The notes beneath the pieces are model-generated. The model was given only the letters and a program-made list of their open reading frames with translations. It was not told the DNA's origin and searched no databases. The translations under genes and the position numbers were made by a program. Of a stretch of 64,000 bases of DNA, positions 1 to 64,000 are shown piece by piece; within the stretch, counting starts at the first letter, position 1, and each line of letters starts with the position of its first letter. This DNA is from Mycolicibacterium tusciae JS617 (lineage in GTDB: Bacteria; Actinomycetota; Actinomycetes; Mycobacteriales; Mycobacteriaceae), in the NCBI RefSeq assembly GCF_000243415.2, contig NZ_KI912270.1, positions 1,860,001 to 1,924,000 on the forward strand, written 5' to 3'.

Positions 1-156
1 CCGATCGGCATCCACGGTCCGGCACGCCGCCGCGAGACTCTGTGCCATGAACTGGCCGCCATAGGAACGCTTTCCCTCCGGACCACTGGCCGGGCCGATC
101 CACGTGTCCTCGGTGGCGCCCGGCTGCAGGTCGAGCAGCCCCAGTAGGTTGCTCAT
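1..156 (-). CDS. Acyl-CoA thioesterase II (TesB family), N-terminal fragment
   Basis: Only the first 52 codons are inside the window; the gene runs off the left edge. The visible protein starts MSNLLGLLDL and contains RSYGGQFMAQSLAAA, which matches the first hot-dog fold of TesB-type thioesterases (usual form R-x-F/Y-GGQ-x-x-AQ-A). The family hydrolyses acyl-CoA to free acid and CoA in the cytosol. Its ATG overlaps the TGA of the upstream CoA transferase by four bases (ATGA), so the two are translationally coupled and probably act on related acyl-CoAs. The catalytic residues lie outside the window, so the substrate cannot be judged. Confidence 0.8.
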   Translation of the reverse strand, partial: MSNLLGLLDLQPGATEDTWIGPASGPEGKRSYGGQFMAQSLAAACRTVDADR

Positions 157-1352
157 TCCACCGTGCCCGCATCCGTTAGGCGTGTGATGTCCTGCGCGCT
201 CAGTCCGAGCCACTCCTCGAGCACCGCCGCGGAGTCGTCGCCGAGTGCCGGCGCAACAGCCGCGGCCGGATAGACACCGCCGATCGACATGGGCAGCCCC
301 GGCGCGAGGTACTCGCCGATGCGTGGCTGGTCGAGTGCGGTGAACATCGGATTGTTGGTCACCCGGTCGCCGCGGGCCGCCTCCTCGAAGGTGCGGTACC
401 GGTCCCACAACACCGAACTCGCCGAAAGGGCATCGGTGACCTCCTGCGCGGTGTGCTGGGAGAACCATTCGTTGAAGATCTCGAACAGCGCATCACGGTG
501 CTCGTAACGCTGCCCCTCGTCGGTGAAGTCTGCACCGCGCGTTTTCGCAAGCGCAGCAACGACTTTAGTCGTTCCGGTGAGCTCAGTCAGATCCCGGAAG
601 TGCCGGCCGGTGAGGGCGACGATCATGAACGAGGCGCCGTCACTGCTGGTGAAGTCCTGGCCGTATTGGCCGTACACCGAGTTGCCGATCCGCTGCCGTG
701 CGGTGCCGTTGACCATGACCTCGGTGAAAAACCCCAGATTGCCTGCCGTGGCTAGCGCGACGTTCTCCAGCGGAATGTTGATCCGTTGACCCTGCCCGGT
801 GGCATCGCGGTGCCGCAGGGCCGTGACCACGGCCAGTGCCGTGTAGATCCCGCAGGTGACATCCCATGCGGGCAGCACGTGGTTGACCGGAGTGGCGAGC
901 TCGGCCGGGCCGGTGACCGTCGGAAAGCCGATGGAGGCGTTGACGGTGTAGTCCACGCCCGTGCCGCCATCCGCACGCCCAGAGACCTCCACATGAATCA
1001 GGTCGGGTCGCAACCGCGTCAAGACGTCGTACGAATGCCATTGCCGTCCAGCGACATTAGTGATCAGAACGCCGCTGCTGGCGATCAGCCGCTGCACCAG
1101 GTCCTGACCGTCGGGCGAGCGCATGTCGGCGGCGACTGACCGCTTGCCCTTGTTGAGCCCCGCCCAGTAAATGCTCTCGCCGTCATCGGTCAGCGGCCAG
1201 CGGCGGTAGTCGGCCGCTCCCCCGATCGGGTCGACGCGGATCACCTCGGCACCCATTTGGGCCAGCGTCATCCCGGCCAGTGGCACCGCAACGAAGCTGG
1301 AGATCTCGACGATGCGCACCCCGGCGAGCGGCCGGGTGGGGTCCAAACTCAC
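153..1352 (-). CDS. CaiB/BaiF family (class III) CoA transferase
   Basis: 399 residues, the usual length for class III CoA transferases, which move CoA between carboxylic acids through an aspartyl-CoA thioester. The N-terminus (PLAGVRIVEISSFVAVPLAG then AQMGAEVIRVDP) is the family's Rossmann-like opening, and GLNKGKRSVAADMRSPDGQ is the next conserved block. The usual catalytic-Asp segment (often G-x-D near residue 165) reads PAWDVTCGIYTAL here, so an Asp is available. The start is GTG with a weak ribosome site. It lies 22 bp downstream of the E1 gene and overlaps the TesB-like gene by four bases, so it is part of a minus-strand operon. The substrate is unknown; a branched or alicyclic acid is an inference from its neighbours. 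Confidence 0.88.
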   Translation of the reverse strand: MSLDPTRPLAGVRIVEISSFVAVPLAGMTLAQMGAEVIRVDPIGGAADYRRWPLTDDGESIYWAGLNKGKRSVAADMRSPDGQDLVQRLIASSGVLITNVAGRQWHSYDVLTRLRPDLIHVEVSGRADGGTGVDYTVNASIGFPTVTGPAELATPVNHVLPAWDVTCGIYTALAVVTALRHRDATGQGQRINIPLENVALATAGNLGFFTEVMVNGTARQRIGNSVYGQYGQDFTSSDGASFMIVALTGRHFRDLTELTGTTKVVAALAKTRGADFTDEGQRYEHRDALFEIFNEWFSQHTAQEVTDALSASSVLWDRYRTFEEAARGDRVTNNPMFTALDQPRIGEYLAPGLPMSIGGVYPAAAVAPALGDDSAAVLEEWLGLSAQDITRLTDAGTVE

Positions 1353-1374
1353 CCGGCCAAGCTACCAAGCGCCC

Positions 1375-3552
1375 TCAGGAGCGAACGAGCTTGATCGCCG
1401 CCGTCTCGATCGTGTCCTCCGACAGCAGGACATGCAGCGCGGCGTCACCGAGCGGGATGAAGCTGTCGTTGCCGGCAACGCGCCCAAGTGGGCCCGCGAA
1501 GCCATGCTTGACCAGGGTGGCCAGCACGCCTTCACCGACGCCGCCGGTCTCGCGGGTCTCGTCGACGATGAGCACTCGCCCGCTGGCTCGGGCTTCCCGG
1601 AGCATGTCCTGGACCGGCAGCGGCGCCAACCACCGCAGGTCGACGACGCGGACTCCGACATCCACCGATGTCAGCCTGCGCGCGACCCGCAGGCTCATCC
1701 GCAGCCCGTTGCCGAAGGTCAGGATCGTCAGATCGGTGCCTTCCCCGTACGTTCGTGCCCGGCCGACCGCCACGCCCGATTCCGGGTAGGGAGCCAGCCA
1801 GCCGCCGTCGTTGTCGTCGTACAGATCTCGGGTGTGGTAGAGCGCGATGGGCTCGAGGAAGAGGCACACCGCACCGGCTTCCCGCGCCGCCGCGGCGCAG
1901 GTGTGCACCATTGCAGCGGCGTCATCCGGACGCGCGGGTGAGGCGATGACGACGCCGGGGATGTCGCGCATCGCGGCAATCGAGTTGTCGTTGTGAAAGT
2001 GTCCACCGAAGCCCTTTTGGTATCCGTAAGCGGCGACCCGGACAACCATGGGGTTGCGGTACTGACGGTTGGAGAAGAACTGCAGTGTCGCCGCCTCGCC
2101 GCGAATCTGGTCGGCGGCGTTGTGAAAGTAAGCGAGGTACTGGATTTCGGGGATAGGCAACAATCCCGAGACGCCCGCGCCGAGAGCGAGCCCGAGGATC
2201 GACTGCTCGTCGAGCAGGGTGTCGAACACACGAGCCGAACTTGTCGCCGACAGCAGTCCGCGCGTGACGCCGTACACCCCGCCTTTGCGGGCCACGTCTT
2301 CGCCGAAGATCATCGCTTCGGGATAGCGGTCCAGAATGTCGTGCAGCGCTCGGTTGATCGCCGTCGCCACCGTCATCGGCGCTTCCGGCTCACCGGACCT
2401 GACCGATGCGACCAGTGACGCGGGCACGGCGCCCTGGATATCCTCGTCCGTTGCGCGCAGCGGTGCCATCACCGCGTGCGCGCTGTCGAGCTGGGGAAGC
2501 TCGCTGATCTGGTCGGCGAGTTCAATCACCTTGGCGCGCTTGGCTTCATAGCGGTCGATCACATCGCTTGGTGTCAGCACGCCGTTGTCGATCAACAGTT
2601 TCGCGGTGCACAGCACCGGATCCCGGTCGTATTCCGCAACGACCTCGTCGGGTCGTCGATAAGACGGCTCATAGTCCGATCCGGCATGGCCCATCAGCCG
2701 CACCGTGCGCACGTGCAGAAACGCCGGGCGCCGACGGGTCCGTACCCAATTTGCGGCCGCGGTCGCCGCATCGAAGGTCGCGGCCAGATCCGATCCGTCC
2801 GCCGCGAAGTACGCCAACCCGTCACGGTTGCCATACACCTCCTCTATCCAACCGCGCGGCGTGGGCACACTGATGCCGATCCCGTTGTCCTCGCAGACGA
2901 ACAGCAGCGGCATCGGCACACCTTGGTACGCGGCGTGCAGCGCAGCATTGATCGCCCCGACAGCAGTGGAATGGTTCACCGATGCATCGCCGAAACTGCA
3001 CACCGTGATGGCATCTTCGGGCCACGCGCACGTCACCCCCAGCTTCTTGGCCCGCGCGATAGAGAAGGCCACGCCGACCGCGCGCGGCAGGTGCGACGCG
3101 ATGGTCGACGTCTGCGGAATGATGTGCAGGTCGTAGCGACCGAACACCTTGTGCCGCCCACCCGAGATCGGTTCGTCGGTCGCCGCAACGAGGCCGAGCA
3201 GCACGTCGCCCAGCGCCTCCCGGCCATCGACAAGGGCAGCGCGGGCGAGGTAGAACGCGCCGGACCGATAGTGCAGCAGCGCCGGATCGGTGGGCCGCAG
3301 CGCCGCTGCCACCGCGGCGTTGCCTTCATGGCCGGATGATCCGATGGTGTAGTAGCCCTTGCCCTTCGAACGCAGGTATCGCGCGGTCAGATCGAGATGG
3401 CGGCTGCCCAGCACGACATCGAAGAGCGCCAGGCACACTCGCGCCGTCAGCGATGACCCGTCGCGGACCGGTTCGTCATCTCCTCGACTGCTCGGCGACG
3501 CGTTCATCGCCGAGACCGTCGCGGTGAAGTAGTCGTCGATGGGTTCGGCCAC
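1375..3552 (-). CDS. Fused E1 alpha-beta thiamine-dependent 2-oxo acid dehydrogenase
   Basis: 725 residues combining both halves of a branched-chain 2-oxo acid dehydrogenase-type E1. The alpha half (about residues 35-370) carries HYRSGAFYLARA and the thiamine diphosphate motif GDASVNHSTAVGAINAAL ending in EDNGIGIS. The beta half (from about residue 400) carries GEDVARKGGVYGVTRGL and the LDEQSILGLALGAG segment. E1 enzymes decarboxylate 2-oxo acids and pass the acyl group to lipoyl-E2. No E2 or E3 gene is in the window, so it either uses a remote E2/E3 or catalyses a non-complexed decarboxylation. GTG start with AGGAG seven bases upstream. It is 12 bp downstream of the ureohydrolase-like gene. 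Confidence 0.88.
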   Translation of the reverse strand: MAEPIDDYFTATVSAMNASPSSRGDDEPVRDGSSLTARVCLALFDVVLGSRHLDLTARYLRSKGKGYYTIGSSGHEGNAAVAAALRPTDPALLHYRSGAFYLARAALVDGREALGDVLLGLVAATDEPISGGRHKVFGRYDLHIIPQTSTIASHLPRAVGVAFSIARAKKLGVTCAWPEDAITVCSFGDASVNHSTAVGAINAALHAAYQGVPMPLLFVCEDNGIGISVPTPRGWIEEVYGNRDGLAYFAADGSDLAATFDAATAAANWVRTRRRPAFLHVRTVRLMGHAGSDYEPSYRRPDEVVAEYDRDPVLCTAKLLIDNGVLTPSDVIDRYEAKRAKVIELADQISELPQLDSAHAVMAPLRATDEDIQGAVPASLVASVRSGEPEAPMTVATAINRALHDILDRYPEAMIFGEDVARKGGVYGVTRGLLSATSSARVFDTLLDEQSILGLALGAGVSGLLPIPEIQYLAYFHNAADQIRGEAATLQFFSNRQYRNPMVVRVAAYGYQKGFGGHFHNDNSIAAMRDIPGVVIASPARPDDAAAMVHTCAAAAREAGAVCLFLEPIALYHTRDLYDDNDGGWLAPYPESGVAVGRARTYGEGTDLTILTFGNGLRMSLRVARRLTSVDVGVRVVDLRWLAPLPVQDMLREARASGRVLIVDETRETGGVGEGVLATLVKHGFAGPLGRVAGNDSFIPLGDAALHVLLSEDTIETAAIKLVRS

Positions 3553-3564
3553 GTCTCTCCTGCG

Positions 3565-4482
3565 TTAGGGGTTTATTGTCGTGCGGGCCAGGGCGTTTCG
3601 AACGAATCCGACGATCTTGCGTGCGTCGGCGCGGTCGTGGTCCTGGTCGGGGTCGTAGATCGCCAAACTGGCGCCCGCGCAGTGCGCCGGGGAGCCGAAC
3701 AGCGATACGACCAGATCGGTGAGTTGATCCCATGTCAGGCCGCCGGGTTCGTCCTCGACGTCGGGCAGGCCCTGCGCCGGAAACTCGACAGGATCGAGCA
3801 CATCGAGATCGATGTGCAGCCACCACCGGTCGACGTGACCGGCTAATTCCGTGATCGCGGCGCGTCCTGCACCCGCGGGATCGTCGGCGACCTCTGCGAG
3901 CGGCGCAAGCCACACCCCGCTGTCGGCGAGGGTGCCGACGTTGAACTGTCGTCGCCAGGCGTCGTCTCTTGGCCCGAGCACGACGAGTTGCTCATGCCGT
4001 AGGGCAGGCAGTCGGTCGCCGAGGTCACCGGCCAGCAGTCGGCCGGTCAAACCGAGCAGCAGGCCGATCTCGGTGTTGGCCGCCTCGCCGTCCTCGGACA
4101 CGTCGAGCGGCATGGTGTCTTCGTGTCCGTCGACGAACACCAGCCCGACGTCGCCGATGTGGTCACGAAGGCCGGTGACGATGCCGAACAGCGACGAGCA
4201 ATCCCCGCCGTAGACGACCGGGAATCGACCCGCCGCGACCGCTTCGCCGACACGGTTGTTCAGCGCGTCGGTCATGGCGAGCAGCGCGGCCTCGTTGATC
4301 AAGCCGGTCGACGCGCCGCGTGCTGGATCCGGCTCGGGGAGTTCGAGATCGTGCTCGGTGACGTGGTGATGGTCGAAGGCGTCGGCCAGTCCCGCATCGC
4401 GCAGTACCCGGGCCGCTCTGGCTTGGTTCCCGGTACGGCCGTAGCCATCGAAGGGCACCCCGATCAGTTCGATGTCTGCCAT
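3565..4482 (-). CDS. Arginase/agmatinase-superfamily (ureohydrolase-like) protein
   Basis: 305 residues from the preferred ATG at 4482, which has GAGGGG eight bases upstream; a GTG at 4491 is too close to that site. The ureohydrolase metal motifs are present in order: GGDCSSLFG, VDGHEDT (D-x-H-x-D) and HIDLDVLDP (D-x-D-x-x-D). The family hydrolyses guanidino compounds to urea or formamide using two Mn ions. The first motif has Cys in place of the usual His of GGDH, a metal-A ligand, so metal use or substrate may differ from true arginases. It is close to the E1 gene, so co-transcription is likely. The specific substrate cannot be assigned. Confidence 0.8.
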   Translation of the reverse strand: MADIELIGVPFDGYGRTGNQARAARVLRDAGLADAFDHHHVTEHDLELPEPDPARGASTGLINEAALLAMTDALNNRVGEAVAAGRFPVVYGGDCSSLFGIVTGLRDHIGDVGLVFVDGHEDTMPLDVSEDGEAANTEIGLLLGLTGRLLAGDLGDRLPALRHEQLVVLGPRDDAWRRQFNVGTLADSGVWLAPLAEVADDPAGAGRAAITELAGHVDRWWLHIDLDVLDPVEFPAQGLPDVEDEPGGLTWDQLTDLVVSLFGSPAHCAGASLAIYDPDQDHDRADARKIVGFVRNALARTTINP

Positions 4483-4521
4483 CGCAATCACCCCTCGATC
4501 ATCGCTGCACCGAACCGGGGA

Positions 4522-5295
4522 TCACACGAGGTCGATCGCCTCGGCGATCGATGGCAGCACGCGACTGGGCCGGAACGGGTAGCGCTCGATGTCCTCGACC
4601 GTGGTCGAACCGGTAAGCACCAGGATGGTCTCCAGCCCGGCTTCGATACCAGCAACGACATCGGTGTCCATCCGATCGCCGACCATCACGGTGTTCTCCG
4701 AGTGCGCCTCAATCCGGTTCAGCGCGCTGCGGAACATCATCGGATTCGGCTTGCCGACGAAGTACGGTTCGCGCCCGGTGGCCTTGGTGATCATCGCGGC
4801 CACCGAACCGGTGGCAGGCATCGGTCCCTCGGCCGACGGTCCGGTGGCGTCGGGGTTGGTGGCGATGAACCGCGCGCCACCGAGAATCAGCCGGATCGCC
4901 CTGGTGATGGCCGTGAACGAATACGTGCGCGTCTCACCGAGTACGACGAAATCGGGTTCGATGTCGGTGAGCGTGTAGCCCACGGCGTGCAGCGCAGTGG
5001 TCAGGCCCGCTTCGCCGATGACGTAAGCCGACCCGCCGGGCAACTGGTCGGCCAGGAACGCGGCTGTGGCCAGCGCGGACGTCCAGATGGAAGCCTCGGG
5101 CACAGTGAGGCCGGAGCGCAGGAGCCGGGCCGACAAGTCCCGCGGTGTGAGGATGGAGTTGTTGGTCAGGACGAGGAACGGGCGTTGCTTATCGACCAAC
5201 CTCTGCAGGAACTCGGCGGCGCCGGGCAGCGCGTGTTCCTCGCGGACGAGCACGCCGTCCATGTCGGTGAGCCAGCACTGCGGTGTGGAGCGCAC
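4522..5295 (-). CDS. HAD-superfamily IIA (NagD-like) phosphatase
   Basis: 257 residues, typical of the NagD/PGP-like HAD-IIA group. Motif I is DMDGVLVREEHALPGA (nucleophile and acid/base Asp pair), motif II is the FLVLTNNS segment, and the C-terminal acid motif is VMVGDRMDTDVVAGIEAGL. GKPNPMMFRSALNRI supplies the motif III lysine region. Such enzymes dephosphorylate small metabolites or nucleotides in the cytosol. GTG start. The gene ends about 40 bp upstream of the ureohydrolase-like gene and could be first in that operon. The substrate is unknown. Confidence 0.87.
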   Translation of the reverse strand: MRSTPQCWLTDMDGVLVREEHALPGAAEFLQRLVDKQRPFLVLTNNSILTPRDLSARLLRSGLTVPEASIWTSALATAAFLADQLPGGSAYVIGEAGLTTALHAVGYTLTDIEPDFVVLGETRTYSFTAITRAIRLILGGARFIATNPDATGPSAEGPMPATGSVAAMITKATGREPYFVGKPNPMMFRSALNRIEAHSENTVMVGDRMDTDVVAGIEAGLETILVLTGSTTVEDIERYPFRPSRVLPSIAEAIDLV

Positions 5296-5349
5296 GGGTC
5301 CAGTGTGTCAGGCCTGGCTCTCCCCCCGGCGATTCCCGTGCTTCTTGGG

Positions 5350-5694
5350 CTAACCCATCGGCATTTCGGGCATCTGTACGTCGCACCGGTCCCGGAAGTC
5401 GGCCGCCGCCTGCCTGACCGCCCGGAGCTCGTCGCTGACCCGTGGGTTCGCGTCGAAGTACGCCTGGATATCGGTTGTCATCTGATCGCGGGGCTTGCCC
5501 TTGAGACCGGTGAAGAACGCGTTCACATCCGGATGGGTGAACAGGTACGAGGATGTACCCGCGGAGACGCCGGCCATTACGCCAGCGAGGTCGGCGGCCG
5601 TGCAGTTCGGCGGATCGGCAGCGGCCGTCGCCGCGCTGCCGAAGAGCATTGCGCCCGCGATCATGCCGGCACCTATGACACTACGAGAGAACAT
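5350..5694 (-). CDS. Secreted hemophore-family heme-binding protein
   Basis: 114 residues with a clear Sec signal peptide (hydrophobic segment to about residue 26, cleavage after ATAAA or AAADP). The mature part has two Cys (in PPNCTAADL and FRDRCDVQM) that probably form a disulfide, plus TSSYLFTHPDVNAFFTGL, which matches the small helical mycobacterial hemophore family (Rv0203 type). Members bind heme outside the membrane and help heme uptake. ATG start with AAGGAG at good spacing. It is followed after 45 bp by the next gene upstream, another small exported protein. The family call is by motif resemblance; heme binding is inferred. Confidence 0.75.
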   Translation of the reverse strand: MFSRSVIGAGMIAGAMLFGSAATAAADPPNCTAADLAGVMAGVSAGTSSYLFTHPDVNAFFTGLKGKPRDQMTTDIQAYFDANPRVSDELRAVRQAAADFRDRCDVQMPEMPMG

Positions 5695-5739
5695 ACGAAA
5701 CTCCTTGTTCGAATGGACAATTGGACTTTATGGCGATGT

Positions 5740-6081
5740 TCAGCGTCGACCGCCTCCGCCGCCTCCGCGGCCGCCTCCGCCGCCTCGACCGGGTAAATCG
5801 TTGTTGATCCCGGGCGGATTGGCGTTGCCCCCGTTACGTCCTGGATCCCAGTACACGTCGACGCCCCAGTCGTCGCTGCAATACCAGGGGTCGGCGCAGT
5901 AGCCGGGGTAGGCCGGACCCGTTAGCGGGCCACCGGAACTGCCGCGCACGTCCCCCTGCGCACATATGGTGGAGCCACCGGAGCTAGTGCAATCCGCCAA
6001 CGCCGGCGGCGCACCGGCGAGGGCCACGGGAACTGACGCCGACGCCACCCCCACGATCAAATACCGCACAAATAGATTCAC
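5740..6081 (-). CDS. Small secreted Cys-containing protein with Gly/Arg-rich tail
   Basis: 113 residues and not assigned to a family. It has a signal peptide (VRYLIVGVASASVPVALAG, cleavage near ALA-D at about residue 30). The mature region holds four Cys (DCTSSGG, TICAQG, GYCADPWYCSDDW), many aromatic residues and a low-complexity GRGGGGGRGGGGGGRR C-terminus. GTG start with a strong AAAGGAGGA ribosome site. Mycobacteria carry many small exported proteins of this build, with Cys pairs and a YCSDDW-like motif. The Gly/Arg tail could bind nucleic acid, membrane or wall polymer, but nothing in the sequence decides this. Confidence 0.6.
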   Translation of the reverse strand: MNLFVRYLIVGVASASVPVALAGAPPALADCTSSGGSTICAQGDVRGSSGGPLTGPAYPGYCADPWYCSDDWGVDVYWDPGRNGGNANPPGINNDLPGRGGGGGRGGGGGGRR

Positions 6082-6383
6082 GGCTCCTCCTTTCGCGAGT
6101 GAAAGGATCCGTATTTCCGCACAATACGATCAAGGTCATACTTCAAGTGCGAATTGGCACAAATAACCATCAACTTCTCGTGAACGCCTGCATCAGGGGA
6201 TTCGTTAACTGACAGCTGCTGATCACGAGAACTCGGGGCAGCAGCTAACTTTCAGCACTGTCGTACCATTCCGTATGCCCGTCATTACCTGTGAGTCAGG
6301 TCTGGGACTCTGGCGAAAAGCCATGCCCATAAATTCTCAGTGCTAATCTCCGGAATAGATCCGGTTCGAGAAATGGGGCGGAA
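6082..6383. other. Divergent intergenic region, about 300 bp
   Basis: This lies between the small secreted protein (minus) and the DyP operon (plus) and must hold promoters for both. It is less GC-rich than its surroundings. It contains an inverted repeat with 8-bp arms, AGCTGCTG at 6214-6221 and CAGCAGCT at 6239-6246, separated by 17 bp. This could be an operator or a hairpin. No ORF with a ribosome site was found. Confidence 0.5.
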
Positions 6384-6944
6384 ATGTCATCATCTGATCA
6401 GGTGTGGTCGAAGCCCGCCGCAAAGGCCATTCCCAAAGAGGGGTACTTCGAACTCGAGCGGGGCCGCTTCGGCCCGGTCTTTCCCAGGACGCCCGCCTGT
6501 TACGGCTTTTCGATCATCGCGAAGGTCAAGGAAGGCCGCGAGGAAGCCATCCGCGCCCACGGCCAAAAGATCCAGGAAGCCATCGAGGGCAGTCCGGAGT
6601 TCCTCGCTCCGCTACGGCTGCACTACCTGCGCTGGGTGCTCTTTGATATCGGCGACGGCTTGACCTTCCAGTACCAGGGCATCTTCGACACCGACTTCGA
6701 TAAGTACACCGAGGACGCCGTGCGACTGTTCGGCCAGAGCGGCATCAACACGGTGTTCACCAACCTCGTAGGCTTCCCTGAGGATTGGAAAGAAAACCCG
6801 GACTCATTCGTGACGTTCGTCCGCGAGCATCACTTCCCCAGCTTCCTGGAATACGGCGAATATCCGTACGTCACGGCCGACGAGATCAAGAAGGCGCTCC
6901 GGCTGAAGGCCGCCTTCTCGGACATGCTCGACCAGATGCAGTAG
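6384..6944 (+). CDS. Conserved hypothetical protein of the DyP operon
   Basis: 186 residues, not recognised with certainty. No signal peptide or membrane segment, so it is cytosolic. Two beta-alpha-beta-like stretches can be seen: YGFSIIAKVKEGREEAIRAH (residues about 40-60) and LHYLRWVLFDIGDGLTFQYQ (about 80-100). This pattern is reminiscent of dimeric ferredoxin-like (Dabb-type) domains, which also form the DyP fold. The C-terminus is acidic and aromatic, then helical. ATG with a GGGGCGG-type ribosome site. It is 16 bp upstream of the DyP peroxidase gene and first in the operon, so it probably supports the peroxidase, for example as a partner or substrate-handling protein; this is inference. 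Confidence 0.65.
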   Translation: MSSSDQVWSKPAAKAIPKEGYFELERGRFGPVFPRTPACYGFSIIAKVKEGREEAIRAHGQKIQEAIEGSPEFLAPLRLHYLRWVLFDIGDGLTFQYQGIFDTDFDKYTEDAVRLFGQSGINTVFTNLVGFPEDWKENPDSFVTFVREHHFPSFLEYGEYPYVTADEIKKALRLKAAFSDMLDQMQ

Positions 6945-6960
6945 CCCCCGGGCGCCACAA

Positions 6961-8283
6961 ATGCTCGAACTCGACGACATTCAGCACATCCTGCTGACCC
7001 GAACGCCGGCAATCACCGGGCGCTATGAATTCCTGACGTTCGACACCCGGGCCGGTGGCCGAGCCTGGCTGTCGGAACTGCTCGACCTCGTGCAGTCCGC
7101 GGCCGACGCCACCGACACCATGGACCAGAGTCGACGGTGGATCACGCTGGCGTTCACGTGGACCGGCCTTCGTGCACTCGGCGTGCCGGACGAGTCGCTG
7201 AACACCTTTCCCGATGAGTTCCGCGAAGGGATGGCGTCTCGCGCCGACATTCTCGGCGACTCTGGACCGAATCATCCTGACAACTGGGTGGGCGGCCTCG
7301 CGGGTGACGATGTGCACGCCATCGCGATCCTTTTCGCCCGCGACGACGAGCAATCTCGCCAATCCATCGAGAACCACGACGAGTTGCTCGCCCGCACCGA
7401 CGGAGTCCGCAGCCTGTCCTTCCTCGACCTGAACGCGTCGCCGCCATTCAACTACGCCCACGATCACTTCGGCTTCCGCGACAGGCTGTCGCAACCTGTC
7501 ATGGAGGGCTCGGGTGAAGTGCCCACCCCCGGGTCGGGCGCCCTGCTGAAGCCGGGCGAGTTCATCCTCGGGTACCCGGACGAGGACGGGCCTGTCGCGA
7601 ACCTGCCACAGCCCGAAACACTCTCTCGTAATGGCAGTTTCATGGCCTACCGCCGCCTGCGGGAGCACGTAGCAGAGTTCCGCGGCTACCTCCGCGAGAA
7701 CTCCGAAACGCCGGACGACGAGGAACTGCTCGCCGCCAAGTTCATGGGTCGGTGGCGCAGTGGAGCACCCTTGGTGCTGGCACCCGACAAGGACGACCCC
7801 GACCTCGGCGCGGACCCGATGCGCAACAACGACTACAACTACAAGGAGATGGACCCCTTCGGCTACGCATGTCCGTTGGGGTCCCACGCACGACGGCTCA
7901 ACCCTCGCGATACAGCACACAACATGAACCGTCGCAGGATGATCCGACGCGGGGCCACCTACGGTCCCGCACTTCCCGAAGGGGCACCCGACGACGGTGT
8001 CGAGCGTGGCATCGCCGCGTTCATCATCTGCGCGGACCTCATTCGCCAATTCGAGTTCGCGCAGAACGTCTGGATCAATGACAAGACGTTCCACGAGCTC
8101 GACAACGAGCACGATCCCATCTGCGGTACCCAGGACGGCACGCTGGACTTCACCGTTCCCAAACGGCCGATCCGAAAGGTGCACAAGGGCATACCGGCCT
8201 TCACCACCCTCACAGGTGGTGCCTACTTCTTCCTGCCCGGCATCAAAGCCCTGCGCTACCTGGCGACGCTCGGCGGAAAGTAG
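6961..8283 (+). CDS. DyP-type heme peroxidase family protein
   Basis: 440 residues. The C-terminal half is typical DyP: CPLGSHARRLNPRD contains the proximal heme-ligand His, followed by RRMIRRGATYGPALPEG, then RQFEFAQNVWINDKTF, EHDPICGTQDG and GGAYFFLPGIKAL. The family oxidises dyes, phenolics or other substrates with peroxide. The signature GxxDG of the distal pocket, normally GFRDGISQP, reads GFRDRLSQPVMEG, so the catalytic Asp is kept but the second Gly is Arg. No signal peptide, Tat motif or obvious encapsulin-targeting tail is visible, so it is probably cytosolic. It is the middle gene of a tight three-gene operon. Confidence 0.85.
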   Translation: MLELDDIQHILLTRTPAITGRYEFLTFDTRAGGRAWLSELLDLVQSAADATDTMDQSRRWITLAFTWTGLRALGVPDESLNTFPDEFREGMASRADILGDSGPNHPDNWVGGLAGDDVHAIAILFARDDEQSRQSIENHDELLARTDGVRSLSFLDLNASPPFNYAHDHFGFRDRLSQPVMEGSGEVPTPGSGALLKPGEFILGYPDEDGPVANLPQPETLSRNGSFMAYRRLREHVAEFRGYLRENSETPDDEELLAAKFMGRWRSGAPLVLAPDKDDPDLGADPMRNNDYNYKEMDPFGYACPLGSHARRLNPRDTAHNMNRRRMIRRGATYGPALPEGAPDDGVERGIAAFIICADLIRQFEFAQNVWINDKTFHELDNEHDPICGTQDGTLDFTVPKRPIRKVHKGIPAFTTLTGGAYFFLPGIKALRYLATLGGK

Positions 8284-8291
8284 CGGCCATC

Positions 8292-9305
8292 ATGAGCACC
8301 CCGATTCCGGCCCGCACCTACAACCAGAGCCACCTTGCGCGGAAGCACGATGGGCGGCGAAGGATCGGCATCTACTGGACATGGAGTTATCCGTGGGAGG
8401 CGCAACGCGACCCCGGCGAGATGTACAACCGGTTCTCCACCATGACCGAGGTCCGAAACGCGTTGTGGCCCAACTACGAAACCCCCGAATACGACAAATC
8501 CCACTTCCTGCAGGGCATCGCCGGGACGCTGGAACTCTTCCACCGTTCGACGCTGGCCTTCCAGGAGCTCGCGGGCGAGGCCACCGGCCATCCGGTCGCC
8601 GTGTTCCAACGCATCGACCAGGCCGGCTACCAGCTGCCGATCGATGAGCGCGTTCTCGCCGACACCGACACGTTGATGGTCTTCGGGCTCGACCACATCC
8701 TGTCCGAGCAGGAGGCGGCACCCGAGGAGATCGCCGCCATCAAGCAGTGGCTGACGCGTGAGGGTACCTGCCTGCTGCTGGCCCCCCACCACGATGTGGG
8801 GTTCACCGACGACTTCACCCAACGGCAAATGGAGTACCAGCACCACGGCGACCCATTGGTGCCCCGCCAACAGCGATTCGGTCAGTACACGCGGTCTCTC
8901 ATGAAAGCCCTCGATGTGCCGGTCCACAACACCTGGGGGCTGCGGCCTGCCGTCGTCGAAGGCACCAAAGAGATCGCACCGCTGACCGGATTCCGTGATG
9001 TGGACTCCGCGCGGCTCCTCGACAACGTCACGACATTCAACTTCCACCCGCACCTTCCGCACTACGAACTGACCGCACCCGAAAGCGGCGACCTGCGGGT
9101 GCTCGGACGCCAACGCGTCGACCCGAACCGCCCGCATCCGTTCACCGCTGCGGGCAATACCGAGTTCAACGCATTGATTTGGATGCCACCGAGCGGGCAG
9201 CGCGCCGGCGATATCGTGCTGATCGATTCGACGCACTTCACCACTCTGTTCGGGGGCACCGATAATCTGCGCAACCTGTGGCACAACCTCGCCACGATGA
9301 ATTAG
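8292..9305 (+). CDS. Hypothetical protein, third gene of the DyP operon
   Basis: 337 residues, family not recognised. It starts eight bases after the DyP stop, so it is co-transcribed and probably co-translated. No signal peptide or membrane helix. Features include RRIGIYWTWSYPWEAQRDP at residues 22-40, DTLMVFGLDHILSEQEAAP, then LTREGTCLLLAPHHDVGF and a C-terminal GDIVLIDSTHFTTLF. The alternation of short hydrophobic strands with Asp/His-rich loops (TDTLMVFG, CLLLAPHHD, DIVLIDS) suggests an alpha/beta Rossmann-like or glutamine-amidotransferase-like fold, but no catalytic triad is convincing. It may act on the product of the peroxidase; this is inference from gene order. Confidence 0.6.
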   Translation: MSTPIPARTYNQSHLARKHDGRRRIGIYWTWSYPWEAQRDPGEMYNRFSTMTEVRNALWPNYETPEYDKSHFLQGIAGTLELFHRSTLAFQELAGEATGHPVAVFQRIDQAGYQLPIDERVLADTDTLMVFGLDHILSEQEAAPEEIAAIKQWLTREGTCLLLAPHHDVGFTDDFTQRQMEYQHHGDPLVPRQQRFGQYTRSLMKALDVPVHNTWGLRPAVVEGTKEIAPLTGFRDVDSARLLDNVTTFNFHPHLPHYELTAPESGDLRVLGRQRVDPNRPHPFTAAGNTEFNALIWMPPSGQRAGDIVLIDSTHFTTLFGGTDNLRNLWHNLATMN

Positions 9306-9361
9306 CACCCACCTCGCGCGTCGCGGCATAGTGTCGGGCTATCCGACGACGCCAGATGGTG

Positions 9362-10147
9362 CTATCTCGGTTGGTTCGCTACGCCAGGGAACAGTTGCAC
9401 ATCAGGGCCGGACGTCACGAAACCCATCTGCTTGGTCACCAGATGGGGCGCGAAAACGGCGCCGTAGAGCACGTTTCCGAGGACAATGACCGTGACAACG
9501 GACACGATCGCCGATTGGACACGCGTCTTCGACAACTTGTCCGACCACATCTCGATGACGTTGCGCCCCTGCGTATCCGTCCGGCCAAGCAGGTAGGTGA
9601 AGACCATCATCTGAATGCCCATCGCAATGGCGTCGTAGATCGGGTACTGATGCACGGTCCCCTCGAACAGTCCGAGACCGGGGATGACGTAGGCGTAGTG
9701 AAAGACTCCGAGCCGCGCACCGAGGCCGGCGTTGAACATCAATGCCCAGCAGAAGCCGACGATGAGGCCGACGATCAGCAGGGTTTGCGGTCTGCGCCAG
9801 TTGAACCGAGCGGCCAGGCGCCGTCCGATCGCGGCGCCCGTGACGGCCGGAATGCAGAAGTAGCCGATGTACCCGAGCGGTACGGACGAAGGTAGTCCGC
9901 CCCAGGTCATGTTCAGTGGCCACCACGAGGGCATGCGCGGAAGCGCCGGTGGAAACTGTGCGTACATCGCCCAGTCGTAGGGCGCTTCGATCCATGAGAA
10001 GGAAATCGCCGAGATGCACAGCAGAAGCAATGGGTGCAGGCGGCCACGACGGACGCTCAGATAGATCCCGGCGACGACGAACAGGATGCCGCTGCCCCAG
10101 CCGAAGGCGTTGGACGCAATCAGCAATGGCGTCATCTCGGTGTTCAT
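9362..10147 (-). CDS. AveC-like (spirocyclase AveC family) integral membrane protein
   Basis: 261 residues with about six or seven hydrophobic segments (for example LLIASNAFGWGSGILFVVAG, LLLCISAISFSWIEAPYDWA, LLIVGLIVGFCWALMFNAGL). Residues such as EAPYDWAMYAQF, WWPLNMTWGG and HQYPIYDAIAMGIQMMVFTY match the AveC-like family, named after the avermectin spirocyclase/dehydratase and common in mycobacterial lipid or terpenoid loci. It probably acts on a hydrophobic substrate in the membrane; the reaction in mycobacteria is unknown. Its ATG overlaps the stop of a short membrane peptide gene by four bases. A second family member is at 18669-19805. Confidence 0.78.
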   Translation of the reverse strand: MNTEMTPLLIASNAFGWGSGILFVVAGIYLSVRRGRLHPLLLLCISAISFSWIEAPYDWAMYAQFPPALPRMPSWWPLNMTWGGLPSSVPLGYIGYFCIPAVTGAAIGRRLAARFNWRRPQTLLIVGLIVGFCWALMFNAGLGARLGVFHYAYVIPGLGLFEGTVHQYPIYDAIAMGIQMMVFTYLLGRTDTQGRNVIEMWSDKLSKTRVQSAIVSVVTVIVLGNVLYGAVFAPHLVTKQMGFVTSGPDVQLFPGVANQPR

Positions 10148-10293
10148 CGGTCGAGCTCGTCGGGCGCGGCCGTAGCCTTCTCGGGCTCACTACCGACCGC
10201 ACCCCCGCGCGCCTCGGGATCGAAGTAGACGACCAGACCGAAAATCAGGATTATCAGCCCGAACAGAGTTCCGAGCATGATGAGTTGGCCCAC
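10144..10293 (-). CDS. Small single-pass membrane protein (49 aa) upstream of AveC-like gene
   Basis: A short gene easily missed by length cut-offs. It starts with GTG at 10293, with AAGGGA about seven bases upstream, and ends with TGA overlapping the ATG of the AveC-like gene by four bases. The product begins MGQLIMLGTLFGLIILIFGL, one transmembrane helix, followed by VVYFDPEARGG and an acidic, Ala/Pro/Glu-rich cytosolic tail ending in APDELDR. The good start signal, the four-base coupling and the membrane character suggest a real subunit or stabiliser of the AveC-like protein. No family is recognised. Confidence 0.7.
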   Translation of the reverse strand: MGQLIMLGTLFGLIILIFGLVVYFDPEARGGAVGSEPEKATAAPDELDR

Positions 10294-10326
10294 GAGCGCG
10301 TCCCTTCACAGTGATCAACCGATCGA

Positions 10327-10344
10327 TAATAGTGGACACTATTA
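10327..10344. promoter_or_regulatory. Palindromic operator between AveC-like operon and tetR
   Basis: TAATAGTGGACACTATTA: two perfect 8-bp arms around a GA centre, AT-rich in a GC-rich genome. It sits about 40 bp before the small membrane-protein gene (minus) and about 75 bp before the tetR gene (plus). This is the usual position of a TetR-family operator controlling itself and a divergent operon. A variant is found at 30800. Confidence 0.75.
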
Positions 10345-10417
10345 AAGGGGTCAGGTCAAGGACCGCTATCGTTGAGTGCCACCAACCGCGCAGCGCGGTC
10401 TGAAGGAGTGAGAAGCC

Positions 10418-11065
10418 GTGCCGCAGCGACGTTCACCTGGGAATCAGAACTCCCAGACACCTCGGCGGCCGCGCGGCGAGGCACGCAGGCTTCTGCTCGA
10501 CGCCGCCCGGGATCTGTTCGCCCGCCGGGATTACCGCGCCACGACCACTCGTGAGATCGCCGAGGCCGCCGGGGTCACCGAGTATCTGCTGTTCCGCCAC
10601 TTCGGCTCGAAGGCCGGATTGTTCCGCGAAGCTCTCGTCCTGCCGTTCACGAATTTCGTCGACGAGTTCGGCACGACATGGCAGGCCGTCGTCCCCGAGA
10701 AGACCGACGAAGAGGAACTGTCCCGGCAGTTCGTCGGCCGCCTCTACGACGTCCTCGTCGAGCACAAGGGCCTTCTGCTGACCCTCGTCGCCTCGGACGG
10801 CCTCAGCGAGGACGAGATCGAGAGTGCCGGCATCACCGACATCCGGCGAGCGCTGACGCTCCTCGGCCAGATCAGCGGCGAAGGCATGCGCCTGCGCGGA
10901 CTGCAGTCGGGTCACCCGGATCTGCCCGCACACTCGACGGTCGCGATGATCGTCGGCATGGTCGCGCTGCGGTCGACCTTCTTCGGAGACCGCCCGCCGT
11001 CGCGAGAGGCGATCGTCGACGAACTCGTCCAGGCGATCCTGCACGGATTCCTTCACCGCCCGTAA
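10418..11065 (+). CDS. TetR-family transcriptional regulator
   Basis: 215 residues. The N-terminal helix-turn-helix is clear: ARDLFARRDYRATTTREIAE then AAGVTEYLLFRHFGSKAGLF at residues about 27-70. The C-terminal ligand domain is unspecific (IRRALTLLGQISGEGM, then AMIVGMVALRSTFFGDRPPS). GTG start with AAGGAG nine bases upstream. It is divergent from the small membrane/AveC-like operon, with the perfect palindrome at 10327-10344 between them. It probably represses itself and that operon, and perhaps the divergent genes around 30.8 kb where a similar palindrome occurs. The stop lies only 10 bp from the converging SDR gene. Confidence 0.9.
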   Translation: MPQRRSPGNQNSQTPRRPRGEARRLLLDAARDLFARRDYRATTTREIAEAAGVTEYLLFRHFGSKAGLFREALVLPFTNFVDEFGTTWQAVVPEKTDEEELSRQFVGRLYDVLVEHKGLLLTLVASDGLSEDEIESAGITDIRRALTLLGQISGEGMRLRGLQSGHPDLPAHSTVAMIVGMVALRSTFFGDRPPSREAIVDELVQAILHGFLHRP

Positions 11066-11075
11066 GTGCGAAGCC

Positions 11076-11957
11076 CTATCCCCCGGGTCCGTTGGGCCAC
11101 TTGAGCAATGAGCCGGCATCGACCCGGATCTGCTGGCCGGTGATATACCGGCTGTCGTTGCTGGCCAGGAACACTCCCAGCTTCGCTATGTCCTCGGGTT
11201 CGATGTATGGGATCGGCATGGCCTGGAAGATGGTGAACAGCGGCTCCGCGTCTTCGCGGGTGGCCTGCTTGCCCTCCTGGGTGAGATCGGGACGGAACAT
11301 GCTGTACATACCGTCGTTCTGCAGCAGATGGGTGTTGCAGTTGGTCGGATGGATGCAATTGACGCGAATCATCCTGTGCGCGAGCGCCATCGACATCTCT
11401 TCGACGTACTCGATCAGCACTCGCTTGCTCCAGCCGTAGCCCCTTCCGCCGGGACCCATGTTCGGGTTGTCGGTGGTGCCGCGGATCATCCCGGCGGTCG
11501 ATCCGGTGACGATCACCGACGCACCGTTGGGCAGATGGCCGACGGTGACCGCGACGGTATTCATCACGCCGAGCAGGTCGACGTCGCTGGCGTCGACGAA
11601 GGACATCGCGTCGAAGGCTCTGCCCATGGCCATCGGCAAGATCCCCGCATTGGCGACGACGATGTCGATCTTGCCGAGGTCGGCAACTCCAGCCTCGACA
11701 GCGTCGCGCAACTCGTGGCGCTCGCGGACATCGGCGACGCGGGCGACGACGCGGCGTCCGATCTCCTTGACCGACCGCTCTGTTTCGGCGAGGTCGTCGG
11801 GTGTGGCCAACGGATAAGGGTTGGAAGGGATATCGCGGCAGATGTCGACCGCGACGATGTCCGCACCCTCCTTGGCCATCTCGATTGCATGAGCGCGACC
11901 CTGCCCACGGGCCGCACCTGTGATGAAAGCGACCTTGCCGTCGAGCTTTCCGGTCAT
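11076..11957 (-). CDS. Mycofactocin-coupled-type SDR oxidoreductase
   Basis: 293 residues. The Rossmann motif is GAARGQGRAHAIEMAKEGAD, followed by VAVDIC, NAGI, VTGSTAG (catalytic Ser) and YGWSK (catalytic Tyr and Lys). The long insertion after the second strand (CRDIPSNPYPLATPDDLAET) and the RMIRVNCIHPTNCNTHLL segment are typical of mycofactocin-associated SDRs such as carveol dehydrogenase-like enzymes, whose NAD cofactor is thought not to exchange and to need mycofactocin. It probably oxidises a secondary alcohol made by the P450s encoded upstream in the same operon (27 bp gap). The substrate is unknown. Confidence 0.87.
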   Translation of the reverse strand: MTGKLDGKVAFITGAARGQGRAHAIEMAKEGADIVAVDICRDIPSNPYPLATPDDLAETERSVKEIGRRVVARVADVRERHELRDAVEAGVADLGKIDIVVANAGILPMAMGRAFDAMSFVDASDVDLLGVMNTVAVTVGHLPNGASVIVTGSTAGMIRGTTDNPNMGPGGRGYGWSKRVLIEYVEEMSMALAHRMIRVNCIHPTNCNTHLLQNDGMYSMFRPDLTQEGKQATREDAEPLFTIFQAMPIPYIEPEDIAKLGVFLASNDSRYITGQQIRVDAGSLLKWPNGPGG

Positions 11958-11984
11958 TCTGTGCTCCCTTGGTGATGGGCTGGC

Positions 11985-13253
11985 TCAGCCAACCGGTGCG
12001 AAGGTGATGTGGAGCTCGGACAGGCCGCGCATGATGAATGTCGGCTCATATGCATAGGTGCGGTTGTCCATGGGGCCATGGTGCTCCGCGGAGATGGTGA
12101 TGTCGCTCATCCGGTCGAGGATCCTGTTCAGCGAGATCCTGCCCTCCGCCCGGGCCAGTGGTGCGCCGGGGCAGGAATGCACGCCGCGGATGAACGCAAT
12201 CTGTTCCCGCACATTGGGCCGGTCGCTCCGGAATGAATTGGGGTCCGCGAACTTACGCTCATCGCGATTGCACGCACCGGGAAGCAACATGACGGTCGTC
12301 CCCGCGGGAACTTCGACCTCGCCGATCTTGGTTGTTGTGCGCGCCATCCGGAAATGCGATTTGACCGGACTCTCCAACCGCAGCGTTTCCTCCAGAAAGG
12401 CCGGGATCTTGCTGCGGTCGTCGCGCAATAGCTTCTCCGACCCCGGGTTGTCGCCGATGAATCGCATCGCCGAGCTGACCAATTTCGTGGTTGTCTCGGT
12501 CCCTGCGGCGAACAGAAACGTCGACAGATTCATCACGTCTTCGATTTCGGGGGTGGACCCGTCCTCGTGTTTGGCCTGGGCCAGTTCGGTCAGCACATCT
12601 TGTCGCGGCGTCCGCCTGCGGTCTTCGATATAGGCGTAGAACTTCTCGTTCAGCCACTCCAGCGGGTTGTGCGAGGTCGGCGCTTCTGCACCCAACTCGC
12701 CGACTGTCTCGAGCGCGAACACCGACTTGAATTCCTCATGGTCCTCGAGCGGAACGCCCAGCAGATCGGCGATGACGAGCAAGGAGAACGGTTTGGCGTA
12801 GCCGGTCAGGAACTCACAGCTGCCCTTGTCGAGGAAGGTGTCGAGTTGCTGGTCGGCCAACCGCCACATGAAGTCCTCGTTCTCCTTGAGGCGCTTTGGC
12901 GTGATGAGTTTGTTCAGCAGGCTCCGGGTGCGTGTGTGCACAGGCGGGTCCTGCGACGTGATGTGCTCAGCCATCGGTACCGATCCACGGTGCTGCTCGA
13001 TCAGGTCAGTGACATCGTCGGTGTCACCCGGCCCGAACGGCATACCGGAGAACGGACCTGCGACCGACACACAGGATGAGAACGCGGGGTCTTTGTACAC
13101 GGCGAGCGCCTCGTCGTACCCCGTGATGGCGAGAACGTTGAACGGGGTGGCATGGGCAACCGGGCATTTCGACCGCAGATGGTCGAAGTACGGGTATGGG
13201 TCCGGAACAAGGGATTCGTCGGTGAAGAAATCCACTGTTTCGAAGTTGGTCAC
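11985..13253 (-). CDS. Cytochrome P450 (first of a tandem pair)
   Basis: 422 residues, soluble bacterial type without a membrane anchor. The I-helix oxygen-activation motif is LFAAGTETTT, the E-x-x-R is ETLRLESP and the heme-thiolate loop is FIRGVHSCPG with Cys at about residue 361; the Pro after the Cys is less common than Leu/Ile. It hydroxylates a hydrophobic substrate using ferredoxin and reductase, neither of which is encoded nearby. It lies between a second P450 gene (44 bp upstream) and the SDR gene. No specific CYP family can be assigned from motifs alone. Confidence 0.93.
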   Translation of the reverse strand: MTNFETVDFFTDESLVPDPYPYFDHLRSKCPVAHATPFNVLAITGYDEALAVYKDPAFSSCVSVAGPFSGMPFGPGDTDDVTDLIEQHRGSVPMAEHITSQDPPVHTRTRSLLNKLITPKRLKENEDFMWRLADQQLDTFLDKGSCEFLTGYAKPFSLLVIADLLGVPLEDHEEFKSVFALETVGELGAEAPTSHNPLEWLNEKFYAYIEDRRRTPRQDVLTELAQAKHEDGSTPEIEDVMNLSTFLFAAGTETTTKLVSSAMRFIGDNPGSEKLLRDDRSKIPAFLEETLRLESPVKSHFRMARTTTKIGEVEVPAGTTVMLLPGACNRDERKFADPNSFRSDRPNVREQIAFIRGVHSCPGAPLARAEGRISLNRILDRMSDITISAEHHGPMDNRTYAYEPTFIMRGLSELHITFAPVG

Positions 13254-13297
13254 GAAATGCTCCTAAATCGCACTGCCGGTGCCTGTTGGAATCCAGC

Positions 13298-14521
13298 TCA
13301 CGGGACCTGCGGGTCGAACAGCACGGGCACCGAGGTCGGCGACCGGAACACCTGGCCCCTGACGTGCGGATCATCCCCGTCGGGGTCGAGCCGCAAATTC
13401 GGCAGTCGGTCGAGCAGAAGATTGATGGCCGTTCGCATCTCGAGGCGGGCGAGGTGCATGCCGAGGCATACGTGGACGCCGTGGCCCCACGCCAGATTGC
13501 TCTTCTGCTGACGGAAGATGTCGAATTTGTTGGGGTCCGGGAAGCGGTCATCCTGGTGAGTCGCCGAGCCGAGCATCGGCATCACGGTCGCGCCCGCGGG
13601 GATCTTTACCCCACCGAGCACCGTATCCCTGGTCGCCTGGCGAGTGATGGTCAGCAGCGGCGGTTCCCACCGCACGCCCTCCTCGATCGCCTGCGGAAGC
13701 AACGAGCGGTCGGCACGAATCGCCTCGAGTTGGTCCGGGTTCGACAACAGCGCGAGAAGCAGGCTGCCAAGCGACCGGTATGTCGTCTCGACGCCGGCAG
13801 GCAGAAGGAGCCGAAGGAAGGAGAAGATCTCCTCGTCGGCGAGCTTTTCCCCGTCGATCTCGGCAGCTGCAAGCGCACTGATGAGGTCCTCGCGCGGCTC
13901 GGCGCGGCGGGCTTGCAGGATCGGTGCGAAGTAGTCGCACAGCGCGGCCGAGGCCGCGAGTCCCCGTTCGGGATTCATCATCCAGCTCAACAGCGAGATC
14001 GACCACCGTTGGAACTGCGGATAGTCCGCCTCGGGCAGTCCGAGTAGGCCGGCGATGATCTGGCTTGGATAGTCGAAGGTGAACTCCTTCACCAGATCCG
14101 CCTTGCCGTTTGCCGCGAACTTGTCGATGAGCCCGTTGGCGACGCGTCCGACGAGCTCGTCCTCCCACCGCGCCAACGACTTCTGCGCGAACGCCTTCGA
14201 GATGAGTCCACGAAGCCGACCGTGGATCGGCTCATCCATGCCGAGCATCACCCCTTCACCCAGCACCGGACCGAAGGCCGCGATGACGGCGGCCGACGAA
14301 AACGTCTCGTTGTCACGCAGCATCTGCGCGACGTCCTCGTGCCGATACACGATGAACATCGGTAGCGACTCTTCGTGCGGCAGCGCCCCGGACGTTTCGA
14401 GCCGCTGCACCGGCTCTTCGCGGCGGATCCGCGCCAACTCGGTGTACGGGTCACGAACGTCGCCGGAGATGGCGGCATCGAAGGACCCGAAGTCCTCGAG
14501 GTCGTCGAATAGATCTGACAA
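13298..14521 (-). CDS. Cytochrome P450 (second of the tandem pair)
   Basis: 407 residues. I-helix LLPAGVETTY, E-x-x-R in EEGVRWEPP, and heme loop LAWGHGVHVCLGMHLARLE with Cys at about residue 352. The WEPPLLTITR substrate-recognition segment resembles actinobacterial P450s of alkyl or terpenoid metabolism. It starts 12 bp after the aldehyde dehydrogenase gene, so P450, dehydrogenases and SDRs form one operon consistent with stepwise oxidation of a methyl or hydroxyl group. It is clearly different in sequence from the neighbouring P450, so the pair is not a recent duplication. Confidence 0.93.
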   Translation of the reverse strand: MSDLFDDLEDFGSFDAAISGDVRDPYTELARIRREEPVQRLETSGALPHEESLPMFIVYRHEDVAQMLRDNETFSSAAVIAAFGPVLGEGVMLGMDEPIHGRLRGLISKAFAQKSLARWEDELVGRVANGLIDKFAANGKADLVKEFTFDYPSQIIAGLLGLPEADYPQFQRWSISLLSWMMNPERGLAASAALCDYFAPILQARRAEPREDLISALAAAEIDGEKLADEEIFSFLRLLLPAGVETTYRSLGSLLLALLSNPDQLEAIRADRSLLPQAIEEGVRWEPPLLTITRQATRDTVLGGVKIPAGATVMPMLGSATHQDDRFPDPNKFDIFRQQKSNLAWGHGVHVCLGMHLARLEMRTAINLLLDRLPNLRLDPDGDDPHVRGQVFRSPTSVPVLFDPQVP

Positions 14522-14533
14522 GTTCTACTCCTC

Positions 14534-16018
14534 CTACTGGGCTGGGTAGGCCACCGATTTCACTTCGGTGTACTGGCTGAATCCGGCGATGCCGTTCTGA
14601 CGGCCGACGCCGCTGTCCTTATAACCGCCGAACGGGGTGTCCGCCCCGTATCCCGCGGTTCCGTTGAGTCCGATGAAGCCGGCACGCAGCCGGCGCGCGA
14701 CGGCGAGGGATCGATCGAGCGAACTCGACATCACGTTCCCCGCAAGCCCGTACACGCTGTCGTTGGCGATCCGGACCGCGTCGTCCTCATCCTCGTAGGG
14801 AATGACGACGAGGACGGGTCCGAAGATCTCTTCCCGTGCGATGGTCATCGTGTTGTCGACATCGGTGAAAAGCGTTGGGTTGACCCAGAATCCCTTGTCG
14901 AACTGCTCCGCCTGCTCAGTGCTGCCGACCAGCATGTTCGCGCCCTCATCGACACCCTTTCGGATGTAGCCCAGGATCCGCTCCTGCTGTCTGGCGGAGA
15001 TCACCGGACCGCAGATGGTGCCAGGATCCTGCGGGTCGCCCGCCTTGATGTTCTCGTAGATCGACTTGAGGATCGCGACTCCCTCGTCATATCGGGACCG
15101 CGGCAACAACATCCGCGTCGGCGCTGCGCAGCGCTGGCCCGCATGCATCAGCGGACCGATACCGATCAGGCATGCGGTGTTGAAGTCCGCATCCTCGAGC
15201 ACGATGGTCGCGGACTTGCCGCCGAGTTCGAGGAACAGGCGCTTCATCGTCGCCGCGCCCTTTTCCATGATTCGCTTGCCCACCACGGTCGACCCGGTGA
15301 ACGAGATCATGTCGACCTTCGGCGACAGCGTGAGTTCCTCACCCACGAAGTGATCCGACGCGGTCACCACGCTGACCACACCCGCTGGGATGTCGGTCTT
15401 CTCGGCGATGAGCCTGCCCAGCCGGGTCGCGTTGAACGGCGTGTTCGGTGCGGGTTTGAGCACCACGGTGTTGCCAGTCGCCAGCGCCTGCCCGAGCTTG
15501 TTGATCGTGACCTCGAACGGGAAGTTCCACGGCACGATCGCGCCGACCACGCCGACCGGTTCGTGCCACACCTTCCGCCTGGTGTTGACACCGGTCACCG
15601 ATACGACCTTGTCGCCGAGATCGGCTTCCCATTCGAAGCTGTCGATCAGCCTGGCGGGATACTTCAGACCATCCTCTAACGGCGCATCCAGGTGTGGACC
15701 GTGCGTCACCGCTCGCGGCGCCCCCACTTCGAGGATGAGCTCCTCGCGGACCTCCTCGAGCTCGCTGTCGATCGCCTCGTGCAGCTGCAGCAGGCAGCGC
15801 TTGCGCAGCTCTCGGTTGGTCGACCAATCGGTCTCGTCGAAAGACCTTCTGGCGGCGTCGATCGCGCGGTTCATATCGGCCTTCGATGCATCGGCGACCT
15901 CGCCGAGGACCTCTTCGTTAGCCGGATTGATGTTGGTGAAGGTTCCTGCCTCGCCGTCGACGAGATCGCCGTCGATCAACATCCTCGACTCGAATCTCAC
16001 TGCAGTGGCTTCAGTCAT
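14534..16018 (-). CDS. Aldehyde dehydrogenase (NAD(P)-dependent)
   Basis: 494 residues from the ATG at 16018, which has AGGAG eight bases upstream; an in-frame GTG at 16027 is too close to that site. The family motifs are VGAIVPWNFPFEVTINKLGQ (cofactor site), LELGGKSATIV (general-base Glu), HAGQRCAAPTRMLL (catalytic Cys), and EEIFGPVLVVIPYEDEDDAV with the C-terminal PFGGYKDSGVGRQNG. It oxidises an aldehyde to the acid. Its start overlaps the upstream SDR stop by eight bases, and the P450 pair follows downstream. It probably handles the aldehyde formed by P450 or alcohol dehydrogenase action. Confidence 0.93.
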   Translation of the reverse strand: MTEATAVRFESRMLIDGDLVDGEAGTFTNINPANEEVLGEVADASKADMNRAIDAARRSFDETDWSTNRELRKRCLLQLHEAIDSELEEVREELILEVGAPRAVTHGPHLDAPLEDGLKYPARLIDSFEWEADLGDKVVSVTGVNTRRKVWHEPVGVVGAIVPWNFPFEVTINKLGQALATGNTVVLKPAPNTPFNATRLGRLIAEKTDIPAGVVSVVTASDHFVGEELTLSPKVDMISFTGSTVVGKRIMEKGAATMKRLFLELGGKSATIVLEDADFNTACLIGIGPLMHAGQRCAAPTRMLLPRSRYDEGVAILKSIYENIKAGDPQDPGTICGPVISARQQERILGYIRKGVDEGANMLVGSTEQAEQFDKGFWVNPTLFTDVDNTMTIAREEIFGPVLVVIPYEDEDDAVRIANDSVYGLAGNVMSSSLDRSLAVARRLRAGFIGLNGTAGYGADTPFGGYKDSGVGRQNGIAGFSQYTEVKSVAYPAQ

Positions 16019-17012
16019 CGGTCGCACTCCTGTCGGGCTCTTGCTTTGTGGGCATCAGCGACATCAATCGCACGAGGACCGGCTGAGGAATCACCTTGGC
16101 GGCGGCAATCATCACTTTCTGCGAAACGGTCAACGGGTAGGCGCCGCCCCGCATGGTCCCCTTCCTGGGGATGCCCATCGCCAGTCGCGGCACGTGATGC
16201 ATCCCCGCGGACGGCAGCACCCTGTTGACCATCAACAGCATCGACGCGTCTAGCCCCACACCCCGCCGTCGAAACGACCCCTGGTCCTCCAGCGCCTTGA
16301 GCACGCCGTCGGCGAAGCGGTCGGGTGGTCGTGCGAACTTCATCGCAAATCGGCCGCGCGAGTTCATGGTGTTGTGAATGCGGGCGTAGGGACCGTCGAA
16401 CTTCCGATCGTCGGTAGTGCCCGCGTCGGTGATGATGTCGGTGTCGTACGTGCCACTGACCAGAACTGTCACCCCGAGACCGAAAGGCGCGATCTCACCC
16501 GCCAGCGACTCCGCCCACCGGTCGAGCGCTCCTTTGGCTGAGGAGTACGGCGCGATGCCGGGCATGCCGCGGACCCCGCCCGTGCTCGACACCATGACGA
16601 TCCGGCCCTGCCCCGCCGACCGCATCGATGGCAACAGCGCCTTGGTCAGCGCGACTGGCCCCATGACATGTGTCGAGAACATGTTCTGCCACAGCTCAAT
16701 GTCGGCTTCTTCCACCATTCCGGCCGCGGAGATACCTGCGTTGTGCACCACGGCATATGGCGCGCCAACCGCTTGTTCGATCGACTCGGCCGCCGCGGCG
16801 ATCGAGGCTGCGTCGATCAAATCGAGTTGAACCCCGATGAGACGGTCATCGTCCTCGCGAGCACCCGTCGCCTCACGCAGAAGCGGCATTCCGCGGTCCG
16901 GATTGCGCATCGCCGCGACCACGCGCCACCCCTCGCGATAAAGACGCACGGTCGACGCGAAACCGAGACCCCGTGAAGCTCCCGTGATCACGACGCTGCG
17001 CGGCTCAGTCAT
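16011..17012 (-). CDS. SDR-family oxidoreductase
   Basis: 333 residues from the ATG at 17012 (product begins TEPRSVVITGASRGLGFAST). The glycine motif is GASRGLG, with HNAGIS, VSSTGGVRG (Ser) and YSSAKGALD (Tyr/Lys), so the active site is complete. The C-terminal extension to about residue 330 (VPRLAMGIPRKGTMRGGAYP) is longer than in most SDRs. Earlier in-frame starts only add copies of an 11-residue unit encoded by the 33-bp tandem repeat, so they are not real N-termini. The nearest ribosome-site-like sequence (GAAGAA) is itself inside the repeat. It heads the ALDH-P450-P450-SDR operon, now cut off from the upstream AveC-like gene by an IS110-family element. Confidence 0.88.
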   Translation of the reverse strand: MTEPRSVVITGASRGLGFASTVRLYREGWRVVAAMRNPDRGMPLLREATGAREDDDRLIGVQLDLIDAASIAAAAESIEQAVGAPYAVVHNAGISAAGMVEEADIELWQNMFSTHVMGPVALTKALLPSMRSAGQGRIVMVSSTGGVRGMPGIAPYSSAKGALDRWAESLAGEIAPFGLGVTVLVSGTYDTDIITDAGTTDDRKFDGPYARIHNTMNSRGRFAMKFARPPDRFADGVLKALEDQGSFRRRGVGLDASMLLMVNRVLPSAGMHHVPRLAMGIPRKGTMRGGAYPLTVSQKVMIAAAKVIPQPVLVRLMSLMPTKQEPDRSATDD

Positions 17013-17101
17013 CGTCTGTTCTTCGCGCAAGCGCTCATCACCCATCGTCTGTTCTTCGCGCAAGCGCTCATCACCCATCGTCTGTTCTTCGCGCAAGCGC
17101 T
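17010..17101. repeat. 33-bp tandem repeat, left part (split by IS)
   Basis: Two full 33-bp units (17036-17068 and 17069-17101) and a partial one (17010-17035). The core of each reads CGTCTGTTCTTCGCGCAAGC then GCT, and each unit begins CATCACCC. On the minus strand the unit reads as an in-frame peptide (MGDERLREEQT) running into the SDR start codon and provides its only ribosome-site-like sequence. The array continues beyond the inserted element at 18634. Confidence 0.92.
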
Positions 17102-17167
17102 CACTGGTGCACCATCCTTATGTCGGTGACCTCAGATGGGTCACCGATGCACCCGAGGTGCCGTCGA

Positions 17168-17308
17168 GTTACCGCCACAAGCGCTTGACGCATCGATGTC
17201 CATGATGAGTTTCGCGGGACTCGGCGGTTACCCGGGGTGTGCCGACCGTCGACAGGGCTGAGCGCCATCGAGCGCCGAACAGTGAGCGAACCGGCAGCCG
17301 CACCCCGG
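17168..17308 (+). ncRNA. Putative bridge RNA (target-binding and donor-binding loops)
   Basis: Two stem-loops can be read. Loop 1: outer stem GTTACCGCC (17168-17176) with GGCGGTTAC (17223-17231), one mismatch; apical hairpin GACG-CATCGA-TGTC (17187-17200). Inside are CAAGCGCT (17178-17185), identical to the left flank of the insertion, and TGATGAG (17203-17209), complementary to the right flank CTCATCA. Loop 2: outer stem CCGGGGTG (17232-17239) with CACCCCGG (17301-17308), extended by TGCCG/CGGCA; apical hairpin GCGC-CATCGA-GCGC (17262-17275). Inside are ACAGGGCT (17252-17259), identical to the element's right end, and CAGTGAG (17280-17286), complementary to CTCACTG at the left end. This is the guide layout known for IS621-type bridge RNAs. 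RNA ends are not determined. Confidence 0.85.
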
Positions 17309-17358
17309 CACCGAAGTTTGGGTGCCTCCCCACTGGGACTAGCAGCGAGGAGGCTGTG

Positions 17359-18609
17359 ATGAAGTATGCCCCAACGGTCTTGGCGGCGGAACCCGCCAAC
17401 GGATTGACCAGTGGAATCGATTGGGCCCGTGACGATCACGCGGTATCGATCGTCGACGACCGCGGCGTCGAGATCCACCGAATCCTCATCGAACACAACG
17501 CCGCGGGACTGCGCACGCTGGTAAGCACATTGGCCCGACGCGGGGTCACCGAAGTGGCCATCGAACGTTCCGACGGCCCCATCGTCGATGCGCTGCTGGC
17601 CGCCGGCATCACCGTGGTGGTGATCAGCCCCAACCAACTCAAGAACCTGCGGGGACGCTACGGGTCGGCCGGCAACAAAGACGACCGGTTCGACGCCTTC
17701 GTGCTCGCCGACACCCTGCGCACCGACCGCACCCGGCTGCGCCCCCTGGTCCCCGACACCGCCGAAACCATCGCGTTGCGCACTGCGTGCCGAGCGCGAA
17801 AGGATCTCATCGGCCATCGGGTCGCACTGGCCAACCAGCTGCGCGAACACCTCAACCGCGTCTTCCCCGGCGCCGTGGGCCTGTTCGCCGACCTCGACTC
17901 GCCGATCAGCCTGACGTTCCTGACCCGCTTCGACAGCCAAGATCGCGCCGACTGGCTCAGCCCCACCCGACTGGGCGCCTGGCTGGCCTCGGTGGGATAC
18001 ACCGGCGGCATGGATCCCGCGGTCCTGCACACCCGCCTGATCACCGCACCTCGAGGCGCGACTGGCGAGCAAGGCGCGGCCCACGCCCGCGTCACCGGCG
18101 CGCTCGTGGCCACCCTCAAAACCCTCGTCGAACAGATCAAGTCCCTCTCCGACGACATCGCCGAACAACTCGCCGCCCACACCGACGGACACATCTTCGC
18201 CAGCCTGCCCCGATCCGGGAAAATCAGAGCGGCGAAGCTTCTCGCCGAAATCGGGGACTGCCGCGGCCGCTTCCCCACCCCCGAATCCCTGGCCTGCCTG
18301 GCCGGCGTGGCACCCTCCACCCGACAATCGGGCACCATGCGAACCGTCGGATTCCGCTGGTCGTGCGACAAACACCTGCGCGACGCAGTCACCGACTTCG
18401 CCGCCGACTCCCGACACGCCAACCCCTGGGCCGCCGACCTCTACAACCGCGCCCGCGCCCACAAACACGACCACACCCACGCCACCCGAATCGTGGCCCG
18501 CGCCTGGCTCTTCGTCATCTGGCACTGCTGGCAAGACGGAGCCGCATACGACCCGGCTCAACACCGAGCCCTTCAAACCCTGCTCAACAACCAAAAAGCC
18601 GCCGCCTGA
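17359..18609 (+). CDS. IS110-family transposase (bridge-RNA-guided recombinase)
   Basis: 416 residues from the ATG at 17359, which follows GAGGAGG; longer in-frame starts would run into the noncoding guide region. The N-terminal RuvC-like DEDD domain shows GIDWARDDHAVSIVDDRG (Asp about residue 21), EVAIERSDGPIVDAL and NKDDRFDAFVLADTL. The C-terminal Tnp_20 domain includes LPRSGKIRAAKLLAEIGDC and LAGVAPSTRQSGTMRTVGF with the candidate catalytic Ser. In this family the protein binds the bridge RNA and recombines donor and target at a CT core. The reading frame is intact, so the element may still be active. It is transcribed against the surrounding catabolic operon. Confidence 0.94.
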   Translation: MKYAPTVLAAEPANGLTSGIDWARDDHAVSIVDDRGVEIHRILIEHNAAGLRTLVSTLARRGVTEVAIERSDGPIVDALLAAGITVVVISPNQLKNLRGRYGSAGNKDDRFDAFVLADTLRTDRTRLRPLVPDTAETIALRTACRARKDLIGHRVALANQLREHLNRVFPGAVGLFADLDSPISLTFLTRFDSQDRADWLSPTRLGAWLASVGYTGGMDPAVLHTRLITAPRGATGEQGAAHARVTGALVATLKTLVEQIKSLSDDIAEQLAAHTDGHIFASLPRSGKIRAAKLLAEIGDCRGRFPTPESLACLAGVAPSTRQSGTMRTVGFRWSCDKHLRDAVTDFAADSRHANPWAADLYNRARAHKHDHTHATRIVARAWLFVIWHCWQDGAAYDPAQHRALQTLLNNQKAAA

Positions 18610-18633
18610 CACCAGAGTTGACACAGGGCTACT

Positions 18634-18678
18634 CATCACCCATCGTCTGTTCTTCGCGCAAGCGCTCATCACCCATCG
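18634..18678. repeat. 33-bp tandem repeat, right part (split by IS)
   Basis: One full unit (18634-18666) and a 12-bp partial (18667-18678) of the same repeat as at 17010-17101, in register once the element is removed. The stop codon and last residues (ADG) of the AveC-like gene are encoded by the partial unit. Confidence 0.92.
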
Positions 18679-19805
18679 GCACTTTCAGTCGCACACCGAT
18701 CGCTCTCGCTACCCAGCTCGACATCGGGGCGGCCGTCCGGCAACGCGTACTGCCACGTGGACCACTTGCCGACCGAGTACGGGCCCTCGGCGCCGTTCTC
18801 CTCGTAGTAGCCCTGCGGGTCGAAGACCTTGGCCTCGGGATACGGCCACGGGCAGGCAACCGACGTGGCCAGCCCGCTGGCCTTGATCGCCCAGAACCAC
18901 CCGCCGTAGGCGAAGTAGGCAACGTTGATGATCGCGAACATGACCAGGAACGTGCCGAGCGCTGGCTTCGTGGGGAACAGCCTGGCCTTCGCAGCGAGCT
19001 TCTCCGCCACCGACTTTCCCGTGTCGTCGCGGTAGACGAGGATGGCCGCCGGGATCATCACAAAGGTCACCGACAGCGATTCCCAGAGCAGCGGAAACTG
19101 GAAAGTACTGCCGGGGAACAAGGTTCCGAACGGGATCGCCTGCGAATAGATGTACAGCCCCGTGCGCACCAGGCTGACCTCCAGCATGGCGTCGAAGATG
19201 AAGCCGATCACCAACACCAGCCCGCCGAGGCTGAGGAGCGGATGCCTGCTGACGAACGATTCCGGTCCGCGCTTGGCCTGCATCTTGCGAAGAATCCAGA
19301 TCGCGGGGAAGTACGGGCCGAAGTAGAACGTCACGTACCCGAAGACGATGAAGGGTTCGACGGTCGGCGACATCATGATCAGGGGCCAGGACTCCGGCCA
19401 GTGCAACAACATCGGGTTGTACACCGCGTATGGCGACCAGTTCATGATCGGGTCCTGCCATACGATCAGCGTTGTCACCAGCACCATGAGCAGCACCGGG
19501 CTGCCGGGGTTTTTCCGCCACCCACGGATGAAGACGATGGTCAGGACCACGACCATGATCAAGGCCCCGAGCTGCGGGATGACCTGCCAGTGATCGAATC
19601 CCGTCAGGAACTCGACCGGACGAGGACGCCCTTCGACGTTCGGGTTGGCCACGCGCGGGTCGACGGCCGTCCGCATCATGGCGGCGGTGAAGCCGAGGAA
19701 GCCCAGCCACGCAAATAGGGAGATGACCCTGCCCCAATTCGGGCCCTTACCTGGCGCGCGTGGTGATTCCGGCTCGGTTTCAAGCGGTTTCGATTCTGTG
19801 GTCAT
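18669..19805 (-). CDS. AveC-like integral membrane protein (second copy)
   Basis: 378 residues from the ATG at 19805, one base after the stop of the substrate-binding-protein gene; longer ORF starts lie inside that gene. There are about seven membrane segments, for example VISLFAWLGFLGFTAAMM, LGALIMVVVLTIVFIRGW and FLVMFAIINVAYFAYGGWFW. Motifs VWQDPIMNWSPYAVYNPMLL, MMSPTVEPFIVFGYVTFYF and FDAMLEVSLVRTGLYIYSQA resemble the AveC-like family, but the protein is larger than the copy at 9362. The catalytic or transport role is unknown. It is coupled to the leaderless substrate-binding protein gene, and its 3' end abuts the repeat array that now holds the IS110 element. Confidence 0.75.
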   Translation of the reverse strand: MTTESKPLETEPESPRAPGKGPNWGRVISLFAWLGFLGFTAAMMRTAVDPRVANPNVEGRPRPVEFLTGFDHWQVIPQLGALIMVVVLTIVFIRGWRKNPGSPVLLMVLVTTLIVWQDPIMNWSPYAVYNPMLLHWPESWPLIMMSPTVEPFIVFGYVTFYFGPYFPAIWILRKMQAKRGPESFVSRHPLLSLGGLVLVIGFIFDAMLEVSLVRTGLYIYSQAIPFGTLFPGSTFQFPLLWESLSVTFVMIPAAILVYRDDTGKSVAEKLAAKARLFPTKPALGTFLVMFAIINVAYFAYGGWFWAIKASGLATSVACPWPYPEAKVFDPQGYYEENGAEGPYSVGKWSTWQYALPDGRPDVELGSESDRCATESADG

Positions 19806-19806
19806 G

Positions 19807-20922
19807 TCATTGCGCCCCGAACCGGTCGACCAGATGCGAGTTGACGCCGTCGGCATCGAGCGTGCGCGCCACGAGGTACCCCGACCCCATCCATGCGCGA
19901 CGCGTCCATTTGCCCAGCGACACACGGGTTCCCGGCGCTCCAGACGCGGCGGGCAACATCTTGACCCGCTCGAGCGCCTCTTTGACGCCGCGCGGGCTCA
20001 GCGGGTGGGCGTCAGTGAAGGCACGCACAAGTGTGGCGGCTACATCGCGATTCACCACCGTCACGCAGAACTCCGGACGGCTGCCGTCGTACCTCGCCGC
20101 GTAGCGGTCCAGGAAATCCTGTCCGATCGGATTTTCCTCGTCGTACTGGTCGACGCCTACCCAGCCCATGAACGCGTTCCACATGATCGGGTTCACCCAC
20201 GCGTTTTGAAACGCTGTGGTGGTGAACCGGGGCGGATCCCAGTCCACAGCCTCCAGCGCCGGGTTGACGAACACGATGCCGAAGCCGAAGCCGAGGTGCA
20301 CGATCGCCTCGGCCTTCGCGTCGTGCAGGGTCTGCACGGCTGCGTTGATGTCCTGCGCCGTCTGAGCGATCGAGGCCTCCGCGACGATCCGAATTCCCTT
20401 GCGGCGGCATGCACTCCGCAGGTTTTTCAGGTAGCTCTCTCCGATGAGGCTCTGCTCGACCAGCACGCCGATCTCGGTCAGCCCGCGCTTGGCGACAAGA
20501 TCGGCGAGAAAAATCGGCTCGTCCGTCATCGACCCCTGGGGGAAGGCGAACGTCCACTCACCCAGCCAATCGTCGGTCCCGGTGACGCTGATCGCCGGAA
20601 CCTTGAACCGCTCTTCGATCGCTTCACGCATCGGCACACAGTTGTCGGTGATGTTGGGGCCGAAAACCACGAGACACCCCTCGTCGACGAGTTCGGAGTA
20701 GGCGTCGATCACCGCCTTCACCGAACCCTTGGGCAGACCTTCGACCTCGCGGTAGATCATCTGCACCGGTCGATCCATCAGGCCCTGTTCGACGGCTTCT
20801 TCGAAAACCAGGTCGAAGGACTGCGTGAAGGAGGCAAACAGCTCCTCCGGGAATCCCGGCGGCAAGGTGAAGTCCATCAGATAGCCGACCTTGATCGGCT
20901 CAGCGGTGCTCTCGTAGGACAT
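19807..20922 (-). CDS. Leaderless type-1 periplasmic-binding-fold protein (LivJ-like)
   Basis: 371 residues with the two-lobed Leu/Ile/Val-binding fold: IKVGYLMDFTLPPGFPEELF at the N-terminus, VKAVIDAYSELVDEGCLVVF then GPN, VPAISVTGTDDW, RGLTEIGVLVEQSLIGESYL and AEAIVHLGFGFGIVFVNPAL. No signal peptide or lipobox precedes the first strand, which begins at residue 10, so the protein should stay in the cytosol, unlike transport-linked relatives. No ABC permease or ATPase gene is nearby. It may instead sense or carry a hydrophobic metabolite for the AveC-like protein encoded one base downstream. A CCTAATATTTGTTC box lies 20 bp upstream of the start. Confidence 0.78.
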   Translation of the reverse strand: MSYESTAEPIKVGYLMDFTLPPGFPEELFASFTQSFDLVFEEAVEQGLMDRPVQMIYREVEGLPKGSVKAVIDAYSELVDEGCLVVFGPNITDNCVPMREAIEERFKVPAISVTGTDDWLGEWTFAFPQGSMTDEPIFLADLVAKRGLTEIGVLVEQSLIGESYLKNLRSACRRKGIRIVAEASIAQTAQDINAAVQTLHDAKAEAIVHLGFGFGIVFVNPALEAVDWDPPRFTTTAFQNAWVNPIMWNAFMGWVGVDQYDEENPIGQDFLDRYAARYDGSRPEFCVTVVNRDVAATLVRAFTDAHPLSPRGVKEALERVKMLPAASGAPGTRVSLGKWTRRAWMGSGYLVARTLDADGVNSHLVDRFGAQ

Positions 20923-20942
20923 CTGACCTCCCTCGGACTCGA

Positions 20943-20956
20943 CCTAATATTTGTTC
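20943..20956. promoter_or_regulatory. Candidate regulator box CCTAATATTTGTTC
   Basis: This 14-mer differs by one base from the box at 30776 and shares CCWAANATYTGTTC with 23695 and 21879. It lies 20 bp before the substrate-binding-protein/AveC-like operon, a position suited to repression. Confidence 0.68.
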
Positions 20957-20983
20957 AGACCCTAGCGGGGGCCCTCAGAACCG

Positions 20984-21829
20984 TCAATCAAGGCCAGAAG
21001 CACCGAGGTAGACGTCGATCATCTCGTTGAGACCACGGCTGACCGACACGTCGTCGGTAAGCGGTCCCGCGATCGCGGCCTTGGCCGCATCGCGCGTGGT
21101 CAGACCCTCGACGATGAGCTTGCCCGCCGCGATGAGCACCCGGGTCGACGCGACCTCGCGCAGCCCTCCGGTCTCGAGCCGCCGAATCGCATGACCGAAT
21201 TTCACGAGTTCGACGGCCATCGCATGATCCACGCCGGACTCGTAGGCAACGATGCCCTCTTCGACTTCCGGCTCGGGGAACCCGAACTCGATCGCGACCA
21301 TCCGTTGTCGCGTGGAGTCCTTGAGGTCCTTCAGCACGCTCTGATAGCCGGGGTTGTAAGAGACGACAAGGCCAAACCCCGGCGCCGCATCGAGGGTGAT
21401 GCCGAGACGTTCGATGGGCAGTTGTCGTCGGTAGTCGGCCAGCGGATGCAGTACAACCGTGGTGTCCTGACGGGCTTCGACTACCTCGTCGAGGTAGCAG
21501 ATCGCCCCCTCCCGCACCGCGTGGGTAAGCGGCCCATCGACCCAGACCGTCTCATCCCCGCGCAGCAGGTATCGGCCGACCAGATCGGCGGTGGTGAGGT
21601 CGTCGTGGCAGGCCACGGTGATCAGTGGGCGACCGAGGTCGTGTGCCATCGCTTCGACGAAGCGGGTCTTGCCGCAACCGGTCGGTCCTTTCAGAACCAG
21701 CGACAGCCCCTGGCGATAGGCCGCCTTGAACACGGCCTCCTCGTTGCCCACCTGCCGGTAGTAAGGGCGCGACGCATCAGGCTGTGGCGCCGCGCCATTT
21801 TGGTACGCAATCCCGGGCTCGGTGCCCAT
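20984..21829 (-). CDS. MoxR/CbbQ/NorQ-type AAA+ ATPase
   Basis: 281 residues. Walker A is GPTGCGKTRFVEAMAHDLGR, Walker B is EGAICYLDEVVEARQD, the sensor-1 region is FGLVVSYNPGYQSVLKDL and the arginine finger lies in KDSTRQRMVAIEF. It fits the CbbQ/NirQ/NorQ group, ring ATPases that work with a VWA-domain partner to activate or insert metal in enzymes such as nitric-oxide reductase, Rubisco or gas-vesicle proteins. The VWA partner gene lies just upstream on the same strand. No norB, Rubisco or gas-vesicle gene is in the window, so the client is unknown. ATG with AAAGGGG. A CCWAANATYTGTTC-type box lies 50 bp upstream. Confidence 0.88.
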   Translation of the reverse strand: MGTEPGIAYQNGAAPQPDASRPYYRQVGNEEAVFKAAYRQGLSLVLKGPTGCGKTRFVEAMAHDLGRPLITVACHDDLTTADLVGRYLLRGDETVWVDGPLTHAVREGAICYLDEVVEARQDTTVVLHPLADYRRQLPIERLGITLDAAPGFGLVVSYNPGYQSVLKDLKDSTRQRMVAIEFGFPEPEVEEGIVAYESGVDHAMAVELVKFGHAIRRLETGGLREVASTRVLIAAGKLIVEGLTTRDAAKAAIAGPLTDDVSVSRGLNEMIDVYLGASGLD

Positions 21830-21878
21830 AGCGCCCCTTTCGTCACCCGCGTCTATGCGGTGAATGAGAGCCTAGCCG

Positions 21879-21892
21879 GAACAGATGTTTGT
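21879..21892. promoter_or_regulatory. Candidate regulator box (ACAAACATCTGTTC on the minus strand)
   Basis: Third member of the CCWAANATYTGTTC set, in the roughly 100-bp gap between the VWA gene and the AAA+ ATPase gene. It suggests the ATPase gene has its own regulated promoter as well as read-through from the VWA gene. Confidence 0.62.
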
Positions 21893-21933
21893 TTCAAGGA
21901 AGCGTCGTCGGGTGCGCCGCTTGGCCGGCGCCG

Positions 21934-23667
21934 TCATCTGCGGGGCGGCAGGAGGCTTGTTGTGTTGGCGCACAGGCGATGTCGCGAGACCCGGCGCCGT
22001 ACTTCTGCGGACCGGACGGCCGACCGAAAGAGCGGCCCGATGATGCCTGCCAGTTGCTCGGGCCGGGCGATGGTCGCATGCGCGGTGCTTCCGAAGACTT
22101 TCTTGAGTGCCCCGACGTCGGTACCGGCCCCCACGGTCAGGCAGACACACCCGGTCCCCCGTCGACGAGCCTCCGTCAAAGCGCGTCGTGCGTCGGCGGC
22201 GCCGTAGGCACGCTCATACCCGTGGTCGTAAGCCAAACCGTCAGACACCACGACCAGCAGACGCCGAGACGTCCCGCCCCGCGTCTCGAGGACGGCCGAA
22301 CCGTGCCGGATGGCCGCTCCGAGGCGTGAATACGCTCCCGGTTCGAGACTGTTCAACCGTCGAATCACCACCGCATCGAGGTGATCGTCAAATCTCTTGA
22401 CAGGCAACATGTTCACCGCAGCCCGCCCCTGCGAGTTGTAGGCATACAGCGCTACACGATCGCCCAGGTCGTGCAACGCGACCGTCAGGTCAGTGATCAC
22501 CGCTGTTTGCTGCTGATGGACGGTTCGACCTACGGTTCCCGGTTCCGCGGTCGATCCGGAGACATCGAGTAGCAGAAGCACGGACAGGTCACGCCGCCGC
22601 CGCAGGCTGTCGAGATAGACGGCCTCGTCGGGCACCGACCCCGCCCGCACCTCCACGCGCGCCTCGACTGCCGCGTCGATGTCGATGTCGTCGCCCTGGG
22701 GCTGCCGATGGCGACGGTGCAGGCCCATGCCCAGGCGAGCGAGCGGACGCCGGACACCGATGGCACCGTCGATGGCGTCGGCCGCCGACGCCTTGATCCG
22801 CGGCTCAATCTCGCGCACGGTGCACCAGTCCGGCCGATAACTCTTGCGGTCGGCGTCCCACTCCGGGTACTTGAAGCCCTGCGCCTTGATGTCGGCGACG
22901 TCCTCGGCTGAGGCGTTGGCCGTCGACGAAACCGCGAAGGCTCCCCGGTTGGCCGAGTTGGTGCGATGGGTCGGCGAGTCCGCACCCGGCGGTCCGCCGC
23001 CGCCTCCTGGGGTCTTGCGCGCCGACGACAACATCTTCTTCAGCCACTTGCCGATGAACCCGCCACCGCCGACGGGACTGCTGAACAGGTCGGGATCGTC
23101 GCTGTCGTCCACCTCACCGTCGTCGAGTTCTTCGAGCGCCTCCTTGCTGTCGCGCTGTGGCACGTGAGCCGCCGTTTCGTGGTCCACCTGCTCGCCGGCC
23201 CGACTGCCTGCCGCCAACACCTTCTTGGCGCGGATGACGCCCCACTGCGTCGGCGATTCATCGAGCGCGTCCTTGCCCGACGCGATGGACAGCGACGATT
23301 CGGGTGAGTCGCTGCGGCTGGCGGTCTCAGGATCGGCCATCGAACCCAGCACGGCCGGCAGCACGTCACCATTGGCGGCGAGGGCACGGTGCCCCTCGAT
23401 GGTCAGGTAGCGCTTGGCCACCCGGGGATGCCGGAGCAGTGCGCCCGCGATGTCGGTGGCAAGGCTGTCCGCAGCGATCAGCGACGCGTGCACCGCCACC
23501 GATTCCAGATTCTCGCGGGGGCGGGCGGAAGAATCGACAAAAATCGTCTGCCCGTCGGTCCACGACGGCTCACCCGGATCGACAGCCGCCACCGCGACGG
23601 GCCGCCCGGCGAGCGCGGACGCCAACATGCCCAGCGCCGCCAGACCGTCGCCATCGGCGTCGTTCAC
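21934..23667 (-). CDS. VWA-domain protein, CbbO/NorD-like partner of the AAA+ ATPase
   Basis: 577 residues from the preferred GTG at 23667, which follows GGAGG by five bases. A longer in-frame start at 23745 would make the regulatory box at 23695 coding and crowd the divergent SDR promoter. The C-terminal VWA domain has a MIDAS motif LLLLDVSGSTAEPG, with VVSDGLAYDHGYER and LTVGAGTDVGALKKVFG further on. The middle part is acidic and low-complexity (ELDDGEVDDSDDPDLFS, GGGGGPPGADSPTHR). CbbO/NorD-type proteins dock the hexameric ATPase onto a client metalloenzyme. It is paired with the ATPase gene 105 bp downstream. Confidence 0.85.
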   Translation of the reverse strand: MNDADGDGLAALGMLASALAGRPVAVAAVDPGEPSWTDGQTIFVDSSARPRENLESVAVHASLIAADSLATDIAGALLRHPRVAKRYLTIEGHRALAANGDVLPAVLGSMADPETASRSDSPESSLSIASGKDALDESPTQWGVIRAKKVLAAGSRAGEQVDHETAAHVPQRDSKEALEELDDGEVDDSDDPDLFSSPVGGGGFIGKWLKKMLSSARKTPGGGGGPPGADSPTHRTNSANRGAFAVSSTANASAEDVADIKAQGFKYPEWDADRKSYRPDWCTVREIEPRIKASAADAIDGAIGVRRPLARLGMGLHRRHRQPQGDDIDIDAAVEARVEVRAGSVPDEAVYLDSLRRRRDLSVLLLLDVSGSTAEPGTVGRTVHQQQTAVITDLTVALHDLGDRVALYAYNSQGRAAVNMLPVKRFDDHLDAVVIRRLNSLEPGAYSRLGAAIRHGSAVLETRGGTSRRLLVVVSDGLAYDHGYERAYGAADARRALTEARRRGTGCVCLTVGAGTDVGALKKVFGSTAHATIARPEQLAGIIGPLFRSAVRSAEVRRRVSRHRLCANTTSLLPPRR

Positions 23668-23694
23668 GACCACCTCCGCCCAACCAAGCGTTGA

Positions 23695-23708
23695 CCAAAT
23701 ATCTGTTC
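23695..23708. promoter_or_regulatory. Candidate regulator box CCAAATATCTGTTC in divergent promoter
   Basis: It lies between the VWA gene (minus, start 23667) and the SDR gene (plus, start 23756) and matches CCWAANATYTGTTC in full. It is in the right place to control both directions. Confidence 0.68.
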
Positions 23709-23755
23709 CACCGTAAAGTCCGCTTTTACTGGAGTCAATCAGCAAGGAGTGCAGC

Positions 23756-24730
23756 GTGATCGACTTCGAAGATCAAGTCGCCATCGTGACGGGCGCGGGT
23801 CGCGGATTGGGCAGGCTATACGCCCTCGACATGGCGCGGCGGGGCGCGGCGGTGGTCGTCAACGATCTCGGGGGCACCATGCGCGGCGACGGTGCGGACG
23901 CGAGCGTGGCCGATCAGGTGGTCGACGAAATCACGAAAGCGGGCGGGCGGGCCGTCGCGTCGCATCAGTCCGTCGACAGCCCCGAGGGTGGCCAGGCCAT
24001 CGTCGACGCAGCGGTCGACACCTTCGGACGCCTGGACGCGGTCATCAGCAATGCCGGGATCTTCAACAGCATCCCGTTTGAGGTGCTCTCCCCCGACGAC
24101 TGGCGCCACATGCTGCGCGTGCACCTCGACGGTGGGTTCTATCTGAGCCAGCCCGCCTACAAGGTGATGGCGAAGCAGAACTACGGCCGCTTCGTGTTCA
24201 TCTCATCGTCGGCGGGCAATTTCGGCCAGCCGTCCGAAGCACACTACGCGGCCGCCAAGACCGGTCTGGTCGGGCTGTCCAACGTCATCGCCATCGAGGG
24301 CGCGGCACACGGAATTCTCTCCAATACCGTCCTGCCCACCGGCTTTTCGCGAATGGTCACCGAGACGGTCGGTGACGAAAATTTCCTCAGGGAGTCGGGT
24401 TTCATGCGCGCCATCCGGGCGGAGCTCGTCGTGCCACTCGTATCGCTTTTGGCCAGCCGCGCTTGCGAATTCACCCACCGCAACTACTCGGCGTGCGCGG
24501 GGCGCTACGCCCGCGTGTTCGTCGGGCTCGGTGAGGGCTGGGTGGCCGATGCTGAAACCGAACCGACCGCCGAAGACATCCTGGCGCACCTCGATGAAGT
24601 GTCGGCGACCGACAAGTTCATCGTGCCGGACTCGATCGTCGACGAAGTGCTCGAAGTGTGTGACCGCCTAGGGATCAGCGCGATGCCCGACAACGCCGAG
24701 GTCTCTTTTCCCGAGCCCACAAGCAAGTAG
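23756..24730 (+). CDS. SDR oxidoreductase (hydroxyacyl-CoA dehydrogenase-like)
   Basis: 324 residues. The motif order is VTGAGRGLGRLYALDMARRG, VVNDLGGTMRGDG, SNAGIF, FISSSAGNFGQPS (Ser) and YAAAKTGLVG (Tyr/Lys). The NDLGG segment after strand two and the NFGQ-x-x-Y-A-A-A-K pattern are typical of the SDR domain of peroxisomal-type multifunctional enzyme 2 (3-hydroxyacyl-CoA dehydrogenase). A C-terminal extension of about 80 residues follows the catalytic core. It probably oxidises a 3-hydroxyacyl-CoA or a related alcohol. GTG start with AAGGAG. First gene of a plus-strand operon with the nitroreductase and an NTF2-like protein. Confidence 0.88.
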   Translation: MIDFEDQVAIVTGAGRGLGRLYALDMARRGAAVVVNDLGGTMRGDGADASVADQVVDEITKAGGRAVASHQSVDSPEGGQAIVDAAVDTFGRLDAVISNAGIFNSIPFEVLSPDDWRHMLRVHLDGGFYLSQPAYKVMAKQNYGRFVFISSSAGNFGQPSEAHYAAAKTGLVGLSNVIAIEGAAHGILSNTVLPTGFSRMVTETVGDENFLRESGFMRAIRAELVVPLVSLLASRACEFTHRNYSACAGRYARVFVGLGEGWVADAETEPTAEDILAHLDEVSATDKFIVPDSIVDEVLEVCDRLGISAMPDNAEVSFPEPTSK

Positions 24731-24739
24731 GGAGCAGAC

Positions 24740-25381
24740 GTGGATATCGAGGAACTGCTCACCACCACGAGACCCGCTCGGAAGTCACTCGACCTGAGCG
24801 CCCCCGTCGCATCCGACGACATCCGTGACTGCCTGCGAATTGGACTACAGGCTGCGAACGGATCCAATCAGCAGTCGTGGCGCTGGGTGGTCGTCACCGA
24901 TAAGGCGCTGCGCGACAAGATCGCTGACCTGTACCGCCGGGCCTACCTGGAAAAGGTGGGCGGTCAGCTGATCGCCGATTTCATGCCCGCGGGGACCTCT
25001 GAAGCCAAGTTGATGTCATCTACCGAGTGGCTCGTCGAGAACATGGCGGAGGTTCCTGCGCTGGTGATTCCCTGCTACGAATCTACGATGCCGAGAGCCG
25101 GTGGCGACGAATCCTTCTACCAGGCAACTCTTTACGGATCCATTTTCCCCGCCGTCTGGAACTTTGCGCTGGCGCTGCATTCCCGCGGGTACGGAACCTG
25201 CATCACGACCCTTCACCTGCACCACGAGCAGCAAGTGCGTGAGCTGCTCGGCATTCCAGAGTCGTTCACACAAGGCTGTCTGCTACCCGTCGGGCGGTTG
25301 CGCAAAGGTTTCGGGTTCACCGCCGCCCCCCGCCGTCCCATCGACGAGGTCGTCGGCATCAACGGATGGGAAGGCAAATGA
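24740..25381 (+). CDS. Nitroreductase-family flavoprotein
   Basis: 213 residues with the FMN-binding nitroreductase pattern: an early TTRPARKSLDLSAPV (usual R-x-x-R region), AANGSNQQSWRWVVVTD (S/N-Q-x-W phosphate/FMN site), FPAVWNFALALHSRGYGTCI and the C-terminal LLPVGRLRKGFGFTAAPRRP. Family members reduce nitro groups, quinones or enones with NAD(P)H. It starts with GTG nine bases after the SDR stop and overlaps the next gene by four bases (ATGA), so it is tightly coupled. The true substrate is probably a cyclic enone or acyl intermediate rather than a nitro compound; this is inference from context. Confidence 0.87.
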   Translation: MDIEELLTTTRPARKSLDLSAPVASDDIRDCLRIGLQAANGSNQQSWRWVVVTDKALRDKIADLYRRAYLEKVGGQLIADFMPAGTSEAKLMSSTEWLVENMAEVPALVIPCYESTMPRAGGDESFYQATLYGSIFPAVWNFALALHSRGYGTCITTLHLHHEQQVRELLGIPESFTQGCLLPVGRLRKGFGFTAAPRRPIDEVVGINGWEGK

Positions 25382-25932
25382 CCGCCGACGCAGAAATACG
25401 CGAAAGGCTTGCCCGGCTGGAGGACCGCGAGCAGATCCGCGATTGCATGATGCGCTACGCACGCGGCATGGACCGGCGCGATCGCCCGTTACTCCGGTCC
25501 GCGTATCACGATGGTGCCGTCGACGACCACGTCGGATTCATCGGCCAGGTCGACGACTTCATCGACTGGGCCTTCGCATACCACTCCACGCAGACCCGCT
25601 ACCAGCACTACCTCCTCAACCACACTGTCGAACTCCACGGCGACGAAGCGCATGCCGAGACTTATTACCTCTTCGTCGGAACCGACCGCGAACCGGCCAA
25701 CCACATGACTCTCTCGGGCGGCCGCTACGTGGATCGCCTCCAGCGGCGCGACGGACGCTGGGCGATCGTCGACCGGGTATGTGTCGTCGAATGGAATGCG
25801 GAGTCGACGTCGTTCATCACCGACGAGGTGATCGCGATGATGGCGGGCTCCATGAAGGTGGCCATGCACGACACGACGGATCCCTCCTATGCCCGCCCCC
25901 TGATCGCATCGCGAGCGGAGGCACCCTCGTGA
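25378..25932 (+). CDS. SnoaL/NTF2-like domain protein
   Basis: 184 residues from the ATG at 25378, which overlaps the nitroreductase TGA. The fold markers are ERLARLEDREQIRDCMMRYA then RGMDRRD at the N-terminus, YHDGAVDDHVGFIG, HYLLNHTVELHGDEAHAETY and GGRYVDRLQRRDGRWAIVDR. This is the cone-shaped NTF2/SnoaL fold used by ketosteroid isomerases, dehydratases and scytalone-like enzymes. The Asp and His residues at DDHVGF could be catalytic. In this operon it may isomerise or dehydrate the SDR/nitroreductase substrate. The exact reaction cannot be told. Confidence 0.85.
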   Translation: MTADAEIRERLARLEDREQIRDCMMRYARGMDRRDRPLLRSAYHDGAVDDHVGFIGQVDDFIDWAFAYHSTQTRYQHYLLNHTVELHGDEAHAETYYLFVGTDREPANHMTLSGGRYVDRLQRRDGRWAIVDRVCVVEWNAESTSFITDEVIAMMAGSMKVAMHDTTDPSYARPLIASRAEAPS

Positions 25933-26035
25933 ACACCCCCTCCGATTGCGGCATCCCGTCAGTTCGAACCGCGGTCGGTAGGATCTCCTTGCAGTTGTCG
26001 CAGCCGACGACGCCAGGAAAGGTACGCACTTAGCG

Positions 26036-27379
26036 ATGGCCGACGCCGACGCCGTGAGGCGGAGTCCGAGAAGCAGCCGGCCCGCGGGCAAGAAGGGTCA
26101 GCGCGCCGCGAAACTCAGCGCCGTCACCGACGAACCGGCGGTCGATGCGACGCGGCGCACCGAGATCCTGAAGACGGCGAACTCCGTCATCGCCACGTCG
26201 GGTCTTCGTACGTCGCTGCAGCAGATCGCCGATGCGGCGGGCATCCTCGCAGGCAGCCTCTACCACCACTTCGACTCGAAGGAAGCGATCCTGGTCGAGC
26301 TGACCAGGCGCTATCACGCCGACCTGGACCGCGTTGGCGAGTTGGCTTTGAAGCGTCTCGACGAGCCGGATCCACCTTCCGTCGCCGAGCAGATTACCCA
26401 ACTGGGATGCGAAATCGCCCGCTGCGCGGTGGAGCACCGGGCGGCACTGCAGATGTCGTTCTATGAAGGCCCGAGCTCGGACCCCGAGCTGATGGAGTTG
26501 ACCCAGCGCCCGCCGTCGACGATTCAGGCCGCGATGTTGCAGGCGCTTCGAGCCGGACGCTGGAGCGGATACATCCGATCCGACCTCGACCTGCCCACCT
26601 TGGCCGACCGGGTGTGCCAGAGCATGCTGCACGTCGGCCTCGACGTCATCCGGCACAAGGCGTCGACGGACGAACTGGCCACGCTGAAAAGCCATATCGC
26701 CCTCGAGGGCCTCGCGGTCGACCTGCCAGAAGATTCGGATCTGGACAAGTCGAAAGCATTCGCGGCCGCGCACGACGTGATCCAGAGTTGGGTCGACACC
26801 GAGGACGACACCGACCTCAAGGCCGCACACGTGCGCGCGGTGGCCCGCTCCGAATTCGGCCGACGCGGATACGAGATGACCACCATTCGCGACATCGCGT
26901 CCGCCGCGGGGCTGGGCACCGGCACGGTGTACCGCGTCATCGGCTCGAAGGACGAGTTGTTGATGTCGATCATGTTGGAATTCGGGCACAAGGTCGGCGG
27001 CGCGTGGACGGACATCGTGCACACGGAGGCCACGACCATCGAGAAGCTTGACGCGTTGAGCTGGCTGAATATCAACGCGCTCGACCAGTTCCCCGATGAG
27101 TTCCGAATCCAGCTCGCCTGGTTGCGCCACACCCCACCGGATACCTCAAATCCCGCATGGTCATTCACAACCCGGATTCGACAGATGAAAGCCTTACTCT
27201 CCGAGGGCATCCGCGCCGGCGAGATACGCAACGACAGTCCCGCTGCCGATCTGCTGGCCCGGTGCATCATCGGAGAGCAGTGGATTCCCGAGAACATCCT
27301 TCAGCAGATCGGCACGCGAAACGCGTTGATCTTGGCTCGTGACACCACCTTGCGGGGCATCAGCGTCCGCGAGTCGTGA
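26036..27379 (+). CDS. Double-TetR transcriptional regulator (Mce3R-like)
   Basis: 447 residues with two complete TetR units in one chain. The first helix-turn-helix is SGLRTSLQQIADAAGILAGS then LYHHFDSKEAILVELTRRY (about residues 55-90). The second is RRGYEMTTIRDIASAAGLGT then GTVYRVIGSKDELLMSIM (about residues 275-315). M. tuberculosis Mce3R has the same unusual build and represses lipid-metabolism genes; it is reported to bind a non-palindromic site. The non-palindromic CCWAANATYTGTTC boxes in this region are therefore candidate targets, although no copy lies in front of this gene. A basic N-terminal tail (RRSPRSSRPAGKKGQR) may add DNA contacts. About 100 bp separate it from the NTF2-like gene. 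Confidence 0.9.
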   Translation: MADADAVRRSPRSSRPAGKKGQRAAKLSAVTDEPAVDATRRTEILKTANSVIATSGLRTSLQQIADAAGILAGSLYHHFDSKEAILVELTRRYHADLDRVGELALKRLDEPDPPSVAEQITQLGCEIARCAVEHRAALQMSFYEGPSSDPELMELTQRPPSTIQAAMLQALRAGRWSGYIRSDLDLPTLADRVCQSMLHVGLDVIRHKASTDELATLKSHIALEGLAVDLPEDSDLDKSKAFAAAHDVIQSWVDTEDDTDLKAAHVRAVARSEFGRRGYEMTTIRDIASAAGLGTGTVYRVIGSKDELLMSIMLEFGHKVGGAWTDIVHTEATTIEKLDALSWLNINALDQFPDEFRIQLAWLRHTPPDTSNPAWSFTTRIRQMKALLSEGIRAGEIRNDSPAADLLARCIIGEQWIPENILQQIGTRNALILARDTTLRGISVRES

Positions 27380-27439
27380 CGTGTGCGGCGAGCTACGACC
27401 GCGTACGACATGACGCTCCTAGCGTGGGTTCAGGGTGAG

Positions 27440-28636
27440 TTACGCCGTGACGATGGGCAGTCGACCCCATCCACGGACGCTCGACGTGTGTGCCATCGCG
27501 GCGTCGTCGAAATCGATATCCCACTCGGGCCAGCGAGTCAGCATCTCCTCGAGCGCCACCCGCGCCTGCATGCGGGCCAGCGACGAGCCCAGGCAGAAGT
27601 GCAGCCCCTGGCCGAACGACAAATGGGATCCGGTGCGGTGGATGTCGAAACTCTCACCGTCCGGATAGTGCCGCTCGTCCCGGTTGGCTGAACCGTTGAG
27701 CAGCAACATGACTGACCCCTCCGGGATCGTCTCGCCGTGAACTTCGGTGTCCCGAGCAACCGTGCGCGCCTGCACCGGTGACGGCGACTCATAACGCAGC
27801 ACTTCCTCGATAGCCTGGGGAATCAACGAGAAGTCCTCGGCGAGTTCACGTCGCTGCTCGGGGTGTTCGGCAAGGAGTTGGCCGATGAAGCCGATCAGCC
27901 GGGTGGTTGTTTCGTTGCCCGCCCCGGCGATCATGCTCGTATAGGTCAACACCTCGATCCGCGTCAGCGGCCGAAGCTCCCCCTCCTCTTCGACTTCCGC
28001 GTTCAGCAATTGCGTCATCACGTCGTCGGAGGGATGCTCGGCACGCCATTCGATGTACTCGGCGAACAGCTGATACGCATTTTCGAAGGTGGCGCTCGAC
28101 ACGGACCGGAAGCTACCGTCTTTCAGACCGATCGACGCGTCGGTGTTGTCCCGGATCTGCTGCTGCCCCTCTTCGGGGATGCCGAGCAGGTAACCGATGG
28201 TCCGCATCGGGATGAGAGCGCCGAAATCCGCGATCAAGTCGAAGCGAGCGATACCCGCCAGCGCATCGAGCGCGCGCACGCAGTACTGACGAGTGAGGGG
28301 CTCGATGGCCTCCATCCGGCGCGGCGTGAAAACCCTTGACAGCACCCGCCGATGCAGATCATGGAGCGGCGGGTCCTCGAAAAGGATGACCCCGGGGGGC
28401 ACCTCGACGCCGCTCATGATGATGTCCATCGTGGTGCCCTTGCCCGACCGGTAGGTATCCCAGTTGTGCAGTTCCCGCGCAACGTCCTCATAGCGGCTCA
28501 GTGCATAGAAGTTGTACTTCTCGTTGTGGTAGAGCGGCGCCTCGTCTCTCAACCGTTTCCAGATCGGGTAGGGGTTGTCATCGATGTCGAAATCGAACGG
28601 GTCGTAGTACAGGTCGGTGGTGTGCACTTCGGTCAT
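27440..28636 (-). CDS. Cytochrome P450
   Basis: 398 residues. I-helix MIAGAGNETTTRLIG, E-x-x-R in EEVLRYESPSPV, and heme loop LSFGQGLHFCLGSSLARMQ with Cys at about residue 348. LHFCLG is the most typical actinobacterial form. ATG start. It is the last gene of the minus-strand unit LLM oxidoreductase - DapB-like dehydrogenase - P450 (43 bp gap). The redox partners are encoded elsewhere. Together with the region's SDRs and nitroreductase it fits oxidation of a cyclic or branched hydrocarbon; the substrate cannot be named from the sequence. Confidence 0.93.
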   Translation of the reverse strand: MTEVHTTDLYYDPFDFDIDDNPYPIWKRLRDEAPLYHNEKYNFYALSRYEDVARELHNWDTYRSGKGTTMDIIMSGVEVPPGVILFEDPPLHDLHRRVLSRVFTPRRMEAIEPLTRQYCVRALDALAGIARFDLIADFGALIPMRTIGYLLGIPEEGQQQIRDNTDASIGLKDGSFRSVSSATFENAYQLFAEYIEWRAEHPSDDVMTQLLNAEVEEEGELRPLTRIEVLTYTSMIAGAGNETTTRLIGFIGQLLAEHPEQRRELAEDFSLIPQAIEEVLRYESPSPVQARTVARDTEVHGETIPEGSVMLLLNGSANRDERHYPDGESFDIHRTGSHLSFGQGLHFCLGSSLARMQARVALEEMLTRWPEWDIDFDDAAMAHTSSVRGWGRLPIVTA

Positions 28637-28678
28637 GGGCTGCTCCTCTTGTTGGTCATCAGGTTCTTGTGCCCCGGA

Positions 28679-29746
28679 TCAATCGAATGCGTGACGCGGC
28701 AACGTGTTCGGCAGGTCGAGCGAGCTCAGTAGGCCTGCGGGTGCCTCGACCACGTACGGAATTGCGTTGACCACCCGCATCGCGGTGGCGGCCATCGCCG
28801 CGTGGCCAGCGCCGTGCCCCTCCGCGGCGCCGACGTTCATCGCGCAGTGGATGTCGGGGTCGCCATGGATGTCGACGCGGTATGTCGCGTCGTACTCCGA
28901 TGCCAGCCAGTCGGGTGCCACGTCGCGCGCCATCCGGATGATGTGTTCGACGACGATCGCTTCCCTGCCCTTGACCACTCCGGCGGCCCTGGTGCTCACC
29001 GCGCCGCACGTTCCCGCCTTGATCGTGCCGAACGCCACCTCGATGTCTCGGTCGGTGAGGCGGCGATCGAGACTCCCGCGAACCTCCTCGACGCGCACGC
29101 CCAATCCGGCAGCGATGAGATGTATGGGTGCCCGCCAAGCCATTTCGATGAAGCCGGGTGTTTTCAACAACGGTTCGAAGTCGAGCGGATGGCCGAAGCC
29201 CATGCCGTTCATCATCACGTCGGCCACCGGGTAGTGGTCGTTGAGTGCGACCTCGGTGACCTTGACGCAGCCGATCTTCTTCGACTGCGTGGCGAGCAGC
29301 AGTGCCAGCTGATCTGAGCCGAACCCGGGAAAGATGCCGGAGGCGTAGAACGACGCATTTCCCGCTGTGGCCGCTGTTTCCATTTGCTCACGCCACTCGG
29401 GCGAGAAATAGGCGGGTGGATACACCAGGCTGGTGGACGACGTGGACACGACGTTGATACCCGAGTCGAGCAGCTTGAGGTAATCGGGCACCGCACCCGC
29501 GTCGCGATCAGGTCCGCTGGCGGCATAGACCACGCAGTCGGGCCGCAGCGCGATGAGCGCGTCGGCGTCGTTGGTCGCCATCACCCCGAGCGGATCGATG
29601 CCGGCGAGCACGCCGGCGTCCTGGCCGACCTTGTCCGCCGAATGCACCCAGACTCCGACAAGGTCGAGGTCCGGCCGTCCCGCGATCGCGTCTATCGCAA
29701 CGGATCCGACGCCTCCGGTCGACCACACCACGGTTCTCAATGTCAC
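28679..29746 (-). CDS. DapB-like NAD(P)-dependent dehydrogenase (copy 1)
   Basis: 355 residues. The N-terminus VVWSTGGVGSVAIDAIAGRP is a dinucleotide-binding loop, followed by LDLVGVWVHSADKVGQDAG and ALIALRPDCVVYAASGPD. This matches the dihydrodipicolinate-reductase-like family that includes 2,4-diaminopentanoate dehydrogenase and many mycobacterial proteins of unknown substrate. The central FYASGIFPGFGSDQLALLL is also conserved. It is clearly paralogous to the divergent gene at 30853 (same start, GIxPGF motif and PAGLLSSLDLPNTLP-like end). It lies 15 bp downstream of the LLM oxidoreductase gene. Confidence 0.83.
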   Translation of the reverse strand: MTLRTVVWSTGGVGSVAIDAIAGRPDLDLVGVWVHSADKVGQDAGVLAGIDPLGVMATNDADALIALRPDCVVYAASGPDRDAGAVPDYLKLLDSGINVVSTSSTSLVYPPAYFSPEWREQMETAATAGNASFYASGIFPGFGSDQLALLLATQSKKIGCVKVTEVALNDHYPVADVMMNGMGFGHPLDFEPLLKTPGFIEMAWRAPIHLIAAGLGVRVEEVRGSLDRRLTDRDIEVAFGTIKAGTCGAVSTRAAGVVKGREAIVVEHIIRMARDVAPDWLASEYDATYRVDIHGDPDIHCAMNVGAAEGHGAGHAAMAATAMRVVNAIPYVVEAPAGLLSSLDLPNTLPRHAFD

Positions 29747-29761
29747 GGTTTCACCTTTCGG

Positions 29762-30730
29762 TCACGCACGCTCGGACGCCATGACGGCGCGTTCCAGATA
29801 CGGCCACGCGATGTCGGGCGGGATACCGCCGCACAGCGGAAGCAGCGGAAGCGGTCTGCCGCCGTGGATGTAGGCGGCCGCCTCATTGATGGTGAAGATT
29901 CGGTAAGGGCCAGGGGTTTGACGTAGAGCGGCAACAGTGTCGGCCCGCGAGATGCTGACCACCGAATCGTCGCCGTGACGATATGACGCGGCAGTCTTCG
30001 CATCGTGCAGGAGGTGCGGTCCGATCTCCTCCCACGCGGCGTCGACGTCGTCGGCGACGAAGACGGTGGTCGGCGCGCCGGGGGTCGGAAACTGGATCAC
30101 GCCCGGTTCATGGCCGTTGGCACGGCATTCCGCTTCGTAGAAGTCCTTGAGTTCCGGTGAATCGGTTTGGGAAATGAAACCCAGCCCATACTTTGCCGCG
30201 CGCCGCGCCGCCGCCTTGCTGCCGCCCGCGATGAGCAGGTACGGTCCGCCGGGCGTCGCAGGAGCCGGTGTGACATGAATGCGCCTGCCGTCGAGCTCGA
30301 CGGGTTCTCCCTCAAGCAGCCGGCGCAGTAGTGCAAGTGACTCATCGGCCAGTCTGCCGCGCCCGTCCATGTCGACCCCGAAATGCTCGTATTCCTCAGG
30401 GCGGTGGCCGATTCCGAACGCGTAGGAGACCCGCCCCCTGCTGATGATGTCCAGAACGTTGATCTCCTCCGCCAGCCGGACCGGGTCCCAGAACGTGATC
30501 GGCACGGCCGCCAAGAGGATCGCGAGTTGCTTGGTGCGAGCGGCAATCGCGGACGCCAGGATCTGCGGTGCCGGCAGATGGCCGTCGCCGGCACAGTGGT
30601 GCTCGGACAACACGGCGATCATGGCTCCGCGCGTCTCCGCCCAGGCACACATGTCGATGGCCCCCGCGTAGAGGTCGGTCGCGGGTGCACCGGCGGCGGG
30701 CGCGCGCATGTCGAACCGCAGGGTGAACAT
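29762..30730 (-). CDS. LLM-class flavin-dependent oxidoreductase
   Basis: 322 residues of the bacterial luciferase-like TIM-barrel family: FTLRFDMRAPA at the N-terminus, MIAVLSEHHCAGDGHLPAPQ (typical E-H-H), ILLAAVPITFWDPVRLAEEI then NVLDIISRGRVSYAFGIGHR (the R-x-x-x-G-x-G block) and TPGGPYLLIAGGSKAAARRA. Members use F420H2 or FMNH2 to reduce or monooxygenate substrates. The EEIN-V-LD-SRGR pattern fits mycobacterial LLM enzymes. It is first in the operon with the DapB-like and P450 genes. Its promoter region, shared with the divergent DapB-like gene, holds both candidate operators (30776 and 30800). Confidence 0.88.
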   Translation of the reverse strand: MFTLRFDMRAPAAGAPATDLYAGAIDMCAWAETRGAMIAVLSEHHCAGDGHLPAPQILASAIAARTKQLAILLAAVPITFWDPVRLAEEINVLDIISRGRVSYAFGIGHRPEEYEHFGVDMDGRGRLADESLALLRRLLEGEPVELDGRRIHVTPAPATPGGPYLLIAGGSKAAARRAAKYGLGFISQTDSPELKDFYEAECRANGHEPGVIQFPTPGAPTTVFVADDVDAAWEEIGPHLLHDAKTAASYRHGDDSVVSISRADTVAALRQTPGPYRIFTINEAAAYIHGGRPLPLLPLCGGIPPDIAWPYLERAVMASERA

Positions 30731-30775
30731 TCAACGCCGAATCCAGGACGGGGTGGTCACGCCGACCGACTATAA

Positions 30776-30789
30776 CCTAAGATTTGTTC
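30776..30789. promoter_or_regulatory. Candidate regulator box CCTAAGATTTGTTC
   Basis: It lies in the divergent promoter of the LLM operon (minus) and the second DapB-like gene (plus). It is identical to the 20943 box at 13 of 14 positions. Confidence 0.68.
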
Positions 30790-30799
30790 TGCACCGCGG

Positions 30800-30817
30800 T
30801 AATAGTGGTTACTATTC
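30800..30817. promoter_or_regulatory. Variant of the TAATAGTG palindrome
   Basis: TAATAGTGGTTACTATTC shares TAATAGTGG and ACTATT with the perfect palindrome at 10327. It lies 11 bp after the CCTAAGATTTGTTC box and 36 bp before the DapB-like start. The second arm is imperfect, so binding by the same TetR would be weaker. Confidence 0.6.
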
Positions 30818-30852
30818 TAAAACCCGGTCGGTGCTCTCCACGAGGAGGAAAG

Positions 30853-31959
30853 ATGACATCAGGCAAGCACCGCGTCGTGGTCTGGTCGACGGGAGGCATC
30901 GGGTCCATCGCGATCCGCGCCATCCACCAACGGCGAAGCCTCGACCTCGTCGGGGTGTGGGTGCACTCTCCCGACAAAGACGGCATGGACGCCGGCGAAC
31001 TCGCCAATGGCGATCCGATCGGGCTGGCAGTCACCACCGACGCGGACGCACTCATTGCGCTCAAACCCGACTGCGTCATCTACGCCGCCAGCGGGCCCGA
31101 ACGCGATGCGTTGGCGATCCCCGACTACGTCAGACTGCTCACCGCCGGAATCAACGTCGTCACGACGAGCACCACCAGGCTGGTCAACCCGCATGCCTAC
31201 GAGCCGGCCGAGTGGCGCGATCAGCTCGTCTCCGCGGCGAAGGCAGGCCAGGTGTCGCTGTACGCCTCGGGCATCGAACCCGGCTTCGCCGCTGATTACC
31301 TTCCGCTGGTACTGACCACGCAGTCGTCACAGGTCGAGAAGATTCATGCCTACGAGATCGGTCTCTATGACGACTACGGTGTGCCCGACATCATGAGTGA
31401 TGCAATGGGATTCGGCCGACCGCTGGACTACGAGCCCTGGATCGCGATGCCGGGCGCCATCGAAGGCGAATGGCAAGGGCAGATCCGGATGGTCGCCGAT
31501 GCACTTGGCGTCGAGGTTACCGAGATGCGCTCGACATTCGATCGCGCGGTAACCGAACGGACGCTCGAAGTCGCGATGGGCACGGTCGAGGCCGGCACCT
31601 GCGGCGCATTGCGTATGCAGGCGATAGGTGTCGTCGACGGACGTGAGGCCATCGTCATCGAACACGTCACCCGATTGGCTCCTGACGTCGCACCGGACTG
31701 GCCGACACTGCCGAATGCCCTCGGCTATCGCGTGGTCATCACCGGCACACCGGACATTGACTGCACGTTCGACGTGACCCTTCGTGATCGCAAAAAGGCC
31801 GGGATCGAAGGGATGACGTCCGGGTCGGGAGCGATGGTGGCCACGGCCATGCGCGTCGTGAACGCCGTGCCCTACGTGGTCGATGCACAGCCGGGCCTAC
31901 TCAGCTCCGTCGACCTGCCCCTCACCATTCCAAAGGGCGCCTTCAACCCGGAGGGGTGA
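30853..31959 (+). CDS. DapB-like NAD(P)-dependent dehydrogenase (copy 2)
   Basis: 368 residues from the ATG at 30853, preceded by GAGGAGG; upstream in-frame codons would cover the operators. It shares VVWSTGGIGSIAIRAIHQRR, LDLVGVWVHSPDKDGMDAGE, LKPDCVIYAASGPERDA, LYASGIEPGFAADYLPLVLT and PGLLSSVDLPLTIPKGAF with the product of the minus-strand paralogue at 28679. The two genes flank the LLM oxidoreductase gene and are transcribed apart from each other, so they may act on successive or alternative intermediates. The stop is nine bases from the converging GlxA-type gene. Confidence 0.83.
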   Translation: MTSGKHRVVVWSTGGIGSIAIRAIHQRRSLDLVGVWVHSPDKDGMDAGELANGDPIGLAVTTDADALIALKPDCVIYAASGPERDALAIPDYVRLLTAGINVVTTSTTRLVNPHAYEPAEWRDQLVSAAKAGQVSLYASGIEPGFAADYLPLVLTTQSSQVEKIHAYEIGLYDDYGVPDIMSDAMGFGRPLDYEPWIAMPGAIEGEWQGQIRMVADALGVEVTEMRSTFDRAVTERTLEVAMGTVEAGTCGALRMQAIGVVDGREAIVIEHVTRLAPDVAPDWPTLPNALGYRVVITGTPDIDCTFDVTLRDRKKAGIEGMTSGSGAMVATAMRVVNAVPYVVDAQPGLLSSVDLPLTIPKGAFNPEG

Positions 31960-31968
31960 GACTGCGAT

Positions 31969-33021
31969 TCACGAGGTCCAGCCGGCGACCGCGGCCGGTT
32001 CCGTGCATCGGAAGCGCTGGCGGTACTCGCCCGGCCCGATCCCGATGACCCGCTTGAATGCGCGGCGCATGGTCTCAACGCTGCCGAAGCCACACCGTCG
32101 GGCGATACGTTCCATGGGCGAGTCAGTGCTCTCCAACTCGTTGCGGGCCGCCTCCACCCGAACGCGTTCGACGAATCGTCCTGGCGTGGTGAGAGTTTCC
32201 TTGAGAAACAGCCGCGACAGCTGTCGCTCAGACAGCGCCGCCCGTTCGGCGAGCTCGGGCAGACGATGATCGGCACCGGGTTCGGCGACGATCTGGTCAA
32301 CGATCACCCTGACCGGTGACTGCATCAAAACGGGAAGGGCGAGGCGTTCCGAGAACTGAGACTGCCCTCCCCCACGATTCAGGAACACGACGATCCAACG
32401 GGCGACCGTGCGGGCGACCTGCGCCCCGAAGTCTTCCTCGACCAGAGCCAGTGCCAGGTCGATGCCCGCCGTCACACCGGCCGAGGTCAGCACGTTGCCG
32501 TCCCGCACGAAGATTCGATCTGGTTCCACAGTGACACGCGGATAGCTCTCGGCCAGCAGCCTGCAGCCGGCCCAGTGCGTCGTCGCGCGCCGCCCTGTGA
32601 GTAGTCCAGCCTGGGCGAGCAGGAATGCGCCACCGCATACCGAGCAGACCAGCCGTGCGCGGGCGGCGAGCCGGGCCAGCTCGCGAATCAAACCGTCGTC
32701 TGCCAACGGCGAGTGCATCGCCAACGCGCCTGCGACGATCAGCGTGTCGACGTTGCTGACCTCCGCGAGGGACACATCCGCACCTAGTACGATTCCGCTC
32801 GACGTACGCACCGGTCGCCCGTCCGGCGTACCAACCAAGCATGCGTAACCCTCAGTGCCGCTGGATAAATCGGCCGCAAGCGCGACGTCGAACGACCCAC
32901 TGTGCCGCTTATCCGTCGGGACGGCCAGCACCTTGGTCGCCGTGTCCAGCACGTCGGCGGGGCCAGCCACATCGAGTAGCTGCACGCCCTCGTAGGCAAC
33001 GATCACGACGCATTTGCGCAT
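31969..33021 (-). CDS. GlxA-family (DJ-1/PfpI plus AraC) transcriptional regulator
   Basis: 350 residues. The N-terminal DJ-1/PfpI-like domain (about 1-190) starts VIVAYEGVQLLDVAGPADVL and has the nucleophile-elbow-like VCSVCGGAFLLAQAGLLTGR. The C-terminal AraC domain has two helix-turn-helix units: LPELAERAALSERQLSRLFL then KETLTTPG, and SPMERIARRCGFGSVETMRR then AFKR, ending IGIGPGEYRQRF. Such proteins activate catabolic operons when a small molecule is present. ATG start. Converging with the DapB-like gene, it could be a local regulator, but its targets are not apparent. It is about 11 bp downstream of the HD-domain gene. Confidence 0.9.
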   Translation of the reverse strand: MRKCVVIVAYEGVQLLDVAGPADVLDTATKVLAVPTDKRHSGSFDVALAADLSSGTEGYACLVGTPDGRPVRTSSGIVLGADVSLAEVSNVDTLIVAGALAMHSPLADDGLIRELARLAARARLVCSVCGGAFLLAQAGLLTGRRATTHWAGCRLLAESYPRVTVEPDRIFVRDGNVLTSAGVTAGIDLALALVEEDFGAQVARTVARWIVVFLNRGGGQSQFSERLALPVLMQSPVRVIVDQIVAEPGADHRLPELAERAALSERQLSRLFLKETLTTPGRFVERVRVEAARNELESTDSPMERIARRCGFGSVETMRRAFKRVIGIGPGEYRQRFRCTEPAAVAGWTS

Positions 33022-33032
33022 AGCGGGGACTT

Positions 33033-33833
33033 TTACGCGCGACGTTCGAGCGGTGAGTGGCGCGCCAAAGTCGAGAACAACAGCCAGCGCGTGAGGAGTC
33101 GGGTTCGCGTGTCAGGGCGCGCCTCTGCCTCGAAATCGCTGATTCCGTCCAGCATGTCGAGTCGGGGATAGCGCCCGTGAACCGCGTCGACGGTGTCCCC
33201 GTCGAGTTCCCACGCTCGTAGACCGAGCACGTCGAGGGCGGCTCCGGCCTGCAATGCCTGTGCCTCTGGTCCGTGCTTGGGATGGACTCGCGAGTTCAGG
33301 TGCAGGCAGATCGCGTCGCCCACGGTGGCGCACCGATCTTCGGGCCAACCTCGATCCCGGGTCCACTCTGTGGCCATCACACCCGCACGCGCGCCGAAGC
33401 AGATCATCGGGTTCGCATCGCGATGTCTATCGGTGAGCGCGAGGTCGTGGAGCATCGCGGCGACGTAAAGCAGTTCGGGATCAGGGCGCAGGTGGTCGCA
33501 CCATGCCAGCAGCGTTGCCCACACATAGGTGCGGTAGCAGTGCATCATCAGCCGGTCCGTCGACGCTTCCCGGCATTCCTGCTCTGCCTCGCGGGCGATC
33601 TTCGAGTCGGGCAGCGGAATCGCGTCGAGGTCGAAGGCCCGTGCCCCGCGATTCGGCCAGCCGAGCCGCATACGGATCTGGGCCGGCGCGGTGTGCAGCA
33701 GGACGCCGTTCGCGCTGGCGAATTCGCGCAACTTCTCCCTTCGCGTCATGCGGCCCATGCTGCGATGGGCCCAGCTGAGGGCGCCGAAATCCGTCGATGT
33801 CGCGCAGGTGGGTTCCGCGCCGGTATGAGTCAT
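33033..33833 (-). CDS. HD-domain phosphohydrolase-like protein
   Basis: 266 residues from the ATG at 33833; a GTG at 33866 and Met codons further in are also possible because no start has a convincing ribosome site. The HD motif is visible: MMHCYRTYVWATLLAW (His), LYVAAMLHDLALTDRH (HD pair) and GDAICLHLNSRVHPKHGPEA (further metal His). HD proteins hydrolyse nucleotides or other phosphate esters, but some members, such as cyanamide hydratase-like ones, do other chemistry; the HxxDLALTDRH form resembles that latter group. It is followed directly by the GlxA-type gene, so they may be co-transcribed. Confidence 0.78.
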   Translation of the reverse strand: MTHTGAEPTCATSTDFGALSWAHRSMGRMTRREKLREFASANGVLLHTAPAQIRMRLGWPNRGARAFDLDAIPLPDSKIAREAEQECREASTDRLMMHCYRTYVWATLLAWCDHLRPDPELLYVAAMLHDLALTDRHRDANPMICFGARAGVMATEWTRDRGWPEDRCATVGDAICLHLNSRVHPKHGPEAQALQAGAALDVLGLRAWELDGDTVDAVHGRYPRLDMLDGISDFEAEARPDTRTRLLTRWLLFSTLARHSPLERRA

Positions 33834-33910
33834 ACGGTCAGTCTGATAGCGAGCGCACGACGTCACAATGACACGTTTGCCTCGTTTTCAGACATCGCTG
33901 CGCTCGGGCG

Positions 33911-34216
33911 CTACTCCGGCAACCGCAGCTCGGGCTTCTCGACCTCTTCGATGTTCACGTCCTTGAAGGTGATAACCCGAACCTGTTTGACGAAGCGAGC
34001 GGGCCGGTACATATCCCACACCCAGGCGTCGCCCAGCCTCAGCTCGAAGTAGACCTCGCCTTCGGAGTTGCGGGGCACCAGCTCGACGCTGTTAGCGAGG
34101 TAGAAGCGCCGCTCAGTCTCGACGACGTAGCTGAACTGCCCGACGATGTCCTTGTATTCGCGGTAGAGCGAGAGCTCCATCTCGGTTTCGTACTTTTCGA
34201 GATCTTCGGCACTCAT
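33911..34216 (-). CDS. DUF2469 family protein (Rv2901c orthologue)
   Basis: 101 residues, acidic, highly conserved in actinobacteria. It starts MSAEDLEKYETEMELSLYRE and contains FSYVVETERRFYLANSVELV, then PRNSEGEVYFELRLGDAWVW then DMYRP. Its function is unknown. Its constant position next to rnhB, lepB and rplS suggests a house-keeping role linked to translation or secretion. ATG start. The gene begins the block that matches the M. tuberculosis Rv2901c-Rv2927c order. Confidence 0.92.
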   Translation of the reverse strand: MSAEDLEKYETEMELSLYREYKDIVGQFSYVVETERRFYLANSVELVPRNSEGEVYFELRLGDAWVWDMYRPARFVKQVRVITFKDVNIEEVEKPELRLPE

Positions 34217-34265
34217 CAGCTCAGCCGTCCTTCATATCCACACTCATCGCAATTCCAATCCTCCC

Positions 34266-35021
34266 CTACCCGAATCGGCTCTGCGGTTCGGGTTCGGTGT
34301 CGAGTTCGATCTCGGGCACCCACACGGTTCCCATCTCCGCGTCGACCTCTGGGTTCGCCTCTGGGTCCACGGGCACCAGCCGACGCACATTGATGAACGA
34401 GTACCGGTGCTGGCTGCAGGGGCCCAGCTCGGCGAGCGCTGCGCTGTGCGCCGGAGTGCTGTAGCCCTTGTGCTCGGCGAAGCCGTAGCCCGGATGCTCG
34501 GACTCCATCGTGACCATCAGCCTGTCACGACTCACCTTCGCCAGCACGCTCGCTGCCGCGATGCACGCCGCCGCCGCATCGCCGCCGACCACGGGCAGCG
34601 ACGGCGCCGGCAGACCCGGCACCCGGAATCCGTCGGACAGCACGTACCCCGGCCGCACCGAAAGGCCCGCCACGGCACGCCGCATGCCCTCGATGTTGGC
34701 CACGTGCACGCCGCGGCGATCGACCTCCTTCGACGGAATGAAGACCACGTGGTAGGCCAGCGCGTACCTGCGGATCAGCGGAAACAGCCGCTCGCGCTCC
34801 TTCTCATTGAGCTTCTTGGAGTCGTCGAGTGCCGCCAGGCTCTCGAGCCGGTTCGGTCCGAGCACGCATGCCGCCACCACGAGCGGCCCCGCGCAGGCCC
34901 CGCGGCCCACCTCGTCCACGCCCGCAACGGGCCCCAGGCCACCCCGATACAGCGCGGACTCCAGCGTGCGCAGGCCGGAGGACTTCCGGATCACCGTTCG
35001 TGGAGGCCATGTCGCCGGCAA
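34266..35021 (-). CDS. rnhB: Ribonuclease HII
   Basis: 251 residues. Active-site motifs are [20 protein letters not shown] (Asp-Glu pair of RNase HII), [16 protein letters not shown] and [10 protein letters not shown] with the later catalytic Asp, plus the C-terminal [14 protein letters not shown]. It removes ribonucleotides and RNA primers from RNA-DNA hybrids. The most likely start is TTG at 35021, whose product aligns with M. tuberculosis RnhB at [13 protein letters not shown] diverged copy of the 33-bp repeat directly upstream supplies an AGAGGG ribosome-site-like sequence. The C-terminal tail is acidic ([11 protein letters not shown]). Confidence 0.95.
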
Positions 35022-35030
35022 CTCAGGCCC

Positions 35031-35056
35031 TCTGCTCTTCGCGCAAGCGGCTCATC
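35031..35056 (-). repeat. Diverged single copy of the 33-bp repeat core
   Basis: TCTGCTCTTCGCGCAAGCGG then CTCATC, compared with the array core TCTGTTCTTCGCGCAAGCGC. It lies directly upstream of the rnhB start and includes its putative ribosome site, in the same orientation relative to the gene as at the SDR gene near 17 kb. It shows that the unit is dispersed, not local. Confidence 0.8.
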
Positions 35057-35066
35057 GCGAAAACTC

Positions 35067-35900
35067 CTATTGGGTCTGCGGGTTCGCCTGAGGATTTACC
35101 GAGTCCACGCCGCCCCATCGGCCCGGTGGCCAGGCGATGAACTGTGCTTTTCCAATCACATTGGCCACCGGCACCGTGCCCGCCTCCGGGTCACCGGTGC
35201 ACATCAATCCGCGTTGGGCGTCGGTGGGGGTACTGGTGCAATGCGCGCGCGAGTCCGCGGAATGGGTGCGGTTGTCGCCCATCACCCACACCTTCCCTTC
35301 GGGGACGGTCACCGGCCCGAACTCATTGCCCAGACACGCGGCGTAGGGATTGCTTGGTTCGACATTCATGGTGGCGAAGTCCAGATAAGGCTCGTCGAGG
35401 CGCTTCCCGTTGACGGTCAGCCCCGTATTCACCCGGCACTCGACGGTCTGGCCTCCGACTGCGATCACGCGTTTGACGAGGTCGTTCTCGTCCGGCGGGA
35501 CGAACCCGATGAAGGACAGTCCGTTTTGAATCAAGCGCACCGCGGCGTTGTCGGATCGGATGGATTTGTATCCGACGTTCCAGTTCGGTGGACCTTTGAA
35601 GACGACAACGTCGCCGGGTTCGGGCGATCCGAACCGATACGACAGTTTGTCGACCATGATCCGGTCGCCGGTGCAGCCGGCGCACCCGTGCAGTGTGGGC
35701 TCCATCGACTCCGACGGGATGAGGTACGGGCGCGCGATGAACGTCAGCATGACGTAGTACAAGACCAGCGCGATGGAGATCAGGATCGCGAATTCGCGCA
35801 ACGCGCCGTGCTTCTTTTTCGGCTCGTCGGGTTGTGGGGATCCAGTCACCGGATCAGGGTAGCCAGCGCGATGCTCGTCGCCGCGCTCATCGGCTGCCAC
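35067..35900 (-). CDS. lepB: Signal peptidase I
   Basis: 277 residues. One N-terminal membrane helix (FAILISIALVLYYVMLTFIA, about residues 31-50) is followed by box B YLIPSESMEPTLHGC with the catalytic Ser, box D DRIMVDKLSYRFGSPEPGDV with VVFKGP, and box C/E LVKRVIAVGGQTVEC with the catalytic Lys and VMGDNRTHSADSRAH. It cleaves signal peptides outside the membrane. The cytosolic N-terminus (about 30 residues) is charged. It is part of the rplS-lepB-rnhB run. Length and motifs are standard for mycobacterial LepB. Confidence 0.96.
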   Translation of the reverse strand: MAADERGDEHRAGYPDPVTGSPQPDEPKKKHGALREFAILISIALVLYYVMLTFIARPYLIPSESMEPTLHGCAGCTGDRIMVDKLSYRFGSPEPGDVVVFKGPPNWNVGYKSIRSDNAAVRLIQNGLSFIGFVPPDENDLVKRVIAVGGQTVECRVNTGLTVNGKRLDEPYLDFATMNVEPSNPYAACLGNEFGPVTVPEGKVWVMGDNRTHSADSRAHCTSTPTDAQRGLMCTGDPEAGTVPVANVIGKAQFIAWPPGRWGGVDSVNPQANPQTQ

Positions 35901-35935
35901 CTGTCAGAACCCGGCGTGTCGGCCGGACGCGCCAG

Positions 35936-36277
35936 TCAGCGCTTTTCCTTGATCTTCGCCTTCTTGCCACGCAGCTCGCGCAGGTAGTAGAGCTTGGCGC
36001 GACGGACGTCACCGCGGGTGACGACGTCGATGTGGTCGATGTTCGGCGAATGCACGGGGAACGTCCGCTCGACGCCTACGCCGTAGCTTTCCTTGCGCAC
36101 GGTGAAGGTCTCGCGGATTCCGCCGCCCTGCCGACGCAGGACAACGCCCTTGAAGACCTGGATACGTTCCTTGGAGCCCTCGATGACCTTCACGTGCACG
36201 TTCACGGTGTCGCCGGGGCTGAAGTCCGGGATGTCGTCGCGTAGCGACGCCTGATCGACGAAGTCCAGCGTGTTCAT
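35936..36277 (-). CDS. rplS: 50S ribosomal protein L19
   Basis: 113 residues from the ATG at 36277 ([20 protein letters not shown]), the usual mycobacterial start; a longer in-frame start at 36415 only reads into the leader. Motifs are [40 protein letters not shown] then [20 protein letters not shown], and the basic end [20 protein letters not shown]. It binds 23S rRNA near the subunit interface. The long divergent region up to lppW should carry its promoter. Confidence 0.97.
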
Positions 36278-36582
36278 CGGTGACACATCCTTGCTGTTGG
36301 CGGCTGCGGGGCCGCGAATCAATCGCGTCGCCGAGCCGATCTTTCGGGTATCGGGGTGTATCTCGCAGCGGGCGGAGAGACTGAAGGTCCCCGACCGGCA
36401 CAGACAACTGCTCAATTGTGCCAGATAGGCCCCGATCCAGCGAAATCCGGTGATAAACGACCCGGCACGCGGCGACAGCCTGGCCGAGCGCCACCGGCCA
36501 CTGGCGGTTAGGCTGCATTACACAGGGTATGGCGGTGTGGTGAGCCCGAATCCCTAATCCATTCAGGCGCCGAGGGAGGGTC
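36278..36582. other. Divergent intergenic region rplS / lppW, about 300 bp
   Basis: It carries the 5' leader and promoter of rplS (minus) and the promoter of lppW (plus). No gene with a ribosome site, strong palindrome or terminator is evident. The lppW side has GAGGGAGGG just before the start codon. Confidence 0.5.
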
Positions 36583-37494
36583 ATGCGACGCGGGGCGTCG
36601 AAGTTGGTCACGGCAGTCGCGGTCGTCAGCGTCGCGATGCTCGCCGGCTGCGGGTGCGAGGCCAGGGTGTACGGCACGCCTCCGGAGTCCGCACTGACCG
36701 TCGTCGCGCCGCAGGGCAGCATGGCCCCATTACCCGAAGCGCCGCTCGACGAACCCCCCGCCAGCTTCGCCGGGCTGGACGGCCGCATCCAGCAGGCGGT
36801 CGCCGTTGCGGCGGGGGCCGACATCTCGATCGTGGTGTTGGATCGCAACACCGGCCAGATGGTGTCGGGCGGCGACGATAGGCCGTTCCCCATCGCCTCG
36901 GTGGTGAAGCTGTTCATCGCCGACGACCTGTTGCTGCAGGAATCCCAAGGGAAGACGCAGCTGTCGCCCGCTGATCGCAACGCGCTCGACGTCATGCTGA
37001 GATCGTCCGATGACAGTGCGGCCGAGAACTTCTGGAACCGCAGCGGTGGCAGTGACATCATCATCCGCGTCGTGGACCGGTACGGCCTTGCGAGCACGAC
37101 AAAGCCGTACAACGGCAAATGGGACCTCACGATGAGCACCACGGGTGACCTGGTCCGGTATTACGACAAGCTGCTGAACGGCAGCGGCGGACTGCCGCAG
37201 GAGCAGGCCAACGTCATCGTGGCCAATCTCGCGCAGTCGACGCCGAGGGGGATCGACGGCTACCCGCAGCGTTTCGGCATTCCCGATGGGCTCTACGCCG
37301 AGCCCGTCGCCGTCAAACAGGGGTGGTTCTGCTGTTGGAGCGGTGCGAACCAATTACACGTGTCCACCGGTGTGATCGGCCATGGGCGACGCTACGTCGT
37401 GGCGATCGGGTCGCTGGATCCCACAGGCGAAGCGGCCGCGCGCGAGCACGTCACCCAGGCCGTCAAGACGATGTTCCCCGGCGGCCGCATCTAA
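36583..37494 (+). CDS. lppW: Lipoprotein with serine-hydrolase/beta-lactamase-like fold
   Basis: 303 residues. Signal peptide with lipobox VAMLAGCGCE (lipidated Cys at about residue 24) then a Pro/Ala linker. The globular domain shows PIASVVKLFIADDLLLQE (S-x-x-K, S-V-V-K), DVMLRSSDDSAAENFW (S-x-D in place of S-x-N) and KQGWFCCWSG (K-x-G region changed). It is therefore related to class A beta-lactamase/PBP-like proteins but lacks a standard KTG, so lactamase activity is doubtful. Position between rplS and trmD matches M. tuberculosis lppW (Rv2905). It is exported to the cell envelope. Confidence 0.87.
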   Translation: MRRGASKLVTAVAVVSVAMLAGCGCEARVYGTPPESALTVVAPQGSMAPLPEAPLDEPPASFAGLDGRIQQAVAVAAGADISIVVLDRNTGQMVSGGDDRPFPIASVVKLFIADDLLLQESQGKTQLSPADRNALDVMLRSSDDSAAENFWNRSGGSDIIIRVVDRYGLASTTKPYNGKWDLTMSTTGDLVRYYDKLLNGSGGLPQEQANVIVANLAQSTPRGIDGYPQRFGIPDGLYAEPVAVKQGWFCCWSGANQLHVSTGVIGHGRRYVVAIGSLDPTGEAAAREHVTQAVKTMFPGGRI

Positions 37495-37594
37495 TTCGCC
37501 TGCAAACGCGGCCAATCCGGCCAGAAGTTCGCGGCAACCGGTTACCGTGAGTCTCTTCGCAATGTGGATAGCACGCGGAAGGGCGGCACTCCCG

Positions 37595-38122
37595 ATGACA
37601 GATAACGACCGCGTTGCGATGCAGCTTTCCCGGCGCGCGGTGCTCGGCAGCCTGGGTATCGGTGTCGCTGCGATGGCCGCCGCGCCGCAGGCCCGAGCGC
37701 AGCTCGACGAAGGCTACGAGGCGATGCTGATGAAGTGCATCGATCCGCGGTTCACCACCAACACCTGGAAATACATGACGAATCGCGGCTGGCAGAACAA
37801 CTACAGCGAGTTCGCCTTCGCCGGTGGCCCGGTCGGCGTGGTGGCGCCGGTGTTCGCGGGCTGGCACGAGACATTCTGGGAGAACCTCGAAATCTCCGTG
37901 GACCTGCACTGGGTGAAACGGATCGTGGGTATGACGCACCGGGACTGCGGCGCCGCCGCGGTGGCCTATGGCGATCGGGTCAAGATGGACAGGACCTACG
38001 AAACCGAGGTGTTGTCCGCAGCACTGCGAGAGTTCCGCACCCAGGTTCAGCAGCGCGAGCCGGAGCTCGCCGTCGAACTCGGCATCATGGAGTTCGACGG
38101 CAGCGTGCAGTACGTGAACTGA
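37595..38122 (+). CDS. Tat-exported beta-carbonic-anhydrase-like protein
   Basis: 175 residues from the ATG at 37595. The N-terminus has a Tat signal (QLSRRAVLGSLGIGVAAMAA then APQARA). The mature part has MKCIDPRFTTN (C-x-D-x-R) and MTHRDCGAAAVAYGD (H-x-x-C), the zinc and active-site motifs of beta-carbonic anhydrases, in the same order but in a shorter protein. Folded export through Tat fits a metal-loaded enzyme. Carbonic anhydrase activity is a reasonable guess, but spacing and size differ from typical enzymes. It sits between lppW and the converging trmD, with a 12-bp palindrome (TGAGCGCGCTCA) at its end. Confidence 0.72.
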   Translation: MTDNDRVAMQLSRRAVLGSLGIGVAAMAAAPQARAQLDEGYEAMLMKCIDPRFTTNTWKYMTNRGWQNNYSEFAFAGGPVGVVAPVFAGWHETFWENLEISVDLHWVKRIVGMTHRDCGAAAVAYGDRVKMDRTYETEVLSAALREFRTQVQQREPELAVELGIMEFDGSVQYVN

Positions 38123-38128
38123 GCGCGC

Positions 38129-38815
38129 TCAATCCAAAAGGTCGGGTCGGCGATCGCGGGTGCGCTGCAGACCCTGTTCGCGGCGCCACGCCGCGATCTT
38201 TGCGTGGTCCCCGGACAGCAGGATCTCCGGCACGTCGAGGCCGCGCCAGCTCTGCGGCCGGGTGTAGCTCGGCCCCTCCAGCACCCCGTCGGAGTGTGAA
38301 TCATCTTGGTGGGAAGCCGGATTGCCGAGTACGTCGGGCAGCAGGCGGACAACCGCTTCGATCATGACCAGCGCCGCGGACTCACCGCCAGGCAGCACGT
38401 AGTCGCCGATCGACACTTCTTCGACGCGCATCCGCCGGGCCGCGTCGTCAGCGACCCGCTGATCGATGCCCTCGTATCGACCGCAGGCGAACACGAGGTG
38501 CTTCTCATTGCTCCACCGTTGAGCATCGGCCTGGGTGAACAGTCGACCCGCCGGTGTCGGCACCACCAGAAGCGTTTCGTCGGAGCATATTTCGTCGAGC
38601 GCTTCACCCCAGACCGGCGCTTTCATCACCATGCCCGGCCCGCCACCGTAGGGGGCGTCATCCACCGAGCGGTGCACGTCGTGGGTCCAGCGTCGCAGAT
38701 CATGCACCGCTAACCCGAAGATTCCTGCGTCAATTGCCTTGCCCGGCAGTGCTTGTCGCAGTGGATCGAGATACTCTGGGAAGACGGTCACCACATCGAT
38801 TTGCAGCATCGTCAT
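38129..38815 (-). CDS. trmD: tRNA (guanine-N1-)-methyltransferase
   Basis: 228 residues, normal for TrmD. The deep trefoil-knot SAM site is visible: [34 protein letters not shown] and, earlier, [20 protein letters not shown]. The C-terminal tail is [20 protein letters not shown]. It methylates G37 of tRNAs to prevent frameshifting. Its ATG overlaps the rimM stop by four bases. The operon rpsP - khpA - rimM - trmD is the usual bacterial arrangement. Confidence 0.97.
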
Positions 38816-39327
38816 TCCAGATCCAGCAGACCCTCGGGCGGATCGATCTCGATGATCTGATCGGCCAACGACACCGACGTCACAATGGCGCTGACAAATG
38901 GGACGAGCACCTCACGGTCTTCGGTTCGCACCGAGAGCAGCTCCCCCGCCGCGGTGTGCAGCACCTCGGCGACCGTGCCCACGTCGGCTCCCGCGGTCGT
39001 ACGCACGCGCAGCCCCTCCAGCTGATGGTCGTAGAACTCGTCGGGGTCCGCTATGGCCGGCAGTTCCGCGGAATCGACGAGGAACAGGGCGCCTCGCAAC
39101 GAATCAGCGCTGTCGCGATCGGCGACCCCGTCCAGCCGGACGAGCAGTCGTCCGCCGTGCGGGCGCGCGGAGTCGACGACGAAACGGCGTTCGGTTCCGC
39201 CCTTGGGGCGGGCGCGCAGGCTGGTTCCGGGAGCGAAGCGGGTTTCGGGGTCGTCGGTACGAACGTCGACGACGAGTTCGCCGGTCACCCCGTGCGCCTT
39301 GACGACCCGCCCGACAACCAGGTCCAT
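38812..39327 (-). CDS. rimM: 16S rRNA processing protein RimM
   Basis: 171 residues with an N-terminal RimM domain ([20 protein letters not shown] then [10 protein letters not shown]) and a C-terminal PRC-barrel ([20 protein letters not shown], then [20 protein letters not shown] then [10 protein letters not shown]). It assists maturation of the 30S head by binding S19. It overlaps trmD by four bases and is 16 bp from the KH gene, consistent with one mRNA. Confidence 0.96.
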
Positions 39328-39343
39328 ATTGACCTAACTACTA

Positions 39344-39586
39344 CTACTGGTCGGTGTCCACCACATCGACGCGGATGCCTCGACCGCCGATGCCTGCCAC
39401 CAGCGTGCGCAGGGCGGTCGCAGTGCGTCCGCCGCGGCCGATGACCTTGCCGAGGTCTTCCGGATGGACGTGCACCTCGACGGTGCGCCCGCGGCGGCTG
39501 GTGACCATATCGACCCGAACATCTTCGGGATTGTCCACGATGCCGCGGACCAGGTGCTCGACGGCGTCAACGACGACTGAACTCAC
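39344..39586 (-). CDS. khpA: KH-domain RNA-binding protein (KhpA, Rv2908c-like)
   Basis: 80 residues, a single KH domain with the GxxG loop in HPEDLGKVIGRGGRTATALR. It starts SSVVVDAVEHLVRGIVDNPE. GTG start. Between rpsP and rimM, the standard position. KhpA/YlqC proteins bind RNA and, with partner KhpB, affect cell size or division in Gram-positive bacteria. Overlapping ORFs in other frames are shadows. Confidence 0.95.
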   Translation of the reverse strand: MSSVVVDAVEHLVRGIVDNPEDVRVDMVTSRRGRTVEVHVHPEDLGKVIGRGGRTATALRTLVAGIGGRGIRVDVVDTDQ

Positions 39587-39594
39587 AGCCGCGC

Positions 39595-40122
39595 TCAGCT
39601 CTCGGACGACTCGGGTGCGGCCTCGGCCGGCGTGGCCTCGGCACCCTCGGCGGCGGCTTCGGTCTTGGCCGGTGCAGCCTCGGCAGCGGTGTCGTCAGCC
39701 TTCTCGGCCTTCTCGGGGGCGGCCTTCTTGGCGGGCGCCTTCTTCTTCTTGGCCTGGGTGGCCTCGCCCGACGGTCCACCCTCGGCCTCGGCGAGCGCCG
39801 CGTTGAAGAGGTCCAGCTTGCTGGGCTTGGGTTCCTTGACCTTCAGCGTGCCCTCGGTACCGGGCAGACCCTTGAACTTCTGCCAGTCGCCGGTGATCTT
39901 CAGCAGCGCCAGCACAGGCTCGGTGGGCTGTGCGCCGACGCCGAGCCAGTACTGGGCGCGCTCCGAGTCGATCTCGATGAGGCTCGGATCTTCCTTCGGG
40001 TGATACCGGCCGATGACCTCGATGGAACGGCCATCACGACGGGTGCGCGCGTCAGCGACGGCGATGCGGTACTGGGGATTGCGAATCTTGCCAAGCCTGG
40101 TCAGCTTGATTTTTACAGCCAT
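39595..40122 (-). CDS. rpsP: 30S ribosomal protein S16
   Basis: 175 residues from the ATG at 40122 ([20 protein letters not shown]). The conserved core ends near residue 90 ([10 protein letters not shown]). It is followed by an Ala/Glu/Lys-rich tail of about 80 residues ([19 protein letters not shown], then acidic Ala repeats), a known feature of mycobacterial S16 that is absent from E. coli. The tail is likely disordered and alternates Lys-rich and Glu/Ala-rich blocks. It is first gene of the rpsP-trmD operon; the region upstream should contain its promoter. Confidence 0.96.
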
Positions 40123-40301
40123 GGTTAAGCGACGTCTCCTGTGATTGCCACGCTGCAATTCAGCGATGCCTGCGGAATGCCTGCACCCGGTTTTGCCTTA
40201 CGTGTGTGACCGCCGCACAGCCGGAGTTGCGTGGCAGACAGCCGCTCATTGTGCCAGAACGGGGCCTATCGGTGGAAATCCGGCCCGCTACCCTCTCGAT
40301 T

Positions 40302-40784
40302 GTGGACGCCGCTGAGACCCTGCTCGAGATCGAAGCCATCAAGCAATTGAAGGCACGGTACTGCCGGTTTCTGGACATCAAGGACTGGGAGGCGTGGCGC
40401 GGCATCTTCGCCGACGACTTTCACAGTGACACGTCGCCGTCGGGCGGCAAGGTGATCGACGGCGCCGACGAGTTCGTCGCATTCGTGCGCAAGAACCTGA
40501 ACACCCAGCCCACGGTGCATCAAGTCCACGCCCCCGAGATCGAACTGACGTCACCGACGACCGCGCGCGGTATCTGGGCACTCAACGACATCGTGCGGTT
40601 GACGCCGGGGCTGAACCTCAACGGCTGGGGGCACTATCACGAGACGTACGAGAAGATCGACGGCCAATGGCGCATCACGAGCTCGATCCTGACCCGCCTG
40701 CGGACCGACTTTTTCAATCCACTGTTCTCCGTGCGTATTTCGGACCGGCTCACCCGGGCGGCCGCCAAGCTGGCGCGCCGCTAG
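40302..40784 (+). CDS. SnoaL/NTF2-like protein
   Basis: 160 residues from a GTG at 40302 that opens the domain (DAAETLLEIEAIKQLKARYC); other in-frame starts at 40206 and 40272 are possible, as none has a clear ribosome site. Fold markers are RFLDIKDWEAWRGIFADDFH, VHQVHAPEIELTSPTTARGI and YHETYEKIDGQWRITSSIL. The family supplies isomerases, dehydratases and steroid-type enzymes; the substrate is unknown. This gene is not in the M. tuberculosis block and lies divergent from rpsP. The protein's C-terminus is basic. Confidence 0.8.
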   Translation: MDAAETLLEIEAIKQLKARYCRFLDIKDWEAWRGIFADDFHSDTSPSGGKVIDGADEFVAFVRKNLNTQPTVHQVHAPEIELTSPTTARGIWALNDIVRLTPGLNLNGWGHYHETYEKIDGQWRITSSILTRLRTDFFNPLFSVRISDRLTRAAAKLARR

Positions 40785-40943
40785 GCCCGGCGCCCGACGT
40801 TCCGGACGGAACTCCCGTGCACGCTCCTATCGTCGAGATCGACACCATGGTCGTGAGAAACGCGCCTGCGAGGCGAGGTCGCAGCCCTGACGTCGAAATC
40901 GACCGTACAAGCGAATCGAGCACATCCCCCGCGACGGCCGGTA

Positions 40944-41393
40944 CTACAACAGCTTGTCGAAACACTTCTCCTCGACGCGCTTGTTCATCCGCCAACCCTC
41001 GGCCGTGCGGATGAACTCGTCGAGGTACCAGAGCCCGCAAAGCATGACCTGGTCCTTCTCCCCGCCGAACACCATCGGGTTGAAGCAGAACGTTCGCGAC
41101 GATGCGGTGTCACCGTCGATGCGTACGTCGAAGTTGCCCAGCATGTGAGCGTGCGCCTTAAAGATTTTCGGCAGCGTCTCCGCGAGCCACGCCTTGACCT
41201 CTGGGAAGCGGCCGTCGATCCCGCCCATCTCCCGATAGTCGATGTACGCATCCGGCGTGAACACCCGGTCCAGATCGTCGAATAGTCGCCGGTCGATGGC
41301 CGTCGAGTAGTCGATCAGCAGCTGCTGTATCTCGAAACGATCCGATATCTCTTCAAGGCTCAACATGGGTCGATTGAACACGATCGCGGCCAA
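40944..41393 (-). CDS. SnoaL/NTF2-like protein (Rv2910c orthologue)
   Basis: 149 residues if it starts with TTG at 41393, close to the 147 residues of Rv2910c; an ATG at 41366 would give a 140-residue protein starting with the conserved MLSLEEISDRFEIQQLLIDY. Further markers are FTPDAYIDYREMGGIDGRFP, HMLGNFDVRIDGDTASSRTF and the C-terminal RTAEGWRMNKRVEEKCF. This is an NTF2-like fold of unknown function. It is divergent from the D-Ala-D-Ala carboxypeptidase gene, as in M. tuberculosis. Confidence 0.85.
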   Translation of the reverse strand: MAAIVFNRPMLSLEEISDRFEIQQLLIDYSTAIDRRLFDDLDRVFTPDAYIDYREMGGIDGRFPEVKAWLAETLPKIFKAHAHMLGNFDVRIDGDTASSRTFCFNPMVFGGEKDQVMLCGLWYLDEFIRTAEGWRMNKRVEEKCFDKLL

Positions 41394-41423
41394 ATTTCTG
41401 GGCTGGCGTTAGGCTCAGCCGTC

Positions 41424-42302
41424 ATGCGGAGGTTTCTTGTCTGCATCGCGACCACGCTGTGCCTGGTTGCCGGGGGGACCGCGGTTGCGTCAGCCGTGCC
41501 GGCCGGCGTCATCCAGCCATCGGGTTCGGTGCCAATACCGGAAGGGCCTGCCCAGGCCTGGATCCTCGCCGACATGGACAGCGGCGCGGTGCTGGCCGCC
41601 CGCGATGAGTACGGCCAGTACGCGCCGGCGAGCACAATTAAGGTCCTGCTCGCGTTGACGGTGCTCGACGAGCTCCCCCTCGACACCACGATCGTGGCCA
41701 ACGAGGCCGACACCAAGGTCGAATGCAATTGCGCCGGCGTGGCTCCCGGCATGGTCTACACCGCACGCCAGCTGCTGGAGGCACTGCTGCTGGTGTCGGG
41801 CAACGACGCCGCCAACACCCTCGCCAGCATGCTCGGCGGTCAGGACGTCGCCGTGATGAAGATGAACGCCCACGCGGCACTGCTCGGCGCATACGGCACC
41901 AACGCCGGCTCACCGTCGGGTCTCGACGGTCCCGGTATCGACATGTGGTCCTCGCCGCACGACCTCGCGGTCATCTTCCGCGCCGCCATGGCCAACCCGG
42001 TGTTCGCACAGATCACCGCCCAGCCGACTGCCGTTTTTCCCACGAAGACCGGCGACAAAGTGCTGGTCAACCAGGATGAGTTGCTCAAGCGCTATCCCGG
42101 CGCGATCGGCGGCAAGACGGGCTTCACCGACATTGCGCAGAAGACGTTCGTCGGCGCGGCCAACCGCAACGGCAGGCGCCTGATCGTCGCGCTGATGTTC
42201 GGAATGGACAAGCCCGGGCAGCCGACGTACTGGGATCAGGCCGCCAGCCTGCTGGATTGGGGCTTTGCGCTCGACCGGAATGCCACCATCGGCGCGCTGT
42301 AG
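41424..42302 (+). CDS. dacB2: D-alanyl-D-alanine carboxypeptidase (DacB2 orthologue)
   Basis: 292 residues, as in M. tuberculosis DacB2. Signal peptide FLVCIATTLCLVAGGTAVAS with cleavage after ASA. PBP motifs: YAPASTIKVLLALTVLDELP (S-x-x-K), LLLVSGNDAANTLASMLGG (S-x-N) and IGGKTGFTDIAQKTFVGAAN (KTG). It trims the terminal D-Ala of peptidoglycan stem peptides outside the membrane. The short C-terminus lacks an obvious membrane anchor. It is followed after about 70 bp by a paralogue. Confidence 0.94.
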   Translation: MRRFLVCIATTLCLVAGGTAVASAVPAGVIQPSGSVPIPEGPAQAWILADMDSGAVLAARDEYGQYAPASTIKVLLALTVLDELPLDTTIVANEADTKVECNCAGVAPGMVYTARQLLEALLLVSGNDAANTLASMLGGQDVAVMKMNAHAALLGAYGTNAGSPSGLDGPGIDMWSSPHDLAVIFRAAMANPVFAQITAQPTAVFPTKTGDKVLVNQDELLKRYPGAIGGKTGFTDIAQKTFVGAANRNGRRLIVALMFGMDKPGQPTYWDQAASLLDWGFALDRNATIGAL

Positions 42303-42374
42303 CCGATGCAAAGTTGCTGAATCGCAACGCGTTCGAGACCGCGAAGGAGAACGCGCCAGTTACCCTCGGCAACC

Positions 42375-43205
42375 GTGCGAAAGTTGTTGGCGGCGTTGGC
42401 GATCGCAGCGATCAGTCTGTGCTCGGCCAATGCCCTCGCGGCAGCCCAGCCGGCTGTCGAACCGGTCGGCGCCGTCGCGCTGCCAGACGGCCCTGCGCAG
42501 GCATGGGTGCTTGCCGATCTGGATACCGGCGCAATCCTGGCCTCCCGCAACGCAAATGAGCCGCATGCGCCCGCAAGCACCATCAAACCGCTGCTGGCGA
42601 TGGTGGTGCTGGACAACCTGCGCCCGAACAACTTCGCACGCGCCAATTCGTCGCACACCGAGGTCGAATGCTCCTGCGTGGGGTTGAAGCCCGGCCAGCC
42701 GTACACCGTCCAGCAGCTGCTGGAGGCCCTGCTGATGGTGTCGGGTAACGACGCCGCCAACATGCTCGCCGACATGCTCGGCGGACAAGGAGTGGCGGTA
42801 CCCGCGATGAACCGTAAGGCCGCCGCCATCGGCGCTCGTTCCACCAAGGCCTCGTCCCCTTCCGGGCTCGACGGGCCGGGATGGGAATCCACCACCACTG
42901 CCCTCGATCTCGCGGTGATCTACCGCGCGGCCCTGACCTACCCCCTGATCGCGCACATCATGCGATCGCCGTCGGCTCAGTTCCCCGGCAAGACGATCAC
43001 CAACCAGAACGAACTACTGACCCGCTACCCCGGCGCATTCGCAGGCAAAACCGGGTTCACCAACCTCGCGCGCCACACGTATGTCGCCGCCGCGCAGCGG
43101 GGCAACCGCCGACTCGTGGTGGTGGAGATGTACGGCACCGGCGATCTGTACGGTCAGGCGACCCGACTGTTCGACTGGGGTTTCAGCCAGCCTGCGGGCC
43201 GATAG
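42375..43205 (+). CDS. D-alanyl-D-alanine carboxypeptidase, tandem paralogue
   Basis: 276 residues, GTG start. Signal peptide RKLLAALAIAAISLCSANAL then AAA. Motifs HAPASTIKPLLAMVVLDNLR (S-x-x-K), LLMVSGNDAANMLADMLGGQ (S-x-N) and FAGKTGFTNLARHTYVAAAQ (KTG) are intact. It aligns with the preceding gene along its whole length (GPAQAWxLADxDxGAxLAxR, VECxCxGxxPGxxYTxxQLL), so the two arose by tandem duplication. M. tuberculosis has only one at this locus as far as remembered. Divergence is large enough that the two may differ in timing or substrate. Confidence 0.92.
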   Translation: MRKLLAALAIAAISLCSANALAAAQPAVEPVGAVALPDGPAQAWVLADLDTGAILASRNANEPHAPASTIKPLLAMVVLDNLRPNNFARANSSHTEVECSCVGLKPGQPYTVQQLLEALLMVSGNDAANMLADMLGGQGVAVPAMNRKAAAIGARSTKASSPSGLDGPGWESTTTALDLAVIYRAALTYPLIAHIMRSPSAQFPGKTITNQNELLTRYPGAFAGKTGFTNLARHTYVAAAQRGNRRLVVVEMYGTGDLYGQATRLFDWGFSQPAGR

Positions 43206-43308
43206 GGAGACCCCCGCCGCACCTCACTTCCAAGTAAGGACTGCGCATTCAACCGCGACGGTGCCAATGGCCGTCCCAAAACGTATGTGCAGCACCGCAC
43301 GACGTCCA

Positions 43309-44403
43309 TTAGCGGTGGACCATGCCCCGAAGAATCACCAAATCCGGGTTGTTGACGACGTCAGCGCCGCGCCGGGGATCGTCGCGGTAGCAGACCAGGT
43401 CGGCCGAGGCCCCGTGCTCAATACCCGGGCGGCCCAACCACTCCCGGGCGCTCCAGCACGCCGAACCCAACGCCTCGGTCGGACTCATCCCGATGCCCTT
43501 GAGCGCGTCGATCTCGTCGGCGATCCGACCGTGGGCCACCATGCTGCCCGCATCGGTGCCCGCATAGATCGGCACGCCCGCTTCCCGCGCGGCGGCGATG
43601 CGCGACGGGCATTTCTCGTAGAGGTCTCGCATGTGACGCGCGTAGGCCGGGAATTTGGCTGCGTTGTCTGCGATTCCGGGAAAGTTCTCAATGTTGATCA
43701 GGGTGGGCACCAGCGCCGTGCCGTACTCGACCATCAGATCGATGGTGTCGTCGGTCAGCCCGGTGCCGTGTTCGATGCAGTCGATGCCGGCCTTGATGAG
43801 CCCCGGCAGTGCGTCCTCACTGAACACATGCGCCGTGACGCGGGCGCCGTTGCGGTGCGCGGCGTCGATCGCCGCCTTCAACACGCCGTCAGACCACAGC
43901 GGCGCCAGGTCTCCTACCTCGCGGTCGATCCAGTCGCCGACGAGCTTCACCCAGCCGTCGCCGAACCGCGCCTGTTCGGCCACGGCATCGGGCAGCTGGG
44001 ACTCGTCCTCCATTTCGATCGCGAACCCGCGCTGATACCGCTTGGGCCGGGCGAGGTGACGACCCGCCCTGATGATCCGCGGCAGGTCGTCGTGGTCGTC
44101 GAGGCTGCGGGTGTCGCAAGGTGACCCTGCGTCGCGCAGCAGCAGCGCGCCCACGTCGCGTTCGGTCTGGGCCTGGGTGATGGCCTCGTCCAGATCCGTC
44201 GGCCCATGAGCGCCGAGCCCGACGTGGCAGTGCGCATCGACGAGGCCGGGCAGGATCCAGCCGCCGGCCCCATCAGCACCGAAGACGGTTTCGGCGTCGC
44301 GCACCGGTTCGGCACTCAGCGTGCCGTCGACGATCCACCATTCGACCGGCTGTTCATCGGGCAGCCCAAGGCCTTTGATGTGCAGGGGCCGTGAAGCCGT
44401 CAC
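43309..44403 (-). CDS. Metal-dependent amidohydrolase (Rv2915c orthologue)
   Basis: 364 residues. TIM-barrel amidohydrolase motifs: GLVDAHCHVGLGAHGPTDL (H-x-H), GWVKLVGDWIDREVGDL (bridging Lys region), ARVTAHVFSEDALPGLIKAG then IDCIEHGTGL (two metal His) and IYAGTDAGSMVAHGRI (catalytic Asp). The substrate is unknown; related enzymes are prolidase- or imidazolonepropionase-like. It lies one base from ffh on the same strand, matching the M. tuberculosis order. The kinase gene pknI that precedes it there is absent here. Confidence 0.9.
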   Translation of the reverse strand: MTASRPLHIKGLGLPDEQPVEWWIVDGTLSAEPVRDAETVFGADGAGGWILPGLVDAHCHVGLGAHGPTDLDEAITQAQTERDVGALLLRDAGSPCDTRSLDDHDDLPRIIRAGRHLARPKRYQRGFAIEMEDESQLPDAVAEQARFGDGWVKLVGDWIDREVGDLAPLWSDGVLKAAIDAAHRNGARVTAHVFSEDALPGLIKAGIDCIEHGTGLTDDTIDLMVEYGTALVPTLINIENFPGIADNAAKFPAYARHMRDLYEKCPSRIAAAREAGVPIYAGTDAGSMVAHGRIADEIDALKGIGMSPTEALGSACWSAREWLGRPGIEHGASADLVCYRDDPRRGADVVNNPDLVILRGMVHR

Positions 44404-44404
44404 C

Positions 44405-45958
44405 TTAGTTCTGGCCCGGGAACTTCAGCTTCGACAGGTCGATGTTGGCAAGACCGGGAGGCAGCTCGTCGAGACCCTTGGGCATATCGGAAAGGTCAGG
44501 GAATCCGGCAGGCATTCCTGCGGCACCCAGTGGATTGCGCACCTTCGGCGGCGTCGGCCCCTTCCCGCCCTTCTTGCCCTTCTTCTTGTTCTTCGCGGCC
44601 TTACGCGACGATCCCTTCCGACCGAAGGGCATGCCCATCTGGCCGGCCATCGACGACATCATCTTGCGAGCTTCGAAGAACCGCTCGACGAGCTGATTGA
44701 CCTCGCCCACGGTCACACCGGATCCGTTGGCGATGCGCAATCGGCGCGAGCCGTTGATGATCTTGGGATCCGCACGCTCGGCGGGCGTCATACCGCGGAT
44801 GATCGCCTGCAGCCGATCCAGCGACTTGTCGTCGACGGCCGCCAACGCATCCTTCATCTGGCCCGCGCCGGGCAGCATGCCCAGCAGGTTGCCGATCGGG
44901 CCCATCTTGCGGATCGCCAGCATCTGCTCGAGGAAGTCCTCCAGCGTGAGCTCGCCGCTGCCGATCTTCGCGGCAGCTTCCTCGGCCTTCTCGGCGTCGA
45001 ACACCTGCTCGGCCTGCTCGATGAGCGAGAGCACGTCACCCATGCCCAGAATGCGGCTGGCCATCCGGTCGGGGTGGAAGACGTCGAAGTCCTCGAGCTT
45101 CTCGCCGCTCGACGCGAACAGGATCGGCACACCGGTGATCTCTCGCACCGACAGCGCCGCACCGCCGCGGGCGTCGCCGTCGAGCTTGGTCAGCACCACA
45201 CCGGTGAAGCCGACGCCCTCACGGAACGACTCGGCGGTGTTGACGGCGTCCTGGCCGATCATCGCGTCGAGCACGAAGATCACTTCGTCGGGGTTGACGG
45301 CGTCGCGGATCGCGCCGGCCTGCCGCATCAGCTCCTCGTCGATGCCAAGGCGGCCTGCGGTGTCGACGATCACGACGTCGTGGTGCTTGGCCTTGGCTTC
45401 GGCGATGCCCGCCGACGCCACCGCGACGGGGTCGCCCGGCGCCGAGTCGTCAGAACCCTCAACGGTGCCGGGATGGGGGGCGAAGACGTCGACACCCGCG
45501 CGCTGCCCGACGATTTGGAGCTGGTTGACGGCGCCGGGACGCTGCAGGTCGCACGCCACCAGTAGCGGGGCGTTGCCTTGCCCCTTGAGCCATTTTGCGA
45601 GTTTGCCTGCCAGGGTGGTCTTACCAGAGCCCTGGAGGCCGGCGAGCATGATGACCGTCGGGGGGGTCTTGGCGAACGCCAGCTGGCGCGTCTGGCCGCC
45701 GAGGATGGTGATCAGTTCCTCGTTGACGATCTTGACGACCTGTTGGGCGGGGTTGAGCGCACCGGACACCTCGGCGCCCTTGGCACGCTCCTTGATGCGT
45801 GCGACGAAATCGCGTACCACCGGCAACGACACGTCGGCTTCGAGCAATGCCAGCCGAATCTCGCGGGCCGTGGCATCGATGTCAGCGTCGGACAACCGAC
45901 CCTTACCGCGCAGCCCCTGTAGGGCGCCGGTCAACCGGTCGGAAAGCGATTCAAACAC
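44405..45958 (-). CDS. ffh: Signal recognition particle protein (SRP54)
   Basis: 517 residues from the GTG at 45958 (product FESLSDRLTGALQGLRGKGR), the usual mycobacterial start; a GTG three codons earlier is also in frame. N and G domains: LAGLQGSGKTTLAGKLAKWL (P-loop), DTAGRLGIDEELM, TKLDGDARGGAALSV. M domain: FLEQMLAIRKMGPIGNLLGM then LPGAGQM and RIANGSGVTVGEVNQLVERF. The Gly/Pro/Lys-rich tail (KKGKKGGKGPTPPKVRNPLG) is typical. With 4.5S RNA and FtsY (encoded at 50.5 kb) it targets membrane proteins. Confidence 0.97.
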   Translation of the reverse strand: MFESLSDRLTGALQGLRGKGRLSDADIDATAREIRLALLEADVSLPVVRDFVARIKERAKGAEVSGALNPAQQVVKIVNEELITILGGQTRQLAFAKTPPTVIMLAGLQGSGKTTLAGKLAKWLKGQGNAPLLVACDLQRPGAVNQLQIVGQRAGVDVFAPHPGTVEGSDDSAPGDPVAVASAGIAEAKAKHHDVVIVDTAGRLGIDEELMRQAGAIRDAVNPDEVIFVLDAMIGQDAVNTAESFREGVGFTGVVLTKLDGDARGGAALSVREITGVPILFASSGEKLEDFDVFHPDRMASRILGMGDVLSLIEQAEQVFDAEKAEEAAAKIGSGELTLEDFLEQMLAIRKMGPIGNLLGMLPGAGQMKDALAAVDDKSLDRLQAIIRGMTPAERADPKIINGSRRLRIANGSGVTVGEVNQLVERFFEARKMMSSMAGQMGMPFGRKGSSRKAAKNKKKGKKGGKGPTPPKVRNPLGAAGMPAGFPDLSDMPKGLDELPPGLANIDLSKLKFPGQN

Positions 45959-46030
45959 GCGGTCCACCCTACTTCCCCGTGCCGCTCCGCTCTCCCGTGA
46001 CCTGCGGCCGTGGGCCCGGCCCGCCGGATC

Positions 46031-48508
46031 CTAACTGGCTTCCGAAACCGGCTTCACGGGCGCGGGTGCGGGCAGAATGGCGTACAGGTCGCGCTCGAGT
46101 CCGGCGCGCACGGCGTCGATGTCCCCGGCCGCGGAGATGCCGAACAGGTCGACGACAGACGAACCGAGCGTGGTGACCTTCGCCCACGCAATGTCGACGC
46201 CATCGCGTTCGAAGACCGCCGTCAGCCTCGCCAGTAGGCCCGCTCGGTCGGTGCTGCGGATCTGCACCACCAACTCACCCGAGGCGGCCCCGTCAGACCA
46301 CAGGATTCGCGGCGGGGCGATCACATGGTTGATCGGCACGGCATCCGGCACCTCACCGGCGCGTGCCGTTCCGTACTGCGCGGCGTCGCGGTCGCGCTTG
46401 TCCAAGGACGAGAGCGCGTCGAGGTCGCCATCGAGAGCGAGGATCCACTGTTGCCGCAGCAGCTCAGCCGCCGGCGGGGAACCGAAGTGGGGCGACACGA
46501 CGAAGGTGTTGATCGCCGAACCCGCATGCGCGTTGACCGACGCCGAATGCACTCGCAACGAGTTCAGCGCCAGCACACCCGCGGCCTTGGACAACAATCC
46601 CCGGCGATCCGGCGCGATCATGGTGACGTTGTAGATGTGCGGACTGTCGGCAGGTGTGATGTCGACGTGGATGCCGACCTCGGCGGCCAGCGAAAGGTAG
46701 CGCGGGTCAATGGGATCGGGCTGCGGCAGCGGTTCACCGGCCATCACCAGGCGGCAGCGATGCACGAGATCACCGATGAGAGACGCCTTCCAGTCACCCC
46801 ATACCCCAGGACCGGTCGCCAGCGAGTCCGCCTCGGCCAGTGCGTGCAGCAGTTCGAGCACCACGAGATCACCGTCGAGCGCGTCGACCACCAACGCGAT
46901 GGTGTTGGGGTCCTGCAGATCGCGCCGGGTCGCGGTGTGCGGCAGCAACAGATGGTGGCGCACCACCTTGGACAGGATCTCGACGTCCGAGGGCCACAGG
47001 CCGAGGCGGGTGCCGATCTGGACCGCCAGATCCGCACCGATCACGCTATGGTCGCCGCCGCGGCCCTTACCGATGTCATGGCACAGCGCGCCAAGGACCA
47101 ACAGATCGGGTCGCGACACCCTGGTAGTGAATGCGCTTGCCCGCGAAACGGTTTCAACGAGATGGCGGTCGACCGTCCAGATGTGTACGACGTCGCGTGG
47201 CGGAAGGTCGCGCACCGCGCCCCATTCCGGAAAGAGGCGGCCCCACAGGCCGGTACGGTCAAGCGCCTCGATGGTGGCCACCGCCGTCGGGCCCGCCGCC
47301 AGCATGACGAGCAGGTCCTTGAGCGCTTGGCGGGGCCACGGGGTACGCAATTCCGGCGCGTTCTCGGCGAGACGAGCCAGGGTGGACGCCGCCATCGGCA
47401 ACCCGGTGGTGGCCGAGGCGGCCGCCACCCGCAAGATCAGGCCGGGGTCCCGTTGGGGGCGTGCATCGCGCGCGAGGATGACCTCGCCTGCGAATTCGAT
47501 GACGCCTTCGTCGAGGGGACGGCGCGTGGGCCTTCGAAACGCCGCGAGTCCACGTCTCGGCAGCGCATTGCCTGCGGTGCGAATACCGGCGTCGACATAA
47601 AAGCTGATGGTGCGTGCGGCGTCGGAAAGCATGCGGGCCAAATCGAATCGGTCACCGATCTGCAATGCGGCGCCGATCTCGTCGGCATGCTGGGCGAGCA
47701 GAAGGTCGCGCCCGCGCCCGGCGACCCGATGCAGCTCGGTGCGCACATTCAGCAGTGTCATGTGCGCCTCCCCCAGTGTCTCGGTGGGGGACGCCAGAGA
47801 TCGGCTGGGATAGACATCGGCGAGCTGGGCGATCGCCAGTGCGTTGAGCAACTGAACGTCGCGCAGGCCACCGCGTCCGCATTTGAGATCGGGCTCTGCG
47901 CGGTGGGCGATCTCGCCACTGCGCTGCCACCGCGCGCGGGTGTGCTCGACAAGTCCGTCGAAGCGCGCAGCGACTCCGGTACGCCACTGTCGCCTGGTTC
48001 CCGCGATGAGCAGAGTCGACAGGTCCGAATCACCCGCGATGTGTCGCGCTTCGAGCATGGCCAGTCCGGCGGAGATATCCTCGCCGGCGACAGTCAGCGC
48101 CTCCGGCACCGTGCGGACACTGTGATCGATACGAATGTTGGCATCCCACAACGGATACCACAGCAAATCGGCGACCTGTGCGACGACATCTTGAGGCATG
48201 TTGTCGTGCAACAGCGTCAGGTCAAGATCCGAGTAGGGCACCAGTTCGCCTCGGCCCAGCCCACCGGTCGCGACGATGGCGAAGCCGCTGGTCGACGTGA
48301 TGCCGATCTCGGTGGCCTTTGTGGTGAGCCAGAATTCGTGCAGATCGAGCAGCGCATCCCGCAGCGCCGCCGAATCCAGTTGCCGGGCATCGTTGGTCAG
48401 CAGCTGCTTGGCGGCAGCGGCAAGATCCTTCGCGGGCCGTAACGAGCCCGCCGCCGGGCCCACCCAACGTGGGGGCCCGGCAACGGAATCTCGTCTCTGC
48501 TCTGTCAT
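46031..48508 (-). CDS. glnD: PII uridylyltransferase/uridylyl-removing-type protein
   Basis: 825 residues. Nucleotidyltransferase site: [22 protein letters not shown] domain: [20 protein letters not shown] and [18 protein letters not shown]. Two ACT domains near the C-terminus: [20 protein letters not shown] and [20 protein letters not shown]. In actinobacteria it adenylylates the PII protein in response to nitrogen status. It is downstream of amt and glnB in the same orientation with a 79-bp gap. A long ORF on the opposite strand is a shadow caused by high GC. Confidence 0.96.
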
Positions 48509-48587
48509 TTCGTGTCCTCCCCGGCCTCAAACCTGTAAACGCTCACGATGCAACGGCCGGGTGAGACTTTCTATCTCTTCGGACTGA

Positions 48588-48959
<372 letters not shown>

Positions 48960-50324
48960 TCAGGCGAGCTCATAAGCCGTTTCAGCGTGTTCGGTCTCAT
49001 CGATACCAGTTTCTTCGTCTTCCGTGGAAACTCGCCAGCCAAACGGCTTCACGATGAACGCGATGATTACGGTCATGATCCCGGTGAAGGCGACTGCCAC
49101 CAACGCGATTACCGCCTGCACAACCAACTGCTGGAATCCGCCGCCGACGAACAAACCGGTGTCGGTCGCGAAGAACCCGATGGCGATGGTGCCCCACAGA
49201 CCCGCGACGAGGTGGACGCCGACGACGTCGAGCGAGTCGTCGTAACCGAACTTGTACTTCATACCGATTGCCAGGGCCGACAGAATTCCCGCGACGGCAC
49301 CCAGGACCAGCGACCACACCGGAGTGAGAGAGCCACACGCCGGCGTGATCGCCACCAGACCGGCGACGATGCCCGATGCGGCACCGACGCTGGTGGCGTG
49401 ACCGTCACGGATCCGTTCCACCAGCAACCAGGACAGCATCGCCGCGGCGGTGGCCGCCGTGGTGTTGACCCACACCTGACCCGCGAGCATGTCTGCCGCG
49501 CCCTCGGAACCTACGTTGAAGCCGAACCAACCGAACCACAGAATCGCGGCACCCAACATCACGAACGGAATGTTGTGCGGGCGGTAAGGCGTCTTGCCGA
49601 AACCGGCCCGTTTCCCGAGCAGCAGCGCCAGCACCAATGCGGCCATACCGGCGTTGATGTGAACAACGGTGCCACCCGCGAAGTCGATTGGCGGGACATT
49701 GGCCGCCCCGGCTTCTGCGTCATAGCCGAAAAGCCAAGAAGCGATGCCCTTCTCAGCGCCGGAAAGGATGCCACCGCCCCACACCATGTGCGAGAGCGGG
49801 AAGTACACCAGCGTGGCCCAGATGCCACCGAACAACAACCACGTCCCGAACTTCATCCGCTCGGCGACGGCGCCACTGATCAGCGCGACCGTGATCACGG
49901 CGAAGGTGAGCTGGAAACCCATCCAGACAATCGCGGGCACCGAGCCGAATCCGCCGAGCACGTAAAGCGTCTCGTCGCCGACCTCCTGGGTTTCTAGAAG
50001 CTGACTCACTCCGAATAACGAAAGCGGACTGTCGAAGAAGAGGCCCGGGTCAGCGTCAGTGTGTGCCGAAGCGAACGACATCGAGTAGCCCCACAGGATG
50101 TAGATGACGCTGACAACTCCGATGGAGCCGAATGACATCATCATCATGTTGAGTACCGACTTCTGCCGGGACAGTCCACCGTAGAAAAACGCCAGCCCCG
50201 GCGTCATGAACAACACCAGCGCTGCGGCGGTCAGTACCCAGGCGGTGTCGCCCGAGCTCAGCCCGTCAGGGCCGAACGGTGCGAATGCATCGTCAGGTAG
50301 TACTAGAGGTACGGCTGATACCAC
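48960..50324 (-). CDS. amt: Ammonium transporter
   Basis: 454 residues from the GTG at 50324, which has AAGGAGG ten bases upstream; a longer in-frame start at 50432 lies inside the GlnR-box region. Eleven membrane segments are expected: TAWVLTAAALVLFMTPGLAF, FYGGLSRQKSVLNMMMMSFG, FQLTFAVITVALISGAVAER then MKF, PLSHMVWGGGILS and VHINAGMAALVLALLLGKRA, with DVVGVHLVAGLWGTIAIGFF near the end (twin-His region). The C-terminal tail ends ETGIDETEHAETAYELA. It carries ammonium under nitrogen limitation and is blocked by PII. Confidence 0.95.
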   Translation of the reverse strand: MVSAVPLVLPDDAFAPFGPDGLSSGDTAWVLTAAALVLFMTPGLAFFYGGLSRQKSVLNMMMMSFGSIGVVSVIYILWGYSMSFASAHTDADPGLFFDSPLSLFGVSQLLETQEVGDETLYVLGGFGSVPAIVWMGFQLTFAVITVALISGAVAERMKFGTWLLFGGIWATLVYFPLSHMVWGGGILSGAEKGIASWLFGYDAEAGAANVPPIDFAGGTVVHINAGMAALVLALLLGKRAGFGKTPYRPHNIPFVMLGAAILWFGWFGFNVGSEGAADMLAGQVWVNTTAATAAAMLSWLLVERIRDGHATSVGAASGIVAGLVAITPACGSLTPVWSLVLGAVAGILSALAIGMKYKFGYDDSLDVVGVHLVAGLWGTIAIGFFATDTGLFVGGGFQQLVVQAVIALVAVAFTGIMTVIIAFIVKPFGWRVSTEDEETGIDETEHAETAYELA

Positions 50325-50411
50325 TTTGTGTGAACCTCCTTGCGAAATGCGCCGACAGATCGGCCTCACGAAGAGACTCTGTTCCACGCGTTTCGCCGGT
50401 GATGCGTTCAC

Positions 50412-50428
50412 GTTTCGGCAATGTGAAC
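50412..50428 (-). promoter_or_regulatory. GlnR-like operator upstream of amt-glnB-glnD
   Basis: On the minus strand it reads GTTCAC-ATTGCC-GAAAC, the actinobacterial GlnR pattern (gnTnAC-n6-GaAAC). It lies 88 bp before the amt start. A weaker GTAAC half-site lies about two helical turns upstream. Position and target operon agree with GlnR activation under nitrogen limitation. Confidence 0.72.
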
Positions 50429-50503
50429 GCAACCGCGAACCCGGTTACGCTCATGTTTCGCTGGCGAAAAGGCATGGATAATGTGGCGCGGAGCGGCGCC
50501 GCA

Positions 50504-51808
50504 TCAGCCGAGCAGCGCGTCGACGTACGCGGCGGGCTCGAATGGCGCAAGGTCGTCGGGGCCCTCGCCAAGACCGACGAGTTTCACGGGCACACCCAGC
50601 TCCTGCTGCACACGGAACACGATTCCGCCCTTGGCGGTGCCGTCGAGTTTGGTGAGCACCACACCGGTGATGTCAACGACTTCGGCAAACACGCGGGCCT
50701 GCGGCAGACCGTTCTGACCGATCGTGGCGTCGAGTACCAGCAGCACCTCGTCGACCTCAGCGCGCCGGCTCACCACCCGTTTGATCTTGCCCAATTCGTC
50801 CATCAGGCCCGTTTTGGTGTGGAGGCGCCCCGCGGTGTCGATGACGACGACGTCGGCGCCTGCCTCGACACCGGCGTCCACCGCGTCGAACGCCACCGAC
50901 GCCGGGTCAGCGCCCTCGGGGCCGCGCACCACTTGGGCTCCGACTCGAGACGCCCAACTCTGGAGCTGGTCGGCAGCGGCGGCGCGAAAGGTGTCGGCTG
51001 CTCCCAGCACGACGCGGCGGCCGTCGGCCACCAGCACCCGTGCGAGCTTGCCCACGGTCGTCGTCTTGCCGGTGCCGTTGACGCCGACGACAAGTAGCAC
51101 CGACGGCTTGTCGGCGTGTGGAAGCGCCTTGATGGAGCGGTCCAGGTCGGGTCGCAACTCCTCGATCAGTACCTCGCGCAGCACCTCACGGGCTTGCGCC
51201 TCGGTACGCACGCGACTGCTGGCCATCCGCGACCGCAACGCGGTGACGACCGATTCGGTCGCCACGGGGCCCAGATCGGCGATCAGGAGCGTGTCCTCGA
51301 CGTCCTGCCAGGAGTCTTCGTCTAGGTCACCTGCGCCGAGCAGGCCGAGCATGCTGCGACCCATCGCGTTCTGCGACTTGGCAAGCCGCCCCCGCAGCCT
51401 CTCCAACCGGCCGTCCGCCGGCGCGATCTCGTCAAGCGCCCGCGCCTTCGGCTCGATATCGGCAGGTGCCGCAGGCGGTTCTTCGACTACCGGCGGCTCG
51501 GGCAGCTTGACGTCCGCGATGGGCCGCTTCGGAGCGTCGCGCGGGATGGTGGCATCATCGCCGACGGCGGGCAGCCCGCTGGTGTCGATCCGTTCGACCG
51601 GCTCAGCTGGTGCTGACTGCGAGAATGTGATGGTTGACGAGGCGGTATAGCCGCCAGAGCGGTCGACAGGAGTAGCGGTGTCTGCAGACGACAAGCGGAT
51701 CTGTCGGCGCCGATACCGCACCAGGCCCACGACGAGCGCGGCAATGAGCAGTACAGCGATGACCGCGACCGCGATCCACACACCAATCTCGACAGATCCC
51801 GTCACCAC
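50504..51808 (-). CDS. ftsY: Signal recognition particle receptor FtsY
   Basis: 434 residues. An N-terminal membrane helix (VWIAVAVIAVLLIAALVVGL, residues about 9-28) is followed by an acidic/Pro-rich linker of about 90 residues, then NG domain motifs VVGVNGTGKTTTVGKLARVL (P-loop), DVVVIDTAGRLHTKTGLM, VLTKLDGTAKGGIVFRVQ and VGLGEGPDDLAPFEPAAYVD. GTG start. It docks the SRP-ribosome complex at the membrane. The true N-terminal anchor is typical of actinobacteria. Confidence 0.97.
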   Translation of the reverse strand: MVTGSVEIGVWIAVAVIAVLLIAALVVGLVRYRRRQIRLSSADTATPVDRSGGYTASSTITFSQSAPAEPVERIDTSGLPAVGDDATIPRDAPKRPIADVKLPEPPVVEEPPAAPADIEPKARALDEIAPADGRLERLRGRLAKSQNAMGRSMLGLLGAGDLDEDSWQDVEDTLLIADLGPVATESVVTALRSRMASSRVRTEAQAREVLREVLIEELRPDLDRSIKALPHADKPSVLLVVGVNGTGKTTTVGKLARVLVADGRRVVLGAADTFRAAAADQLQSWASRVGAQVVRGPEGADPASVAFDAVDAGVEAGADVVVIDTAGRLHTKTGLMDELGKIKRVVSRRAEVDEVLLVLDATIGQNGLPQARVFAEVVDITGVVLTKLDGTAKGGIVFRVQQELGVPVKLVGLGEGPDDLAPFEPAAYVDALLG

Positions 51809-51833
51809 GTCATTGTGTCAGGAGGGGTAACCG

Positions 51834-52868
51834 GTGACTTCTGCGCCCGGGAGCTCCGGCGGTCTCATGGAAACCCGCAAACGACGACACATCGACGTGT
51901 GCCTGAGCGAGGCTGTCGACTTCCAGACGGTGACCACCGGCTTGGAGCGCTATCAGTTGCCCTACAACGCGCTCACGCAGACCGACCTCGGGTCCGTCGA
52001 GCTCAGAACAGATTTCCTGGGCATGCGCTTACACGCTCCGGTGCTCATCGGTCCGATGACCGGTGGCGCCGAGCTGTCCGGCACCATCAATCGCAACCTG
52101 GCCGGCGCGGCCCAGCAGCTCGGCATCGGCATGATGCTGGGATCGCAGCGCATCATGCTCGACGACGGTTCGGCCTCGGCCACCTTCCGTGTACGCGACA
52201 TAGCGCCCGACGTTCTGCTGATCGGCAACATCGGGCTCAGCCAACTGACCGCGCAGACCATGCCCGCGCTGGTCAAGGCGTTGGATCAGGTCAACGCCAA
52301 TGCCCTTGCGGTGCATGCAAATCCGCTGCAGGAAGCCATGCAACACAAGGGCGACACCGACTTCTCGGGTTCGATCGAACGCCTGCGTGACGTCGCGGGG
52401 TCCATCGGCTATCCGGTGATGCTCAAGGAGGTCGGCCACGGTATCGGAGCCAGGGCGGCCGCGGAACTTGCAGACTGCCCGATCGCGGCGGTGGATGTCG
52501 CCGGGGCCGGCGGTACATCCTGGGCGCGCGTCGAGCAGTTCGTCCGGTACGGCGAGATCCGCTATCCGGCGCTTGCCGAGTGGGGAATTCCGACCGCACA
52601 GGCACTACTGGAAGTTCGGCGCACGCTGCCCGGCGTTCCACTGGTTGCTTCTGGCGGCATCCGCACCGGGATGGACGCGGCCAAGGCGCTCGCGCTCGGC
52701 GCCGATATGGTGTCGGTTGCTCGTCCTCTGCTGGCACCGGCGATCGAATCGTCTGCCGCCGTGACGGATTGGCTGCAACGCTTCATCGACGAGCTCCTGA
52801 TCTGCCTGCACGGCTGCGGCGCGGCGAACCTCACCGAACTCCGCGAGGGCGGCGTCACCCCGCTGTGA
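51834..52868 (+). CDS. fni: Type 2 isopentenyl-diphosphate isomerase (FMN-dependent)
   Basis: 344 residues, GTG start with GGAGGGG upstream. Family motifs: [76 protein letters not shown] (H-x-N-x-x-Q-E) and [20 protein letters not shown] with the FMN phosphate site. It interconverts IPP and DMAPP for isoprenoids. It is divergent from ftsY (25 bp apart) and convergent with smc. As remembered, M. tuberculosis lacks it here and has ftsY and smc next to each other. Confidence 0.93.
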
Positions 52869-52915
52869 TTTGTGCACGGAAATCGGCGTTCAGCGCCGGA
52901 AATCGTGCACAAATC
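52867..52915. terminator. Bidirectional hairpin terminator between fni and smc
   Basis: GATTTGTGCACG (52867-52878) pairs with CGTGCACAAATC (52904-52915), 12 bp perfect. A second inner pairing GGCG/CGCC is also possible. It overlaps the fni stop codon and ends four bases before the smc stop. No long T tract follows, as is usual in mycobacteria. Confidence 0.75.
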
Positions 52916-52919
52916 GCCA

Positions 52920-55900
52920 CTAGTTGGCGGCGCCCACCAGCTCCTGGCCGCGCATGCGCTGGCTGATCACAGCGGTAATGCCGTCGTCACGCATCGTCAC
53001 GCCGTAGAGCGCGTCGGCGATCTCCATCGTCGGCTTCTGGTGCGTGATGACGAGCAGCTGCGACTGACTGCGCAGCTGTTCGAACAGACCGAGCAGACGG
53101 CGCAGGTTCACGTCGTCGAGCGCGGCCTCCACCTCGTCCATGACATAGAACGGCGACGGCCGAGCACGGAAGATGGCCACCAGCATCGCGACAGCGGTCA
53201 GCGACTTCTCACCGCCGGACAGCAGCGACAGCCGCTTGATCTTCTTGCCCGGCGGGCGGGCCTCGACCTCGATGCCGGTGGTGAGCATGTCGTCGGGGTT
53301 GGTCAGCAGCAACCGGCCCTCGCCACCGGGGAACAGAGCCGAGAAAACTTCTCGGAACTCACGTTCCACGTCGGTGTACGCCTCGGCGAACACCTGAAGG
53401 ATGCGAGCGTCGACGTCGTCGATGACGTCGAGCAGATCCTTGCGCGCCGCTTTGACATCCTCAAGCTGGGTGGACAGGAAGTTATAGCGCTCCTCAAGAG
53501 CGGCGAATTCCTCCAGGGCCAACGGGTTTACCCGGCCCAGTTCGTTGAGCTCACGCTCGGCCTTCTTGGCGCGGCGCTCCTGGGTTGGCCGGTCGAATGG
53601 CATGGGCGCGGGGGCCGTCACCTGTTCTCCGCGTTCGCGCGCCTGCTCGTATTCGGCCATCTCCAGCTCCGATGGTGCGAGCGAAACATCGGGGCCGTAC
53701 TCGGCGACGAGATCGGCGGCAGCCATTCCGAAGCTCTCGAGGACGTGCTGCTCGAGCTGTTCGATACGAAGTGCCGCTTGAGCTTTGGCGATCTCGTCGC
53801 GGTGCAAGGCGTCGGTGAGTGCCGCGATCTTGGCGCCCAGCTCGTTGACCTCTTCGCGCGCCTTCGCCAATGCTCCCGCCCCGTGTTGACGCTCGGCGGC
53901 GACATCGTCGCGTGCCCGCGACGCAATCGCCACCGCGGCGCTGAGTCGCTGCGCGACGAGACGGCCGGCCTCCGCCACGGCCGCCGCAACCGCTGCCGCG
54001 TGCACGCGCGCCTCACGTAAGCGCTTGGCGCGCAGCCGGGCGTCGCGCTCGGCAGCAGCAGCCCTGCGCAGCGAATCCGCTTGCCCGCGAACGGCGTTGG
54101 CACGCTCTTCGGCCGTGCGTACTGTCAGGCGGGCCTCTACCTCGGCCGCGCGGGCGGCCTCGGCTGCTGCCGCCGACTCGTGCCGGTCGACGGGTTCGGA
54201 TTCGAACGTCGGCTCTTGCCGAGCGTTGTGCAGTCGTTGCTCGAGTTCGGCAAGCTCTTGGACGGTCTGAACGCGACCGGCCTCGAGCTCCTTGCGCTGT
54301 TGAATGAGCCGCTGCCATTCGTCGTCGGTGGCGCGGGCGTCCTGACCGAGTCGGCCGAGTTGTTCGTAGACCGCTGAGATCGCCGCGTCGGACTCGTTGA
54401 GCGCGGCCAGCGCCTGCTCGGCGGAGTCCTGCCGGTTGGCCTGCTCTTCGAGTGCGCCGGCCAGCGCGGCCGACAGTTCGCCGGTCTGCTTCTCGGCCGC
54501 TGCCAATTCGCTCTTGGCCTTCTCGACCTCCGATGCGATCTCCAGCGTGCTTGGCTTGCGGTCGGAACCGCCAGTGACGGAGCCCCCGCCCACCAGGTCG
54601 CCGTCGGCGGTGACGGCCTTCAGTTGCGGGCGTGCCGCGACCACGTCCAGCGCGGCGGAGAGGTCGCCGACCACCGCGACGCCGGACAGCATCGCGGTGA
54701 TCGCGCCTTGCAGCCGTTGCGGGGCGTCGACGAGGTCCAGCGCCCACAGCGCGCCTTCGGGAGGCGGGCCCGCGTTCGGCACCGAGTGCGCAGCCCAGTC
54801 GCCAAGGACGATGGCTGCGCGTCCGCCGTCGGACTGCTTCAGCGCGGCGACGGCCGAACGTGCCGCACCGGAGTTCTCGGCGGCAAGCGCGTCGGCGACC
54901 GGACCCAGCACCGCGGCTATCGCCACCTCGTAGCCCGGGCGCACCTTGACCAGATTGGCGATCGACCCGAAAAGTCCTGGGCCACCGTGGTTCTTCTGTA
55001 GCCACGCCGCGCCGTCCTTGCGGTCGAGGCCGACGGAAAGCGCCTCGATGCGGGCACGCAGCGACGCCACCTGACGTTCTGCGCTGCGCTCGGCGGCCTG
55101 CAACTCCGCGACTCGTTCGTCGGCGAGCCGAAGCGCGGTCACCGTGCGGTCGTGGTGGTCGTCGAGACCGACCTCACCCGCATCGAGTTCACCGACGCGT
55201 CCCTGCACAATCTCGAACTCGGCCTGTGTCTGCTGGGCTTTTGCCGCGGCATCCTCAATGCCACTGGTCAGCCGTGCGACGGTCTCGTCGATGGACTCGA
55301 CGCGGGTGCGCATCGTGTCGACCTGGCCGGCCAGCCGGGCCACACCTTCACGGCGGTCGGCCTCGGCGCGGACGGCGGCCAGATGGGCGCGTTCGGCTTC
55401 TGCGGCGACACCCTCGCAATCGCTGAGTTCGGCGCGGGCGGCCTCCAGACGCCTTCGCGATTCGGCCAGCTCCTCGAGCAGCAGCCGCTCCTGGGTGGCC
55501 ACCTCTTCGGCCTTGGCCTCCAGCTCGTCGGGGTCGGGGCCCGTCGAAGCTTCGGGCTCGGTGTCCAAATGCTGCGCCCGCTCACTGGCGATGCGCACGG
55601 TGGCGCTGACGCGTTCGGCCAACGCCGATAGCGAAAACCAGGTCTGCTGGGCCGATTCCGCGCGCTCGCTGAGGCTGCCCACCGCCGTCTCGTGAGCGTT
55701 CAAGTCGACGGTCCTGGCCTCTAGTCGGGCGGCCAGATCGTCGTGTTCGCGGCGCAGCGTCGTCTCGGTCTGATTGGTGTTCTCGAACTCGGCCGTCCGG
55801 ATGACCAGGTCGTCGGCGGCCAACCGCAGCCGGGCGTCACGCAAGTCGGCCTGGATGGTCTGGGCCCGCCGCGCCATCTCGGCCTGCCTGCCGAGTGGCT

Positions 55901-56507
55901 TGAGCTGACGGCGCAACTCGGTCGTCAGGTCCGTCAGCCGCGCCAGGTTGGCCGACATCGAGTCGAGCTTGCGGACGGCCTTTTCCTTGCGCTTGCGGTG
56001 CTTGAGGACGCCTGCGGCCTCCTCGATGAACGCGCGCCGGTCCTCGGGACGGGATTCGAGGATCTCGGAGAGCTTGCCCTGGCCGACGATGACGTGCATC
56101 TCGCGGCCGATGCCGGAGTCGGACAGCAGTTCCTGCACATCCATCAAACGGCAACTGGCGCCGTTGATTTCGTACTCGCTACCGCCATCGCGGAACATCC
56201 GCCTGGTGATCGACACCTCGGAGTATTCGATCGGCAAGGAGTTGTCCGAGTTGTCGATCGTGACGGTGACTTCGGCGCGACCCAACGGCGGACGCGAGGA
56301 CGTGCCTGCGAAGATGACGTCTTCCATCTTGCCGCCACGCAGAGTCTTGGCACCCTGTTCGCCCATCACCCAGGTGAGCGCGTCCACCACATTCGACTTG
56401 CCAGACCCATTGGGGCCGACGACGCAGGTGATGCCTGGCTCGAAGCGCAGAGTCGTCGGCGAAGCAAACGACTTGAAGCCCTTCAGCGTCAGACTCTTGA
56501 GGTGCAC
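52920..56507 (-). CDS. smc: Chromosome segregation protein SMC
   Basis: 1195 residues from the GTG at 56507 (product [20 protein letters not shown], as in M. tuberculosis); a longer start adds a non-conserved leader. Walker [21 protein letters not shown] near residue 30; two long coiled coils rich in Glu/Ala/Arg; a hinge around residues 500-660 ([40 protein letters not shown]); C-terminal [20 protein letters not shown] (signature) and [20 protein letters not shown] (Walker B). It works with ScpA/ScpB in chromosome folding. Confidence 0.97.
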
Positions 56508-56533
56508 GACGTGCCACACTACCGCCGCGGAGG

Positions 56534-56821
56534 CTAACGCTCGGTGAACCCCGATAGCGTTTCGCCCACTTCTGACCAATCGGCGATGACTTTGTCGACA
56601 CGACCGGGTGTGGCACCGTTTTGCAGCAGGTCAAGTAGCTTTTCGCAGGCCGACCGTTGACCCTGCGCGACCACCTGGACCCGGCCGTCGGGCCGGTTCG
56701 ACGCGTAGCCGGTCAGCCCGAGTTCCAGGGCGCGCGCCCGGGTCCACCACCGAAAGCCGACCCCCTGGACGTGGCCGTGCACCCACGCGGTCAGTCGTAC
56801 CTCAGCTAACTCCTGCATCAT
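56534..56821 (-). CDS. acyP: Acylphosphatase
   Basis: About 95 residues. [20 protein letters not shown] then [20 protein letters not shown], with the catalytic Arg in VGFRWW and Asn in YASN, ending [16 protein letters not shown]. It hydrolyses acyl phosphates. The start is not certain: adjacent ATG codons at 56821 and 56818 and a TTG at 56830 are in frame. Its start overlaps the end of the osmC gene by about 20 bp, and smc follows after 26 bp. Confidence 0.93.
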
Positions 56822-57218
56822 TAACCTCAAACGTCACTCTGGCACCGGACTTCAGGGTGCGGCCAACGGTGCAGACCTGGTCGATCGCCCGCTCGACGAC
56901 CGTGAGTACCCGAGCCCGCTCGTCATCAGACAGTCCGGACAGGTCGAGTTCCATGCGCTCTTCGAGCAGCGGATAGCGCTCCTGTTCGCGATCGGCGGGG
57001 CCTGATACCCGGATCGTGGTCGCGTAATCCTCGCCAAGACGGCGCTGCAACGGCGCGTCGCTGGCCATCCCGCTGCAGGCTGCCAAAGCGATCTTCATCA
57101 GCTCGCCCGGGGTGAAGACGCCCTCGACGTCTTCATTGCCCACGAGTACCTCGGCGCCTCGCGTGCTGCGCCCGGTGAAGCTGCGCACCCCGGTACGTTC
57201 AACCCACAGTTCGGTCAT
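56802..57218 (-). CDS. OsmC-family peroxiredoxin-like protein
   Basis: 138 residues (Rv2923c position). ELWVERTGVRSFTGRSTRGA at the N-terminus, PGELMKIALAACSGMASDAP with one family Cys, and a C-terminal RAIDQVCTVGRTLKSGARVT with the second Cys. The two thiols fit an OsmC/Ohr reduction of organic hydroperoxides, or a related thiol role. ATG start. It overlaps acyP. Confidence 0.9.
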   Translation of the reverse strand: MTELWVERTGVRSFTGRSTRGAEVLVGNEDVEGVFTPGELMKIALAACSGMASDAPLQRRLGEDYATTIRVSGPADREQERYPLLEERMELDLSGLSDDERARVLTVVERAIDQVCTVGRTLKSGARVTFEVNDAGVS

Positions 57219-57294
57219 GGCCCCATTTTGTCGAGACTGCTCACAGATCGTGAAATCGGCCGCTTTGGCGATCTCCCCGCAGTCTCGGCGAGTC

Positions 57295-58185
57295 CTAACC
57301 CCGCCGGACCCGTGGGCGCGGTTGACAGCGTGGGCAGTAGAACGACGAGCGGTTCATGAACTTCTCCCGCCGCATCGCCGCTCCGCACCGCCTGCATGGC
57401 TCCCCCTCGCGGCCATAGGCGTCCAGCGACCGCTCGAAATAGCCGGATTCGCCGTTGACGTTCACATACAGCGAGTCGAATGATGTTCCGCCCTGGCCGA
57501 GCGCCTCGGTCATCACCTCGGTGGCGGCGTCGAGTAGCTCCCCCAGCTTGGCGCGCGTCAACGAGGACGCCAGCCGGGCGCCGTTCACATGTGCCCGCCA
57601 CAACGCCTCGTCGGCGTAGATATTGCCGATGCCCGATACCACCGTCTGGTCGAGCAATTGCCGCTTGATCTCGGAGTGCTTGCGGCGCAACACCGTAACG
57701 ACGCCGTCGCGATTGAATTTCGGATCCAGCGGGTCGCGAGCCACGTGCGCGACGGGCAACGGGACATCTGTGCCGTCGACGGTGACGACATCGGCGAGCA
57801 TCCAGCCGCCGAACGTGCGCTGGTCCACGAAGCTCAGCGTGGTGCCGTCGTCGAGCAGTGCGGCAATCCGCAGATGGTCATCGCGCGGCGCAGGTCTTTG
57901 TCTCCTCGCGCCAGCGCTCGTCGGCGCCCCGAGCAGCATCTGCCCGCTCATACCCAGATGGACGACCAGCGCCGAGCCGTCATCAAGCGTCAGCCACAGG
58001 TATTTCCCGCGTCGCCCCGTGCCAACGATCCGCGAATCGAGCAGCCGCGCCGTCAGATCGGCGGGTCCGGCCTCGTGACGGCGCACGGCGCGCAGGTGGT
58101 GTACGCGCACAGCGGTGATGGTCTTGTCGACAACGTGTGCGTCCAACCCCCGGCGAACAACCTCGACTTCGGGGAGTTCAGGCAT
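57295..58185 (-). CDS. mutM: Formamidopyrimidine-DNA glycosylase
   Basis: 296 residues. [20 protein letters not shown] carries the catalytic Pro2 and Glu3; conserved Lys in [15 protein letters not shown] region; [17 protein letters not shown], the helix-two-turn-helix; and a C-terminal zinc finger [20 protein letters not shown] then CPRCQ. It removes 8-oxoguanine and formamidopyrimidines. Also called fpg. It overlaps the rnc stop by eight bases. Confidence 0.96.
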
Positions 58186-58882
58186 CTTCGTCAGCAGAGG
58201 AGGTGAGCGCGGTCCACGCCGCCGCGGCCGCCTTGAGTTCGGCCTCCTTCTTCGTGCGGCCCACTCCCCTGCCGTACTCCGTGCCCGCGATGATCACCAT
58301 CGCGGTGAATTCCTTGTCATGGTCGGGACCCGTGGAAGTCACCGAATACGACGGCGCACCCATGCCCCGCGACGCGGTGAGCTCCTGCAGACTGCTCTTC
58401 CAGTCCAGCCCCGCGCCCAGGGTCGGTGCGGTGTCCAACAGCGAGGCGAACAGCCGCAGGATCACCTCCCGCGCGGTGGCGGCGCCATGCTCCACATAGA
58501 TTGCACCGAGCAGGGATTCGACGCCGTCGGCGAGGATGCTGGCTTTGCCGGCACCGCCGGAGTTCTCCTCACCCTTGCCCAGCAGCAGGTGGGCGCCCAA
58601 CCCGTCGTCTGACAGCTGACGACCGACTTCGGCCAGCGCGTGGGTGTTGACGATGCTCGCGCGCAGCTTGGCCAGATCACCCTCGCTGCGATCGGGGTGT
58701 CGGTGGTAGAGCTCCTCGGTGATGGTCAGTCCGAGCACGGCGTCGCCGAGGAACTCCAAGCGCTCGTTGGTGGGGAGTCCGCCGTTCTCGTAGGAGTAAC
58801 TGCGGTGAGTGAGCGAGATGGTGAGCAGTTCCTCGGGCAGGTCGACTCCCAGCGCCTTGAGCAGCGACGCGTGATCAGTCAC
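58178..58882 (-). CDS. rnc: Ribonuclease III
   Basis: 234 residues from the GTG at 58882 (product [20 protein letters not shown]). The signature [20 protein letters not shown] is followed by the later catalytic [15 protein letters not shown]. The C-terminal dsRNA-binding domain is [20 protein letters not shown] and [20 protein letters not shown]. Longer in-frame starts read through the DUF177 gene in another frame. It cleaves double-stranded RNA in rRNA maturation. It overlaps DUF177 by eight bases and mutM by eight bases. Confidence 0.96.
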
Positions 58883-59489
58883 GACTGTCCTCAGTGGGAT
58901 CGTCGGCTCCGCCGACAGTGTCGAGCATGCCGGAGAGCTTGGCCCAGCGTGGGTCGATCTTGTCGTGCTGGTGTCCCGGTTCCGCGGTGGCCAGCGGTAC
59001 TCCGCAGTCAGGACACAGGCCGGCGCAGTCGGGTCCGCACAGCGGCACGAACGGCAATGCCAGCCCGACCGCATCGATGATCGGCTGCTCGAGGTCGACG
59101 GTGTCGGCTCCCCCCGATTGGATGACGCGGCCGACCTCGTCGGCCTCGGTGGTCTTTTCGGTGGCGCTGTCGGGGTAGGCGAACAGCTCGGTGATCGAGA
59201 TCTCGACGTGCCCGGTGATCGGCGACAGACAGCGCGCACACTCACCCGCGGTGGGGGCGGACATGGTCCCGGAGACCAGAACACCCTCGGAGACGGATTC
59301 GATCCGCAGATCGAGGTCCAGCGGGGCGCCCTCGTCGATGGCGATCAGGTCCAGCCCGATACGCATCGGGCTAGGGACAGTCTCCGACACCGTCATCATC
59401 GAACCGGGCCTGCGTCCCAGCCTGGAGATATTCAGCACAAGCGGCGATCTGGACGCGCGCCGCGCCGCCGCCTTCGCATGCGTCGCCAT
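58875..59489 (-). CDS. DUF177/YceD-family protein
   Basis: 204 residues (Rv2926c position). The domain shows LDLRIESVSEGVLVSGTMSA, GECARCLSPITGHVEISITE and the Cys cluster LCGPDCAGLCPDCGVPLA, a likely Zn-binding site. The family is linked to 23S rRNA accumulation and, in many bacteria, sits upstream of rpmF; here rpmF is not next to it, and rnc follows instead. A basic N-terminal tail (AKAAARRASRSPL) may bind RNA. Confidence 0.9.
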   Translation of the reverse strand: MATHAKAAARRASRSPLVLNISRLGRRPGSMMTVSETVPSPMRIGLDLIAIDEGAPLDLDLRIESVSEGVLVSGTMSAPTAGECARCLSPITGHVEISITELFAYPDSATEKTTEADEVGRVIQSGGADTVDLEQPIIDAVGLALPFVPLCGPDCAGLCPDCGVPLATAEPGHQHDKIDPRWAKLSGMLDTVGGADDPTEDSRD

Positions 59490-59521
59490 AAGAGTCGATC
59501 TTACGGCGACCGTCCCATGGC

Positions 59522-60259
59522 CTATCGAGCTGCGTAGTCGTGCGTCCCCGCGGCGGTCCGCAGTTGATGCCGACCGCGACCCACCGACCGCAGAGTTCCG
59601 TTGAGGAAGTCCTCGAATTCAGCCAGCTTGCTGTCGACATAGATATCGCATTCGCCGCGCAACCGGTCCGCCTCGGCGTGCGCCGAGTCGATGAGGCGGG
59701 TGGCCTCCGATGTCGCGGTCTGGACGATCTCGGTCTGCGAAACCAGTCGCTGCTGCTCTTTGATGCCTTCTTGAACGGCCTTCTCGTAGGCGAGGTTGCC
59801 GTTCTCGATGAGCCGGTCCGCCTCGTTCTTCGCACGTCCCGCGCTGGCCTCGTACTCCCGCTTGGCCGTGGTAGCGAGGCGATTCGCCTCCTCACGGGCC
59901 TCTCCAACCATGCGCTCGCTGTGCTGGCGGGCCTCTGCGACCATTCGGTCAGCCTGCGACTTGGCATCGGCCAGCAGCCGATCAGCCTCCTGACGGGCGT
60001 GGTTGACCAGGGAATCCGCCTCGGCCGTCGCCGAGGACACCATGGACCCGGAATGCTCCTTGGCCTCACGCAACATCGAGTCGCGAGCGTCCAGAACGTC
60101 CTGGGCGTCATCGAGCTCGCCGGGGATGGCGTCCTTGATGTCGTCGATCAGCTCGAGGACATCTCCGCGAGGCACGACGCAGCCTGCGGTCATCGGCACG
60201 CCGCGCGCTTCTTCAACGATTGCGCCCAACTCATCGAGCGCTTCAAATACTCGGTACAC
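59522..60259 (-). CDS. sepIVA: Septation protein SepIVA (DivIVA-like coiled coil)
   Basis: 245 residues (Rv2927c position). The N-terminus YRVFEALDELGAIVEEARGV then PMTAGCVVPRGDVLELIDDI is DivIVA-like, followed by one long coiled coil from about residue 40 to 200 with repeating Ala/Glu/Arg heptads (EADRLLADAKSQADRMVAEA, RQHSERMVGEAREEANRLAT). Known SepIVA acts in mycobacterial septation and polar growth control. GTG start with GGAGGG. The upstream region of about 200 bp contains no other gene. Confidence 0.93.
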   Translation of the reverse strand: MYRVFEALDELGAIVEEARGVPMTAGCVVPRGDVLELIDDIKDAIPGELDDAQDVLDARDSMLREAKEHSGSMVSSATAEADSLVNHARQEADRLLADAKSQADRMVAEARQHSERMVGEAREEANRLATTAKREYEASAGRAKNEADRLIENGNLAYEKAVQEGIKEQQRLVSQTEIVQTATSEATRLIDSAHAEADRLRGECDIYVDSKLAEFEDFLNGTLRSVGRGRHQLRTAAGTHDYAAR

Positions 60260-60475
60260 GGCAACACCCTCCAGGCGTAGTTGACAGTTACCAGTGTGCC
60301 TGGTGTTACTGCTGTGACTCAGCTTCCGACGCGGTGTGTCGCGCGTCAGCTGCTTCTTGCCGTGTCACGAGATCTCCAGTCCACCAGGCCGCCAGGCCCG
60401 TCTGCATTGCTCTATGCACATTATGTCAACACGACCGGTCGCCACATCCCCCGAGTTGTCAGCAAACAGCGCGAC

Positions 60476-61042
60476 TTAGCGGATGGCTGCGGCGATCGCG
60501 TCGCGGGCCCGGTCGAGCATCGAGGCGAACGGGCCGACCACGAAGTTGGCCTTGGCGCTCTCCACTCCCGCGTGCGGGCGGGTCGGCGCGATCGCCTCCG
60601 CCGCCAGTACCGCCTTGGCCATCCGGCCGAGGTCATCGGCGTCGAGTTCACGCTCCAAGCGGTTGAACTCCTCGAGTTCTTCGCGCTGGGCGTGGTCGAG
60701 CACCGAGCCGCGGAACAGCGACAACTCATCGAGAAACTCCTGGGAGCCGATGTCCATCGCCTCGAGCGCCGACAGAACTTCCTTGGAGTCGTGCTCCTCG
60801 AGGAGACGCGCGTCGACGATGACGTCGCCACCGTCGACCTCGTGGCGGACCCGTGGGTGAACCACCATCTCTTCGGCGGTCTCGTGTACCGCCAGGAGTT
60901 GACGCAGTTCGGTGAACGCTGTGCGGCGAGCGTCATCCGACGATGCCGAAAAAACCTCCTCGAACATGTCCTTGATCAAGTTGTGCTGGTCCTTGAGGAA
61001 CTTGACGACGTCGTCGGTCGACTGGACGAATGTTTCGACCAT
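60476..61042 (-). CDS. Hemerythrin HHE cation-binding domain protein
   Basis: About 188 residues from the ATG at 61042; GTG codons slightly upstream are possible because ribosome sites are weak. The HHE repeats can be seen: VKFLKDQHNLIKDMFEEVFS (His), LRQLLAVHETAEEMVVHPRV (H-x-x-x-E), LEEHDSKEVLSALEAMD and the later LFRGSVLDHAQREELEEFNR. It probably holds a di-iron centre for oxygen or NO sensing or storage. It lies between sepIVA and coaD, where M. tuberculosis has the PDIM/PGL locus. Confidence 0.87.
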   Translation of the reverse strand: MVETFVQSTDDVVKFLKDQHNLIKDMFEEVFSASSDDARRTAFTELRQLLAVHETAEEMVVHPRVRHEVDGGDVIVDARLLEEHDSKEVLSALEAMDIGSQEFLDELSLFRGSVLDHAQREELEEFNRLERELDADDLGRMAKAVLAAEAIAPTRPHAGVESAKANFVVGPFASMLDRARDAIAAAIR

Positions 61043-61125
61043 GGGGGTAACCACACTTTCTTGCAATCGAATTGGGGCGCTGAGGGCTGTGCGCCACTCA
61101 GTGGGTTACCCGTGCAAGTCCTGGG

Positions 61126-61602
61126 TCAACCCTCGAGCTTGGCCTGTAAGCGCACGTTGACCGGCTCGGGCAGCAGCCCGGAGACGTCGCCGCCGAGCGT
61201 CGCGACTTCCTTCGCCAGCGAGGACGACACGAACGAATAGGTCGGCGTCGTGGCGACAAAGAACGTGTCGACACCCGCGATGTGCTTGTTCATCTGCGCC
61301 ATCTGCAGCTCGTATTCGAAGTCGGTTCCCGTGCGCAGACCTTTGACGATCGCGGTCAATCCGCGTTTCTTGACGAAGTCGACCACCAAGCCTTCACCGG
61401 ACTCCGCGCGCAGATTGGGCAAGTGCGGCGTGGATTCCTCGATCATCGCGATGCGCTCGTCGAGGCTGAACATCCCCTTTTTGTTCGGATTGACCAGCAC
61501 CGCGACGACGACCTCGTCGAATTGGGCCGCTGCGCGCTCAAAGACGTCGATATGGCCCAGCGTTACCGGGTCGAAGGAGCCCGGGCATACGGCGCCGCTC
61601 AT
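61126..61602 (-). CDS. coaD: Phosphopantetheine adenylyltransferase
   Basis: 158 residues, exactly standard. N-terminal [20 protein letters not shown] then [20 protein letters not shown], carrying T/H-x-G-H; conserved later [20 protein letters not shown]. It makes dephospho-CoA from phosphopantetheine and ATP. ATG start. It is about 60 bp downstream of rsmD on the same strand, matching the order Rv2965c-Rv2966c-Rv2967c. Confidence 0.97.
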
Positions 61603-61662
61603 GGGGAACGACGGTACAGGGCAGCTCAGGATCCGGCGGGCAGGCGCGAAGCGACCCGGGGA

Positions 61663-62214
61663 TTAGCAGCGCTCGGCCAGTTCCAGCCGGGTGTCGCCGT
61701 ACGTCCGGGACGGCCATACTTGCCAGCCATCGGGCCATGCCAGCATCGGAGAAGACGCCGGGCGTTCGACGACGGCCACGGTCCCGGTGGCTGTCCATCC
61801 GCCATTTGTCAGTGCGGCGAGGACAGTTTCGATCTCGCCGGCGTCTACGTCGTAGGGCGGGTCGGCGAGCACCAAGTCGACGGACTGCGCACTGCCTGCG
61901 AGCACGGCGGTGACCGCAGCGCGCCGCACCGTGGCCCCTGTCGCGCCGAGCGCGGCGATGTTCTTGTCAATGACGCCGGCAGCACGGTGGTCTGATTCGA
62001 CGAATACCGCCGATGCGGCTCCGCGGGACAGCGCCTCGAGGCCCAACGCTCCCGAGCCGGCGTACAGATCCAGGACGGAGTGCCCGGACAGGTCAAGGCG
62101 CGCCGTCAGCAGATTGAACAGCGATTCCCGGACGCGATCGGTGGTAGGGCGGGTTCCGGTGCGGGGCACCGTGATTCGCCGTCCACCCAGGGTGCCGGCG
62201 ACGATGCGCGTCAG
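61663..62214 (-). CDS. rsmD: 16S rRNA m2G966 methyltransferase RsmD, probable CTG start
   Basis: 183 residues if it starts at CTG 62214; 168 if at GTG 62169. The conserved N-terminus [16 protein letters not shown] then [14 protein letters not shown] lies upstream of the GTG, and no ATG, GTG or TTG precedes it in frame near the gene. CTG 62214 overlaps the pca stop as CTGA, like an ATGA coupling. Catalytic motifs are [20 protein letters not shown] (SAM) and [11 protein letters not shown] (DPPY). It methylates G966 in 16S rRNA. Confidence 0.93.
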
Positions 62215-64000
62215 CTGACCACCACCAGTAGATCGCCGCCTTCGACCTGTGCGGTCGCCGAGACCGCGACGCGGCCGACCTCGCCTGCCTTGGGCGCGGT
62301 GATGGCGGCTTCCATCTTCATGGCCTCGATGGTGGCGATGGTCTGTCCAGCGTCGACCTTGTCACCGACGGATACCGCGACGGTGACGACACCGGCGAAG
62401 GGGGCGGCGACGTGGTCGGGGTTGGACCGATCGGCCTTCTCCGCGGCGGGTACCTCGCTGGCGATGCTGGTGTCACGCACCACCACGGGCCGGAGTTGCC
62501 CGTTGAAGATGCACATCACGGTGCGCATGCCGCGTTCATCGGGATCCGAGATCGCCTCCAAACCGATCAACAGCTCCACACCGCGCTCGAGCCTGACTCG
62601 ATGTTCGTCGCCGTGGCGAAGTCCGTAGAAGAACTGATTGGCCGACAGGCTGGAGGTATCACCGTACAAATCCCGATGCGCCTCGAATTCCTTTGTCGGC
62701 CCGGGAAACAGCAGCCGGTTCAGCGTGGCCTGCCGTGTCACGCCCGGTTGCGCCAACGCCGACTCGTCCTCGGCGGCCAGCTCCTCGGTGGGCCCGGCCG
62801 GCGAGCGTCCGGCAAGCGCTTTGGTGCGCAACGGTTCCGGCCAACCGCCCGGCGGGTCGCCGAGTTCACCGCGCAGAAACCCGATGACCGAGTCGGGAAT
62901 GTCGAACCGTGCCGGATCCGCGGCGAATTCGTCGGCGCTGATGCCGGCGCCCAGCAGTGCGAGCGCGAGGTCGCCGACCACCTTGCTCGACGGCGTCACC
63001 TTCACCAGCCGGCCCAGGATGCGATCGGCGGCAGCGTAGTTGGCCTCGATCTCCTCGAAGCGATCACCGAATCCCAGCGCGATGGCCTGCTGACGCAGGT
63101 TGGACAGCTGACCGCCCGGAATCTCGTGGCGATACACCCGTCCCGTCGGGGTCGTCGGGCCCGACACTGCAACATCAAAGGGCGCGTAGACCTTTCGCAG
63201 CGCCTCCCAGTACGGCTCCAGATCGCACACCGCGGACAGCGATAGACCTGTGTCGTACTCGGTGTGCGCGGCCGCCGCGACGATCGAACTCAGCGCGGGC
63301 TGGCTCGTGGTGCCGGCCAGCGGCGCGGACGCCCCGTCGACTGCGTCGGCGCCGGCCTGCCACGCCGCGACATAGGTGGCCAGCTGTCCACCGGGGGTGT
63401 CGTGGGTGTGCACGTGCACCGGTAGGTCGAAGCGGCTGCGCAACGCGCCGACCAACACCGTGGCCGCGTGCGGGCGCAGCAGTCCGGCCATGTCCTTGAT
63501 CGCCAGGACGTGCGCACCGGCGTCGACGATCTGCTCGGCCAGTTTGAGGTAGTAGTCCAGTGTGTAGAGGTTCTCACTCGGGTCGGTCAGGTTACCGGTG
63601 TAGCTCATCGCCACCTCGGCGATCGACGTGCCGGTTTCGCGGACCGCATCGATGGCAGGCCGCATCGACTCGACGTTGTTCAGCGCGTCGAAGATGCGGT
63701 AGATATCGATGCCCGTCGCGGTCGCCTCCTCGACGAAGGCCTTCGTGACCGTCTCCGGGTAGGGCGTATAGCCAACGGTGTTACGCCCACGAAGCAGCAT
63801 CTGCAGGCAGATGTTGGGCATCGCCTCACGCAGTGCGGCCAGCCGCTCCCAGGGATCCTCCTTCAAAAACCGAAGCGCCACATCGTATGTCGCGCCGCCC
63901 CAGCACTCCACAGACAACAACTGAGGGGTCATCCGCGCAACGTAGGGCGCCACCATGCCCAGGCCGGTGGTCCTCAGCCTGGTCGCCAACAGGGATTGGT
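62211..64000 (-). CDS. pca: Pyruvate carboxylase, C-terminal part (runs off window)
   Basis: About 596 codons are visible and the gene continues past the right edge. They cover most of the carboxyltransferase domain ([80 protein letters not shown]), a tetramerisation/linker region, and the C-terminal biotinyl domain with [12 protein letters not shown] (biotinylated Lys). The enzyme makes oxaloacetate from pyruvate. Its TGA overlaps the probable CTG start of rsmD. Confidence 0.95.

Follow-up and report, generated by a model that had tools for sequence, protein, structure and literature searches.

IS900 of Mycobacterium avium subsp. paratuberculosis inserts between a ribosome-binding site and a start codon, and its hed frame was reportedly described by Doran in 1997. 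According to the passages on IS900 in PMC8141618, this element aims at translation initiation signals, hed is an open reading frame (ORF) that spans the element opposite the transposase without a ribosome-binding site or start codon of its own, and the insertions are termed 'stealthy'. The published sections on IS621 (PMC11208160, PMC11208158) describe an IS110 recombinase, a CT core, a bridge RNA encoded in the left end (LE) and insertion into a dispersed repeat, REP; the handshake positions there precede the core and, once strands have been exchanged, pair with the opposite loop (PMC11208158). In the IS1111 group, as outlined in PMC11187229, a DEDD recombinase works with a guiding RNA from a noncoding region, the seekRNA, which the account in PMC11208160 places mostly in the right end (RE) of elements with long subterminal inverted repeats.

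Here we describe an IS110-family element that resembles IS621 in its recombinase domains, CT core, LE bridge RNA, loop order, strand choice, handshake guides and insertion into a dispersed repeat, as those features are set out in the sections cited. It differs in that two unmatched bases lie between its left donor guide and the core, whereas the IS621 guide is described as reaching core position 8. Unlike IS621, it also has a start-codon target, a Shine-Dalgarno stretch and GTG supplied by the LE, and a bridge-RNA gene with an open frame on its opposite strand; neither 'start codon' nor 'antisense' is used in the PMC11208160 main text. Its RNA lies in the LE, in contrast to the IS1111 group, and its RE, at about 22 nt past the stop codon, is not the long RE that holds the guide RNA there. 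IS900 with hed is the nearest apparent precedent by analogy with the passages cited, but our element is inserted after (A/G)TG-AG and its left end re-supplies a Shine-Dalgarno sequence and a start, IS900 being compared by description only. Among titles and opening lines of abstracts in the open-access literature, we recognized none that described an IS110 element replacing a start codon. Reading the DNA, we estimate at about 0.84 the probability that this element directs its insertion to start codons, provides a replacement start and mimics a cistron.

An IS110-family element in a tandem host repeat

The window, the whole 64,000-nt stretch analysed, comprises positions 1,860,001-1,924,000 of contig C4 in a 7.3-Mb genome. 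The element (LE, recombinase gene and RE) occupies 17102-18631 on the plus strand, with boundaries drawn from the flanks of three genomic copies and common to relatives, and the core CT is present at both sides (17100-17101 and 18632-18633). Its sole recombinase ORF (17359-18609, plus strand) encodes an IS110 recombinase of 416 amino acids, identified by Pfam (PF01548, E=2.6e-34; PF02371, E=8.5e-18), alignment with IS621 and motifs, and carries the DEDD RuvC-like and Transposase_20 domains of the family. Its motif residues are D21, E69, D109, D112 and S324, the first two assigned by motif. The sole PDB sequence match was IS621 (8wt6, E=8.4e-6), in an alignment that spans the stretches with IS621 D102, D105 and S241 (hand count, with a 2-residue offset). 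Other IS110-family genes of the same genome lie at nine places on contig C4 (L010-L018) and are 27-35% identical.

Two of the three genomic copies are identical across the element, and the third (L003), which is frameshifted, differs by one or more substitutions and a single inserted base. All three are flanked by TTCGCGCAAGCGCT on the left and by CT and CATCA on the right, at loci unrelated to each other. Joining the left flank to the right flank of the window copy restores the neighbouring intact repeat unit; the insertion is flanked by the core with no target duplication past CT, as in the IS110 family. Because the intact units that adjoin this copy read CAAGCGCTCATCACC, the empty site is visible next door. 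Seven exact CAAGCGCTCATCA sites are still empty, including three within the array of the window itself, and a reversed control pattern gave none. The preliminary description had proposed comparing flanks and guides in other copies: the remaining two carry the same guides and occupy the same guide-matched target, and none was found in an unrelated target.

The target lies in a tandem 33-bp host repeat (17010-17103, found by TRF) with a minus-strand leader frame, MSACAKNRRWV..., and the repeat, which is often tandem, resumes to the right of the element at 18634-18675. Target duplication and ordinary direct repeats were set aside, since the flanking array is host sequence with copies elsewhere. 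The genome contains 32 exact and 38 one-mismatch copies of TGAGCGCTTGCGCGAAG (reversed control, 1), and, of 118 genomes from the genus, 74 have exact copies. In the copies of this genome, and in L106, L107 and L116, the target is the start of the dispersed leader-like TGATGAGCGCTTGCGCGAAG (frame MSACAK...) and the left target guide is CAAGCGCT. The start and stop of the TGATGAGCGCTTGCGCGAAG repeat overlap neighbouring frames. A search by sequence letters found no literature name for the repeat.

A predicted bridge RNA with readable guides

The predicted bridge RNA extends approximately from 17122 to 17330 on the plus strand, as modelled with RNAalifold. It comprises a 5' stem-loop (17122-17148), found both by single-sequence folding and by RNAalifold, and target-binding (17161-17227) and donor-binding (17232-17308) loops placed by RNAalifold, all on the plus strand; this LE layout is the predicted arrangement of the IS621-like IS110 group. 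Across 32 chosen noncoding regions (NCRs), RNAalifold gave 59 pairs, 30 of which showed compensatory changes, within the 5' stem-loop, target loop and donor loop. Conservation of structure among relatives, which had been put forward as a check on the RNA, is therefore borne out by covariation. It is this alignment that provides the evidence for structure: taken singly, the sequence of the window copy folds only mildly better than shuffled versions (z -1.86; equally good folds in 10 of 200). No part of the window matched Rfam at the gathering score. The apical loop CATCGA, which the preliminary description took as a shared feature of the two stem-loops, is particular to the window copy, and apical loops vary among relatives. 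In L026, L027 and L029, about the first 43 bases of the LE are duplicated further inside the left end.

Each guide string reported from the initial reading was located. The left target guide (LTG), CAAGCGCT at 17178-17185, is identical to the last eight bases of the left flank, including the core CT. The right target guide (RTG), TGATGAG (17203-17209), reverse-complements the core plus right flank, CTCATCA (18632-18638, plus strand; TGATGAG on the minus strand), and spells the ATG of the host start. Both assignments rest on string matches and on covariation in relatives. Next to the RTG lies the target-loop handshake guide (17210-17211), whose first base pairs with RE base 18631, immediately before the core. 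In the donor loop, the left donor guide (LDG) ACAGGGC (17252-17258), assigned from covariation in relatives, matches RE positions 18623-18629 and belongs to the donor tract ACAGGGCT (17252-17259); the right donor guide (RDG) CAGTGAG (17280-17286) is complementary to CT plus the LE bases CACTG, and the donor-loop handshake base (17287) pairs with the target base preceding the core. All of these guides lie on the plus strand.

A three-base discrepancy had been noted between the donor tract and the core. A gap does exist, but ACAGGGCT stops one base short of the core CT. The right end reads ACAGGGC-TA-CT, so that the conserved 7-nt guide ends two bases short of CT at 18632-18633, and the 'three bases' correspond to the offset of the guide's own CT from the core CT. 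Apart from this, the original assignment stands: the element belongs to the IS110 group, and its predicted bridge RNA is arranged like that of IS621. Every sequence test made supports the predicted bridge RNA as real, and judged by its bridge RNA alone the element is a further member of the known IS110/IS621 type. Homology to IS621 suggests that the RNA would be active and would guide recombination.

Guides and handshake bases covary in relatives

We compared the element with relatives, among them 80 of the 106 given by a scan of genome contigs. The main guide and frame counts cover loci of at least 57% identity with a donor loop matched by pattern (62 rows including the window; left end located in 61, both ends in 48). 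Guides of L041, L044, L060, L061 and L065 were assigned by hand, and L150-L155 were left uncounted because their flanks resemble those of L035, L038, L055, L062, L069 and L092. Nearly all readable relatives begin their left ends with the same CA(C/T)TGG; the target loop is variable among them and the donor loop near constant.

First, the RTG matched its own flank at 237 of 245 positions from +1 to +5 (49 loci), against a permuted mean of 165.8 and a maximum of 187 in 5000 shuffles. The match was 6/6 from the core in 44 of the 49, and positions +3, +4 and +5 each matched in 47, against 24-26 when permuted. Because the flank searches required CT for the left core and CT[CG] for the right, the core matches and part of the +1 match are built in. 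Second, the LTG matched its own flank at 205 of 354 positions from -3 to -8 (59 loci; permuted mean 158.8, maximum 180). The varied LTGs (32 loci) averaged 4.09/6, ten of them reaching 6/6, and the common LTG CCTGCTCGCT (27 of 59 loci) averaged 2.74/6 against 2.88 for foreign flanks. Chance guide matching was set aside on these permutations. Not every guide is strict: CCTGCTCGCT, the commonest LTG, does no better than it would at foreign flanks. CCTGCTCGCT is common across genera (for example L027, L056, L058 and L059), shows no left-flank match past (C)GCT, and has a complement that resembles a protein start (ATG AGC GAG CAG). At L029, the base adjacent to the core departs from the rest in both guide and target.

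Third, the LDG 7-mer equalled the RE 7-mer in 58 of 61 loci, with ACAGGGC (46) and ATAGGGC (12) covarying, some letters of this 7-mer being fixed by the RE search pattern. The LDG is separated from the core by two bases in the family and by one in a distant group. Fourth, in 45 of 46 loci the base after the RTG pairs with the last RE base preceding the core (permuted mean 34.0, maximum 42), and in 56 of 59 the base after the RDG pairs with the target base preceding the core (permuted mean 52.2, maximum 56, p=0.0008), including a rare T:A pair in L034 and G:C pair in L083. The next handshake positions, including the second base of 17210-17211, gave no pairing signal among relatives. Since the handshake bases pair in relatives, the gap between LDG and core is part of the design, and the noted discrepancy corresponds to the handshake position. 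Overall, guides covary with target and donor as expected of the IS110 group, the LTG doing so in part of the family only.

The target is a start codon and the left end offers another

The initial reading overlooked that the guides spell a start codon, that the left end re-supplies one and that the bridge-RNA region is open on the other strand. Of 48 complete loci, 41 have CAT or CAC in the right flank just past the core, giving (A/G)TG-AG|C on the minus strand. Upstream of this start, a host Shine-Dalgarno sequence at -6 kcal/mol or below was present in 51% of the 41, compared with 11% of control windows (p=6e-8). In 22 of 39 start-type loci, an upstream ORF of 143 codons or more ends at the TGA of xTGAG, and 15% of 439 control TGAs from other loci close such an ORF; on the Rhodococcus plasmid pRWAY03, RefSeq ends the upstream gene at the same TGA inside xTGAG.

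Read outward, the left end presents a Shine-Dalgarno-like stretch and then CCAGTG (CCAATG in a few relatives). In the window element, the putative replacement start is the GTG at 17102-17104 (minus strand), read as GTG-AGC and overlapping a TGA (GTGA); it is assigned from relatives, in which host domains begin shortly afterwards. The outward Shine-Dalgarno-like AAGGAT lies upstream at 17114-17119 (minus strand), and is supported by an anti-Shine-Dalgarno duplex test in relatives: 87% of 54 start-type loci reach -6 kcal/mol or below, compared with 0 of 7 other loci and 6% of NCR control windows, and means are -8.15 kcal/mol for start-type and -2.67 kcal/mol for other loci. Because the left end terminates in CCAGTG, GTG-AGC would stand in for the lost host start.

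Left-flank ORFs of at least 100 codons were found in 27 of 48 loci, in 20 of 48 for another frame and at 40% of 86 control sites, which is a weak test of gene starts, and Pfam start positions were therefore used instead. Host frames from 30 of the 54 start-type loci were compared with Pfam, namely all 24 of at least 150 amino acids and six shorter ones picked by hand. Read from the LE GTG, 25 of the 30 had a Pfam match, which in 22 of them began no later than profile position 15. Of these 22 good cases, 15 have a domain that begins within the first 40 residues; in the other seven it begins at residue 48-162, and there the natural start could be further in. Examples of host domains are Lyase_1 (L057, a protein that we take by eye to be an argininosuccinate lyase), a low-molecular-weight phosphatase (L084) and short-chain dehydrogenases (L027, L043 and L060). 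Matches from later profile positions occurred in L051 (from 29) and L037 (from 40), L093 is inserted within a gene (match from position 190), and the tested frames of L067, L042, L050, L059 and L039 had no Pfam match.

An open frame on the opposite strand

An antisense open frame of 512 codons including the stop (17101-18636, minus strand) runs from the host ATG-AG to a TGA. Its 511 open codons cross the recombinase and bridge-RNA genes, and the TGA overlaps the new GTG; the window element thus has a host-started, full-length antisense ORF like hed. Among relatives, the NCR measured to the recombinase frame has 32 different lengths (220-314 nt), 23 of which are 2 mod 3 (p=9.5e-6); counted by locus, 51 of 61 NCRs are 2 mod 3, and the rule is broken in 6 of 54 start-type loci. 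The NCR lacks stops in the relevant antisense frame in 52 of 61 loci, compared with 3 and 10 for the other antisense frames and 15, 0 and 2 for the sense frames. A full antisense ORF, from host xTG to LE TGA, is present in 31 of 42 loci with a start-codon RTG and in none of six others. Within the recombinase gene, the three codons that read as antisense stops numbered 9 against 117.8 expected in 42 start-type loci and 8 against 11.5 in four others, with expectations from the codon usage of the window only and genes with in-frame stops or fewer than 390 codons excluded. Other IS110 genes of the same genome contain 8, 3, 3, 7 and 0 such codons.

It might be argued that this frame, like hed of IS900 in the proposal made for it, codes for a protein with a function, and that start codons are targeted for its expression. 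The hed account, in its passages on an other-strand frame without its own ribosome-binding site and start (PMC8141618), offers a precedent. We consider such a protein unlikely: the NCR shows no codon-position signature (diversity 0.245, 0.269 and 0.216), sense third positions are the most variable, the product has no Pfam match up to E=1, and an outward Shine-Dalgarno sequence and GTG at the left end would be left unexplained. An antisense product under amino-acid selection was set aside on the lack of both constraint signal and Pfam match. Because no amino-acid constraint is seen, we infer that translation itself is what maintains the frame, which would mimic an operon cistron.

Frame and Shine-Dalgarno sequence tend to follow the guide type

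The RTG departs from (A/G)TGAG in seven loci, which are scattered on the recombinase tree. A frame without stops occurs in 48 of 54 start-type loci but in one of seven non-start loci (p=1e-4), the link between RTG and frame having first been noticed in the very loci later counted. On the tree, RTG type changes 7 times, the frame 12 times and the Shine-Dalgarno sequence 12 times. In six independent pairs on supported branches, the frame follows the RTG in 5.3 and the Shine-Dalgarno sequence in 5.1 on average, and the reverse never occurs; the sign test per trait gives a median p of 0.06, on a quick tree in which four rows have long branches. A further nine start-type loci were fetched later (L106, L107, L110, L111, L113, L116, L117, L156 and L158), seven from host congeners. 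All nine have an NCR of 2 mod 3 and a Shine-Dalgarno sequence at -6 kcal/mol or below, and five of the seven with a located right end have the full antisense frame; the exceptions are L116, which is out of frame, and L158, which is interrupted by an IS3 element. Also fetched later but uncounted were L108, L109, L112 and L114, which repeat L027, L029, L039 and L042 by their flanks, L115 (partial) and L157 (non-start RTG, left end not located).

These results bear on a plain explanation, an IS621-like element with real guide matching in which start position, antisense frame and Shine-Dalgarno sequence arise as by-products of high GC content and common descent. Long antisense frames are indeed common in GC-rich DNA, as the weak left-flank ORF test illustrates, relatives share ancestry, and some start-type lineages have lost frame and Shine-Dalgarno sequence without an RTG switch. 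Yet the frame persists through NCRs of 32 lengths, frame and Shine-Dalgarno sequence associate with RTG type, antisense stops are avoided (9 versus 118), and all nine later loci obey the rule, though several are from congeners. We therefore regard such by-products as a highly unlikely account.

That the mycobacterial leader repeat is targeted as such, as REP is by IS621, with the start codon incidental, would fit the abundance of the repeat and the location within it of the three copies here and of L106, L107 and L116 in congeneric genomes, but is scarcely credible, as relatives with other LTGs occupy starts of unrelated genes. Repeat targeting is a local specialization of the LTG.

A sister branch between convergent genes

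A sister branch of 50-56% identity, treated separately, comprises nine loci in which each end could be read (L080, L082, L085, L087, L088, L090, L091, L092 and L094); L089 (3-nt left flank), L073, L077, L102, L103 and L104 were left out there. The RTG is GGCTGAG in all nine, and the LTG contains a readable TGA in eight (the LTG of L087 was not parsed). These elements lie between convergent genes: in 9 of 9 examined, a TGA on each side ends a frame of 143-759 codons, against 15% of 439 control TGAs, although other frames were sometimes equally long. The left stop was taken as the last TGA within 14 nt, and is 7 nt from the element in six. Ten of the 18 neighbour proteins were tested and nine matched Pfam, five to the last profile position; they include a DNA polymerase family A protein and an amidohydrolase. 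In L045, L098 and L157, the RTG ends in CTGAG and the right TGA closes an ORF of 173-493 codons, a possible case of stop-codon targeting of separate origin.

Probably the lineage addresses the punctuation of the genetic code: one branch would aim at (A/G)TGA starts, which often overlap a stop, and act as a counterfeit cistron that brings a Shine-Dalgarno sequence and start for the displaced gene, and the sister branch would aim at facing stops. One strand of the DNA would hold the guide RNA and the opposite strand a ribosome-permissive frame, and natural reprogramming of the guide would alter the two together.

A proposed model for insertion with replacement of the host start

The guides, fold, boundaries, start-codon position, open frame, Shine-Dalgarno sequence and the association among them, all established from sequence, suggest how targeting of start codons with a replacement start might operate. 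The bridge RNA would pair the circular junction (ACAGGGC-NN-CT-CACTG) with the host site CAAGCG-CT-CATCA. On the host sense (minus) strand this site reads TGATG-AG|C-GC and contains a start codon, which here belongs to the leader-like frame of the dispersed mycobacterial repeat. By recombining after (A/G)TG-AG, the element would leave the host Shine-Dalgarno sequence and start codon at its right end, and its left end would be fused to host coding sequence that begins with the second codon, AGC. There, CCAGTG behind a Shine-Dalgarno sequence would create a new start, GTG-AGC, and the minus-strand frame runs from the host start codon to the TGA overlapping this GTG. Because a host-started frame would end at the TGA/GTG overlap, the insert would resemble a translationally coupled operon cistron to ribosomes. 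Both neighbouring genes would stay intact and the insert would be non-polar. Re-initiation at GTGA, and selection favouring elements that spare host genes, are what this anatomy would predict.

If true, this model would account for the ability of a programmable transposon to insert into dense operons and leave their genes unbroken. It would also bring together examples of natural guide reprogramming and the sequence co-adapted with it, and would offer ready-made sets of guides and donors for actinobacteria. Frames like hed of IS900 may be a path for translation rather than a gene product. More generally, the model would make testable whether mobile elements pick their targets by codon punctuation.
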